A stretch of DNA of 64,000 bases, taken from positions 98,328,397 to 98,392,396 of the forward strand of contig NC_080423.1 in the NCBI RefSeq assembly GCF_029873635.1, read 5' to 3'. Within the stretch, counting starts at the first letter, position 1. Each line of letters starts with the position of its first letter. Source of the DNA: Malania oleifera (taxonomy: Eukaryota > Streptophyta > Magnoliopsida > Santalales > Ximeniaceae). The translations under genes and the position numbers were made by a program. The notes beneath the pieces are model-generated. The model saw only the letters and a program-made list of their open reading frames with translations. It did not search any database and was not told the origin of the DNA. Shown piece by piece: positions 1-64,000 of the stretch.

Positions 1-184
1 TTAGAATATAGAATAATATTAGTAATAAATTGCCTTTGTTTTTCAGTTGACCAGGAGGTTAGATAACAAAAAAAAATAGAGACTAATCACCACTTGGACA
101 TTTTAACAAACATGTAACCAAAATGATATTGTAAAAAGTGAAATTTTTTAAGAGAAGAAAAGAAATAGAAAATGCTAATACAAG
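1..184. other. Intergenic sequence, no gene seen
   Basis: AT-rich sequence with short A runs. No open frame of note, no RNA gene and no clear repeat ends are visible. Confidence 0.6.
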
Positions 185-700
185 AAGACCACCCAAACTA
201 GGTTTGAGCCAATCGATCGTGGTGACTCTCAGCAACACCAGTAATGCCAAAACACCTTGAATTGAGCATCTAGTCCCAAATCAAGTCCACAGAAGACCCA
301 TGGTCTCAAAAAATCTGGGCATTTCTCTCCAACCAAATAACCAAAATAACAATGAAAGTAGAATTCCACGCCCTCCAAAATCTCTAAATTCAACCACCAA
401 GAAATCCTCCAAAGAATAAGGGCACCCATAACGCTTCCCAACAGGCCAAAAATCTTGTTCCAAAGACACCAAGCCACAGGACTGAGAATAAATGAGCACG
501 GTCCTTATTACCATAGCTACACATGACACAAACATCTGAACATAAAGCCTAATAAGGTCTCTCAACCTGCAAGGCTACAACAAATCATTGGTGTTAAACC
601 TATCAAGAATGGTGATCTACACAACACCTTTACTTTGAAGGAACTTTAGCTCTCCACAATTTATTGGCAAGATGAAAAAAATGATAAGATGTGTTCAGGT
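185..700 (-). mobile_element. L1-type LINE remnant, zf-RVT region
   Basis: Read on the minus strand this gives broken pieces that resemble the C-terminal zinc-binding region of plant L1 ORF2: a CVSCV/CVMC-like cysteine motif near 530-550, then a tryptophan- and phenylalanine-rich stretch (DFGGRGILLSLLFWLFGWRE) near 320-390 that other plant L1s carry after the zinc knuckle. The frame shifts at least once inside this stretch. It is a short 3' fragment, truncated on the 5' side as is usual for LINEs. The clade call is from family pattern; exact ends are not defined. Confidence 0.5.
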
Positions 701-749
701 GAGTACAGAATCATTTACAAGAGAAAACACCATAATTATCCAAACACCA

Positions 750-1210
750 ATTCTAAAATCCCCACAATGGTAATAACAAGAAGAATCCAAGAACCACGTG
801 AGAGAGTTCCTCAAGCTCCCCATCATTAAGGTTAAAACAAAAAGTGAAAATCCCAAACAATGCTGCTAAACATACTAAAAAACTGATGAACATGGAAAGC
901 AAAAAGCAGATTTGTAGAAGAAGAAGAAGAATACTTACAAATTTGAACTTCGACGCAGATGAACTCACGAACTCACAAACGCTCAAAGACGAGCTTGCGA
1001 GGAGCTCCTTCTGGTTTGAAACTGTCCACGATGAACTCGCGAAGCTCCTGACGAAGTACCGAACTCGCGAAGGGCTCCTGCTGGTTCGCAGTGTGGAAGA
1101 CCAACTCACGAAGGGCAGAGGGCTTCGAAGGGTCGAAGAAGAAGGCCAGAATGAAGGGCCTCTCACTCAGTCACAGCTCGAATTGAATAGGGCTGCGGGC
1201 ATTAGATGAT
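750..1210. repeat. Degenerate short tandem repeat region
   Basis: Between about 965 and 1110 the phrases GAACTCGCGAAG and GAGCTCCTTCTGGTT-like recur at roughly 60-65 bp spacing, so this looks like two to three decayed tandem units. An open frame of 121 codons crosses it (844-1209), but the product is repetitive, highly charged and matches no family I know. Confidence 0.45.
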
Positions 1211-1565
1211 TAGGGATTTAGGGTTGGGCCGGTTGGCCTGGGATTGGAGTGGGAGGGGCCAAGTAGGGCGTGTGGGCCGTGCGGCCATGGGCACTTGGGC
1301 CGTGGGCTCACTAGGCTGGCTGGGTTTGGAGTCTTTGGACTTTGGCTGTAGCCTGTTGGTTTTCCTAGGTTACTAATGTAAGCGGGTTGGCAGATATCCG
1401 CCGGATAAATCCGGTAAGGGGGGGCCGATATGAAAATGAAAAATCATATTCAACTCGTTTAGCAAACGGATAATTATAAATAGGTTAAAACGGGTCAGAC
1501 GTGTTCGGATTAATAGATTTTTATCTATTTTGCGAGGTCTAGTGACAAACATAAACAAACTCAAA
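1211..1565. other. Non-coding, GGGCC-rich then AT-rich spacer
   Basis: The first ~130 bp has many GGGCC/GGCCG words, a patch of high G+C in an AT-rich surround. The rest contains ATCCGCCGGATAAATCCGG-like words of unknown origin. No gene is supported. Confidence 0.4.
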
Positions 1566-1690
1566 CCATCAAAACAGCCCATTCTTCATCTTCATTTTTT
1601 CAAAAAACGAAGCATGCTTTTACTTAAATAGTTAAATGTCTCTTAAATAAAAAATAAATGGTGAAATAAACCCCATTTTAAAATTAGATT
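1566..1690 (+). repeat. Left inverted-repeat arm
   Basis: Outer end CCATCAAAACAGCCC. It pairs with 4788-4910 with scattered substitutions and short length differences in the A/T runs. Confidence 0.75.
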
Positions 1691-2149
1691 GTCCTGGCAT
1701 ATGTTCGGCCTCTCTCCCTCTTTTTTAATTTTTTTTATAGCACCTTCTTTTAATTTGTTTGAAACTTGAAAGAAAGCCCTAATTGCTTTCAACTGATTCC
1801 AAGTCGGAAACCGAACTACAGTCTGAAATCTTGATTTGAGGTCAGAATTAGAGTAAGGTAATATGATTTTTGGCATAAATTTTATTGAATAGAAGTTTTT
1901 GGTTATTAAGTTTCACGCACACACTCAAATTCCGTGAATATTTCTTCCCCTGACCTATTCCTGTTGGGATCCATAAATTCATTTAAAAGCGATATGATAT
2001 GCCTCCTCTTCTCTTCTCTTTTTGTGGTTGCATTCTCTTTTTTCTGGGTAAAATTCCCGACTATGAATAAATTCATTGTTTTTATTTTTTTTAGTCGAAA
2101 TTTCTGTAATTGTTTCTTTTAAATTTTAAAAAATTAATGTATTAATCAG

Positions 2150-2920
2150 ATTCAAATTGTGTGTTATTATCAGCGAAGAGAACTTTTATTAAGAAGAGGG
2201 CATCAAGGGGATGCCACCCAAACCCAAGTACAAAGGAAAAAACAAGAAGAGAGAAACATCCCTTACTTGAAAAGTATCAAGAAAATCAAGGATTGCAAAG
2301 GAGTAGCCAACCAGCCCAGGATGCCAGTTAGAGATTGTAGCAATCCAATGATCTATGACAGCCTGAATGGGAGTAATAGTTCCTTCAAAAGCTCTTTTGT
2401 TCCTTTCTCTCCACGCTGCCCGAAAAATGGCGAGGGGAACGAGGGGGAGAGAGATTTTCTACCGTATTTGTTTTGATCCCTTTCCAAGCCCACAGTTCAC
2501 CTTCCACTGTAGCTGCAGCGACCCACTTCTGTTTGGCCATGGAAATGGCTAAGTTCCACAATTTCTTTGTCCATGAACGATGCAGAAGGATGTGATAAAC
2601 TGCTTTTGCCTGCCCCATGCATAAAAAGCATCTGTCAACAAGAAAGAAGCCCTTCTTTTGAGGATTGTTTGTGGCAAGGATCTCCAAAGAGTTGCTTCCC
2701 CTGTGGCAAAAGCAACCTTAGTAGAAGCTGCGATTTTATAAATAAGTTTCCAGGGGAAGTTGGTGCTGCTCTCAGCCAGGGAGCTAAGGTGTTTGTGGAA
2801 TGCGCGGACTGTTTAAGTTTCCATCCTCGCTCGAAACCCTTTTTAGCTTATCAATGTTGGCCTGACATTGAATCTTACAGAGACTGCTGAAAAAATCTGT
2901 AAGAGTATTAAGTTCCCAAT
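2150..2920 (-). mobile_element. L1 LINE 3' fragment (zf-RVT and C-terminal part)
   Basis: Minus-strand pieces resemble the end of plant L1 ORF2: a zinc-binding-like stretch around 2560-2720, then the typical AWRERNKRAFEG segment near 2385-2430 (compare [13 protein letters not shown] in the L1 at 35080-36325). The similarity continues to a WHP-type terminal motif near 2300. The frame is interrupted several times. The two copies appear to belong to one L1 subfamily. It sits inside the inverted-repeat segment 1566-4910, so it inserted there or was captured. Confidence 0.6.
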
Positions 2921-4059
2921 TGTAAGCATTCATATTCATGAGAATATCCCAAACAATCCCCTGACTGGTGAATGTGTTGGCTAATGAGGAAGGGAAAGAC
3001 GATGATTACCTGGTCATTCTTATCTCTCACAGTCTCACTTGCCTCCTTCTATTCTTTCATGTTTCTTTGCTCCAGCAGTCTCCATTTTTTTTTTTTTCTT
3101 ATTAAAAAAAATCCATTTCCTTTTGGATTTCCTGTGCTTTGAGATTTGGAGATTTAGGGGTTCTTAGATTTAGTGGTGATTTGTAGCTGTCTGTGGGAGC
3201 TTTGTTTCGGTCATCTGGTAAAAGCAGAACTCTACGATAATTTGTCCCATTCGTATCTAAGGATCCCTCTTCCCCACCCCCATGCCAATTTTTTTGAGAG
3301 TCTGTGTGCTTGTTAGTAATTTGATCAGTGTGTTTATTGTGAATGAAGGTATCAAAATAATTTGTAATTCTGTATTCCTGTTACTGGGCTGATAATTTCT
3401 AGCATTTCCAATCATCATTCCTTCTTGTCGGATTTGTTTCTTGGTTTCATTTCCATCTAAATTAAAAAGTTCTTTTTGCTACATATTTGAGGATCTTACA
3501 TTCCATTAGAATATTTGTGAAAAATATTGCTATATGATTTTTTTTTTTTCATGAAATGTTCATTTACTAAATGATGATGTTCTTGCAGACTTGCAACTAC
3601 TTTACTAAAAAAAATGATGCTGTTCATCCATTACGTGATGAAATTCTATTGTTCTTCAAAAAACAAAATTATATGATGAATTCATTCATTATATGATGAT
3701 GCGCTACTGTTCTTTCTGAAAGATTATGTTCTTGCTGACTTGTTACTATTTAACTACAATAACATAATTGTTATAGAAAATTTGTTGTTGAAAAATTGTT
3801 CGTGGTAATTATTGTAGCATTGTTGAAATTCTGAAAAATTGAATTGCTGTTGAATGGTGAAAATTTGTTTTAGTAAGTTCTGATAAGATTGTGACAAATT
3901 GGATTGTTGTTGAATAATGAAGATTGCTGGGCGCTGGTCCGGCATCAGCAGGTTATTGCTCCTACAATAAGCCATTTTTATCTTTTTCTTTAAAGCGCAT
4001 ATACTTTAAACTTATAATTTTCAAGACCAATTTTGTATATTTAATATGTTTAAAAATTA
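2921..4059. other. Non-coding AT-rich filler
   Basis: No gene seen. Two weak internal repeats are visible: ATGATGATGTTCTTGC-like phrases at 3560-3740, and AAAATTGxxTTGxTGTTGAA phrases at 3780-3920, each about two to three decayed copies. Confidence 0.5.
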
Positions 4060-4440
4060 TTTATGTAAAGTTTTAAAATAAAAGAATAAAAGAAAACAAA
4101 AAATAAAATTCTGACAAAGTGCTTTTCTGGAAATGGTGCTTATTGTAAAAGTACTTATCTAAAAATAGTCTGAGATTACTTATTATCATTGCATTTTTCA
4201 GAAAAATAATTCTTCCAAAATTACTTATTTTTCTAAAAAGAAAGTAGTTTGGAAAAGTACTTTTTGAAATAAGCACTTATTTGAGTGTGAACAAAACACT
4301 ACTTATTGACCTAGGTATTTAAATAAGTACTTTTTCTGAAAAAAGTACTTATTTTTTAAGGTGTTACAATCAGGGGCTTTTTCAGATAAGTGCTTTTTTC
4401 AGAAAAAATACTTTTCTATAAATGGCTCCAAACAATCCCT
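4060..4440. repeat. Foldback/MITE-like AT-rich sequence
   Basis: Phrases such as AAGTACTTTTTCTGAAAA and their reverse complements alternate through the stretch, so a single strand could fold back on itself. The right end has TGGCTCCAAACAATCCCTT, similar in style to the outer ends of hAT-type MITEs. There is no coding capacity. Target duplications were not identified. Confidence 0.45.
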
Positions 4441-4787
4441 TAAAGGATACTAAATAGACCGTATTTTCTCTCTTTCTGCTTCTTCTTTTAATGGGTAACT
4501 GAGTGGACTTATTGCCTGTAATCATCACTCTAAAATATTAGAAATAAAAAAGCTTGAAATTTAATGCATTCACAGGACAATTGTTGTATGTGTATGTCAT
4601 CATGCTTGGATTTTAAGTGATAAAGAAGCATCTCATTGGAGTAGATTTTGTTTCAGTCCCCCACCTCCCCCCAAAATAAACAGGAAGAGAAGAAATATAC
4701 CTTAAAATATTTCATATTAATAACCCATAGCTATAAGCTGCCATCCTTCTTTTGTTTAATGTGTGTTTAATGGTTGATTCAAAAGTC

Positions 4788-4910
4788 ATCTAATTTTAGA
4801 ATGGGGTTTATTTCACCATTTACTTTTTCTTTAAGTGACATTTAACTATTTAAGTAAATGCATGCTTCGTTTTTTAAAAAATGAGGATAAAGAATGGGCT
4901 GTTTTGATGG
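4788..4910 (-). repeat. Right inverted-repeat arm
   Basis: Reverse complement of 1566-1690; outer end GGCTGTTTTGATGG on the plus strand. Confidence 0.75.
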
Positions 4911-4916
4911 AATGAG

Positions 4917-5183
4917 TGTCGAATATTTTTTGAATGGCGGAATGAATTGGCCTTGAGTTCTGTATATTATATATAGCATTTACAAGAATGCTATACATAG
5001 AAAGTAAATAAGGTCTAACATGATTCTAACCCTATACAAGTAAACTATAATCTGTCAAGCCCTACACATGTAAACTAAATATATGCTGATTGTGCAAAAT
5101 AATGAATTGAAATATAAGGAAATAAATGTGGGCTGAAGTAAGGAAAGAAATCTTTTGCTTTTTTGTTCGTTGTTCCGTTGACA
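4917..5183 (-). mobile_element. 3' LTR of a Copia fossil
   Basis: A 267 bp block starts TGTCGA and ends TTGACA on the plus strand. A purine-rich tract (TGAGAGGGGC on the minus strand, 5184-5193) lies directly upstream in element orientation, as expected for a polypurine tract before a 3' LTR. The partner 5' LTR was not found. The flanking base group ATGAG at 4912-4916 could be one copy of a target duplication. Confidence 0.65.
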
Positions 5184-7890
5184 GCCCCTCTCAAATTGAT
5201 GTGAGTTGATCAACAAGCATCAATTTGCTACTTAGGAAGCAATGTCGATGACGAGTGAGAGCCCTGGTGAAGATATCCGAAATTTGTAATTCAGTGGAAA
5301 TGTGTGGAAGAGTGATAACACGAGCTTCAAGTGTTTCACGGATAGAGTGACAATCGACTTCAAAATGCTTCGTGCGCTCATGATGGACAAGATTGGCCAT
5401 GATCTGGATAGCACTCATATTATTGGCATGTAGAGGTATAGGATTGGTCTCAGAAAAACCTAGCTTATCAAGCAAACCTCGAAGCCAAATAATTTCAGAA
5501 CAAGCAAGAGACATTGCCCGGTATTCAGATTTCGTCGATGACTTAGAAACTCTGTCTTGCTTCTTACTCTTCCAAGGGATCCATGCATCACCTAAGAACA
5601 CACACCAACCAGTGATGGAGCAACGTGTATCTGCACAACCAGCCCAATCAACATCCCTATAAGCAGCAAGGCGAGTAAAATTTCCTGCAGGGAAGAATAA
5701 ACCACGAGGAGAAGTGCCCTAAACATAGCATATGATCCTACGGACAGCAGCCAAATGAAGATGACGAGGAGCCTGAAGAAACTGACTGACTTGCTACATA
5801 GAAAAAGAAATGTCTGGTCTTGTAATGGTGAGATAGACTAGACTACCCACCAATTTCTAGTATAAACTAGGATCAGCAAGTAAATCACCCTCCTCTTCGC
5901 GAAGATTGACATTTAATTCCATGGGAGTATCTACAGAAATACCCTTCCGAAGGCTAGCTGTGACCACCAAGTCACTAGCATACTTATGTTGATTGAGTGA
6001 AATACCTGAGGGACTATGATTCACCTCAAGACCAAGAAAATATATAAGAGAGCCAAGATCTTTCATATGAAAGGATTATGAGATATGAGTCTTGAGCTGG
6101 TTAAGTAAAGCAGAATTGGAACCAGTAATCACAATATCATCAACATAAACCAAAAGAACAACAATACCCATGTCTGATTTCCAAAGAAACAATGAAGTGT
6201 CATACTTGCTCTGCTTGAATGAAAATTGTAATAAAGTCGTGCGGAATTTATCAAACCAGGCCCTCGGAGCTTGTTTGAGACCATAAAGAGAACGATGAAA
6301 CTTAAACACATGTGAAGTCAAAGAGGGAAACAAGCCTGAGGGTGGCTTTATATAAATACACACTTTAAGATCCCTGTGAAGAAAGCATTCTTGATATCCA
6401 TCTGATGTAGTTGCCACTCACTGAAAGTAGCAATAGCTAGAATCGTACGAACAGTAGTCATCTTAGCCACATAAGCAAAGGTCTCTTCATAATTGACATC
6501 ATATTCCTGATTATTCCTAAATGCAACAAGGCAAGCTTTGTAACGATCCATACTTCCATTAGATTGGACCTTGACTGAGTAAACCCATTTACAACCCAAA
6601 GGAACAATGGGGGGATGAAAAGGCTCAATGTCCCAGGTGTGATTGGCCTCTAGAGCGACAATTTCTTCTTGCATAGCTTGTCGCCTACAATCCTACTTGG
6701 CAGCATGTGAGCGACATACCAAAGGCTCTGGAGGTGCTGCAACTGACTAAATCTGGAGCATGGTAGGATCAGATATCGGATGAGCTACTGGAAGAAACTG
6801 TAGGCGGGGGTGCCGCGTATACACAATACTTGGTTTAAAACGAGAACTGATTGGATGAGGATCCAAGACCCGTCCTCAAAGGAGGGGAGAATCATAGTAG
6901 AAGAGGAGAGTACAGCGGATATAGGAAAGAAATGTTGATTTTCAAAGAAAATAACATTCCTAAAGATGCGTGTACGATGAAATGTAGGATCATAGCAAAC
7001 AAAACCCTTTTGACAGACATTGAATCCCAAGAATGCACATCGAACATATTGAGTAGATAATTTATGTCACTCATGATGAGGTAAATGAACAAAACATACA
7101 TAACCAAAGGTACGGAGGTTATTGTAACTAGGTCGCTTAGCAAATAAATGGAAATAGGGAGACTCCATGAGTAGGACTTGAGAAGGTAAATGATTAATCA
7201 AGTAAGTAGCAAATTTTAGAGCCTCAGCCCAGAACAAGGATGGAACAGAGAATTCTAGAAAGAGAGTACAGACCACATCTAGGAGATGACGATTTTTCCG
7301 TTCGGCAACTCTATTCTGTTAGGGAGTAGCAAGACATGAATGTTGATGAATAATGCCTTTAGAAGCCAAAAATGCCTGAAACTCAATAGACACATATTCA
7401 CCACCAGAATTTGTGCGTAATGTCTTAATAGAAGCAGAAAATTGATTGTTAACATATGCTAAAAACTTATGAAAGTACGAAAAACCTCAGATTTAGAGCG
7501 AAGAAATTAGATTCAAGTAAATTTGCTATGATCATCAATGAAAGTCACATAGTATTTTTTCATGTGAACTAATCGGGGAAGGTCCCCAAACATCACTATG
7601 GATAAACTCAAAACATTGAGAAGCTCTACTAGCATGCAAGGGGAAGGGAAGAGTCTTGCTTTTACCAAGTTTGCAAAAGGCACACTCAAGAGATAAAGAA
7701 GAACGTTCTTTATTACCAAGTAAACCAGAGTTCAATAAATGAGATAAGATCTAAGTATTGGGATGTCATAAACGATGATGTCACACCATACTAAGATCTA
7801 AAACACTATTACAAGCAAAAGAATTAATAGAAGAAACTAGAGAACGTGCTAGAACAAGCAAAAGGAGTGGAAACAAGCGCCCTACTTTAG
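5184..7890 (-). mobile_element. Ty1/Copia retrotransposon fossil, pol region
   Basis: Minus-strand pieces occur in Copia order: a GAG-pre-integrase stretch near 7650-7790, integrase around 6900-7500, reverse transcriptase about 6080-6670 with a YVDDI active-site box, and RNase H about 5190-5600 with the SSTKSEYRA motif. The gag half and the 5' LTR are missing; the element stops at a junction near 7880-7890 with another LTR. The reading frame is broken in roughly eight or more places, so this is an old, dead copy. The lineage within Copia was not assigned. Confidence 0.88.
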
Positions 7891-8234
7891 GTCCCTTCAC
7901 GATCAGCTTTATACATATAAAGAGGGTCCAACCCTATGGGGCGAACGAATGCCCTCATACATACATACATACATCCATACTCATCCAACATACGCAGCGG
8001 AAAACAGTCTTTATACATAAATGATACCATACCAGAGTCTATACTATACAATCTAGGATATATATTCCCATATTACAAAACATACCCCAGGTGTCTACAA
8101 AAATTATCCTGACAACCTGGATACCAAAACTTGTACCTAGAAGGTACTAGCAGTAGCTACGACACCTTACTTCCAGATGCTAGGATGTTACTTACCGCTA
8201 CCTGAAGGCCCTGAAAAATATTGTATGTACATTC

Positions 8235-8260
8235 GGGGTGAGACACCTCTCAGTAAGGAA
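8235..8260 (-). other. Conserved LTR block with imperfect palindrome
   Basis: GGGGTGAGACACCTCTCAG followed by TAAGGAA; the GAGACACCTCTC part is an imperfect palindrome. The same block recurs at 58271, 59138 and 60009, each followed 25-30 bp later by GTGTGTGGC or GTGTGTGAC. Confidence 0.7.
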
Positions 8261-8414
8261 GAAAATAGTTTATATTAGTGTGTGGCATACCAGTGTCATT
8301 TTACATACTTCATAACACTATACATACGATACAATTTGAAACAATTCGTACAGTTTCATACAAATACATACAGTTCCAGTATTTTCAGAAAACCATTCCA
8401 GTTCATACGATACC

Positions 8415-8448
8415 AAACATACATACATACATACATACATACATACGG
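8415..8448. repeat. (ATAC)n microsatellite
   Basis: Run of about eight CATA units inside the LTR; a shorter run lies at 7958-7975. Confidence 0.9.
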
Positions 8449-8467
8449 TCAGTGTCATCACACTAGT

Positions 8468-8770
8468 TCACAACTACACCAAGTCACCTCATCTCACAGT
8501 GATTACATTGCTACATACACAACTACGCTGCGACGATCAAGGCCTAATGGTGAATCCATTACTTCATACGCAACTACACAAGGTCACCTAGTCTCATAGT
8601 AATCATTACTACACGTGCAACTACGAAGATCTACGACTCAGGCCCAATAGTGAATCCATTGCTACATACAAAACTACACAAGGTCACCTAGTCTCACCCC
8701 GATTACATTGCCACATGCAAAACTACGCTGCGACGACCTAGGCCCACAGTGAATCCATTGCCCCATACGA
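8468..8770. repeat. Tandem repeat, three ~100 bp units, inside LTR
   Basis: Each unit runs CAACTACACAAGGTCACCT, then a CTCATxGTGATTACATTGC phrase, then CTACGCTGCGACGA and GTGAATCCATTGC. Three copies differ at scattered sites. This is a minisatellite internal to the LTR. Confidence 0.75.
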
Positions 8771-9576
8771 TGTAGCATATAGCTCACACCACTTCGGTGA
8801 CCAACCAAAATTAGACTGGTGATATTTCACACCCTCGGATATAGAGCCGATCACTCTCGGCGTACGGTAATTAGCCGCCCCTAGCCGATTTCACAAAACC
8901 TGGAATCATTTTGGAACTCACGTTCCTATACATTTCAGCGTATGGTAATTAGCCGCCACATGGGTGTTTCACAAATATCTGAAACAAAATACATGCAACC
9001 ATACATATCACACTTATTTGGTTTATGAAAAATCATATCATTTACAATTTCAAGTATACAGTTTATGCAAATATGAATTACGGTCACCTCAATAATACAG
9101 TTTAAACAAGACAAGTGGTTTTCCAAACAAAGTAGAGATGATATCCGAAATCCCCAATTTTCTCGAAAACTGTAACACAAAAATCCCACATTTTTACCCG
9201 ATAGATTTCCCCAAATAAGTAGCCAAAACATACATACGATCGTAGCCTACAAGCTTACCGATCCTGATTTCAAAAATGGACTGATATAAACAGAATACCC
9301 TTACCTTAACCTGAATTCCAACTACGAACTTTACGGTCCTCAAAACTATGAACCGAAACTCCAAAACCTACAAACCATAGTACAAAACATACTTACAATC
9401 CGTACTACTATACATATATCAAATCAAAAATGAAAACCGAGTCTTACCTCGATTTTGGCCCGAAACCTAAAATCCTTCGAAACGAGATTCCGATCTAGTA
9501 GAAATGTAGAGAATCCTTCACTGATCCTCGCAGTAACTTTGGATTTGTGAATCCGGCAACAAACGGGGAAGGAATC

Positions 9577-9900
9577 GAAGAGAGAGAGAGAGAGAGAGAG
9601 CTTCAAAATCTAGAGAGAGAGAGAGAGAGATAATCCATAACTTAGCAATGAAGAAACCCAAAAGATCCTTTTATAGACCTTTGACCCGAGGGATTTTGTT
9701 GACGAAAAGGTGCCTTCGTCAATGAAAAGTCAGGGATTTCGTCGAGCAATCAGAGACTTCGTCAACGAAGCCTAATATTTCTAATTTCCGCTGCTCGGCT
9801 TTTTTTCGTCGACGAACCTCTAAATTTTGTCGATGAAAAGCCTTCAATCTTCGTTGACGAATTATGACTTCATCGACGAAGTCTACAGAATTTCCATTTT
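9577..9900 (-). promoter_or_regulatory. LTR promoter cassette: palindrome array, TATA, (CT)n
   Basis: On the minus strand, a cluster of TCGTCGACGA (exact at 9806-9815) and near variants at 9700-9880 precedes CTATAAAAGG (9667-9680), which precedes CT runs (9577-9632). The same order is seen at 9960-10136, 57590-57882, 63368-63690 and 63780-63985. Confidence 0.6.
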
Positions 9901-9950
9901 TACCCCTCTTTTACAATATAAACCCACATCTCACGGTTCGGGTTCTTACA

Positions 9951-10088
9951 CGAACTGAGTGGCTGGCTCATCGACGAAGGCGCTGCCTCGTCAACAAATT
10001 TGACTCAATCAAAGGCTCTATAAATATCATTTTTGGTTGCTTAAGAGTAAAGAAAACCCAAAATATATATATATCTCTCTCTAGAACC

Positions 10089-10139
<51 letters not shown>

Positions 10140-10325
10140 ATTCTTCGCCGTTCGTCGTCCCTTTCGACGATCAGAGGTTTCAGCGTGGATCAGAAAGAGA
10201 AACTCTACAGTTATAGCGGATTATGTCATCGTTTTGAAGATTTTTTAGATTGTCCCTAAAATCGAGGTAAGGATCTGATTTCATTTTCGATTAGGTAGTT
10301 ATATAGTAAACATGAGTCTTGCCTT
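9951..10325 (+). mobile_element. LTR fragment, same family as 57516
   Basis: The sequence around CTATAAATATCATTTTTGGT (10018-10037) with the following TTGCTTAA matches 57793-57820 closely, including the upstream GACGAAGGC...TCG phrases and the downstream (CT)n run (10074-10136). It is the right-hand, promoter-proximal part of a plus-oriented LTR. The left part is replaced by the minus-oriented LTR 7880-9950. The right junction with the Gypsy gag fragment is near 10325. Confidence 0.65.
9960..10136 (+). promoter_or_regulatory. LTR promoter cassette with TATA and (CT)n
   Basis: Variants of the TCGTCGACGA palindrome at 9968-9998, TATA box CTATAAATATC at 10018-10028, then a ~60 bp CT run to 10136. 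Confidence 0.6.
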
Positions 10326-10329
10326 TTTT

Positions 10330-11438
10330 TAAACTGTTAGATTTTTGTTATTTTCTTGCCTCTTTGTCCCCTTAGTTGCTTTATCCATGTCCTTTGGGCT
10401 CTTCCTTTTCAAATTGATCCAGCTCCTTGTCATGGTTACTCCTCTAAATTGATGTATTTTTTGGCTCGTGTCATTAATTCTCCCATATTTGTTGAGTTTT
10501 TTCTCCCAACAAATTTAGGAAATCCCTCGGTTGAAGAGTTGTCGTCGAAGCTGATACTTCTACATCGTGATCTATGTTTCGAATTTCTAAAGTAGTATTG
10601 ACAAAACAACACATGAACTCCTTTAATGTTTCCTTCTCCCCTTGGAAAAGACTCATCAGATTGGCTAAAGTTTTCTCCCTTTTTCGGCTACTGACAAAAT
10701 GTCTTATAAACTGTTGCTCCATTTTAGAAAAGGACCTAATGAAGTCAGGCTTTAAAGCTCGATATCATGCCCTAACATTCCCATTTAGGGTAGTTGCAAA
10801 TGCTCATCACATGGTTGCACTTGGCGCGCCTTGCAATTACATTAATACTCTAAAGGTTTCCAAGTAATCCAAAGGATTGGACAACCCATCATACCCTTCA
10901 ATACTTGGAATTTTAAACTTACTTAGCAAAGGAATCTCCATTACATATTTAATAAAAGGAGGGTCCAAATATTTGGTTGACGACTCCCCTATAGAGGGAT
11001 AGTTGTGCACTTCCTTCACCAATTTTTCCAATTGGTCAATTTGTTTGAATTTTTCTTCCAACTCCTGGGACTATTGCTCATAGATACCCACACTATTTAC
11101 ATCTTCTATCTTTTTTGTTGGATTTGAGACCTTTATATTGGCTTCTTGTGGCACTGCTGCCATCCTGTCAGATGCTACTTCTATTAGGGTAGCCTTTGGA
11201 CCATGTTCCATATGATCCTTTCTCTGGTGCAATATCATAGTGAACATGTCTTCTACTCTTTTCTGGAAAGTCAAAATTTCATTCAGTGGCACATTTAAAT
11301 TGTTTTCTAGAGTAGAATGATTTAACTGGGGCGATTGGTCTCCCACAACGGGTTCTGATTTGAAATTATGCAACATGGCCATGGTCAAAGATGAAACCCC
11401 ACCCCCCTCCCCAAATTCTCACAAATAGCGTCAACTAT
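10330..11438 (-). mobile_element. Ty3/Gypsy fossil, gag region
   Basis: Minus-strand pieces between 11388 and 10474 resemble plant Gypsy gag: a start-proximal segment (about 11390-11070), a PPFIKYVMEIPLLSKFKIP segment at about 10970, and a retrotransposon gag core (FIRHFVSSRKREKT, then LFQGEKETLKEF) at about 10720-10600. A degraded primer-binding region lies between gag and the LTR at 11439. Protease, RT and integrase are absent, so this is only the 5' end of an element, cut at ~10330. The frame has about five breaks; old. Confidence 0.8.
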
Positions 11439-11805
11439 TGTAGCTAAAAATTGAATGACTTTCGAGGATCAACCTTCGATCGTGGCCATCTGAAAGGAAT
11501 CAAATAAGAATAACTTGGAGGACCCGATATGTACTCCGGGAGATCACTTTAATGCTTAAGTTAGGAATCAAGGGAGGTTTATATTACAAGAGTAAAGAAT
11601 AATAGTGAGAATGAGATGCTCACCTTCTCTCTGAGTACCCTTTAATAGTGGTAGAGGCATGCCCTTTTTAATTTAATATTTATGGGCTCATTAATATGTT
11701 TGTGGGGGGTTTTGGATAATTTAAGGGTATTATGCTGGGGGTATAATTGCGGTTTCTTAATTATGATCCCTCATAAATATGCCTATTAATTTTGGGTATA
11801 TCACA
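11439..11805 (-). mobile_element. 5' LTR of the Gypsy fossil
   Basis: A 367 bp block runs TGTAGCTAAAA... to ...TATATCACA on the plus strand (TG...CA). It adjoins the gag leader in the right orientation. A related copy lies at 15858-16297; shared phrases include GACTTGGAGGAC, TGTACTCCG and GTGAGAATGAGATGCT. Confidence 0.75.
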
Positions 11806-13001
11806 ATTTTGATTTAATTGAGAATCGAATCTTTGTTCAGGTTGAGTCAAAGGTTTAATTTAGAATTTTATTAACTCGGTGAAAATCAAATCAAACCAAG
11901 GACTGAGTTGACTTGAATGGCCCAATCCAAACAAAAGTCAAGTTCTCTTTTGCTCAACAAGAGTTTTTTGGTTTCCTATGCCCTAATCCAATCTCCAAGT
12001 TAGGGTGCACACCAAGACTAATCCCATGGAGAGCAAGAACAACATGTGGTCAATAGTATGGACAAAAATCTCATACATTTGCATATGATCTTGTAATAAG
12101 AGGAACAATTATCATTGTTTGAGAATTGAGATCAACCTTCCAAATGAATGAACTCCATCTTTCCCTATACGCATTGGTATATGACCTTTCAAATTCTCCA
12201 CTGCATACATATTAGAATTGGCAAAGTAGAAATATCAAAAGCATTTTTTTCTTTTCTTTTCCCTTTTTTTTTTGTAATTTTTAATTTTTTCTAAAATTAT
12301 GTAAAATAATAATATAATTATGATGTCATACTAATGTCACTCAATTCATTTAAATGGGCCGAATTAATCAACCCAAGAAATAGATTAAGTTGCTAATTTA
12401 CTTTTTGGTCACGTTCCAAATTATTAATATTCAATGCATAGTCTCTCATATAAAATCATATAAACAAACTATATGTTTGTTTTTCATTTGTTGGATTAAA
12501 ATACACAAAAATTTTGAGTCTATTAACTTCTATAATTTATACTAGGAACTACTAGCTTTCGTACCCGGCAAGTATGGTGTTGTTATGTTATATTAGTAAT
12601 TTTAAAAAATCTTAATTCAATTAGAATCATAGAAAGTTTTAATTGAAGTATCATTAACTCTTATAAAAGTCTAAAAAAATATTAATGACGTTATTTGTGG
12701 GTTAGTTTCAAATTATAATTAGCCTATTCAATTTAAAATTCATTGAATATTTTACAATTTTTAAATCACATTTTGAATGAGTTTTTTTTTTTTTTTTTTT
12801 CTCCTTTTTCGTGTTAGACCATGCAAGTAATTACCTCCTCACACTTCAAAATTTTGTATTTAACAATGGTAAAACTCCATGTCTCATCATTTTAGATTAG
12901 CTTGTGAACAATTAAAATCTACATTAATGACATAGAAATAGGAATTGACTTCATTAATAGAACAAAATATGTAATAAGAAGAGTAAAAAAGTAATGTATA
13001 T
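11806..13001. other. AT-rich intergenic sequence
   Basis: No gene, RNA or clear repeat ends. There is a 22 bp T run near 12782-12801. Low-level repeated AT phrases resemble those in 13452-15857. Confidence 0.5.
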
Positions 13002-13014
13002 TAGTGTCGCATTA

Positions 13015-13438
13015 TTTTCCATTTTTTGTTTTTTTTATTACATTGGAACTCCAGCTACCAGCAAGCCCTTCGGACCCCTAGTGCGGCACCAAACCTACGA
13101 ATCGACGACCTCCCCCTAGGTCTCGCTAATCAGGTAAAGTCCGGAATACGAACACGGATTCCGTGCATCAGTTGGACGTTCGGCCAATCAAACCCCCGGG
13201 ACACATATCCATTACCATCCACGTTCTCCGCTGGTTCACTGAGAACTCTCACCATTCACGGTCCCTGCTGGCTCACAAAGCGAACTCTCACCATCTACGG
13301 TCCCCCCACTGGCTCACAGAATAAATTCTTACCATCCACAGGTACCACTAGTTCCTTGAGTGTATCTACCTGGAATTGAACCTCCAATGCTCTTTTTTGT
13401 GTGATGATGCCTTTCCACCACGCCATGCCCGTAGGGAC
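13015..13438 (-). mobile_element. tRNA-derived SINE
   Basis: On the minus strand an A-box-like ATGGCGTGGTGG (13415-13426) is followed 32 bp later by a perfect B box GGTTCAATTCC (13372-13382), the spacing of a tRNA-type Pol III promoter. The body ends in an A-rich tail (T-rich on plus, 13015-13042). Flanks are TAGTGTCGCATTA (13002-13014) and TAGTGTCACATTA (13439-13451), a 13 bp target duplication with one mismatch. Body length ~424 bp, G+C far above the surround. The SINE family is not named. Confidence 0.8.
13209..13343 (-). repeat. Tandem ~38-41 bp units inside the SINE
   Basis: Four units share ACCATCCACGGT-like starts, CGCTGGTTCAC-like middles and GAACTC ends. The last unit is partial and diverged. 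Confidence 0.65.
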
Positions 13439-13451
13439 TAGTGTCACATTA

Positions 13452-14135
13452 ATTTTAATTCAATTATGATTTGTCAGATAAATTAAATTATAAATTTAAA
13501 AAGTGATTTCAAAAGATTACTCATTTTATTTTTATGGGATAGTTTTAAGGATAGTGGATATCAAATTATGTAAACAGTTACACAAGTTTTACTTCAATTA
13601 TGGCTAGCAGTTATAGAAAACTTTAATTTAATTATCATCAGCGGCAACAAAAATAAAATCATAAATTCATACTATATTTTTAAAATAATTAATACTTTTA
13701 CTTATGTGTTAGTTCAAAAAATTTTATTTTATGAAATTATAAATTTATTGGATAATGCCAACATATTAAAAAAATCAAGAAAAAAGTATCCCAACAATTA
13801 ATGTTTTCACCAAAGTAGGGTTTAAGGAAAATTTAAAAATATTACCAAAATTTCAAAGTCAATGTCTAATTATGTGGTTAAATTGCCTTAAAAATATTGT
13901 ATAATTAATTTATTTAAACATTGTACAACTTTATGTTAAAAATTTGTATTTTCCATGATAATATAAACTCTTCATTCATTTTAAATTTAATTACGAATAA
14001 CTATAAGTAAATATATTTCAAACTCTAAGTTATTAGCGTCATTATAAATCACATATTCTACATTAAGAACATAAATAAACAATCTTAAATAAAGATATAC
14101 TCTCATTAAGAAAATAAAAATGTAATATGGATCAT

Positions 14136-14172
<37 letters not shown>

Positions 14173-15857
14173 TAGTTACATAAATTTAATTAAACGTTGA
14201 TTAAATGTCAAATAAATTAAATTTTGAGTTTATGAGGTGGTTTCAAAATAATATATCGTCATTAAATTTATGGATAAGTTTAAAAATAATAATTGTAAAT
14301 AAAGTTATGCTCCCATTAATAAAGTAAAAAAATCTAGCAAGGATGGTAGAGTGTAACAAAAAAATTATTCATCTATGATTGATGGTAATAGAAAATTTCA
14401 AGATTACAGATATCATTTTGTGGTTTGACTCAAAAATAAGAAGGTAACTTGGAGTTTCACTATGACCACTAAATCTTCTTATGCTTTTAAAAAATATATA
14501 AAATAGTAATTTTATTATTTTTACAAATAAGAGGTATCGAAAGGACCAAAACATTCATAAAATCATTAAGTAAATTAAAAAATTATTAATTAGTTAGATT
14601 AAAATCTACCCAGCATTTAAGATTTTGTTAACCGTAACATGAGCTTCCGTGGTTGATAATAAAATTGAGCGTTAATTTGGCATATTTGTCACAAGCAATG
14701 GGGGAGTAAGCTGCAAACTTTTCGTTAATAGTTATAAAATTAGTTAGTATCAAAATTTAATTACTGTTGCGTGAATCTTTTGGTTTTATTAACATGTTTT
14801 GCCAAGAAAAATTAATGAGACTAACATAATTAATCTGAAACTGTAAGATACCTTCATATTATTTTTTTTTTACTGAAAATCTGAGGCCATTTGCGTAATT
14901 TTTTTCAATTTTTAATTCATATATCATTAGTTGATACAAAAGTTAAACTAAAAATAATATTACAATTTCGAAATATTTTAAATTTTATTTTTGGATCAGT
15001 TTCAAAATATTAACCTACATAATAAATTATACATACTATACATACTATTGGACAATTTCAAATTAAGTAAAGTATTTTTTTTTTAAAAGCAACTCAATAC
15101 TAAACGTTTTTACCAAAGTGGATTTAAAGAAAATGTTTAAAATATATGGAAAATGTTGTAAAAATTTATTGGTGTAGACCTAATTATACGACTAATTTTT
15201 TTTTTAATTTAATGCATAAGATTGAAATTTTTTTTTTTTTTTTAATCTTACAGTATAATAAACTTATTTAAGATTTATTTTTGAAATCATTCTTGTGCAT
15301 CGCATGGTCTTCTACTAATTCTTTCACAATAACCATCCTTTTATCTAAGAATACATACTCCACGAATCAAACGTAACCTTAATTTCACTATATTTACTTA
15401 TATGTACTTATGAGTTTAGATAAAAATGTTAACGTTTGAGGTAATATTAGAATTTATTGGAACCATTTACGAATATTTTTCTCAGACTAATTTTCATATT
15501 AGTATTTAAGATTGCACATATACTAGTGAAGAAGCTATAAATTGTTCTTTATTTTCTCTATCTAAACCTATAATTTTGAAATATTCACTTGATCATTTTT
15601 GACAAATTAAACCTATAATGTTGGCTTATTCAATTAAGAGTTCATTGAAAAAGATTATCATATTACTTAGCAATGTCCTAAAAGAAATGAATTAATGCAA
15701 CACTAGAGCATTTTGTTACTTTTATTGATTAAAAATTATGTCATATTCTACGTATGTTTTTAACAAATCTATGCTTATAAGCATACAAAGTTACAAATTA
15801 AGGACACTTTGGTATTGTTGTTGCCAAGAGTCCTATGGCTTTTGTAAAACCGTTATT
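13452..15857. other. Long AT-rich intergenic stretch with diffuse repeats
   Basis: No gene seen. A (TA)n microsatellite lies at 14138-14169. Phrases such as ATTAAGAAAATAAAAATGTAAT, GTGTTAGTTCAAAA and TTTACCAAAGTxGxxTTTAA recur at several-hundred-base spacing (for example 13808 and 15110), so part of it may be an old, diverged duplication. No element ends found. Confidence 0.5.
14138..14169. repeat. (TA)n microsatellite
   Basis: About sixteen TA units. Confidence 0.95.
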
Positions 15858-16297
15858 TGACCACGACCACCTAAAAGGAATCAAACAAGAATGACTTGGA
15901 GGACTCAGAGTGTACTCCGAGGGATCATTTTGATGCCTATATTAGGGAATAAGAGGTTTAAATTGCAACAATAAATGAAGATCGAGTGAGAATGAGATGC
16001 TTACCTCCTCTTGAGATCCCCTTTATATAGTGGTGAAGGCAGGCTCCCCGTCAACTTGAAATTTATGAGTGTGTCATTATGCTTAGGAGGGTTATGGGTG
16101 ACTCATCATTATACTTAGAGGGGTTATGGGTGACTCAAAACTGTTATGCAGTACATCAATAGTAGCTCTTATAACCGCATCAGGGGTTATTAATAACTTG
16201 AAGGCGGTTATGCGAGTTATCAAATGTTGTCCAATGTTGGCCTAACAACTATCCGCTCATATGGGCATACCTATCAATTTTGGGTGTATCAATTACA
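15858..16297 (-). mobile_element. Second LTR of the 11439 Gypsy family (solo or fragment)
   Basis: It aligns to 11470-11805 through GACTTGGAGGACTC, GTGTACTCCGAGGGATCA, GTGAGAATGAGATGCT and CTATCAATTTTGGGTGTAT. It is longer because a GGGTTATGGGTGACTCA phrase is duplicated (about 16090 and 16120). No coding part adjoins it. Divergence from the first copy is high, so both are old. The left end is uncertain. Confidence 0.6.
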
Positions 16298-16379
16298 AAT
16301 ACTCTTGAATATTTGAAATAAATTTATCTTATTTGAAAGTAGTAATATGAACCGGTCCACGAGTGACTTAGAGAGCAAG

Positions 16380-16970
16380 TTATATGGTTTCCTTCTAAGC
16401 CATGCTGGTTGAGAACTACCTGGCGGCTCAAATGGGCCATTTAGGTGAATTGTGCTCACTCCTCTATGTCTCATGAACCGTGCTCATCAAATGGCCAGGT
16501 TTACAGGGTCTCACGAGCTCTACTCATCAAATGGCCCAATACAGGTGAGCTATGCTCACTCCTCTATGCCTCATGAGTTGTGTTCATCAAGTGGGCAAGA
16601 TCTCAAGGTCTCATGAGTTGTGATCATCAGATGGCCATTATGGGTGAGTCGTGTCCACTCCTTTGTGTAGATGGGCCATTATAGGTGAGTCGTGCTCTCT
16701 TTTTTGTTGCCTCATGAATTGTGCTCATCAGATGATCATTATAGGTGAGTCGTGCTCACTCCTTCGTTGTCTCATGAGCAGTGCTCATCAAGTGGGTAGG
16801 TCTTCAGGGCCTAAAGAGTTCTACTCATCGCATGAGTCATTACTGGTGAGTTGTGTTCATTCCTTTGTTTTCTCGTGAGTCATGCTAATCAATTGAACAT
16901 ATTTTTGGGGCCTCATGAGCGGTACTCATCAGATGAACCATTGTTGGTCTAGGCATGTTGATCCGCGTCA
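16380..16970. repeat. Interleaved tandem repeat array
   Basis: Phrases CTCATGAGTTGTGCTCATCA, AATGGCC, ATTATAGGTGAGTCGTGCT and CACTCCTTTGT recur about eight times with gains and losses of sub-blocks. Two alternating unit types are visible, one with GTGGGCAGGTCTTCAGGG and one with ATTATAGGTGAG. It is non-coding; its mode of origin is unknown. Confidence 0.75.
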
Positions 16971-17560
16971 TTACTGGTCTAGGCATGCTTTTAATGACGT
17001 GTAAAATCAAATTTTTATGTATAGATTTGGTATATTATTTTATTTTATTTTTCATTTTTTTTGGATAACCATAACATAAGGATTCCTTTACATTTATTTT
17101 TTCTTTTTCTTCATATTTTTTGAGTTCTTAGTGGAGTTTAAGAGCTAATTCAACTATTGTACCAAAAAATAAAATGCTCTTGATCATAGTTTGTCATGTG
17201 ACGAGAGGCAAGTGGAAGAAAGGGAAAAGTGGACACATGTATCTATAATTCCTTGCTACAACCTGAGCTCAGAGTTGTCAGGGGCCTATCATGGTAGTAT
17301 TACTAGTCGTGACATCACTATGGACATATTAATTATTGTTTATTTATTTTTTGGTATGCTCTTCAACTAGTATTTGTTATATAAATCTATAATAACTAAA
17401 ATAAAAAATTTAGACCACATAAAAGCATGTAGGATGCAAGAACATTTATTAATTGATTTTGACTTCATTTGTTTGCTTACCATCGACCGAGTACAAATCA
17501 ATATTCACGACCATTAAACATCCAGTCCACACATTTCTGGTCCCCAAGCGGCCTGGCCCA
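16971..17560. other. Intergenic, 3' side of SGR9
   Basis: AT-rich. No coding signal; the part nearest 17673 should hold the SGR9 3' UTR. Confidence 0.5.
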
Positions 17561-17673
17561 GGCCCAATTTCACTGGGCCCACCTCATTTCGTTTTGTGCG
17601 AAGTGAGACCCCTCGTGACAAACGGTCGTAGAAGTGGCATCATAATCGATGCTACCCGTGGTCATCCTAATCA

Positions 17674-18519
17674 TCAGGTACAGTCTCCCCGACCGCCGAT
17701 CTTGACCAGAGCCTCCCACAGCCGTTCGATCTCCCCGAAAACGTCGTCGGACGGTAACTGAAACCGGCAACAGGGACACGTGTTCCTCTTCCTCGCCCAC
17801 GGCAAAATGCAACTCCAGTGAAACAAGTGCTGACATGGCAGCTCGCACACGTCTCTCCCTTCCCACATCTCCTCCCTGCATATCGCACACTCCACTCCGC
17901 CGCCCGCAGCCACGGACGGCAGCGCCACCACCGCTGCCGGCGAAGCCGCTACCGCCCTCCCGGCCTTGCAGCCCATTGCTCCGAGAAGCCTCCGGCACCT
18001 CGCCGCCGCCTGGATGCACAGAATCAAGGAGGCTCCGGGTCCGCCGATGCCGGAGACGGACAGGATAGAGTCGGAGTAATACCGGCAGAGGATTGCGCGC
18101 CACTCGGAGTGGGAGGCGGCGGGGGAGAGGGCGTGGGGGTCGTAGTGATGGAGTTCGCAGAGAAGGAGGAGGAGCAAGACGGCGTCGTAGTCGGGGAGGC
18201 GGAGGAGGGTGGAGGAGGGGGGGGGAGGGGTGGCGGCGGTGGCGACGACTGCGACGGGGACAAGGGAGGAGAGGAGGTGGCGGGCGAGGAGAAGGGACTT
18301 GGAGGGGAGGGAGAGGGAGCGGAGGCGGAGGAGGGCGAGGGAGAAGAGGGAAGGGGAGGAGAGGAGGGAGGAGAGGCGGCGGTGGTGGCGGAGGAAGAGG
18401 GCGGAGATGGAGTGGGAGAGGCGGAGGAGGTGGGGAGGAGAGAGGGCGGATAGTGCAGCCATTATTACCGTTATGGTTTGTTCCTCGTCACTACCCTGTT
18501 GCTCTTCTTCTTCTTCCAT
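17674..18519 (-). CDS. SGR9: RING-H2 E3 ubiquitin ligase, SGR9-like
   Basis: A single exon of 281 residues. A C-terminal RING-H2 finger is complete: C211/C214, C225 nearby, then C229-x-H231-x2-H234-x2-C237 and C248-x2-C251, followed by the family tail RFQLPSDDVFGEIERLWE. The N-terminus is acidic (MEEEEEQQ), then a MAALSALSP segment and a long Leu/Ser-rich region, as in Arabidopsis SGR9 (At5g02750, from memory ~283 residues). In Arabidopsis, SGR9 is an amyloplast-associated ubiquitin ligase that loosens amyloplast-actin binding so that gravity-sensing amyloplasts can settle in shoots. The first Met (18519) was chosen because the acidic leader is shared by the family; Met20 is an alternative. 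The DNA is strongly purine/pyrimidine biased (Leu, Ser and Pro codons in minus sense), which opens several long false frames on the plus strand. Confidence 0.92.
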   Translation of the reverse strand: MEEEEEQQGSDEEQTITVIMAALSALSPPHLLRLSHSISALFLRHHRRLSSLLSSPSLFSLALLRLRSLSLPSKSLLLARHLLSSLVPVAVVATAATPPPPSSTLLRLPDYDAVLLLLLLCELHHYDPHALSPAASHSEWRAILCRYYSDSILSVSGIGGPGASLILCIQAAARCRRLLGAMGCKAGRAVAASPAAVVALPSVAAGGGVECAICREEMWEGRDVCELPCQHLFHWSCILPWARKRNTCPCCRFQLPSDDVFGEIERLWEALVKIGGRGDCT

Positions 18520-18607
18520 TGCTGTATGGGAGTGGGATGCTGTGCTAATTGCTTAATTGGGCTTTTTGCCAACTCAAGCGAGTTACGGTTTTGCCATGGG
18601 GATTGGG

Positions 18608-18627
18608 GAATATATATATATATTTGG
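18608..18627 (-). promoter_or_regulatory. Candidate TATA box of SGR9
   Basis: A TATATATATATA run about 90-105 bp upstream of the SGR9 start codon, read on the minus strand. The position suits a TATA box with a short 5' UTR. It could equally be a plain TA microsatellite. Confidence 0.35.
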
Positions 18628-18779
18628 GCATCCTGTTTTCTCATAGTGGGAAGAGAGGGGAGGGGGTCCAAATGTTGGGGGGTATGGTGTCCAAGACAAG
18701 GGCACCTGTCCAGACCATGCACGTTCCAAAATAACCCTATCTATTCTTGTCAATGCATATAACAACAACCACATAAAGA

Positions 18780-21700
18780 AAAGAAAGAATGAGTTGGCGT
18801 CTTCCTCTTGCCCTCCTCCAAATCTCCCACTTTAAAATAATAAAAGTTAAGTAAAACTAGTCACACTACTGCAAGTCCCTAGGCATATTATTCATTCTCT
18901 CTCTTGCTCTTCTATCAAGGTCATTTTGTCACCCTTCATGCATACTTGCATATGCTTATGCTCCCTTCCATCTCGGATCTCCTAGCTCCATCCCTCTGGG
19001 GTTTGGGCAATTCCTACTCATATTGGGGATTCGCAATTTGGATCTCCAATCAGATCTTTATTGATTAGAATAAAATCAGTTGCATAATTGTGTTGAATTT
19101 TATCAAAATTTAAATTTAATTTCTGAAATTTATGTTTCTGAACATAACCTAATAGTAATGAATCATGTAAAATGCTTCTTTAATCGTATTACGCTATATT
19201 ATCTTTACTAGGAGTATTGCATCTACCCCTCCTCAAGTTATAGTTTTGAAACCTAAGAGATGGATACTAAGAAGGCATTCGTCTTAGGCTTGGTTTGGCT
19301 TCTCAATTTTCTAAAATGACCTTTTAAAAAGGAGTTGATGAAAGGGAGTTTGATATTGTTTGAAAAACATTTCGTCCCCAAGTAGGGGCAAGCATTCGGT
19401 CAATTAACCGAACTAATCAAAAAATTTTGTTAAAAAATTTATTAATCAAATTGACCGAAATTTCATACTTAACTAAACTCAAAACCGACCGAACTGAAAG
19501 AAAATTTGACTCTGAGTATGTGGTAGAAAAAGTTACACAAACTATCTAAAAGTATGTAAAACGACTTAAATGAATATATACTTTTAGGGAATATTATTAA
19601 TACTCTGATAGTTTTGTAATATTTAGAAAAAATTAAGGACAAGAATGAAATAGAATGTTTTGTTGGAGAAAAAACTAACTTTTAGCTTTTAAAAATTTTA
19701 AATATGTAATTTTTAAAAATTATCTTAAAAAATTAAAATTAACTTTTAAAAGTTGAAAATGTTTATCTTTAAAAAAAAGAAATTGGGGGAAACAACAAGA
19801 ACCAAACTCATTCTTACCCCTAAATTATAACATTTGTTAATACACAAATTATCTTCTGATCAACACATTAAAGAGATCCCTCGAAATTCATCCAGAGCCT
19901 TGAAAGTCTTTTTCTTGTTGATTGCTTTCGATTGATAACAAGATATTGGCATAAAGTCAATTTCTTTCGCATCAATCCATTGTCCCCAAATGTGCCATCT
20001 ACCCCACAACTTCATAGCCATCGTTTGGGAAGAAAAGAAGAGAGGATTAAGAAAAAAAAATGAAAAGTTAATTTCATATTAAGAACTAATTACCTTCTCT
20101 TAAATTCCTTAGATAAATAGGGTACAAGATACTAACCTTCTAGGTTTGGTAAAAAAACATTAACTCTATTGAAATTTGTTAAAAAGACAAAAATCTCCTC
20201 TTGTATTTTAATGAAAAAAAAAGTGTTTTGAAAAGAAATTGGAGAGATTTATGGTATTTTTTAAACTTTCATGGAGGTCGATAAAATTTTTGAAACTTAA
20301 GGTCCGAGGCCTTCATCCTTTTTTTTTTTTTTTTTTTTTTAAACATCAGGATAGGTGCATATGAACAGGTAACATGTTGAGGAATATAAGGTCATAACTG
20401 TCTTTCCACAATAGACACAGTGATGCCCAGCTTGGGCAACCAAAAGTGGGATCTGCAATTATGCAAGACTGCTTTCACCCTTTAAAGATAAAGTAAAAAA
20501 TTAATAATAATAAGATAACAATTGTTCATTATTAGTATTATTATTATTATTATTATTATTATTTTGTGAACATCTCTACTATTAATTAATGACTAGAGGA
20601 GAATTTTGCAACATGCATCTTTCTCCATTCTTCCCAAAATATCTTCCTTTTTTTGGCAGGTTAATTTTTACAAAAGTTTATATTGATAAATTAATAAATT
20701 TTATTTCATAGAAAAATAGGAAGAACTTGTTATCATCTCTATAAGACTATAACTCCCCATAAATCTCCTTAAAAATCTTAAAGTTATAGCACAATCCTAA
20801 TGATATAGTGTTTGTTGATATCTAGTAGAAGAAAAAAAATATCTGAAGGTCAATAGATATGTAGATATAATCGGTGATTTTAGTACTAAATAGTTTTTGA
20901 TAATATAAGATTTAAATTTGTGTGAATTTAAATAAAAAATAATATTAACTTAAATTAAATTACACTCATATCTTTATATCAAACTCTAGAACTAGAAATT
21001 CATAATCTTGAACGTAACTTTGGTGCTTAAAAACATTTTTAATGGTTGCGATAGTTTGTGAAGGGAAATTTGCACATTATAGGATGCCAGTTATGTTGGG
21101 TTTAGTCAAGAGATTTTGATTGTTTTGTTGTCTTCTCCTTGGAAGGCTTGTTGTTTAGACCAATAAAAGTTTAACCTCAACCTAAAAGTGGGGTGAAAAA
21201 AACTTGTGTATTATTTCACTCATGGTAAGAATCGACATCCACTGGAATTCCAATTTACTTATTTCTTGAAATATGTAAATTGCTTTTACTTCTTTTATTT
21301 ATTTATTTACTTAAAATTTGAAGGTTTAGTGAATTCGCTAGGAAATACAAGGATCCAAAAAAAAAAAAAATACTTTGTAAGTTGAAACTGGCCCTTGATA
21401 TGTGTTTCTGTTGCTGCAATGTGTAGATCAAGCTTCACAATCGAATATATACAAATTTTTTTTTTTTTTTTCCTTTGAAGCAAAAACTAAGCTGAAACAA
21501 GAAAAGGAAAAAATAGCTAAATTTTTGGAATTTGCCAACTAAACGCCTGGGTCTCAAAAATTCATGTTTGGTTATTAAAAAAAAATAACGTACAATAAAT
21601 CAAAAAACAAAAATTTAATTGTATACATACTAACAACTAATTTTTTCTACATTTTTAATTGTATTAAAATTTTTTTTTTTTCATTTTTAATGATATTTAA

Positions 21701-22028
21701 TATGGAGAAAATGCAATAAAATATAAGTTTTTTAAATTTTTTATTCCCTTCCTTTTACTCCAACAAAATTCCAAATCCTAATGGAACCTTGAGGACACAG
21801 AACAACAACAAAATGATAATACTAATTTGGTGGAACAGGGTTTGTTTAAATGAGCATTACACTTCAATGGAGAGTGGCAGGTCAATTATCCTTTTTAAGT
21901 TCCTAAATCAAATTGTACAAAGATACACAAAACTTGCACCCATAAAAGCTGAAGAAAAAGGGTTTCAGTAACTATAAAGAACATATAAATTAAATGTTGC
22001 AAAAATATAATATCTTGCTTCAAAGAAA
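18780..22028. other. Intergenic region between SGR9 and XCT
   Basis: AT-rich, no coding sequence. It contains a (TTA)n run at about 20530-20565, a T run at 20320-20340 and a MITE-like AT stretch at about 21565-21785. The part just below 22029 should be the XCT 3' UTR. Confidence 0.5.
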
Positions 22029-22301
22029 TCAGTCCCCGTGAATAGTATAACGCTCCCATTTCTTTGTCGGATCATATATCTGCAACAACAAACACAGAAA
22101 AATAGTTGGTGAAGAAACATACAAAGCCACAAGTTCTCTACAAGCAATAAACATCTCCATGGTCTGGATTACAATAACATCCAAGCAGGCATATTCACCC
22201 ATCACCCCACACTAAATATGAACCAAAAAACAATCTCATTTAACAGTCTGGAGCCTAGGTTGACATACCAAGTGCCATAAACAAAAGAGAACTGAAGAAA
22301 T

Positions 22302-22337
<36 letters not shown>

Positions 22338-25300
22338 ACCTCCCATCTTGAAGCGGGAAATATATGCTTGTTCTTTTCGTACCAGTGCCTTTCAACAACC
22401 TTTCCAGCATGGGACTGTTGCACGGTAGAGAAAACGTGAGCATGCACATCGAAGTAATTTTGATGTTTGACTGTACATTCCAATGCAGATACTACAACAA
22501 GAAGTAGCCTCAAGTCCCATTAAGTGGGAATGGCAATATAAATCCTTTTCCACCAATTCACTCAATCAAAAGCATTTTTATCGACTAAGTAAAAGCTATT
22601 AAATCCTTCCTCACTACCTAATTCCAAGTTATTTTAGCTCTGTTCCTCCATCTTCTAGTACTATTAACAATAATTAGCTCACTCCTTTTCACTGCTGCAT
22701 TACTTGGCCTGCATTTCCAATACCCAAACCATCTAAGTCGCCCCTCCCTTGTTTGTCTTCTACTGGTGCTATGCTTAACTTATTATAAATATATTAGTTC
22801 TTTAATTTATCTTTTAATATTATATCACTCGTCCACCTTAGCATGCGCATTTCGGCCACTTATACTTTTTAAACATATCATTTTTTAGTAGCCCAGTATT
22901 TTGAGTCATATAGCATGGCTGGTCTCATAATCATCCTTTAAAACTTTCCTTTTAATTTTAATGGTATTTTCCGATCGCACAATACACCTGAAGCACTTTT
23001 CCATTTTACCCGACCTATTTGAACTCTAAGCGCATGATTAGGAGAAAAATTAGCGTAAGAGACTAAGTGGGCAGGGAAGAAAGCTATAGAAATCATAAAA
23101 TCAAGATTTAAACATAAAAATGCGGTGAGAGTCATGGCAGACAGAGACCTAAATAAGAATGTGAGACATGAAGAAAATTGGAGATAGAATCATAAGAATC
23201 AAGATAGCCTTAGGCTGAGAGATAATAAATTTTGTCAGTCCATCCAATACCCAACTAGGCTTAGCAAAACGCCTTGAAAGGCAATTTTGGAACGATAAAT
23301 AGTATTACACGAAAAACAGTCATAGGAGCCGATTTGAAGGACAAATTGAACAGCATAATAAAGGTTATCAGAGGATACACGGAGGTCATAGATATGGAGA
23401 AAAAAAAAAAATGAGCCCGACAATATAATTTTAGATTTTGCCTTGGCATACGATCTTGTTATAATGAAAATCTGCTTCAAGAAAAGAGAACACCTAATAA
23501 CTTTTAAAAGTGGACAAAATAAAAACAAACTTAAATAGGCAAGGAGATCATTTATAAGGATTGTAAAGTTATGCCAGGGGGAAGCTTGACTTCACAACAT
23601 ATCCCCCATTTGATTTGCAAAATGAAATTAAAGTAGAAAAGGAATCAAGAAAGGAGGGGAATGAATCTAGGAATGGAATTGCTTTTGGAATGCAATTCCT
23701 GCTTTTGGTTCAAAACATGAAATTATTTGGAAAGAGGAAGGATTTAATAGCCCTTAATCTAATAGAGGTAAGGTGAATTGGCGAAAAAGGATTCATGTAG
23801 TAGACTCCACCTACAGGTACTTAAGGCTTGTTGTTGTTGTTATTGGTTCATAACATGAAATAACAGTAGGAATCCAGTTTCAATTTCTTTCCAACATTTA
23901 GTCTTCTTCAATGGCTTCTATAATGGAATTGAAGAAAAGTCATTTTTTACTTTTTATTATTGTTGTTTTTGTTTGTAATAAATATTATTGCCATTGTAAT
24001 TATTATTAGTAGTTATTTTTATTTTAGTTATTACCCTTAAAATAATAATTATTATTTCCTTTTTTATTAATTATTATTGCTTTGTTTTTTTTTGTTTGAT
24101 TATTATTTTTATTATTTTCATAATAATGATTATTATTAGTGTAATTATTATTTTTATAATAATTATTATCCTTATAGTTATTATTTTTTTCCTTTTTATC
24201 ATTATTGTCCTTGTTATTATTATTTTATAATAATAAACATAATTGCCATTGTAATTATTATTAGTTTTTATTATTTTTTTATAATTTTTAAAATAATTAT
24301 TATTATATTGGCCTTTTTTATTATTAGTATTGTTTTTTTTCTACTACTATTTTTATAATATAAATATCATTGTTATTATAATAATAATTATTATTTTATT
24401 ATAATAAAAATAATAATTTCTAATATTAGTATTTGTTGTGGCCTTTATAATATTTTTTATTATTAAATTAGTTTGATTCCATGGAATGAAGATTGATTCC
24501 AGCCGATCTCGGCTAAAATCACAATTCCCTCATTTGCAAAAATTATATTCTGATAAGAATATTATTCCACCTATGATTCCACAAACCAAACACAAGAATG
24601 CAATTCCATTTCTAAAATTTGATTTCATACCAAGTTTGATTCCATAAACCAAATGGAGGAATAGAGTTTTAGTATTAAATATTTGTACAAAAAAATGGAA
24701 GAAAATGAACAACATAAATCAATGCAAGAGAATGAGGTGGCGGAGTCTGAGGGGAGAAGAAACAACAACAACAACAAGCCTTAACTCCCACTAGGTGGGG
24801 TCATGAATTCTTTTCTTCCAATTCACCTATTTAAGAACATTTTCCTCTACTAGATTGAGGGGGAGAAGATATAAAAAAATTTAAAGATAAAATAATTAGA
24901 GAGGAAGATTGGACAATAGGGGATAAAGTAGATTCAAACCCTTTGGAATAGTGTGTTAACTCTATTAAAAAGATAACAAAGGAGATTTTAGGTGAATTCA
25001 AAGAATATCTAATACCAAAGAAAGTCAATGACTTGATGGTAGGTTCAAGATATCCAAAAAGCAATAAAGACAAAAGGAATTTGGTAGGAGGAAAACTTTG
25101 AAAAGTATAAGATTCTAGAAAAGAGGCCAAAAGAGTCATTAGTGAAGCTAAACATAAAGAGACATATAATCTGATTAGAGCTCTTGGAATGTTTTTTTGT
25201 TTTTTTTTTTGCGGTTCTTTTCCTCGTCTTTTTAAATTGTTCTCTGAGCCAAATAGAGTTATTTTTTTACTATTTTTTTTAAAATTTGAGAAGCCCTTTG

Positions 25301-28300
25301 GTTTCTCAGAATCTCCATCATGGGAGACCTCTAAACAATAGGAGATGGTGGAGTTGTCTTCCTTGTCCTTATTGAATAATTGCAACCTATCTTTAAGAAG
25401 TAAGGGGAGTTTACTCGCAAATCATTCTATGAATTCTTGACCAATTTCAATTCTTCTTTTCCTCTATCGTATTGGTCAAAGTTTCCCAAAAATAAAAGCT
25501 TTTACTTGGTTAATTGTGCTTTAACAAAATTAATACCAATAACTTGCAGCAGATTGGGAGACCTTTGAAGGCTCCCTCTCCAAATGTTTGTGTGCTCTGT
25601 TACAGGAATTTTGAGACAGCTTCCCATTTCTTTTTGCATTGTGATTCTGTGTGGAGGATATGGAACAAACTGTTCAGAATTATGGAAGAGAGTTGGGTTT
25701 GCCCCTAATCAGTGGAAGACTTTTTAGCCATCTAGTCCACTGGCTTTGGAAGAAGGAAAGGAAAGGCAGCTCTGTGGAAGAGTGGCATATTTGCAGTCTT
25801 ATGGGATAATTGCTAAAGCATAATGCAGAGATATTTTTTGGGAAGAAGTTAAATTGGTCATTAGTGTGGGAAAAGATTCAGTATATGGCTTCTTTATGGT
25901 GCGTCAGGTTTGGGATTTTTAGGGAAGCTAGTTTTCAGGATTTACATGGGGATTGGAGGAACTGACTGGTCTGGTGTCTCTCTCTCTCTTTTGCTTGAGT
26001 TCCTTTTTCTAGTTTGAACTAGATCTTCTTCAGGAGATATTTTATTCTCCCTCCTTGTCAATTCTTTCCCTTTTAATGAAATTTCTTTTGCTATATATAT
26101 ATATATATAGCAATCTAATGCTAGAGAAATAAAGTGCAAATATTTAGATAATGTAATATGTATAAAGAATGAGAATGATAATGTCAAGGGAAAGGAAGAA
26201 GAAAATTAAAAAAGAAGTAACCAGGATACTTTAACAAGTTGTTTAATGAAAACCGAACTAAAAGCTTAAACCTAGAAGTGACAAATGAGGAAAAAGGTTA
26301 AAAATCTGAGATTTATTTGCAAAATTAGAGTCATATGATGACTTTAAAAAAATTAAAAACAATAAATCTATAGGACCAGATAGCATACTATTGAAGTTTG
26401 GAAATGTCTAGGGGATAAAGGAATTATATAGTTAACTAGTCTATTTAACACTACTTTAGAAGCCAAGAAAATGTCGGAAGAATAGAGGAAAAACACACTA
26501 GTATCCAACTACCCAAATACAAAAACAAAGGTCAATATTCAAAATTATAATAACAATCACATAATTTAACTTACTATGCAAAAGAGTAAGTGAACAAAGA
26601 ATAAAAATAGAAACGAGGATCTCAGAGAATTAATTTGATTTTATACGTGGGGGATCAACAATAAAAGCTATCTATCTGCTACGAAGATTAATGGAAAAAT
26701 TCAGGGAAAAGAAGAGGAACTTCAATATAATTTTTATTGGCTTAGAGAAAACATATGATAGTACATAGGAAAGTTCTTTGGTAAGTTTTAGGAAAGAAGG
26801 GAGTATGCAGCAGATATATTAATATTATTATGGATATGTATGATAGAGTAATGACTAGCCTTAGGGCTGTAGGGGGAGGAGTCTAGAGAATTTCTAATCT
26901 CAAGAGTACATCAAGGCTCTACTTTAAGCCTCTATTTGTTTGCTTTAGTGATTGACAAACTCATTAAGAATATCCAAAAATGAGATCCCATGGTGTATGT
27001 TGTTTGCAGATGATGTTTTGATTAATAAAAGTAGGAGCAGGCTAGATTCTTAGTTAGAACTTTGAAAAATAATGTTAAGTCTAAAGCTTTTAGGATCAAT
27101 AGAAACAAGAAAAAATATATGCATTGCAATTTCAGCCATGTAAGGAGGAATATTGAAGATAAGATTAGACTTGATAATCAAGAAATCAACAACACTAGTA
27201 GATTAAGTTACCTTGGATCTATTATGCAAGCAGAGGAAGGATTCAGTGAGGCAATAAGCGTGCAAAAATATCTAAAGCCAGGGTGGTCTATCATCATCAC
27301 AAAGATAAGAATTTTGTCACTTGAGAATTAGCTAATGATTTGATGTCATATTATGTGAACCATTATTATGCCCTCTGACTAATTACAGTATATAAGAATT
27401 TCTATTTCTTTGTGACACTCAACTGCAGGTCAATATTCGTTATGTGCTACAAAATCCCTTGACAGCATATAAATCACAAGTTACTGGACAATTCAAATAA
27501 TACAAGCAGTAAGTTCAGGGAATATTATCGATATTAAATAATGCATGTTTTACATGCAAGATCAAAAATTATGTAATTTAATTTGGACATGTCAAGCTTG
27601 TTTTTACTGTCAATATTTTTGCACAAAACCATTTTACTTCTACCAACATTCAGCTTAATTTGGGAGTTGAACATCATTTGCAGAAATTGTACCTCATCCT
27701 TCTCTATTGTTGCATCAGCAATAGTACGCACGTCTTCGTGAACGTCAAAATGGAAAAGCTGTACGGCAAAAAGTAAAAACATTCCTTAAGGAACATACAC
27801 AAAATTCAGATACCTTCAATGGATGATAAAGGGCTAATATGATAGCAATAGCAGTACCAAGTAGAGATTTGTTTGCACAACATATCTAGTATCCATGTAA
27901 AAAATTCAGCATGCACAGCATATCTATGCCAAAAATTTCAGCATGGTATTCTCAAGTCTCGCTCTCTCTCACACACACACGAGCATGCATGCATGCAAGC
28001 ATGCACATTCCATTCATGAGATGAATGGTTATGATATCCCTCCCCCTCCCCCCCAAAAAAAAAAAAAAATAGAAGCCAAATATATAAGAGAAACCTTTAG
28101 TGTCACAAACCTGTGACATCATTAGCCTGCATGTCGCAAGCAGAGAGGAGCATACAGCATGGTACCCACTCGTATCCTCCTCTTTTCTTGCACCATGTGA
28201 GCCCATGATGGTCATAGGTTCAAGGTATATAACATCACTCAAAATATAAAGGGAATTGCAATCATTAGAAGAAAGATGCCTGGACAGCTAATCTAGGAAA

Positions 28301-31300
28301 CATTTAAATCCACTAATTCAAATGTTGGGTTACTAGAAAGAAAATCTGAATACATAAAAATAAAAATAAGAAAGCATTTGATTGGTCTCACAACAGCATA
28401 GTGATATAAGACCTGGTTTAGTAGAACATTTCACTTTTTCTCGATGGCAAAACAAAATTGCATGTCATGAAAATCAATAGACAAAATAATGTGCACATGA
28501 AAATCAATAGATAAAAAAATACGCATTTCATACAAAACTAAATTTCAAAGAAACAAGAAGTACCGGTCCACTTTTGCCCCTGGCTTTGTTGATGATTAGC
28601 TCATAGAAACTGTGTTGCTGAATTGGCAAAAAAAGTACAGTATTAATTAACACACGTCCAACATAGCAATATAACAATTGATACTAAAAATTGACTTTAA
28701 AATTTTCTTACATGAGGAATGATAAGATCTTCTTTCACATAAAGCAGATTCTCCACCGAAGTTGTTCGAATCTCGCGAAACTCAGGTGCTAGTTGCTGCT
28801 GAACAGCTCGAAGAAACTCGCCTATTGTATCACCTTTGCGAACCTGAAAAATAAAACAAGGGGAATAAATGATATACATAAAACTAAGATAGCACCAAAT
28901 GAACTGCACACAACAAAAGGTAGCTTTTACTAGCCTGGATCACTCGTCTATGCCCTGCCCCATCCCAATAGCTGTAAGTGATTTCAAGAGGCTCATCTGA
29001 AATACAGGGGAGATCTTAGGATGAGATATTCTTTTTATCTTCTAGAAGAAAATGAATCAAAGTCAGAAAACAAAATTACTTCGTATCTGTTCCTGCTCAT
29101 GAAGCCATCGTTTCCGCAACCTTTCCCGCTCAGCCTGTTCCTCTGCTTCCCTCTCACTGAAACAGCATCCTCAGCACCCCTAAGTCCAAATGTTAATCCT
29201 AATACCAACGAGAGAAAGAGAGAGTGGAGGCAGGGAAGATAGAAAAGAGAGAGAGAGAAAGACACCACACCTGTCTGGCAAAAAGCTTGTTTCAACTGTA
29301 GGATCTTTGCCAAGTTTTCCGTGCTTAAAACTGCTTGGCTCTTCGCTTTCTGCAGAAGGTATAAGAGCAGCGCATGGATTAGCCATTCTCCATCACCCAT
29401 CTCACAATACAATGGCATTATTCATACACAAATTTTCATCAAAATAAAATATCAATAGAGTGATGTTACTGTGTAATTGCCACAAAAAGTCCACGTAGGG
29501 CATTCTGGTGAAAACAACCCTCAGATTGATCATAGTATTTTGCCTTATTAAACAATGAAAATTCTGAACCATTTTATTGTTCTTAGCACATAGGGTTCAT
29601 TACTCTAGCTTAAAGACCAGGGAAACTATGCTATCAAAATATGTCATCCTGCTTACTTAATATCATCTCAAGATAGTGACACTACTTCCTTTACAGCATA
29701 TGAACCCATTCATCAGCCTGATTGCCAAAATTGCTTCTTCCTAAGATATCTACAATGATAAAACAATGATCTGATGAGTGCTGTCACACAAAATTTTGGA
29801 GTATGCATTCAGTAAGTTATGGAGTTATCTTCTTGAGAGTTAAGACTAATATCAACAAGAACAGCCCAATAAATAATTAAGGTTTTTTTGGGTTTTGTGT
29901 GCATGTGTGTGTTTGGGGAATTTTTTTTGTTTTTTGTTTTTTTTTTTTGGGGGGAGGGGGGTGGTATATGATCACTCAATGCTGTTGAACAATCTCCATC
30001 CACACAACCTCACCTGCTCCGACGAAAGCCAGCACACAGAAATACCTTTCTACTGGCTGAGTTGGGGGTGCCATAGATAGGCAACAAGGATGGGGTTTGG
30101 GACTGAGATGAGGATATAGTACTGTGGAGGAGGATCAACAGTCAGAGTGAGAATGCGGAGAAGTTGTGGTTTTCCATGTTTCAGCTGGTCACAGGAGTAT
30201 CTATTAAATGTGTGCAGTTTGAACATTTGGAGCTTAAGTTGTTTCTAGTACTGACTAATTCGAAGGGTGAATTTCTCCACATATATGTTCTTGTATAGCA
30301 TGAACCCCACTGTTCACAACCACCTGAACCAGATCTGGCCTGGATATCTAAGAAGAAGATTTGGTAATTAATTGGAATTGAGATTCATTATCCTATTCCA
30401 GCTAGGAGATCCATGCACCAAACCAAATTGTACTAACTACAACCAATCAAACCAAATAAATTTGTGTAAATTTTAGGAGTTAATTTAGAACAGTTGTCAT
30501 ATATTTGGATTTTTAGCATGGTTTTAAATAAAGGCTGCGACCGTTACGTAACGGTTTTTTGGGTTACCGATACCGTTACACATTGCGAAATCAGTGGAAA
30601 GAAAAATCACAGCCGTAGCAGCCATTACAGACCCCTACTGTTATGTAAAGGCTGCTACAGCCGTTACGTAACCAATACAGGAGTATTACACCAAAAAATT
30701 ATTTTATTATTTACTTTTTCTTCTCACTTTTTCCCTCTCTTTCATATATCATTCTCAATATACCAAGTGGCAAGAGGGGGAAAAGATTATAAAGAGGATG
30801 ACAATGATACAAAATTTAATATTTCTTTAAATGCTCACAATAGATGCATTAATTTAACAATTTGAAAATACTAACTTGTTAGGAAAATAAATTATTTTGA
30901 TAATATTAGTAATGTGATATTTATGTTTTATATTTTTCAACTTCAACCTTCTTTCTTTTCTAGTTATTTTATATTTGTATTATTCATATGTCTTATGTGT
31001 CTAATAGATTAATGAAGTATCTAATGTATTTTGTTTTATTAATTAATTTAGCACATATAAGAATTTATCACAGATAAGAACAATGAGAAGTATAAATACG
31101 CACACACACGTAATTTTTCTATTAATGGTGGTTTAAAACAAATGTAAACTTGTTGCCCTTACCAAATAACTTAGTTACTCGAACTAAAGGATCCAAAATA
31201 CACTAAAACTCTTTCTAAGGAGGGTTAAAAGCTTCAAACATGCAAGTACGCTAATATGCACAAGGTTGTGCATGCTTCAAAAAAATTCACAGCCATTACA

Positions 31301-34300
31301 CCCACTTCCCGTTATGTAACATCTGCTACTCCCGCTTCCCGTTACACCTGTTACCATTACGTTACGCAACCCGCTACCGCGATTTAAAACCATGATTTTT
31401 AGCTCTCTCTCTCTCTCTCTCATGGAGAAGCTTAAATGTTTATAGTAGCTAGGTTTTTTGTTATTATTATAGTTTGGGTCCTTTGGGAAAACTCTGGTAA
31501 TTTTAGTTAATTTAGATTTGTATTGTGTATTTTATGTACTTTAGGGTATTTTGTAATTAAATGTTTTAGTTGGGGTTACTAGTAATTATACGTGCTAGTT
31601 GTAGTATTGGGTGTATAAGTACTTTCCCCCCTAACCACCCCCCCAAGGTTCTTCTCCTGCTCTCTATTCTCCGACATGCCACAGCTAGAAGATCCATGCT
31701 CCAAACCAAATTGTACTAACTGCGACCAACCAACCGAATAAATTTTAGTTTGGATCCTTTGGGAAAACTCTGGTTATTGTAGAAGTTTAGTTAATTTAGA
31801 TTTTTTTTTTTTTGTGTATTTTATGTACCTTAGGTCTATTTTGCAATTACATGTTTTAGTTGGGGTTATTTTGTAATTATATGTGCTCGTCCCAGCCCCC
31901 CCACCCCCCCTCCCCTCCCTCTGCTCTCTGTTCTCCCGCAGGCCACAGCTAGAAGATCCATGCTTCAAACCAAATTGTACCAACTGCGACCAACCAACCA
32001 AATTCTTCTTCTTTGTTACATCACGATGTTAAAGGTTCGATTCAGATTGAAGGAGAGACCTTCGATCTGAGATTGGACAAGGTGGGGCAGATTCCTTTTC
32101 TGTTTGTTTTTAAGAATAATATTTCTCATAATAGGTGAGGGGGATTCTCTAAAAAGGCAATTATTTGGAGTTGGGTCTGAGGTGAAGAGGTAAGAAATCT
32201 TAGTGCTTATACCAGGTGGAGCAAAAGGTGGTGGATGGCGAAGTTTTTTTTTTTTCTTATTAATTTTCTTTTTTGATAGCAAAAGAAGAAGAATGCACCA
32301 AGGAGAATAAGACCTCCTCCAAAACAGAAGAAAGAAAAAATAGAAACTAAAAATTAAACTAAAAACAACAAAAACATTTTCTAAGGAATTTTGTCAAGAA
32401 GCTGGAGGTGTAGATGAAGCAAGCCCTTCAACTCCTAGATTGTGGAGTCAGGCAGTGACAGAAGGGAAGAGAGGTGGAGGCAAAGGTTGCAGAAATCGGG
32501 TCCAATCAGGTAATAAGAGTGTGTTGTATGGGAAAGAACAGTTGTGTCTTCAGTGTGGGGCTGAGTTGCAATTGAGGGAATTCGGGTTTGTTGCCAGAAA
32601 CCACTGCAGCTCGATTGGAGTTGAATGTTCACACAGTGAGCATGCTTAGGGTTCCGAAAGGTGCTGCGATACTAGCAGAGCTTAATCCAGTGAAGAGGAG
32701 GCTAAAAAAACCGGGCCAGCATGTTTGCTTCTCATTTAGGACCTGGCCACGTAAATTAAAAAGGTATAGTTTGTTTTTTAACTTAGTTGGGCCACTTAAT
32801 TGAACAAGCCCATGGTAGTGGAAATAATGATCTGAACAAACTCTTTGGAATCAAGGTTGGTTATTCTCAATTGGGCCACAACTGGGCCAAGTTTTTTAAA
32901 CAGGCCCATTAGTCATAAAATGGTGACATGGCTGGCTTCCTTGTTGGACCTTGTTAATGGGCAGGCCCAAATTCCTAATATTATATTACAGAAGTGGAGC
33001 AAGGGGAAGGTGAATTTTTAACACTATGTTAACAAAGCCCAAATCCTTTCTCCAGTTCCCCAAGGAATGCGTGGAACAGATCTAGTTTTGGAGCAAATTC
33101 AGGACGCTATTAGCTTGGTTTGAAAGCAGGTTCGTGGCAACAAAGATGATAAAAACAACAGTTACATATTTGGTTGATGATTATGGTTTCGTAGAGTGAC
33201 TAGAAGATATGGACAATAAAACTAGAGATGATGTTGGTGTTTTTTTACCCTTCTTTTCTTTACCTTTTTTTTTTTTTTGGGGGGGGGGGGGACCTGGTGT
33301 GTTAGAGTTCAGTTCTGATAAATCTAAGGGTCATAAATTTATGCTTGCCAGAAAGTGATTTTGATGGGTGCAGAAATTAGGAAGTTATATGAAGAGAGGA
33401 TACAGTACTCCCATAAGATTTGAAAGGAGAGTTATGTATTGTGGGAGATCTGCTTGCTAAGAAGAAGGGTGTATCTAGTGATGGGGCTAGCAAAAGAAAT
33501 GAGGTAAGAAATAAGGGGACATTTCAGATAATGATAGTACAATCTTGGTGAGTTTGATTGTGATGGAGGGTTGCTTTTGGATGAGACTTGGTAATAATAT
33601 GGATATGCTTTTTATTCTTCTGATGTACTAGGGGATTAATCATATGTACATTCATCCCTGTTGGAAGGATTGGAGGGGGTTTCTATTTTTGAAGATGATG
33701 GTTTGGTTAATAAGCTGCAGTGTAAGGATGGGATTGTGCCTACACCCATGGAGGAGATTCGTAGGAAGGATTTAGAAGCTTAAGATCTATTGGATAACAT
33801 GGAATTAAAGATGTATGATCCTGGAGGAAATGAAATGCACCTTGATGGGAATAAAAAATAAAGTGATGAAGGGTCAGGGGGAATTAGCAAATTTGAAGTG
33901 CTTAGTGAATTACGACGAAAGGGATTGAAAACAGGTTTCCCTAGTTAATATTGTTTAGTTTTTATTTCATTGTTTTTTGTTCTAGTGTTCATTCTTTTTA
34001 TTTTGGTTTGTTTTTGTTTTTGTTTTTTGATAAAATGGAATTAAAGATGTGTGATCCTAGAGGAAATGAAGTACACCTTGATGGGGGTAAAAAATAAAGT
34101 GACAAAGGGACAGGAGGGATTAGCGAATTTGAAGTGCTCAGTGAATTACGATTAAAGAGATTGAAAATGGGCTTTCTTGGTTAATATTGTTTGGTTTTTA
34201 TTTCGTTGTTTTTTTTTTGTTTTTGTGTTCTTTCTTTTTATTTTGGTTTGTTTTTTGTTTCTTAATTGGTAGACTTCCAGTCCCCTTAGGTTGTAACTTC

Positions 34301-34332
34301 TCTTATCTCTATTCAATACATCTTCTTTTTTC

Positions 34333-34368
<36 letters not shown>

Positions 34369-37300
34369 CCCACAATTTGATAACTTAGGGTAAACAATAC
34401 TTAAAAGCAATTAACTTCAGAAGTCACCCTCTTATAGAATTTGGAGGCCATAGTATAATATTTCCTTGGCTTAGCAAGAATCTAGAAAAGTCAACCCAAA
34501 AAAACTAAGCAATGGGGTCTAGTGTGGAAATTTAAAATGTATGGATGTCGTTGAATTTCATTTGGCTGTAGAACTCCAAACTGGAACAAAATTGAAGTTT
34601 AATTGTTTTGAAGATATTTTTGGCCAATGGGACAATCTTACTTCACCAGTTTCATTTGAGGGTGAGCAATGTGCACAATGCACATGTATCCAATACACCC
34701 CAAAATTCTCCTCCCAATGAACCCAGGGTGAAAAAAAAAGGAATACTCTATCCAACTATATATAAATTGTATTATCACACACTTCATTCTCTTTTTTAAT
34801 GAAATTAACCTCATGCTCTTAATATATTACAAAGACCAAGAGCAACTGCATTTTTTTTTCCTTTTATATCGTATATTTATAAGGAACAATAGGTTCTCTT
34901 ATATGTTGAATCCAACCCTTAATATTAGGGGTGAGGATAGGATTAGAGAGCAAGAAAGGACACAAGAATGAATAAGAGAGAGACTTGTGTGTGGGGGACA
35001 CAGGGAGACCTGCAGTCCTAGAATATAAGCTAGCTTTACAGACACTTATTTTCCATTTGTAATGCTCTTATATGGCTTTTGGGGAAAAGAGAAAAGAGGA
35101 GGCAAAACTTAATTCTTAAAAAGCCCTTGGGCAGAAACAGGGAATTGGATACAAACAGGGAGCTAAAACGCCTGGAATATTCAGTTAATTATGATAAATC
35201 GGGAGGATGTACAGATTTGGTGGATGCAAGTCGCAGTTGGGTTGCAGTGTTAAATCATGTAAGGAAAATCATATTGCGGAATGTGGGGCTAGATAATAAA
35301 TCCAAAAGAAGTCTAATCGGGTCCTTTTTCAAGGATTGGAGAGGCATCATTGTCTGCTTACAGGAAACCAAAGTGGAAAAGTTGGACCATCTTTTAATCA
35401 AAGAACTCTGGGGACGGAGACCTACAACTGGGTTTCCCTTGGTGCTGCAGGTAATGCATTGTTATATACAATCTCTCAATGTTATGGAGATGCTGCATCA
35501 TTCCATCAACCCTTATTCTATCTCGTGTTCGTTCAAAAACCTGTATGACAATTTCAATGGGCTCTCACCAGGGTCTACGGCCGAGGAGAAATGTGGAAGA
35601 TTAGAACTCCAATAGCTCACTGATTTCTACAGTAATCATTACAAGTTCCAAACAAAAAAAACACTCTAAATCTTGTTTGGACCTTAAACAAGAAGAGGGG
35701 CTTCACTGTCAGATCCTTCTACAGGAGCCTTTCTCCTCTTGGAGTCGAACAGTACTCACTCCCATTGGTATTAGATATGGAAGATAACTGCCCCTACAAA
35801 GATTGATTTTTACTTGGGAAGCAACTCACAATAAGATTTTGACCCTGGACAACTAGCAGAGAAGGGGGTTCTCTGATGCCTATAGATGTGCCCTTTGCAT
35901 GGCTGCAGCAGAATTAGTTTAGCACATCCTTCTCCATTGCCCCTGGACCAGAAATCTTTGGAATTTGACTCTGACCCTTATCAGACATCTGTGGGTCACC
36001 GCCAGCTCTGTGGGAGGGGGAGCTTTAGGCCTGGAGAGGGAATTGAGCAACAAAAGGAAAAGAGAAAGTCTATGTCTCTCATTCCTCTCACAATTTTCTG
36101 GTGTGTTTGGAAAGAGAGGAACAGGAGAGTTTTTGAAAATTCAATCTCATTGCTTCAGTTCAGCAAAGAGCAGTGGTTTACTGCAGTTACTAGTTGGCAT
36201 AGTGAACTTGTAGCAAATGATCTCAGTGTAATTTTTTATTTTTGCAACAACCTTCGGGGTGGTTGGTTTATCTTGGGCTGGCATCCCCTTGATGCCCCTT
36301 TAATATATACCATCATTTAGTGGTTTAAAAAAAAGAAAAAATTTAAAGCAAACAGGTACCAGATAAACTACAGTGGTTCCAGAGCATATCATCAACAAAG
36401 GCTGGCATGTGCATCTCAAGGCCATACCAGATATGTCCTTGTTCCCTAGCTGATCTTATTTCTCATAGAAGAACATTTTTATTCTCGTCATGATCTGATT
36501 CACTGGATTGGATTGTAACACAAGACCTGTGTGCTTAAAAGAAAAATTAAATACTCAATTATGCCAAAAAGTCTTAATAAGCTGATCTGACTTTTCAATT
36601 TTTTTAAAATCATTAGTCCTAAATTACTAAAAATCAAAGATGTGAAATTTTCAAATCTTCAGATTGAAGTTGGGATAGTCCCATAAACAATCTTCTCTAT
36701 CTAGCAGGGCCTACAACAGCGCAGACAATAATAGCCATTCTCTGTCCCAAAACCAAGCCTAAAAACCAAAATCCGATTTAATAATTATGGACATTGTAAT
36801 TTTATATGATATTAATGTTAAGATCTATTGTATATTCATATTCATAATTATTTAATCATTTATCATAGTTCATAATGCCCTCGCTTCAATAATAAAATAT
36901 TAAATACTTCACTATAAGCAAATTTTAACTGAGGGAAGGACCCTGGGGCATGACACTTTATACAGATGGTGAGGCTCCCCCAGCTTGTAAATTTTCGATG
37001 TGGGACAAATAGCCAAGTGGAGAATTGCCCCTCTACAGCAGAAAAGCAGGGCTGCCCTGCCTGCCAGCTGCAATTGCCCCACCTCCCAAAACTCCCATTC
37101 CACGTTAGTTGTGCATGGGAAGGAAAAAGATTTCCCTTCCTACAAATACAATCTCCACCCTCCTCAGAGGTCCACCTCATGCTGTGGGTTTGAGCTGCAG
37201 GCCCAGTTAAGACCAAAGCCCATGGATTGCAAGTCCAATTTATAACCGACCCTCCCATTCAATCCAACAGTACAGTTAAAAAAAATTTTAAACTGAATAA

Positions 37301-39348
37301 CTGAACTGATCAACAAACAGGGGGTTTTGTTTTCTTATTAACAGACAGTGTATGGCTTGGTTTCAGTTTTATAAAATTTTAAAACCAAAGAGTTCAATGC
37401 AGTAGCCAGTTTGCCAATAACCAAATGGTATAGAAATGACCACACCCCTTCTTCCTTCAAATTTCTTCTTCCCCTCCACTCCAGTCTCCTCTCTCTCTCC
37501 TAAATTATGTGTTGGCTGAAATTCCATAATGCTGTCCTGTATCATTTGGTATCAGAGCTCAACCACGATCACACCATTCTTCCACTTTCAATCCCCAATA
37601 TTTCCATCTCGCTATTCTCTTTTTTCTTTTTCTTCGTCTCTGTCCTCCTTCCTTCTTCTCTTTCTATTCTTCTCAGTTCTGTCTCTTACTCTCCACTGCC
37701 TTCTAATTTCCATTCTCTCTAGTTTCTGTCCTACACTGCTGCAGCCTCTTCTATGTCTTGTTTCTATTTCCCATGCTGCAATTAATTTCTTCCCTCAAAT
37801 TCAAACCCTAATTTCCAGCCAACATTTCACACCCTACCCATACCATTAAAAAAATGAAAAATGAAACCCTAATAAGGCCTTCCCCAAAATTTCATCACCT
37901 TCCAGCCAGCTGTATGGCCTCGTGCATTGGACAGTAGCCCCTCAACCATTGCCTCACCCCTTTGAAATCCCTAAGTTCTTGGGATTATTTCTGCACACCA
38001 CCACCATCAATGCAATTGGCATTCTTTGATCTACCTTCACTCCAAACTTCATCACCGGAAAGTCACCGATGGGCTCAGGTAGGGCTACAAAAAAACCAAG
38101 CCCCTCACAGGCAGCTTAGGAGCTCAACTCGGCAAGAGTTCATTCAAGCTTGTTCATTATATAAATAAGTGACCCCAAACCCAATTATGAAGCTCATTTA
38201 ATAAACGAGCCAAACCTAAGCATGAATGGGCTGGCTCATTTCGGCTCGTGAGCGGGCTCACTTAATAAGCTTGGATTGGCTCACTGATGGGCTAATTTCA
38301 TAATGTTGAATTGGGGTTGATAGCCTGAAGTGAGCTAAAAGGTAAGATTATACATGTGTAGGCTTATTTAGCCCAAATTCCATAACCTAAATTTAGTAAT
38401 TGACGAATTTCTACTGTTTTGTGTCCTAGTTTTTTCAAAAATTGTCATATCATCGTCTAAGTATTCGTGTCATGTCCGTGTCACCTCCTGGTGCTCAGTT
38501 TCCTAGTTAACCAAAGGTTCATTACATTAAATACACACAAAAAATAAGTCATACCATTATATTAATTTATAAGAAAGAGATTGAGCTTTGCATTAAAGCA
38601 CTAACTCACTGCTTTCCCCATCCTCATCTTCACTTCCATCTCCAAGATCATCAACAAAGGATAAACGTGAAGATCCCTTCATCCTCCTCTTTTTACGCTT
38701 TTGCAGTTGAAGCTCCTCCTCCCTACGATGTCGAGGAGCAGATAAAAATAACCATGCAGCAATTTAAATAAAATAAAATAAAAGAAAATAAAGACTATCA
38801 AAGTGCCCTTATTTTCATAAACAGCACACAGGAATAACAAGATAATGACTCACTCTTGTTGCAGCTTCTGAAGCTTCTCCTTCTCTTCCTCCTCAATTTT
38901 GTTACGAATGTTAACCCGCTACAACAAGCACCACAACAAAACCCTCCACTAGGCATCAGATTCTCGAACAGAATAAACAAAAATTGCAAAATAACACAAA
39001 AACAAAATTTATTACCTTCTCAACATACTGCTCTCTAGTCACCAAACCAACAGTCTCCTTCTTGAAAGCAGTCTCCAGAATCTGAAGAACACGTAAAAAT
39101 AAATAATCGCACATTTAAACGTGGGATTTTGGGACCATAGGTTTCAAAAACCCTAGAAATTGATTGAAAATGTGGACCTCTGAGGTGCTGGATCCGAATT
39201 GGAGGAGGCCGGGCTGGCCTTTTTCAGAGGCGGACTTGTGCTTGAGCTCCTGGATTTTCTTGCGCTCCGCTTCTCTCTGCTTCTCAAGTCTCCGGATTCT
39301 AACGGCGTCTTGGGCTGTGCCCACGTATCCGTCCCCCATGCCCGACAT
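22029..39348 (-). CDS. XCT: XAP5 domain protein XCT, 12 exons, complete
   Basis: Exons (minus strand): 39178-39348, 39016-39081, 38854-38918, 38610-38722, 29271-29349, 29080-29156, 28935-28996, 28712-28843, 28564-28617, 27693-27758, 22340-22414, 22029-22079. They sum to 1011 nt, 336 residues plus stop, with phases agreeing at every junction. The start [16 protein letters not shown] and the end [11 protein letters not shown] match plant XCT end to end (Arabidopsis from memory 337 residues). Layout: basic coiled-coil N-terminus (1-100), KRKKRRMK nuclear signal (109-116), acidic stretch (~129-137), then the XAP5 domain to the C-terminus including [19 protein letters not shown] and [24 protein letters not shown] is a nuclear protein needed for light and clock control, small-RNA production and splicing in Arabidopsis. 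Introns 4 (9260 bp) and 10 (5278 bp) are filled with transposons. Intron 7 has a GC donor. A 5' UTR intron is likely at 39435-39530. Confidence 0.95.
22304..22336. repeat. (GA)n microsatellite beside an XCT splice donor
   Basis: On the minus strand this is a (CT)16 run beginning four to five bases inside intron 11, directly after the donor GAG|GTGC. Confidence 0.95.
22498..23060 (-). mobile_element. RTE-clade LINE 3' fragment
   Basis: Minus-strand pieces match the C-terminal part of plant [26 protein letters not shown] (about 22950-23010), then [12 protein letters not shown]. The 3' end carries the usual CCCACTTAATGGGACTTGAGGC hairpin-like sequence and a short TTG tail (22498-22540). 5'-truncated. 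Lies in XCT intron 10. Confidence 0.75.
23779..23860 (+). mobile_element. RTE 3' tail (plus orientation)
   Basis: ACTCCACCTACAGGTACTTAAGGC followed by TTGTTGTTGTTATTGG is a decayed version of the RTE 3' terminus (GACCCCACCTAGTGGG, then a (TTG)n tail). Confidence 0.55.
23940..24460. repeat. (TTA)n low-complexity tract
   Basis: Over 500 bp of TTATTATTA, TTATTTTTA and ATAATAATT phrases; too irregular to be a pure microsatellite. Confidence 0.8.
24752..24838 (-). mobile_element. RTE 3' tail (minus orientation)
   Basis: ACAACAACAACAACAAGCC followed by CCCACTAGGTGGGGTCAT is the RTE terminus read backwards, with five CAA repeats. Confidence 0.65.
24850..27340 (+). mobile_element. RTE-clade LINE, split by an L1
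   Basis: Pieces between 24850 and 25190 match the RTE linker ([14 protein letters not shown]- and [10 protein letters not shown]-type phrases). Pieces from 26110 to 27340 match its reverse transcriptase: [19 protein letters not shown] at about 26650, the GLEKTYDS box, a FADD catalytic motif near 27010, and [12 protein letters not shown] near 27215. The order and phrases are those of plant RTE/BovB-type LINEs. Stops and frameshifts are frequent, so it is dead. It lacks its 3' end. An L1 3' fragment (25195-26108) interrupts it. It lies in XCT intron 10. Confidence 0.8.
25195..26108 (+). mobile_element. L1 LINE 3' fragment inserted in the RTE
   Basis: The zf-RVT stretch ([21 protein letters not shown], one residue longer than shown in other L1 copies here, at about 25585-25650) is followed by the usual L1 C-terminal tail and the 3' end TTTTAATGAAATTTCTTTTG, like that of the L1 at 47241-48808. 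It ends in (TA)n. RTE sequence continues on both sides. Confidence 0.75.
28933..28934 (-). other. GC splice donor of XCT intron 7
   Basis: Exon 7 ends ...GTGATCCAG and the intron starts GCTAGTAAAAG. Only a cut before GC keeps the frame into GTTCGCAAAGG (28843) and gives the family sequence VIQVRKGD. Confidence 0.85.
30399..32003. repeat. Tandem ~265 bp duplication (two full copies plus a remote part)
   Basis: 31471-31746 and 31747-32003 are head-to-tail copies starting AGTTTGGRTCCTTTGGGAAA and ending ACCAACTGCGACCAACCAACC. A partial third copy of the right end lies at 30399-30465. The MULE at 30518 separates it from the others. Confidence 0.8.
30518..31393. mobile_element. Non-autonomous Mutator-like element
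   Basis: 876 bp with inverted ends ATGGTTTTAAAT and ATTTAAAACCAT, followed inward by CGTTACGTAACG-type palindromes. It is flanked by a perfect 10 bp duplication GATTTTTAGC (30508-30517 and 31394-31403). A 9-11 bp target duplication points to the Mutator superfamily. There is no transposase; a 123-codon frame inside is not family-like. It lies in XCT intron 4. Confidence 0.8.
32005..34336 (+). mobile_element. L1 LINE, ORF1 part plus 3' end
   Basis: Pieces resemble plant L1 ORF1: a DUF4283-like stretch near 32040-32240, and a C-terminal [14 protein letters not shown]...[15 protein letters not shown] segment at 33740-33945. ORF2 is absent, so an internal deletion joins ORF1 to the 3' end (GTTGTAACTTCTCTTATCTC, 34290). 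An AT microsatellite follows. Broken by several stops. Confidence 0.6.
33797..34255. repeat. Tandem duplication of ~225 bp within the L1
   Basis: 33797-34027 and 34033-34255 are near copies, both starting GATAAxATGGAATTAAAGATG and ending in the TTTATTTTGGTTTGTTTTT run. Confidence 0.85.
34337..34366. repeat. (AT)n microsatellite
   Basis: About fifteen AT units after the L1 3' end. Confidence 0.95.
35080..36325 (+). mobile_element. L1 LINE, internally deleted (endonuclease start joined to 3' end)
   Basis: The 5' part (about 35280-35400) reads like the L1 endonuclease start: [12 protein letters not shown] then [13 protein letters not shown]. The later part has the zf-RVT region (about 35810-35960: CALC-like and HCPWTRNLW-like phrases in shifting frames), then [15 protein letters not shown] and [13 protein letters not shown] near the end. 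The whole RT core is missing. It lies in XCT intron 4 and is of the same subfamily as 2150-2920. Confidence 0.75.
36830..37260 (-). mobile_element. Possible LTR-derived fragment
   Basis: TTTTCGATGTGGGACAAATA on the plus strand is the reverse of GTCCCACATCGAAAA, a phrase common near the start of plant LTRs. No paired copy or ends were found. Confidence 0.3.
37549..37563 (+). other. LTR-type primer-binding site
   Basis: TGGTATCAGAGC is the usual plant binding site for initiator-methionine tRNA, so an LTR should end just before it. The matching LTR was not delimited; a CT-rich leader follows. Confidence 0.5.
38070..38300. repeat. GAGCTCGGCTCGT-type dispersed repeat
   Basis: Repeated AAGCTTG, GGGCTGGCTCA and GGCTCGTGAGCGGGCTCA phrases resemble a dispersed repeat seen in many plant genomes. 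Class unknown. Confidence 0.4.
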
Positions 39349-39434
39349 CTTCCTTTCTTTTCTTTCAGCCTCCCCTTTCCTTCACTTCGTCCGCTCTTTC
39401 AGTCCCTCCTTCCTTTTCCCTTCGTGCAGGAACC

Positions 39435-39530
39435 CTAAACACAGCGAAAGGAAGACAAATAGGCAATAAGCCCCCACAGAGAGAGAGAAGAAGAAGAAGA
39501 AGAAGAACATAGTAAGGGTTTGAACCATAC
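39435..39530 (-). other. Probable intron in the XCT 5' UTR
   Basis: Donor CTGCAG|GTATGG (39530) and acceptor TGTTTAG|GG (39435) on the minus strand, with a (CTT)n stretch inside. It lies 87 bp upstream of the XCT start codon. Confidence 0.55.
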
Positions 39531-39639
39531 CTGCAGCTTGAAGACAGCACCAGAACAGCACGATCTTCTTCTTCTTCTTCTTCGTAATCGCTGACAGCAA
39601 GTTTGTGGCTTCCGCCTATCGGAGAGGAAAACCCATTTC

Positions 39640-41882
39640 GCAGTACGAACTACAAATAGCAGACTTCAATCGTAAATTAAAAAAATCCTGAAATGGCAAA
39701 CAAGTTTTGAAAATAACAACCTCACCCCGAACCTAACAAAATATTTAGACTTTCACCCCAAGAAAATAAATCATTGAAACACGATTTCGTTGTGTTAGCC
39801 CTTAAACCGAGTTTTCAAATGACTACTTTGCCGGAGATCCAATACCCAGCACTCCAGCTGCTCCTGATTTGAAATTTTCCTCAAAATATAATATAAATAC
39901 ATTTTTTATTAATTAAAGGATATTTCTAATATGGAATTTTCGGAAAAAAGTCATAAACAAAAATGGTTCCAATAGCAAATTGATTCAATTTGAGGTTACT
40001 TCTTTTTTCTACCACTATTAAGAAATTTATTTATATTTTCAAGCACCTGTATTTCTATTTTTTTAGAAAACAAAATATATTCTTACTTTCGATTTGAAAG
40101 GATGGATTTCAAAATTTTAATTTAGAGTTTCATTGATTTAAAAAAAATTTAATATAATTCTATATTATATTTTATCCAATTTCATACAAATTATAAGTAA
40201 CTTGTTTGATTAACATTTATAAACCTAGACAAATAAAAAAAATTAATTAAAAAAAAGTCATTTTCATCTTTAAATTAAATAATACTATAAAATACGATCA
40301 AAATAATAAAATTTTAAATAATAAACACTAAAAAAAATACTATAATAAAAATATTTTTTTTTTATTTTTTTAATTGTTATACTTTCATAATTTACTTTAA
40401 AATACAAATTATATAGGACATGGGAATTGAAAAATAGTAAAAATATTTTTTAATTTAATTTATTATTTTTTTGAAATTTATGTATATTTTTATTTTAATT
40501 ATATTTAAATTCATATGATTGCTTTGTCTTAATTTTAATTTAAAGGTGTATAAAATCAATGATTTCATTTAAAAAATTATTTTTGGATATTAAAATTTTT
40601 GGCAACCATCTTAAAATCATTTTTTTTTCAACTTTTTTTTTTTGCAAACGGTTGAAAATTGATAATAAAAATTAAAACTAACGACATAAATATGCATTTC
40701 CTACAAACAGCCTATTGGACAAGACAATGAAGAAGGAGAGAGAGATGGAAAATAACTCCACTGATAATATAGTTCAAGGCACATCCTTTTTCAAAAATCT
40801 CATACTCTATTCCTTGACAATAATAGCATGACTCTTTCTCAGTTTGGAAGTCCCTTACTCTATTCCTTTACAGGAATAAGTGGGACTCTCTAGCTTTTGT
40901 ACTTTTTGTCCATTTGCGGTAATGGGTATTCACGCTCCTTGTTACTTGTGTTCTCTCGAAAGGGCTTTTGCACATAGGGCCCTGAACCATATCACTCGAG
41001 AGAGAGTATGGAGGGTTGTCATAGTAATCCAAAGTTTGATATCAATAGTTTTGTGACTTCGGCACCTGTTCACCCCTACCTTCTATTCTAGTTGCCCCTC
41101 CTCTAGTTAGTGACTTCGCCCCCTTTTTAGAAGATCGAGAATCATACGCTACTTTAAACCAAGCCAATCTCACTGAAACTACAATCCAAGAAAAACTACG
41201 AGCTGATTCAGGTCAAATATTAACGTTGTGTTGCTGCCATCATAACTGGTTAAAAGTCCACCCCATATTCTAGGTGTGCCATGGGAGAATATTTTCATGA
41301 TAATGGAATGCACGCATTAATAATCTATTATGATCTTAGTAAACAAGTCGTGGCATATCGACAAAAATCATTATTATTATGCTGACCACCGGGCTATGAG
41401 GCTTTTCACGCAATTAAAATTCATGGGGAGTTATTCATTTATGTATTGATAAGATCATTCACTATTTCTTAAAATTTGATCTCTTTCCCAAATCCTGACT
41501 ATAATAACTCCCATTGTTAAAACGAACTGTTCTCCCTTATAATTTATGTTTCACTGTTTAAAAATAAAATAGAAAACTAAAAACTATAATAATACCGAAT
41601 AAGTCCTAAATAAAAATAAATGTATTTTTATAATTTATTTTTTTTTGCGTAAAATAGGAATAGAAAACAAACAATAGTAACAATACTAAACGAGCCTATT
41701 GCTATGCTAAAAGTATTTAGGAAAAATGCTACTATTTTTTAATGCGAGTGTGGTTTTTCACTTATATTTTTTCTCTAGAACAGATTGAGTTAATGAGTTG
41801 GGACAGCCCAAAGCCTGAGAACCAGACAGCGTAGAAATTCCCAAACGGGAATTTTCTTCTGTGTTTGATTTCGCTTCCAAAA
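39640..41882. other. Intergenic region between head-to-head genes
   Basis: AT-rich with no coding sequence. XCT is transcribed leftward from about 39.6 kb and the CHORD-like gene rightward from about 41.85 kb, so promoters of both should lie at its two edges. A moderately GC-rich patch at 40880-41180 is unclassified. Confidence 0.55.
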
Positions 41883-44800
41883 ATGGAAGACGAAGCTGGA
41901 CAGGGTAAAGTAGAAGAAGAACATAAGAAAGTTTGCAAGCGTTGCAAGCAATCATACAGCCCCTCCTCTAATACTTCTTCTTCTTGCCGCTTCCATCCTT
42001 CCTTCTTCGTCTGTCGTCGTCACGACGATCAGAAGAGGTACCCCAACAGACCCGTCTCTCTATCTCTCTTTGAACTTTCTTTATCTACTCTGGGATGGTG
42101 ATCTCGCATACCCTTGTGGTTGAATTTTGATTATTCCGTGTGTGGAATGAGAAATTCGAGTTTTGCTTGTTCGTTGATTAATTTCCGGCGTTTACGTTAG
42201 TTTTTGTTAATTTTCATGGTGAAATTGACGATAGATTCTGTGCACTTCCAGATAAATTTCAATATGTGTGATGTTGTCTGTGCAGTCGAGAGGGTTGGGA
42301 TGGGAGGAAAACAGGCATACTGAGCTGATATCCCTTTTAAAATTATGGAGATCTCTTGGTGTTTGTGGTGGTAAGGAATAAAATCTGAAATGTAGTTTGC
42401 AACTCATGTAGCACTTTTAGAATGAACTGATTGTAGAAATTCAGAGTCTAGAAATTCATAGAGGGAAGACAAAGAAAGAAGGAGAATTGAGAATTGTATA
42501 TTTCTCGGTGTGAAGATTACACTATACAAAGGCTCCTATTTATACACATTCTCTACAGACAAATTACACCAATTTAGCTTAATCAATTACCTACAATCAT
42601 GCCAAACCAATCAATAATATCAATCTCAATGAATCAGCCCTTATTTGCTTCTTTGACCAATCTCAAGAGTGATTCTCTCTCATCAATCTTTAATGCCAAA
42701 TCTCCCATATCCTTATTTGCATGTTTAATTCCACCCAATGTTTTTAAAGGCTCAATTGGGGCTCATCCGGGGCTCTCTTCAAGATAAGGCATACCTTAAG
42801 CACCCCAAGGCATTGTCTAAAATGGCAAACTCCTGAATGCAAACACATGTTACGGTAAAGCTAATGAGTTTCTGCAAAAACTGTGGGTCTTTAGATGAGG
42901 ATTGTGCATTTTGGGTTGAGAATTTTATTTAAGCAATCGTGTATGTGAAAGGATTAAGGAATTCTCTAATCTGAGTGACGCTCTAAATTCTTGAACCTAG
43001 ACCTTTCCAAAACAATTGAGAGTTGCACATTGGATCATGGGCAATTTTATAATGTTATTATTTTCTCTTAGCATGGTTTACTAGGATGATATTCAAGTTT
43101 GTTTGCTTAGAATGGTCAAGAAGTAGTTTAAAAATCATAATTGAATGTCTTTCGATTTATTATTTGTAAATTTTCCAATTTCCCCTATTTTTATCAAAAG
43201 ATATGTAATTTATTTATATAGTGTCATATTTTTTTTTTTAAAAAGGAGAAAAATTCTGTAAAAGGTGTATGCTTAATGAGTTGAGGCTTACGCCTTGCCT
43301 CATCAAGGTTAAAATGCCTTGCATTATGCCTTTGCATTTTAAAACGTTGATGCCACAAAATAATAGATTTTTGGCTTGATCAACGTTGTGAAAGACAACA
43401 AGAATCACAACATGAGGAAAGTTAACTAGGCTTTTTTGTTTTAGAGACCTCCATTTTTCACCACATTTATCCAGGCAGCCACTCCCTAGAAATGCTTAAA
43501 TGAGAATGAGTTTCCTCAATCAGTGGTCCAATAAATCTTATCACATCAAGATGTTTGTTTAGTAATCGCAATATGTTTGAGGATCCATATGTTGCCATCC
43601 GCCATTATTGATCTTGTATTAACGATGAGTGGAGCCTCATTCACCGCAATGTGGGTGATTGCCCCTGCTAGGATGAGAATTTTTTTTTCATACATTTATC
43701 AATTATCATATATAGTAATTTTTTTAAATCTTCAAACCCCACAAATTGATACTGTGGGGCTCAAATTCAAATATTTGGAAGTTTTTTATTCATGTTTATG
43801 GATTTTAAAAAGTTTATAAAAATTTGTTCATTTTTGAGACTGACATTGAAAGAACCCAATTAGAGATGCAAAACGGCAACTATGGTGAGAACATTTTCAA
43901 AAAAAAATTTGCAAAAAATTGGCTGCATGGTTGAATGTGATGATGATTATTTGGTCGCATATATGGAGAGAGATGCATATATTTTTCTTGGTTTGAAGTG
44001 GAGTTAATTATGGAACAATCCCAAAACATGAAAACTTGTTGAGGATGATTGCAAGATAAGATTCAATTGCTTTGAAATTATTACTGTAAAAATATTTAAG
44101 CTGTATTCATTTATCTTGGAAATTTTCTGTTAAAAATACTTAAGATATTTGTATGGTTTTGAAATGAATGTAGTAAAAATATTTTTATCCCAAAGTTTAT
44201 GTTTTTTAAATTCAATAACTCAAGTGTGATGGCTAAATTGATGTTCTGATAATGTCTGAGAGTAACAAATACTTTCAAGCGTTTCATATTATAAAAAAAA
44301 AAGCAAAAAAAAGGTAAAAATTCAAAAACTTAAGATGTAAGTGACTGCCCTTCCCTTTACTAGTCAATGGTCCTGATTGTAGTAGAAGTATTTATATCCC
44401 AAAATTTATGTTTTAAATTTGATAACTCAAGTGTGATTGCTAAATTGATGTTCTGATAACATTTAAGAACAACAAATACTTTCAAGGATTTCACATTACC
44501 AAAAAAAAGAAAAAAGTAAAAAAGCTTAGGATGCAGGCGACTGCTCTTATCAGTCAATGGTCCTGTCTTTCACTGGAATGTCATCACCATATTCTCTTGC
44601 TAGATTGCTTCTTTTTTCAATAACAACCCATAGTACTTTTTCATACTTTGATTTTTATGTGAATATTACAATGCAAAGTGTTCTGTCAAACTTCCTTAAT
44701 GTACCTTTTATAAGAAAAACAGACACTGTGCCTTTTGAATTAAGTCAAAGTCAAAGGTATGTGTTGGTAGAATACCATGATGAAAACTTATCCCATTAGA

Positions 44801-47800
44801 AAAAGGAAAGTATTGTTGTTGTGATCTTGATATAGCAACTATTGTGCAGTATCTGCGGGGGGGTGGGGGGGTTGCTGCTGTCATGGTGTAACACTGAATG
44901 AGATGGTTCTGGTGGTTGTGTCACTGTTTTTGGCATTCAATTAGCAATTATATCCATCCTCAGGGTATATGATCGGCTAGAGTTACAATGATTATGATTA
45001 GAACTTGAAAAACGTCGAAAACAGCTATAAGTTTATAACTCTTTATTGACTAAATGAAAAATGACGTCATAAAATGATATGAAACCCATATTAAATCATT
45101 ATATGCCTTCCAAAAGTAATGGAAGATTGTTGTGCTAAAAAATAGATGCTGCACATGTCTAGCTGTTACTATCTGTATGATGTAACGGTCCTTGCTTATG
45201 AAGTTGCTACTTATAATTGTTATGGAGCAAGAGGAAACCTTGAGCATTGTGCAAACCATATTGGAGGGTGCTTCAATTGGAGCGGGATTAATTTTTATGG
45301 TTGATAAAACCTACAGTGATGGTGTAGCAGGCTAGCTGCAATGTGTTTGTGTTGTTGGTTGAACCATTGAAGTATTTGCAGAAAAACATAAGCAATGGTG
45401 GTGTGATGGTGGATGTAGGGGGACGTAGTGGAGTGTGTGTTTGTGTGTGTGTTTGCAGTGATGATTGATCATAACTTTTTTGTTACAGAAATGTAACTTT
45501 TTGATTTGAGTAGAAACTTGTTTTTTTTTCTATGAAAGCACTGCTAAACTCCATTACCAAACATGATGTGTGCGCCTTCCTTGCTTGCTTCAAATACATG
45601 AAGGTTATTTTCTATTATGCCACCTTTGGATTAATTTGCTTCTCTTACTTTTTTGAAAGTTGAAGGTCCTGCCGAATAGCTCAACCAAGCAGTGTCCTTG
45701 CAATTTACTATTTATAGTTTCTAATTTTTGATATGTAACTAAATTTGTGGAGCCAGGGAGACATTTTGAGCATCCCATAAAAATGTAGCCATTCCATTTC
45801 ATTTACATAGTGATGTTACTTATAAAATAAGCCAATATATATTTCACCAATTTTATGAAGCACTCCATCAGTGTTTGATGCAGGAGCCACATTACACCTT
45901 GTTTGCTTGCTTCCACGTTGTAGTTTGAACTAATTTCTCACCCATAAAATTCCTTGACATGTACCAGTTGCAATTTTCAGTTTAAAGGTTGTTGTGGCGG
46001 CAAATCTGATAAAAAATCTCCATTGTTTAGGTTTGTATTAAAAAATGTCACTGTTTCTGAATTTTTCAGTCATTTGTGTTGTGATTGAAGAACCCACTCC
46101 AGTCAGAAGAGAGCCCTAAAAGTTTTAAATTGCAGGACTTGGAAAATTGATCCTTCCTTTATGGCTGTATTCAACTTCTTGCCTCTTTGTCAGACACAAT
46201 AAACTAAAACCTTTGTTTTGTTGAGGGGACACAGAATCTTAATCCTTCTTCTTAGAGGTTCAAGGCTTCAAGATTTCTCTACAGAAAACAGTATCTTGAC
46301 CCCCCACCCTCCCAAACCACAAAAAAAAAATTAGAGAAGGAACTTTTTTTTCACTCTGAAAAAGTTTTCCAATGAAAACAGGCAAAGCCTTGAAGAAAAC
46401 TTCTTCAAGATAAATTTATAGGTTTATTTAATTTGTGTACTCATATCTAGGCTACATTTGTTTTCGGCGCACAGTAATTAAATAGGATTTGCTAGTGGTC
46501 ACTCTAAGCATGTAGGAAAGATCAATTCGTGCTGGTTTATTTCAAGCTTTGTTCAAAAGAAAAGGGGATGATATAGGAATCTTCTTTGGTGTAGATTTGC
46601 ATTTCCAAATGCAGAAAGATTCCGTTGTTACATCACTCCTTCCATATGGGTTTTGAAAATACAGCATCCTTCCATAGAAGGACTAGTAAGTAGCAACTAG
46701 TCCCTTCTCAAAGGCCTACTGGCAAAACAAAACACTTTTAGCTATGGAATGTCAGAATCAGCTAAAGGATTACAGGCCCGGCCAACAAATAAAAATAGCA
46801 GGCATTGAAACTTTTAGAGTACATCCAATTATCGGATAAAACAGAAAACAGTTCCCATTGTGGGGAAATTTGGTGAGTAACATCCTCCCCAATTGCTTTG
46901 GAATCTCCAAGAATGGTAATTCATTCTCGGCCATTCTTTCTTGCCCCCAACTACTTCTCTAATTGTCTAGCCTTCTGATTAAGTAGATCTCATCACCTTT
47001 TCAATTCCTTGTACAAGCTAGCAATCATATCAATCCTATGATGGAATGATGCCCATTGTGAAACCCCTTGTCCATGCAGCATTGTACCTAATAACATGAG
47101 AGTTTCCTTCCGTCACAACTTCCTCTTTTTGACCATCAATCTGACTGAAAATGCTGCTGTGTGCTCTTCCATCAATAACTTCCCATGAAGGAATAGAAGG
47201 CCAATCGTTAAAGCTTGATATACATTGTTGGCGTCCACAAAACCCTAGATCTGCTAGATTTTGGGATCCTATTGTGGAAAGGGCTTCTAAGAGGCTGGAT
47301 GGGTGGAAAGGTGCTCTTTTTTCTCTTGGTGGTAGAATAACACTTATCCAGGCTTGTCTTTCTAGTATCTCTTTATATTTTCTTTCTATTTTCAAGATTC
47401 TGGTGGGGGTTGCTAGTAAGATTGAGAAGATAACGAGGGACTTCTTGTGGTCTGGGGTAGGGGGTTTTAGGGATCATTTGTTTAGTTGGGGAGTGGTGGG
47501 TAGGTCTATACAGGAGGGTGGTTTGGGCATTGGTACTTTGGCATCTAAAAACACAGTTCTTTTGGTTAAATGGCTTTGGCGGTTTCTGCTAGAGATTCTT
47601 CCTTATGGCATTTAGTTGTTAAAAGTAAGTATGGATTAAACAAGAGTGGGTTGGGTACTAATTTCAGATTTAGATGTTCTCGGAGAAATTTGAGACTTAG
47701 GTGTTCTTTAGAGAGTCCATGGAAAGCTATCTCTCAAAGTTATCCCCTCTTCACTCCCCATATTAAAATCCTGGTGGGAAGAGGTAGTAATATTCATTTT

Positions 47801-50332
47801 TGGAAAGATCCTTGGTTGGGGAATGCATTTTTGTACACCTCTTTCCCACGACTTTTTTGCTTGAGCTTAGGACAGGATGATTCCATTTCTTCTCTTGTTG
47901 TTGATCGAGGTGGTCCTTTGCCTTCTTGGGATTTCCACTTTCGAAATTTATTAAATGATAGGGAGATGTCAGAGCTATCCTCTTTCCTAGTCTTGTTCAA
48001 TAACTGTCATTTTTCTTTAGTGGAGGATAATTGGTCTTGGTCTTTATTGGTCTTGGTCTTTAGATCCTTCGGGGGTTTATTCTCGCAAATATTTTTGTAA
48101 TTTTCTGAATAGGTCTAATTTACCTTTTCCTCTCTATAGATCTATTTGGAAGGCCAAAGTCCCCTTTAAAATCAAGCTTTTATCTAGTTGGTTGCACTTA
48201 ATAGAATTAACGCCAATAGTTTGCTGCAGGTTAGAAGACCTTTGAAGGTTATATCTCCAGACATCTGTGTTCTTTGTTTTAATTGTTCTGAATCTGCATT
48301 CCGTTTGTTCATTCATTGTGATTATGCTTTGAGGGAATGGAGTTTGGTATTTAGGCGAATGTTGGGTGAGTTCTGGGGCAGTGGAGGACCTTCTAGCTGT
48401 TTCTTTTGCTGGTTTTGGCAAGAAAAAGAAAGGGCAGCGCTCTGGAAATGTGTGTGTGTGTGTTTTTCCAGCCTTTTGGTGGCTGTGGATGGAGCGTAAT
48501 GCGCGTATTTTTCTAGGGAAGAAATCATCTTCTTTTCTGGTTTGGTAAAAGATAAATTATTGGGCTTCTCTTTGGTGTTTGGGGCTTGGGAATTTTAAGT
48601 GAGTGAGCTTTTCTGACATTCAGTGCAATTGGCGTTATGTGTCGGAGTGTTAGATTCATGTTGGTTTTTTTCTTGTATTTTTGGTTTTCAAGTTGTTTCT
48701 TTGTGTTTTCTATCTTGATTTTCTAATTCACATTGAGGAGATATCTTAATCTCCGGGCTGCATATTCTTATTCTATTAATGAAATTCTTCTTTTACTATT
48801 TAAAAGAAATTGTTGGCAGCCACAACTTAACAACTTAAGCTTTTAGGTAAAGTGGTAATCTAACATGGTATTAGAGCTGGTTGTTAGGAGGTCTTAGGTT
48901 ATAGTCTCCTTGCCCGCGTTTATTGTGTGTTGTTTAAAAAAAATTTTATTCTTTGTAATGGGTGTTATTTATCGTGTGTTTATTTTTCCACTTGCTATCG
49001 AGCTGCATGTGTGGGGTAGTTAAAGCTTGATATACATTGTTTGTCCACAACTTAACAACTTAAAGCTTTTAGGTAAAGTGGTAATCTAACAGTCGTTAAT
49101 TTGTGGTATAATAGGCTATACAAACTTCTGCCCCTAAGACTAAATTCTTTGTTGGCTTTCCAAATGGACCAAATAACTTTCACATCAGAAAGAAGAATCG
49201 TTCTGTCTACATAGGTCAACTTCCATTCAACAGTTCAAGAAAAAGGGGGCAAAATTGGGGCAAACCGGAACTTAAGTGATTTAGAAACGAGCATTGTAAT
49301 AGGAAGCAAACCATATTCTCTGAATCATTGCTCAGTATAACTGTGGATGATAAACTGATTCATTTGCTTATTCACATAGGAACAAACTAAGCAATGGCAA
49401 GCTCCTTCCTCGTTAGGTTTTCTATTTTGAAATTATACCCACGACACATTTCCACAAAAACATTTGGGCCTTTGGTGGAACCTTTAGTTCCAAATTCAGT
49501 TCCATAACAGCATATAACTTGTACAAATTGTTTTGCATTGGATTCCCCTACTTTCCAGTCTGCCCGAGTCTATAGGCTGATTTGGTAGAGAACAACCCTT
49601 TCTTTCTAATTAACCAAATCCATCCATTTACTCCCCCTTCTCTAGCAATGGAAGTTTTCAAAATAGCCTCCAGCTCTTGTTGATCGAAAGAAGTTTATAG
49701 CTTCCTTTGATCCCAAGATAAACCGCCTCTTGTTTTTAGATTTGCAACCTTTGAACAATCAACATTACTGGGTTTAGGTGTTTTAATTTTAAACTCCTTG
49801 AGGTCAGCGGTCCAAGGAATTTCCCATATATCAACATGATCACGTGCTCTTACCTGAAAACATTCTCCTTTCCTCGATTGATTCTTCCCAAACAATGAAC
49901 TCCTCCATCTCTGAGAAGGGTTTTGACCAAGAACTGCCTTCCAAAAAGAGGAATGAGGAAAATATATTGATTTAATACCTCTGGCCTAAAGAGATTCAAC
50001 CATACGAAATTTATGAACCATATACTTCCTTCCTGTTTAGATTTCACAAAACCATCACCCCACCACCACCATAAGTCTCTATCTTGTCCAGTTCATTGCA
50101 CATAGTTATTTGTTTCATTCTCTCATATGTTATTCATGATTCTTTGAAGGAAAGAATAGTCGGATCGCTAATAATTTAATAATTCTTTTGCATGCATTTA
50201 TTTCATTAAAGGTACTATGAACTGGGACCGGATGACCCTCTGTATGCTGCCAAGTTCTACGACTGTTGCGGGGCGGAGGACCCCAATGCATCAGGGTGCA
50301 CCACCAGCTTCCATGTTTCCTATGATGAATAA
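41883..50332 (+). CDS. Small Cys/His-rich protein, CHORD-like pattern, two exons
   Basis: Exon 1 is 41883-42037 and exon 2 is 50212-50332: 276 nt, 91 residues. Donor AGAAGAG|GTACCC and acceptor CATTAAAG|GTACTATG join in frame. The first ATG is used; an upstream in-frame TTG is not a likely start. Conserved residues: C18, C21, N30, C35, H38-P39, C44, H47, K51, C70-C71, G80-C81 and H86. This order (C..C, N, C-x-F-H-P, H-D, K, CC, GC, H) resembles the zinc-binding CHORD module of RAR1-type proteins but lacks CHORD's usual HPG and WxCC details. Close relatives exist as unnamed single-domain plant proteins, as I recall. Function unknown; zinc binding is inferred. The 8174 bp intron holds an L1-TRIM-L1 nest. 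Confidence 0.85.
42432..42620 (-). mobile_element. Probable LTR fragment
   Basis: Starts TGTAGAAATTCAGAG on plus; on minus it has TATAAATAGGAGCC (42532-42545) followed by a transcribed-leader-like stretch. It resembles a short Copia-type LTR. The right end and any partner are not identified. Confidence 0.4.
42738..43350. mobile_element. Possible small TIR element of the GCCTTxGCC type
   Basis: The left end AATGTTTTTAAAGGCTCAA and right end GCATTTTAAAACGTTGATG are roughly inverted, and the right part has repeated TTGCCT/TGCCTTG words. No target duplication is clear. Confidence 0.4.
44188..44577. repeat. Tandem duplication of ~200 bp
   Basis: 44188-44380 and 44395-44577 share TATCCCAAARTTTATGTTTT, AACTCAAGTGTGATxGCTAAA, CAAATACTTTCAAG and CAGTCAATGGTCCTG. 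In the CHORD-like gene intron. Confidence 0.85.
44580..46640. other. Intron sequence, nothing recognised
   Basis: AT-rich intron of the CHORD-like gene. A (G)n run lies near 44857-44871 and a (GT)n run near 45437-45455. No coding sequence. Confidence 0.5.
47207..49091 (+). mobile_element. TRIM-like short LTR element, split by an L1
   Basis: Two ~70 bp direct repeats, GTTAAAGCTTGATATACATT...GGTAAAGTGGTAATCTAACA, form the ends. The left one is 47207-47240 plus 48826-48865, and the right one is 49019-49091. A primer-binding-like TGGTATTAGAGCTGG starts at 48866, directly after the left repeat. Without the L1 the element is only ~300 bp, with no coding capacity, which suits a terminal-repeat retrotransposon in miniature. 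Flanks share TCGTT. The repeats lack clean TG ends on the left. Confidence 0.55.
47241..48808 (+). mobile_element. L1 LINE, 5'-truncated, with target duplication
   Basis: Starts inside ORF2 after the RT core: SKRLDGWKGALFSLGGRITL and EKITRDFLWSG at 47280-47450, then GGLGIGTLASKN. The zf-RVT motif CVLCFNCSESAF...IHCDYALREW is at about 48265-48340. The 3' end CTATTAATGAAATTCTTC is followed by a short A-rich tail. Flanks ATTGTTGGCGTCCACAA (47224-47240) and ATTGTTGGCAGCCACAA (48809-48825) form a 17 bp duplication with two mismatches. A few frame breaks only, so it is younger than the L1 it sits in. Confidence 0.85.
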
Positions 50333-52889
50333 TGTATCGTTTTTCTATAGATAAAAGTGTGCAGAGATTTCATCCTGCCTCTGTATAATTTGATTTTCCT
50401 TCTGAGTGGCTCTTTCAATTTTCCATATCATAATGGGAGGTTTGGTTGTCTTCTTTTTCAATTTTCCATATCATAATATACAGTTTGGAATGGTTGTTAA
50501 GCTTTCATAAAATACTGATAGAAGCTTAGCTTGAGAATTGGAGAGGAAAAAATCACATGACATGTGTAACTTTTATATATATATATATATATATACATGT
50601 CCCAATTGGCCTACTCTATATTATATAGAAAGGGGGATTCTCCACTTTAGTGTCTTTTTTTCTCCTAGAGTACAACTGCATAGGGGAATAATATAATATA
50701 AAAAAATACTAAGTATATCATAATCAACCCCCATAGTTATTAACAATTAATGATTAATTTAGAACAGCAATTCTCTTTTGGTGTTTATTTTTTGATGTAT
50801 TAAATACCTATTTATAAATACCAAAGTTTTAAAAAATTTATTTAGGAAAACTTAACAAGAATTTAGTGGTGGAATAGAGAGTATTGGCATTGTTAGAGAC
50901 AGTAAAAAATAATTAAATTATAAAATATACAACCATAAAAATAAAAATAAAATTTTTTAAATGAATAAAAAAAATGTCTGTTGGATGACTAATGCATGAG
51001 AAAGCAACCTTAATCTAGGCAGCTCAACCAAATGTGAAGAACATCATGACTATTTGAGTAATACATAAATAAAAATGACCTCTTTGGGAAATGTTTAGTA
51101 CCATTTCCCTTTCAACCATTTTTTAAGTACTAATTAGATTTATGAAAGATGGAGGCATATTAAAACATATCTTTTTCTTTCCAATGTGACAACACATGGT
51201 TTAGTTCTCAAAACATGTTTCGTCCCTCGTAAAAATATAGACCATACGTCACATCAAAAAATGAAAACTCATAGGAAGAAAAAATAGTTGAGTCTTCATC
51301 GAGAGATTGTTTTTTCTTTTTGTCAATATATATATATATATATATATATTTAAGTTTGATGAATTTCATGTCTTAAATTTAGACTTGTGTGAATTTAAAT
51401 GTAATATAATACAATTTTATTTTATTTTATTTTTTGATCAAATTCATTTTTTCAAATAGAAAAAAATCAACTCTTTATTTGATTATTGGAAAAATAAAAG
51501 AACTAAAAGAGTTGAGGGGTCATGTGTAGGGGACAACCGCACATTCTATATTGTATGCAATTCCAACCATTCCCATCCAATTTGTTGAGCAAGTTGTCTC
51601 CTCCATTACTTCTTCTCTGAAAATGACACTCTCTATATCTTCCACTTGTTTTCAAAGCCATTTCGTTTTTCTTTTTCCTGGGTTAGTTGAATGTTTGCGT
51701 TGGACTTGAGTTATACGTGAGGATGTAGTTCATTTCTCATTTCATACTCGCTATTTCTATTAGATTTCGAACTTATGATACATTCAATATAAAAGTCTAA
51801 GTTTTAATCACTGTTCTTTAGGGGATCGTCGACCGGATTCATGTCTAGGGGCATTTACGAATGGGGGTTGCGTGGTGATTCCCAAATAAAAAAACTTAAA
51901 GAAAGGATAAAGATTCTAAGAAGACAAGAATGATTAGAAAAACGGAGTTGTCACCTTTGTTATTTTTTCTTAATTAAAAGAAAAAACAAAGAGAAAGATA
52001 TTTGTGTTTTACTTCTCTCATTAATAAATTTAATCTCCAAAAGAAAAAGGACAATCTAGTACACAAAGCTCGTGCGTATGCAGGTCTAGGGAAGGGATGG
52101 ACTATAATGGGTTTATAGTACGCAGTCTTACTTTGAATTTTTATAAGAAACTGTTTTCACGTCTCGAATCCGGGACCTTCACGTCATATGACAACAACCC
52201 ATTAGTAATTGTATTATATTCGTTGACTTTATGAAACCAAGTTGGCATTTTTGTGCAATTGACTTGTTAAATAAGGCACCATAAGTTGGTTTTTCAATGG
52301 TATATATTCATCAATTAGTTGAGATATGATTATTAAATATACTATACAGTTTGAGTTAGGGTTTTTTTTTTTTTGTTGTTGAGAAAATCAGATAAATTCA
52401 ATAACTTGAAAATGAAATGAAATTGGATGAAATCAAATTAAAATTATATATCATTTAATTTTTTCATGCTTTATATTTAAAATTTTATTTTGTTCTATCT
52501 TAACATCTATTTCATGTAAATTCTTGAAATTTCTGTATGGTTACACAAGTGATGAAATTTGAAAGTGAAATTGTAACGTAACAATTTCTTCAAGCGATCG
52601 AAAAATAGCTTTGAATTATGTAATAGTTTTTAAAAAATAGATATATAAATTTAAAGTAAGCTTTTTTTCCATGTTTTATTGGATTGCAAGCAAAGATTGT
52701 GGCCCAAATCAAATTGGTCCAGCTTATGATTTTGCAAGGCATGCAAACTCTCAACAAGACACCAATATCTTACCTCCCTTATCTAATTTCTTTTAAAAAA
52801 TAATTTAATTATTTGAAAATAAAAAAATAAAATTTTATTAATGATAAATTTTCAATCATAAAACAAACATGCCCTTTCTCCATATAATT
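50333..52889. other. Intergenic, 3' side of the CHORD-like gene
   Basis: 3' UTR and AT-rich spacer. (TA)n microsatellites lie at 50574-50595 and 51325-51350. A pair of CAATTTTCCATATCATAAT phrases sits at 50416 and 50459. No gene seen. Confidence 0.55.
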
Positions 52890-53220
52890 AGCCCTCTTAA
52901 TGGGAATATGTTCCTCTTTAATTTATTTTTTTAATATCGTACCACTCATCCATCTTAACATTCATATTCTAAAAACTTTTATTTTTTTGTGAATGTTATT
53001 TTCAAATTGCCTAACATTTTGATCCGTAGAGCATGATTAACATTGTCGTTATCTTATAAAACTTTCCTTTTAAGGTATCCTATGAATACGAAACGCGCAC
53101 ATGAATTAAGCATTCTTCCATTTTATCTTTTTAGTTTCGGGTTCGTAAAGCATGACTACGATTACACTGCACGAATGAATTAAGCACTCATCCATTTTAC
53201 CTTTTTAGTTTTACAATATT
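52890..53220 (-). mobile_element. RTE LINE C-terminal fragment
   Basis: AAGTTTTATAAGATAACGACAA and the preceding ACCTTAAAAGGAAAG on the minus strand parallel the LKLKGKFYKTxxRPxMLYG segment at 22498-23060. A GTAAAGCATGACTA phrase is duplicated nearby. Very decayed. Confidence 0.55.
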
Positions 53221-53495
53221 TGTATAAAAATAAAATAAAACAAAATCATTTTTGTTTGGTGTTATTCTCTTGATGAAAATAGTTTAAAAAGTTAATTTTA
53301 TTTTCCATTGCTAATTTTTTAAATAATTACAAAAATGCCACCGTACTTTTTAATTTTCTAAATTTGAATAGGAAGTTAGAAAATACCTTTTACTGTTTTC
53401 CACATTTCCAATTTCTTATTTAAAAAATAAGTTGTCTTAATTTTCTATATTTTTAATATAAATCTTGCAAAATTAATAAATAAGGTGAGATTTCT

Positions 53496-54540
53496 ATAAT
53501 TCTTTAAAAAAACTAAGGTCCAGTTTGAAATTCAGACAAATAAATTCACATTTTCTTGTTTGGTTATCAAGAAAAGTGAGAAAAAAAATAAAAAAAAATC
53601 AAATTAATGAACAAAATCTTGATTTTACACATTATTAATATTTCGTTATTTCTAACTTTTAGTACTCATATTAAAATAAATTTTCATTTTTTATAGTATT
53701 TAATAGAGAAGAAAAATATAAGGGAAAATTAGTTTCCTCCTTATTTTCCTTTCCTTTTCTTAATTTTTATAATTCTTTAAAAAAAACTAAGGTCCTGTTT
53801 CAAATTCAGAAAATATTAGGGAAAAGAAAGGAAAATATTAAGGAATTCACATTTTCTTGTTTGGTTATCAAGAAAAGTGAGAAAAAAATAAAAAATATAT
53901 CAAATTTATGAACAAAATCTTGATTTTACACATTATTAATATTTCATTATTTCTAACTTTTAGTACTCATATTAAAATAAACTTTCATTTCTTGTAGTAT
54001 TTAATAAAAAAAAAAATATAAGGGAAAATGAGTTTCCTTCTTATTTTCTTTTCCTTTTCTTTTTCTTAATCAAAATCTTTAATTCAAATGGATCGTAAAA
54101 GTAGAAAGCAAAACTATTTTCTATAACAAAACAGGACTATAGATTTTAGCTTTTAGAAGATTCAAGTTCATGATTTCAAAAATTGTTTCAAACTGTCAAA
54201 AATTTCTTTCAAAAATGGAAAAATTAAGGGTCTGTTTGGGTCAAGGGTTTTACTTAATAAAAGGAAAAGAAAGGAAAGGAAAATAAGGAGAAAACTCATT
54301 TTTCCTTACATTTTCCTTCTCTATTAAATATTATCATAAATGAAAGTTTGTTTTAATATAATTAAAACTTAAGAAAAGTTAAATATTAATGATGCTTAAA
54401 ATTGAATTTTTGTTCATGGATTTGGTATTTTTTTTAAAAAAAATTTATCACTTTTCTTAATAGCCAAATATGAAATGATGAATTCCTTGATATTTTTCTT
54501 TCCTTTACTTAATATTTTCTAAGTCCTAAACAAAGTCTAA
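53496..54540. repeat. Three copies of a ~280 bp MITE-like unit
   Basis: Copies at 53496-53768 and 53769-54068 are head to tail; a third at 54227-54540 is inverted. Shared phrases: AACTAAGGTCCTGTTT, TTGGTTATCAAGAAAAGTG, AAAATCTTGATTTTACACAT and ATATAAGGGAAAATGAGTTT. The last two copies can form a long hairpin. No coding capacity. Confidence 0.75.
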
Positions 54541-54753
54541 ACAAACATGTTATGCAAAATTATGTACTTTAAAAGGAAAACTTGAACAAAAACCAGTATT
54601 AGCCATACCTACAAGATTTTGACTATCTTATCATAAAATAAACTTCAATCTTATGTTACACTTTTCATAGTTTTCTTTTATGTCATGTTTGGTATGCGCA
54701 ATGAAATTAAGAATACAATACAATAAAAATTTGAATAAAAAATATGAAAAAAA

Positions 54754-55258
54754 TGTAAGAACTTAAAGAGTATTTCTTTAATTGACGAGAACCATCATCA
54801 TGTCATAATCTGTCATGTCAAATTATCAACATTAAACTAAATGTGGAAGCGTACCTGAATCCATAGCATTCCAAGATTTGTCGAGCTGTGTGGATGACCT
54901 CCCAGATCAACATGTAATGTTTAGAGAATTCCTTCTGCGTTCTCTGTATTCTCTTTTTGGCGATGAGATGACAAAAGAGAAATTATATAACCGTACGTGT
55001 GATCCAGGGACCATAACCACTATATATATATATATAATCGTTGGTCATATATGAGTATTTTCATTTTCGCCCTACATAATAAACGAAAAGAATTATTAAA
55101 GTATCTACATATTAAAGGTCGACAACAGTTTCGGATACATTAAAGCCCATTATAATTCAAAATAACCGATCACTTTTAAATAGGGTCTTTCCTTATTAGA
55201 TAGTACACAACACATAATTGTTTCACATATATGCCCATAATTGAATTTTGATTCAACA
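54754..55258 (-). mobile_element. 3' LTR of a Copia fossil
   Basis: The plus-strand right end GATTCAACA is preceded in element sense by a polypurine tract (AGTGGGAG, at 55261-55268). The left end TGTAAGAACTT is a plausible LTR terminus. A TATATATATATA run on minus (about 55021-55037) could be its TATA box. Confidence 0.5.
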
Positions 55259-57515
55259 ATCTCCCACTTGGACTATATGTGTAATCTTATAATTATGTAT
55301 TGCAAAAAAATAACCAAATGAGCTCAATTTTGCTGTCATACCAAAATGTATCTATAACCAATCCGGTCCATCAATTATACTAACATAGGATCAAAGTGGC
55401 CTTTGTTACAATATTCGTAACTCGACCCATCAATAGTCACATATGCCAATACAACTGAATGACATAGATTATGATGTGGACGTGTAGTATGGAAATTTCA
55501 TGCAATGCGATCTTAACATGCTTATTTCCAATTGGTCCACCTTAAACCTTAGTGAGATCAAACCATAACATAAATTAAAGTGTGAAAACCAAACTTTATT
55601 TTTGCAGAAAATAACCTCAAAATAATCTATAAACTGGAATTACTAAAAACCATGTCTATATCTAAAAAAAAAATTCATCAATTACAAACTCCCACTAAAA
55701 CTGAACATCATCTAGAAATATGACACCCATCTGAGTAGTGTGCTCATGAAACTATCTGGGTGGCAATCCCTTAGTAAGCGGATTCGCAACCATGGAGTTT
55801 GTACTAATGTGCTCTATAGACAACTGACCACTCTGAATTCTTTCTTTAACAACTAGGAACTTGATGTCTATATGCTTTGACTTCGTCGAGCTCCTATTGT
55901 TGTTGGAATATAAAACTGCAGATTTATAGTCACAAAATAACTTAAGTGGTTTATCAATACTATCCACTATGCGCAGCCCTGTGACAAAATTTCGCAGCCA
56001 TACTCCATGATTAAACGCCTCATAACACGCTATATACTCTGCTGCCATGGTGGAAGAGGTTATAAGAGACTATTTAGCACTCTTCCAGGAGATGGCACCT
56101 CCAGTAAGTAAAAAAATATAGTTCGATGTAGATTTCATACTATCTCGGCATCCGGCAAAATCAGAGTTAGTATACCCGATGATCTCAAGCTGATTTGACT
56201 TCCGATATGTGAGCATGCATTCTTTTGTTCTCTGTAAGTACCGCAAGACCCATTTAGCTGCTTTCCAATGGTCTGCTCCTCGATTACTTAAATACCTGCC
56301 CAACATCCTAGTAACATATGCAATATCCGGACGCATACAAACATGAGCATACATTAGACTACCTATAGCCGAAGCATAGGGCATCTTCTACATTTCCTTT
56401 ACCTCAAAATCATTCTTAGGGTACTGATTGAGACTAAATTTGTCTCCCTTAGCCACATGGGTATCACCTGGTTTACAATCTTGCATGTCATATCTTTTAA
56501 GAACCTTTTCAATATAGCTCTTTTGCGATAGTCCTAAAGTACCTCGGGAACGATCCTGGTGTATTTGTAGCCCTAACACAAAAGAGGTTTCACCAAGATC
56601 TTTCATCTCAAAATTCTTAGCTAGAAATCTCTTAGTTTCGTGCAGTAAGTCTATATCGCTGCTGTCAAGCAAGATGTCATCAATGTACAAAACCAAAAAA
56701 ATATACTTGCTCCCACTGAACTTATGATATACATAGTCATCAATTGAATTCATCTCAAAACCAAATGAGATAATTACCTTATGAAACTTAATAAACCATT
56801 GTCGAGATGCCTGTTTGAGTCCATAGATGGATTTCTTTAGTTTACAAACCATTATCTTTGAGTCTTGTGACACAAAGTTTCTTGGTTGCACCATATAGAT
56901 GGTCTCATCAATGTTACCATTGAGAAACGTTGTCTTTACATCCATCTGATGTAACTCAAAATTGAAATGTGCCACTAATGCCATTATAATCCTAAAAGAG
57001 TCTTTCGAAGAAATCGGAGAGAAAGTCTTTTTTATAATCAATGCCTTCTTTTTATGTAAAGCCCTTCGCAACAAGACGAGCCTTGTACCTTTCCACATTG
57101 CCTTTTGAATACCTCTTGGTCTTAAATATCCATTTACAACCAATGGGTTTCGTACCTTCTGGCAATGGGACAAGATCCCACGCGTCATTGTCCTTTATGG
57201 ACTTAATCTCCTCATTCATGACATCAATCCACTTCTGAGAATTAGAACTTTCCATTGCTTGACAGAAGTTAATAGGATCATCTACCATCACTTCAATGTC
57301 TACCCCATGTTCTTGAAGAAATACAATGTAATCATCTGACACTGTACTTCTTCTCTTTCTAGTGGATCTTCTTAATTAATGGCATAGGTTTTTTGAGGAG
57401 TAAGAGTTTGTTCTCCTGGAATAATTTCTTGGGTGGGAGGTTCTACGACATTGCCTTGAATTAATGTGCCATGAACAAGGTCAGGAATAAAATCTTGATC
57501 AATGCCAACAACATT
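55259..57515 (-). mobile_element. Ty1/Copia retrotransposon fossil, pol region
   Basis: Minus-strand pieces in Copia order: reverse transcriptase at about 56390-57340 with a YIDDILL box and SIYGLKQASRQWF, then the connection region (56070-56384, CRDSMKSTSNY) and RNase H (55752-56048, SSTKSKHIDIK). Integrase and gag are missing because the element is cut at 57515 by an inserted LTR element. There are about four frame breaks in what remains, fewer than in the Copia at 5184-7890, so it is probably younger. Confidence 0.88.
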
Positions 57516-57882
57516 TGTAGAGACCCGAACCCATAAAATAAGGAAATAAATCAAAAAGGGTAAAAAGGAAATTTTGACAGGCCTCATTGACGTAGCCAAG
57601 GTTCTCGTCGAGGAATGCCCTATAAGGTTTGTCACCGAAATTCAGAGCCTCGACAATGAATAGATCCCAACTGACAGGGAAAAATATCATACTAGGGTTT
57701 GTCGACGAATGAAGAGGGTCGTCGACGAAGAGCCTTCCATGGCTTGTCGACGAAGGCACCACTCGTCGACGAATTTGGCCAAGTTAAGGGGTCTATAAAT
57801 ATCATTTTTAGTTGCTTAATGGTTAAAAAATCACAAAAGATCTCTCTCTCTCTCTCTAGAATCGGCAAACTTTCTCTCTCTC
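57516..57882 (+). mobile_element. LTR, 5' part, inserted in the Copia fossil
   Basis: Starts TGTAGAGACCCGAACCC at 57516 with Copia sequence directly before it. It contains the palindrome array (57590-57775), TATA box CTATAAATA (57793-57801) and CT runs. It is cut at 57883 by the next inserted LTR; the remainder should lie beyond the window. Same family as 9951-10325. Confidence 0.7.
57590..57882 (+). promoter_or_regulatory. LTR promoter cassette: palindrome array, TATA, (CT)n
   Basis: TCGTCGACGA is exact at 57719-57728 and 57763-57772, with near copies around 57618, 57700 and 57744. TATA is at 57793-57801 and CT runs at 57841-57882. Confidence 0.65.
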
Positions 57883-58750
57883 TGTAATGACCTGCCTAAA
57901 TTACCATATATATATTTTTTCTTCATATAATAGCATGCCAATAATCATAATAACAATAAACATAATCCACCCAGACCTCTGGGTACTAGGGAATATACCT
58001 GTCATATATCACTGACACCCTAGCAGCGGAAAACATACATCATATACATAACAAACCAATCGTCCAAATACAATACCAGAATTTTACAACAAGTCATATA
58101 AATGTACACACATCCACAAACAATCATAAAGTTCCCTAGGGTCACTACCCAAAAACCTATCTGACCCTAGCATAGCGACTTACCCTTCTGCCAGGGTAGA
58201 TCAAGCAACCACTAACGTCGCGGAGCTCTATCCGCTCCTCTACCTAGATTCCTTGAAATGTTTTAGAGCTGGGGTGAGACACCTCTCAGTAAGGGAAATA
58301 AACTATTATCAGTGTGTGGTAACATGAGTATTTCACGTGTCATAAGCATATACTGTACATAAATCATATATGAGAAATTTGTCTAATAAATACTGAATAA
58401 ATATATTTGAAAGTAACATACATATCATGCTATATATCTGTATATGTAAAACATCTTATATCACTGTATAATACGTGAAATAAATCCCAAAATGGATAGC
58501 TAGCTGATGCTATGTATTACCCCCACATGACTGGGTTGTGTGGCTCGAAGGTTGGACCTAGCACTGGCTGGCCGACCATGCTAGATCAATATAAGTCTGT
58601 AAGTACGATGGGCCCGCCCAACAATGGTCCGGACTGCCAGGGGGAAGTCTACAACTCTACACTGAAGCCACATCGACCGCCAATCTCCCATAGTCCCTTG
58701 CGGCATGTTGTAGCACTAACATGATTTGAATACATATATAGCTACGGTAA
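57883..58750. mobile_element. LTR, 5' part (TGTAATGACC family)
   Basis: Starts TGTAATGACC inside the CT run of the previous LTR. It carries AGCAGCGGAAAAC and the conserved TGAGACACCTCTCAGTAAG block. No GGTCATTACA end occurs before 58751, where another LTR starts, so its other half is expected past the window end. Confidence 0.6.
58271..58295. other. Conserved LTR palindromic block
   Basis: GGGGTGAGACACCTCTCAG then TAAGGG, followed by GTGTGTGG at 58313. Same block as 8235-8260. Confidence 0.7.
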
Positions 58751-58846
58751 TGTAGAGACCCGGATAATTATCGTAATTTAGTAATAGAAGAAGAAGAGAA
58801 AAAGGAATTAAAATTAGAATTTAAACAGGGTCTCGTCGACAAACAC
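58751..58846 (+). mobile_element. LTR, left part (TGTAGAGACCC family)
   Basis: Starts TGTAGAGACCCGG. It is cut at 58847 by a solo LTR and resumes at 63771; the flanks of the insert (AACAC) are duplicated. Confidence 0.7.
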
Positions 58847-59137
58847 TGTAACGACCTCAAAATTCTTATCATTTTCCATTGTTTTTTCTTTTATATACAA
58901 TAAACATTCCTACGCAGCGGAAACACAAATCATAAAACTATTTATATATAAATTGTACAATACCAGATTCTAAAATATACAGACCATACAAAAATGCCAC
59001 TCCAGTATCATCTATCCCAAAAACATACACAATTTTCCCAAAAACTCACCCTATAACCAGGGTGACCAAACACTCTCTCTATCCACGAGCCTGATCTGCT
59101 CGCCTATTTGACTCACCTGAAAAATGTTAGAATAAAG

Positions 59138-59162
59138 GGGTGAATCGACGCTCAGTAAGTGG
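59138..59162. other. Conserved LTR palindromic block (diverged)
   Basis: GGGGTGAATCGACGCTCAG then TAAGTGG; GTGTGTGGC follows at 59179. The stem bases have changed (GAxxCGACGCTC) while the frame words are kept. Confidence 0.6.
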
Positions 59163-60008
59163 AAATATGCTATCACTAGTGTGTGGCAACTAAGTTAATG
59201 ATACTTTTAAAATAATGACTGAACTGTAATGTAATAAATCATCTGTAAATCATATCTTTCAAGCATATCTTTCTTTCTTTATTTAAAACATATTGTATCA
59301 TCTGTTTTCTACTTTTCATACTGGTAATATCATACTATACTGTAAAACTGTAAATATATAAATATCTGTACTTTATCCTTGGGACTCTGTACGTCATGAT
59401 TTAACCCCTTATAACAGGGTTGTGCGGCCCGTAGGCTGGACTCTATCTGGTCGGCCCTCCAGATAGGTCATCATACTCTACATTACCTCAGTCCGGCCAA
59501 ACTGCATCCTCTCTTAAGCTTGGGATTGGCTACTACCTCATCAAACCGGCCCCCTCAACCCAGTATACTGGGGAGCTGTATACTCTCCGAGCACGGCTGA
59601 CGGTACCCACATGTAATACCCCGAACCCTTAAACCCGGGTCCGGTGCATTATACCTAATCATATCCTCATAAATCATATTCCATAACATACGCAGTGAAA
59701 AACATGATCATAATCTCCATATATAACATAATACCAGAGTTTACTAATTCTAACTATAATCTATAATAAATCATCAAACACCTGCATTTCCATAATTACA
59801 TATATCTCCAAAACATTTCAGTATGTTCACAACTTTCTTTTCTCCACAGACTTAAAATATAAGGACGTAAAACATAAATATTTGCATCCCATAATTAACA
59901 TAGAAATATACCATTTTCTTTTTCTATTTCCCGATAATGCTATAAAAACCCTCGAGCTTTCAAAGCTCGATCTCGAGGAAATCCTGAAAAAAAGATAAAT
60001 TCATATTC

Positions 60009-60034
60009 GGGTGAGACACATCTCAATAAGAGAA
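60009..60034. other. Conserved LTR palindromic block
   Basis: CGGGTGAGACACATCTCAA then TAAGAGAAG, followed by GTGTGTGACC at 60055. Confidence 0.65.
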
Positions 60035-60734
60035 GAAACAATATATTAAAACAGTGTGTGACCAACATAAGTTTATAAATGACATATTATTTAACATTTG
60101 AAAATCCTTAACCTAATTTTCACAATCATTCCCTGAACCTAATCAAACAAATGCAAATGTTTACCCACGAGATTTTCCGAGGATAGGGGTGATTACCCAC
60201 CCATACAAGTAGCACCCCTTTGCTCTGATACATTTGGCAACCCAAAGGTCACAATTTAAGCATACCAGGACACTCACCTTACTCAGTAAGCCCTTAAGTG
60301 TTAAATTGATCTCGTACTCATACAGTTCATACAAAAGTTTATCGGCGAAGGCAATAAGGATAGGGAAATCTACCTGCCTATACAAGTAGGTTCCCTCTGC
60401 CCTAGTACGTTATGCGGCTACTGTCACATCTGTAGCTACTAGTGCACTCGCCTTACTCAGCAAGCCCTTCGGTGAAAGGTACGGCTCGCCCAATCATAAC
60501 ATGTTCTACGTACATGGATACTTCTAATATCATAATACATCATTATTTCCATCGTTATTCAATCATTCGCATTCTTTCATGTTCATAACTTAACATTTCC
60601 TTGTGTTTCACTTTAAGTGACTCTTTCCCATTTGTATCATTCACATTTCACATTTCATTTCCATTCCATTCATTCCCTTTTTCATTTCATTTTCATTTCA
60701 TACTCATTTTTATTTTAATTCATAAATACTTGGC

Positions 60735-61072
60735 ATCTTTCTAGCTGTGGTTGGTTAGCTTCGGCATCCTTTTAGCCGTGGTCGGCATCTTTTCAGCCGT
60801 GATTGGTTAACTTCGGCATCCTTTCAGCCGTGGTCGGCATCTTTTCAACCGTGATTGGTTAGCTTTGGCATCCTTTTAGCCGTAGTCGGCATCTTTTCAG
60901 CCGTGATTGGTTAGCTTCGGCATCCTTTTAACCCTGGTCGGCATCTTTTCAGCCGTGGTTGGTTAGTTTCGGCATCCTTTCAGCTGTGGTCGGCATCTTT
61001 TCAGCCGTGATTGGTTAGCTTCGATATCCTTTCAGCCGTGGTCAGTATCTTTTCAATCGTGGTTGTTTCCAT
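60735..61072. repeat. Minisatellite, six ~56 bp units made of two halves
   Basis: Each unit is TTGGTTAGCTTCGGCATCC, TTTTAGCCGTGG, then TCGGCATCTTTTCAGCCGTG. The two halves (~28 bp) are related to each other, so the array probably grew from a half unit. Confidence 0.85.
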
Positions 61073-62438
61073 GATTGTATTAACACTCACATGCAGCATA
61101 TTTCATATATCATTTTCATGCTCATTTCATTTTCTATATATCTTGCATCTTGTATATATATAACATAATTTCACACAAAATTCTATTTTACTCATGCTAC
61201 ACAATTTAGCAATAAAATTCATACACTGTCTCTAAAATAAGCCAACCAACATTTAATGTTTATATACTAAAAATATCTTTTATTTCATACATAAATACTC
61301 TGAAAATATGTTTCCACTTTCATCAGTTCATTTTCACATATACATGTCTAATAAACAGCCATAAACTCGGAAAAAAATATAATTAAAATGGCTGACATTT
61401 TACCTATACTAAAAAATTACACGTACATATAACACAATTTATTTTTTTCCATTAAATTCATAAAAATTTTGATTTAATATATATATTTTTCCCTTACCTG
61501 GTTTCTTGAACTACGCCAATAGGGATTCCGAAAAATACCTGCGGCGCTCACCCGGACCCTGAAATTAAATTCCTAGTTCCAATAAATTATTTATGAATAA
61601 AATATTAATTTAATATTTCCTAGGGCCATAATTCCTAAATAAATATTAATATCCTTAAATTTAGCCAAATTGCCAAATTCCTCAAATCCCACTCTCGCTT
61701 TGGAGTAGGGTTTAGAAAACCCCAATTGAAAAATTACCTACGTCAAAATGATGATAACGACGACTAGGACCCCGTGGTGGTGTCCGTTAGTCGATTTAAC
61801 CACATATTAACGGCGAAATTGAGAAAATGAGAAAAAATTACCTTTCCCCATGAGCAGTACTTAAGCTGTTCCTATGAAAAATCTGCTCCAGTAGAAATGT
61901 CGGCAGCGAAACCAAAAATCCAACGGCACCTTCCATTTCCCGATCCGTCGCAAACTCGCTAAGTAATTGAGAGAAGGAGAGAGACGGAGACGAACACGTA
62001 GGAAATTTTTCAGAGGGGGGGGCATGCTACCTGCTGCTTTTGTTCTTCTTCTTCCTTTTTCTTTCTTCTTCTTTACTTTTTAACTTTACAGATATATATT
62101 TTATATATATCTTATTTCATTTAGTTTTTAGTTTTTTTTTTCCAATGTAATAACGTTTCATTTAATTACTAATTATTTAATTATTTAATTTATCTTAATT
62201 TAATTTCTTTAATTTTAATTTTCTTTTCTTTTCCCACGCCATTCCTTTTATTTATTTATCTGTTATTTTATTTATTTATTTTTTTCTAAATTATTTTAAT
62301 CCTTTTAAATTTCTAGGTCTTTACACCACATACTATCTGAGCTATGTGGTTGCACTCTATTTGTATCTAACAACGGTACCGTGCTCTGTAATCTGTATCT
62401 GTCTGTGTAACTTTCCTCAAGGGTCTGATACTATATAC

Positions 62439-62470
<32 letters not shown>

Positions 62471-63366
62471 ACTGTTTTCATCGTGTTTCAAAAATTATCA
62501 TAATTCTGTCTTTCTGTACTATAAACACTGTATTTGTAGCATCTTGATGCTACCTCTATATATCTATCTGTGTATTATGTATATATATACTCTGTATGTG
62601 TACTGTATGTTATGGTAATAGGAAAAACATGGCATGTTATAACACTGTATATATGTATATACTGTTCTGTAATAAACTGTAATATAAAATACTGATCTGA
62701 GCATCTGTATACATGTATTTGGATATATGTATATAACCGTTTCATGAACTATTCATGTAAAACTGTATATGCATGTACATTTCTCTGCGAATATAAATCT
62801 ATCTCTGTATAATCTCATATGCTGGAAAATCATATCAAATGTATATACTATCTATATCTTTGTATTTAGTATAGTATGATGTTTCATAACAACTGTATAA
62901 ATTCATTCTTCACACGAAAAGTCTACTTAGGCCACACAAACATTTATGCTCATTTTCTATAAAAACTGTATAATAAACTGACATAAAAATATGCTTATAA
63001 AATCTCTATTAACTCTATTAAAACTCCTAGCAAAGCATATTTCCCTTACCTCAACTTTGAAAAGCCCCTATAAAAATTTGGCTCTATACTCGCAGGATTC
63101 TTAGATCAACCTCCTGAAAACACAATATCCCAGAACAAAATATTATTATTTTTCTGCCTATGTCATTTCTTATAACTACCATAAAGTCAAAAACTCATTA
63201 GAAGACCTTACCTAGAATTTGGGATGAAATCTAATTTCGTTTTCTCGACGATCCGCTCTAGCAAACTTGTAAGGAATTTCACCAGGAGCGTCGTGGTAGC
63301 CTCAGATCGTCGATCCGGTAACTGGTGGGGCCGGAAACGAAGAGAGAAGGGAGAGGAAGTAGTAGG

Positions 63367-63367
<1 letters not shown>

Positions 63368-63440
<73 letters not shown>

Positions 63441-63690
63441 CCTTTTTAAATTGAAATGAATCCCGAATTCCGTTTATATATATAACAGGGGATTTCGTCG
63501 ACAAGACCCTGTATTCGTCGATGAGTACTACACAAATTTCATCGACGAGACCTTGTATTCATCGACGAAATTCAGGCTGCTTTAGAATCCCTCTTGGTAT
63601 TTTCTCGTCAATGAAGCCCTGTGTTCGTCGACGAAATTCTTAAAGCCTTCGTCGACGAAACCCTGTGTTCATCGACGAAGCTTGGCAGCT
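63368..63690 (-). promoter_or_regulatory. LTR promoter cassette: palindrome array, TATA, (CT)n
   Basis: Exact TCGTCGACGA at 63625-63634 and 63649-63658, with five or so near copies at 63485-63685. TATA (minus) at 63473-63484, then a ~70 bp (CT)n run on the minus strand (63368-63440). Confidence 0.65.
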
Positions 63691-63770
63691 TCCTTCTATT
63701 TTTGCTTTCATCTCTCTCTTTCTCTCTCTCTTAATATTTAAATATTATTATTATTTTTTGGGTCGTTACA

Positions 63771-64000
63771 AACACGCTTGAGGGGATCATCAACGAAGAC
63801 ACGTGTCTTGTCGACGAGAAGATACCGAGAGGTTATATTTCAGTTTTGAATTTCGTCTACGAGGAGTAAGCATTCTTTGACGAACTTTCTTCTTGACCTC
63901 ATCGACAAAGACCAGTGTATAAATAGCTTAAACTAGAATTTTTTGCAGATTTTTCATGCGAAAATCCTTCTCTCTCTCTCTCTCCTGTTCGTCCCCTCCC
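63771..64000 (+). mobile_element. LTR, right part (continues 58751)
   Basis: After the AACAC duplication the TGTAGAGACCC LTR resumes, with palindrome variants, TATAAATAG (63918-63926) and CT runs near 63970. It runs off the window. Confidence 0.65.
63780..63985 (+). promoter_or_regulatory. LTR promoter cassette (diverged palindromes)
   Basis: Variants TTGTCGACGAGA (63809), TCGTCTACGAGG and TCATCGACAAAG precede TATAAATAG (63918-63926) and the CT run. No exact palindrome is left. Confidence 0.5.

Follow-up and report, generated by a model that had tools for sequence, protein, structure and literature searches.

In the tobacco Ty1/copia elements Tnt1 and Tto1, repeated U3 boxes upstream of the TATA box serve as stress-responsive enhancers, in few copies and with motifs different from the one described here. 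The maize Sirevirus palindrome CACCGGAC...GTCCGGTG is said, after work by Bousios in 2016, to be a small-RNA hotspot. Sireviruses, which belong to the Ty1/copia superfamily, carry CpG-rich palindromes termed RM boxes, with at least eight copies in each RM-bearing element, and these cluster within the LTR, ahead of a conserved TATA box, and are kept while the LTRs diverge (PMC2829016). A CGG-CCG core is a feature of these boxes, for which one exception, Tnd-1, is listed (PMC2829016). Clusters of palindromes in the LTR cis-region of maize Sireviruses have also been linked to the epigenetic response of the host (PMC10760457).

The Sirevirus cluster of palindromic repeats is the closest known design to an array found in LTRs of Malania oleifera, in a stretch of 64,000 nucleotides (the window; NC_080423.1, positions 98,328,397 to 98,392,396). 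As in the Sireviruses, the LTR palindromes were clustered ahead of a TATA box (12 of 13 TATA...CT cores, see below), and the Vitis RM box CGGTCGACCG has the centre GTCGAC in common with the present site (PMC2829016). Superfamily, motif and fixed geometry are different here. The carriers examined are Ty3/gypsy and not Ty1/copia elements, the site YTCGTCGACGAR lacks the CGG-CCG core, and its spacing is fixed, whereas no fixed spacing appears in the description of the RM boxes (PMC2829016). The maize Sirevirus palindrome likewise differs in motif and superfamily. In the open-licence literature, a search for the literal motif gave nothing on plant LTRs among the matches listed, and searches for the design led to the Sirevirus and VANC papers, a further one giving no similar array among the matches listed, as judged by titles and abstract starts; a gypsy LTR palindromic motif with a TATA box returned 0 papers.

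Six LTRs with a visible U3 were examined in the window, and the array was present in five (A-E) and absent from the sixth (G). The five array copies fall into two LTR families, family I (D and E) and family II (A, B and C). LTR A is located on the minus strand, with the 5' end TGTAAGAACC on that strand at 9941-9950. Its array (9695-9880) contains eight sites spaced 19, 24, 21, 47, 20, 23 and 20 bp in the direction of the TATA box, which is found 19 bp past the last site; the 5-mer considered as candidate TSD had no partner. LTR B (plus strand) is truncated at the 5' end and retains the last two sites (9967-9998), followed by a TATA box at 10019 and a CT tract at about 10073-10137, read by eye. 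LTR C (plus strand) starts with TGTAGAGACC at 57516-57525. Array C (57583-57773) keeps the eight-site frame with spacings of 21, 24, 21, 49, 20, 25 and 19 bp, in which sites 1 and 4 have four mismatches each; the TATA box (57794-57801) is 20 bp past the last site, and the CT tract was placed by eye at about 57840-57882. Over a stretch of 145 bp, C shares 77% identity with B. The 3' part of a further LTR, F (57883-58750, minus strand), ends with TGTAATGACC on the plus strand and lies within the CT tract of C, with its U3 outside view and its orientation and nesting judged by eye.

LTR E (plus strand) was found to be split. Its 5' part (58751-58846) starts with TGTAGAGACC and is followed by the solo LTR D (58847-63770, minus strand, TGTAACGACC...GGTCGTTACA on that strand, TSD AACAC), inserted in the array of E, so that the site at 58832 belongs to E as its first site. 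The remainder of array E (63786-63909) contains five sites spaced 21, 45, 21 and 25 bp, two units having been lost relative to eight (by eye, against locus L004), with a TATA box at 63918 and a CT tract at about 63968-63985, also by eye. A reading of this DNA from the letters alone (the sequence-only reading) had placed the start of this copy at 63780. Array D (63494-63679, minus strand) is complete, with eight sites spaced 20, 24, 20, 46, 20, 24 and 20 bp and a TATA box 9 bp past the last site; its CT tract appears by eye as a GA run on the plus strand at about 63370-63440. Nested in D is the solo LTR G (59612-62325, minus strand, TSD CCACA), the sense strand of which was assigned by eye from its CT tract; the TSDs of D and G are both 5 bp. 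G contains no palindrome array, only a single match with three mismatches at 60338, and is a natural negative, with similar LTR ends and a CT tract but without the array. The exact palindromes announced by the sequence-only reading at 9806, 57719, 57763, 63625 and 63649 were all recovered, and the order of sites, TATA box and CT tract that it described was present in five of five copies, in A and D on the minus strand (by eye).

The palindromic unit is 12 bp long, YTCGTCGACGAR being the consensus over 328 sites, with a variable outer base (Y...R). Up to eight units form a ladder of two quartets with start-to-start distances of 20/24/20/44-51/20/24/20 bp. Among 492 spacings in 78 clusters, 244 were 19-21 bp, 126 were 24-25 bp, 82 were 43-51 bp and none was 27-42 bp; spacings beyond the classes 19-21, 24-25 and 44-51 bp were larger gaps at positions of a decayed site. 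These three classes replace the looser spacing of roughly 20-45 bp given earlier. Gains and losses of units were seen in array E and at loci L068 and L080. The TATA box follows the last site, mostly at 8 or 19-20 bp, and the CT tract comes next. In the window the distance was 8-9 bp in D and E and 19-20 bp in A, B and C, and not 15-60 bp as first proposed; TATA distances are flattered, since the rule used to orient clusters favours the TATA-bearing side. Helical phasing of the two quartets was rejected on arithmetic only, as the central gap of 44-51 bp keeps no single phase. To our knowledge, heat-shock, as-1 and W-box readings do not fit the palindrome.

The ladder is real and larger than first described. 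At up to one mismatch, TCGTCGACGA was found 21 times in the window, compared to a mean of 0.13 and a maximum of 1 in 100 dinucleotide shuffles. In the host genome (1.49 Gb) the exact 12-mer TTCGTCGACGAA occurs 37,861 times, compared to 7 times for a palindrome of the same composition and 67 times for a second control word. Pairs of exact sites numbered 2,059 at a spacing of 19-21 bp and 116 at 27-42 bp, and at the 61 loci fetched all but one of the 101 exact sites were inside arrays. Most arrays were located by means of the motif itself; only the test on TATA...CT cores, found independently of the palindrome, is free of this. For this test the window and 20 grid stretches were used, and cores less than 600 bases from a 5' end were excluded, by which D was dropped. 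At least three sites were present within 250 bp upstream in 12 of 13 cores (8 of 9 outside the window), compared to 72 of 4000 random windows, and an array was present downstream in 0 of 13. The enrichment upstream of LTR TATA boxes that the sequence-only reading had proposed as a check was thus seen. Matches to two sites 20 bp apart in IMG/VR viral contigs, and to three sites in GTDB genomes, were 0 in both cases.

The sequence-only reading had assigned the five copies to different families. More than one family is indeed present, but only two. BLASTN comparison of the LTR bodies of families I and II gave matches in 0 of 80 cross-family pairs, and array class and LTR body class did not disagree in any of 19 copies compared. 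Promoter exchange between the two families, which had also been put forward, is not supported. Global gapped alignment was uninformative in this respect because identity was about 0.6 whatever the class. Families I and II may share one common ancestral array, and the conserved geometry would then not represent many independent events.

By their predicted domains, the carriers examined are classed as Ty3/gypsy elements, probably chromoviruses. Domain matches were gag (19.3 bits, below the cut-off), RVP_2, RVT_1, RT_RNaseH, Integrase_H2C2 and SH3_Tf2-1 at locus L009, gag (21.2 bits, below the cut-off), RVP_2, RVT_1, RT_RNaseH and SH3_Tf2-1 at L024, and RVP_2 and RVT_1 at L015. The integrase zinc-binding domain of L009 is downstream of RNase H, and the Ty1/copia layout (RVT_2-type pol, integrase before RT) was not seen in these three carriers, all of which have the tRNA-Met PBS TGGTATCAGAGC. 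The integrase core had no match in L009 or L024. A Chromo match of 18.9 bits, under the cut-off of 25.1, follows SH3_Tf2-1 at L009:7803-7898, and L024 gave no chromodomain match. Gag and pol matches span the 5-kb internal regions of L009 and L024, beyond which the sense-strand pieces scanned (all but L009:4156-4383) gave no Pfam match, in two copies that both have broken frames; the two internal regions inspected showed no array. A copia element at locus L025 has its own LTRs and was taken as a separate element near an array.

When the 7 arrays of family I were compared with the 9 of family II (L006 excluded), identity was 36% in the spacers and 96% at the non-CpG inner site positions. In 200 of 820 array pairs the spacers were only 22-35% identical (shuffled letters, 0.31), yet 77% of the site letters were still shared. 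Conservation at the non-CpG inner positions was 97-99%, and the 562 site mismatches consisted of 278 CpG transitions, 207 choices of the outer Y/R base and 77 others. Concerted evolution, or tandem homogenisation, was considered as an explanation for the likeness of the sites and was rejected, since sites at different slots were about equally alike within an array (0.780) and between arrays (0.773; same slot, 0.784). Short spacers at different slots were slightly more alike within an array (0.409) than between arrays (0.358), which leaves some part to unit duplication. Similarity kept in the sites, near-random spacers, spacing held and distinct LTR families support the view, raised by the sequence-only reading, that the palindromes are probably functional sites.

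The array is best read, with moderate confidence, as a modular upstream enhancer in U3 that is kept by selection, would bind a dimeric protein and would become methylated after insertion. Its two quartets of the 12-bp YTCGTCGACGAR, 20-24-20 bp apart, precede the TATA box by about 8 or 19-20 bp. A protein dimer would most likely dock on each palindrome, and the fixed spacing may allow neighbouring dimers to cooperate, either by recruiting the transcription machinery or by holding the promoter open. The binding factor is probably a host protein, as no spare ORF for it was found in the two copies examined. The CpGs of the array are presumably methylated after insertion, as the CpG decay suggests. 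We know of no transcription factor with this palindrome as its binding site.

An explanation at the RNA level is improbable. Neighbouring palindromes in the 3' U3 copy of the genomic RNA could pair as hairpins, or palindromes could pair between RNAs, and so act in packaging, dimerisation or small-RNA production, a role that has been proposed for Sirevirus palindromes. A spacing of 20 equals a 12-bp stem and an 8-nt loop, and small RNAs are attracted to the palindrome clusters of maize Sirevirus LTRs (PMC10760457). In 17 arrays, a set including copy E with its frame misassigned, pairing was 0.766 compared to 0.743 for permuted sites, a value reached by 9 of 1000 permutations. When 41 arrays were tested with slot-preserving shuffles, z values for the four hairpin pairs were 2.7 and 3.8 in two cases but -1.3 and 1.0 in the others, the non-hairpin pair 1-7 reached 3.0 and self-pairs ranged from -2.0 to 4.0. 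Covariation thus supported hairpins inconsistently, and the tie to the TATA box argues for the DNA level. RNA hairpins are not supported.

A role as silencing target is equally doubtful, the CpG-dense palindromes then being a methylation platform or a dock for a host silencing factor that persists only through linkage to the promoter. CpG transitions outnumber every other kind of site mismatch, which agrees with heavy methylation once a copy has inserted, and CpG observed/expected in the window is 0.53. To this extent the methylation hotspot proposed by the sequence-only reading finds indirect support. A parasite would however be expected to lose a pure silencing target, and LTR G is without the array. 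Methylation alone is insufficient as an explanation, given the conserved non-CpG inner positions and the spacing held while the spacers drift.

It is very unlikely that the array serves a self-encoded anti-silencing factor of the kind known from the VANDAL transposons of Arabidopsis, in which VANC21 depends on motifs densely arrayed in non-coding DNA (PMC5735166). As in VANDAL, where dense arrays of short motifs are largely found in one transposon group and evolve by tandem repeats (PMC5735166), the present sites are almost confined to the element. VANDAL elements are however DNA transposons with an element-encoded factor and a directional 9-bp motif in one orientation, not a palindrome, and no fixed spacing is mentioned in their description (PMC5735166); in L009 and L024, gag-pol matches span the internal 5 kb, and the sense-strand pieces scanned there gave no further family. 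Equally remote is a neutral origin, as an ancestral tandem repeat or a recent exchange of promoters without function, for although units are gained and lost, the array is common to two families and the similarity of the 60-bp upstream flank is uncorrelated with that of the spacers (Spearman 0.02, 820 pairs, a weak test), many pairs have random spacers but not random sites, the sites are not homogenised within arrays, and the LTR bodies neither match across families nor conflict with array class.

With nearly all exact sites at the fetched loci inside arrays, exact targets in the host itself would be scarce for a host factor. This is a point against the enhancer reading, as is the existence of LTR G, a solo LTR with similar ends but no array. 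A more far-reaching version of the enhancer reading, tentative and rather unlikely, is that a dedicated host protein, almost without exact sites outside retrotransposons, has been captured by a fixed-geometry platform for eight dimers, and that both superfamilies of LTR retrotransposons have either evolved or retained the same promoter logic of CpG palindromes at the TATA box. Arrays of palindromes would then act as a general key for entry into plant transcription, one that is hard for the host to remove. Little is known about how LTR retrotransposons continue to recruit host transcription as their LTRs diverge. The array extends the Sirevirus design from Ty1/copia to Ty3/gypsy elements and offers a direct bait for the binding protein, as well as a test of whether methylation at its CpGs blocks binding. 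It provides a promoter grammar that can be read from sequence, with site, spacing and TATA distance kept across two families despite LTR bodies that no longer align, at what by extrapolation would be tens of thousands of loci.

The palindrome TCGTCGACGA and its one-off variants were found 21 times in the 64-kb window, where 100 dinucleotide shuffles gave a mean of 0.13 and a maximum of 1. With the 12-bp word TTCGTCGACGAA, the sites emerged as ladders. The plus-strand steps from site to site were 20, 23, 20, 47, 21, 24 and 19 bp in array A (9695-9880, minus-strand LTR) and 20, 24, 20, 46, 20, 24 and 20 bp in array D (63494-63679, minus-strand LTR). In arrays C and E these steps recur, though certain sites have decayed or are missing; array B consisted of the final two rungs in a truncated copy. 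In L001, L003, L005, L053, L066 and others of the loci taken from the same genome, the ladder is preceded on its LTR-start side by one further single site, some 53-65 bp away.

The 57.5-64 kb region was resolved, by eye and from LTR ends, into a nest in the order C > F > E > D > G. LTR C starts at 57516 and has LTR F inserted at 57883. F is in turn split at 58751 by LTR E, and solo LTR D (58847-63770) sits in the array of E. Within this nest, the check for target-site duplications covered D, with AACAC on both flanks, and solo LTR G inside D (59612-62325), with CCACA on both flanks. Because D inserted inside the array of E, the start assigned to E by the sequence-only reading (63780) is too far downstream; E begins at 58751 and is split by D. 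The site search of the window found no palindrome array in G, though its ends are similar, and the array is therefore not universal among LTRs. The four LTRs inserted successively within C (57516-64000) constitute a small record of insertion order. G contains a tandem repeat with a 52-bp period (60675-61090), and LTR C is adjoined by an RVT_2 (Ty1/copia reverse transcriptase) fragment at 56388-57194 on the minus strand (E 3.6e-51). A 94-nt inverted repeat (1596-1689 and 4788-4881, 94% complementary, 3.1 kb apart) is perhaps a DNA transposon.

The host assembly (1.494 Gb, 510 contigs) looks plant-like in its elements and base composition. Exact TTCGTCGACGAA occurred 37,861 times in it, compared to 67 times for the control word obtained by reading it backwards and 7 times for the same-letter control palindrome TTCGACGTCGAA. 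Twenty grid stretches of 10 kb held 59 sites with up to two mismatches; for 59 other palindromes from the same half-site letters the mean was 5.7, with 25 at most. These 200 kb contained eleven clusters of three or more sites, spread over 8 of the 20 stretches, from which some 80,000 arrays per genome can very roughly be extrapolated. The 61 fetched loci (L001-L008 and L029-L081) were picked by exact site and all come from roughly the first 2.5 Mb of contig 1; of their 101 exact sites, 100 lay inside clusters. Promoter cores, chosen without the motif, were defined as TATAWA followed by a CT run within 20-60 bp in the window and the grid stretches; omission of cores less than 600 bases from a 5' end, which drops D, left 13. 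At least three sites within 250 bp upstream of TATA were observed at 12 of them (8 of 9 outside the window), bearing out the enrichment that the sequence-only reading had anticipated there. The same number of sites was found 300-550 bp upstream at 2/13 cores (neighbouring arrays), in the 250 bp downstream at 0/13 cores of the window and grid stretches, and in 72 of 4000 random windows.

Spacing was measured in the window and 81 loci. Sites (at least three, with up to three mismatches and at most 75 bp apart) formed 78 clusters with 492 distances; this set had A and B merged and A and L001 misoriented, which was corrected in later analyses. Distances of 19-21 bp (244), 24-25 bp (126), 43-51 bp (82) and 53-74 bp (33) were observed, the remaining seven being other values below 27 bp, and none of the 492 fell at 27-42 bp. 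Whole-genome counts of exact site pairs agree with this pattern (2,059 at 19-21 bp versus 116 at 27-42 bp); by eye, many of the latter, among the matches listed, were three-site runs with the middle site decayed or intact. For 52 of the 78 clusters, under an orientation rule favouring the TATA-box side, a TATA box was found no more than 60 bp from the last site; 14 clusters were oriented through the CT tract alone and 12 were unoriented. The distance was 7-11 bp in 33 of these 52 (exactly 8 bp in 22), 18-20 bp in 17 and further in two. From TATA to the CT tract, 41-56 bp were found in 41 of 44 clusters. Filtering for complete 8-site frames retained 41 of the 78 clusters, the others being shorter, unoriented or more decayed.

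The array is carried by two LTR families. In class I (D, E, L009 and others) TATA follows the array at about 8 bp and the LTR body differs from that of class II (A, B, C, L024 and others), where TATA follows at 19-20 bp. BLASTN (E up to 1e-5, at least 80 bp) was applied to 19 copies with about 1 kb beyond the promoter, both L024 LTRs being counted and L015 placed in class I despite its degenerate TATA. Body homology was detected in 23/28 I-I pairs, 22/45 II-II pairs and 0/80 I-II pairs. The body of L006 (TATA at 18 bp) matched one of 10 class II and none of 8 class I copies. In a 17-array alignment, between-class identity (7 class I and 9 class II arrays, L006 excluded) was 36% in spacers, 36% upstream and 37% downstream, with 26% for shuffled spacer letters, ungapped; in the sites it was 96% at non-CpG inner positions and 70% at CpG positions. 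In the 41-array set, 200 array pairs with spacers 22-35% identical had 77% of site letters in common, and 7 pairs with spacers more than 80% identical had 86%; shuffled letters, scored as the spacers, gave 31%. Similarity of sites was nearly equal within and between arrays (different slots, 0.780 within versus 0.773 between; same slot between arrays, 0.784), so that upkeep of the sites by tandem homogenisation is not supported. Short spacers showed a slight within-array excess (0.409 versus 0.358).

Of 18 copies (three in the window, with arrays that end at 63494 (-), 9695 (-) and 9998 (+), and 15 in L002-L026), 17 have a splice-donor-like GGTAAG, mostly as AGGTAAGG, 200-290 bp past the array; of 20,000 random 90-bp windows, 475 contain it. 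A second GGTAAG at 350-450 bp, in many copies about 140-165 bp beyond the first, was present in 13 of 18. The motif is common to both families despite their unalignable bodies, and a leader intron or a U1 docking site is possible. Near the LTR 3' end, a 20-bp block with GAGA...TCTC symmetry, TTACTGAGAGGTGTCTCACC, was found with up to four mismatches in G as well as in class I and class II copies (window 8237, 58273 and 60010, all minus strand; L009 2743 and 9859; L024 7418 and 572), and was absent from D within four mismatches. These otherwise drifting LTRs thus hold several conserved islands, of which the palindrome array is one.

The two full-length copies, L009 (class I) and L024 (class II), have about 5 kb between their LTRs, and the LTRs of each pair are 86.5% and 90.3% identical, respectively. 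Both matched Retrotrans_gag (below cut-off), RVP_2, RVT_1, RT_RNaseH and SH3_Tf2-1, and L009 additionally Integrase_H2C2; the domain search found no integrase core in either. Their RNase H regions are 68% identical. L015 (class I) matched RVP_2, zf-CCHC and RVT_1. All three elements have the PBS TGGTATCAGAGC after the LTR. At the sequence level, domain content and PBS assign L009, L024 and L015 to Ty3/gypsy. These carriers are likely chromoviruses, with Tekay as no more than a guess at their placement; a partial chromodomain after SH3_Tf2-1 in L009 scored 18.9 bits, below the 25.1 cut-off. In the two copies examined (L009 and L024), both of them broken, the sense-strand pieces scanned (all but L009:4156-4383) matched no family beyond gag-pol, which argues against a DNA-binding factor encoded by the elements themselves as the reader of the sites.

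Across the 328 sites of the 41-array set, inner T/A positions were retained at 97-99%. The 562 mismatches comprised 278 C-to-T or G-to-A changes at CpG, 207 changes at the outer positions (T-to-C at 1, A-to-G at 12), and 77 of any other kind. Most simply, arrays would have been near-perfect at insertion and would later have decayed by deamination of methylated CpG. Were the array purely a silencing target, its loss would be expected, which counts against that explanation. A covariation test gave no consistent support for RNA hairpins formed by the palindromes, although a smaller one had leaned in their favour.

A comparable arrangement is described for Sireviruses (Ty1/copia): elements that bear the repeated motifs carry no fewer than eight of these palindromes each, which make CpG islands ahead of a conserved TATA box (PMC2829016). 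The Vitis motif CGGTCGACCG has GTCGAC in common with the present site (PMC2829016). A cis-regulatory role is ascribed to these palindromes, which in maize are also viewed as small-RNA hotspots (PMC10760457). The present system would work like the Sirevirus motifs, but it differs in two defining features, superfamily and the CGG-CCG core, and is therefore no member of them. No description of a fixed ladder kept in two families was found in the consulted text of PMC2829016 and PMC10760457.

A perfect palindrome would fit binding by a protein dimer. The eight palindromes form two quartets, with about two helical turns between the sites of each pair, and the array ends one short step ahead of the TATA box. 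By arithmetic, the TATA distances of 8 and 19-20 bp are about one helical turn apart, 10 or 11 bp being found in 8 of 52 clusters. We propose that the array is a U3 enhancer platform for a putative host dimeric factor.
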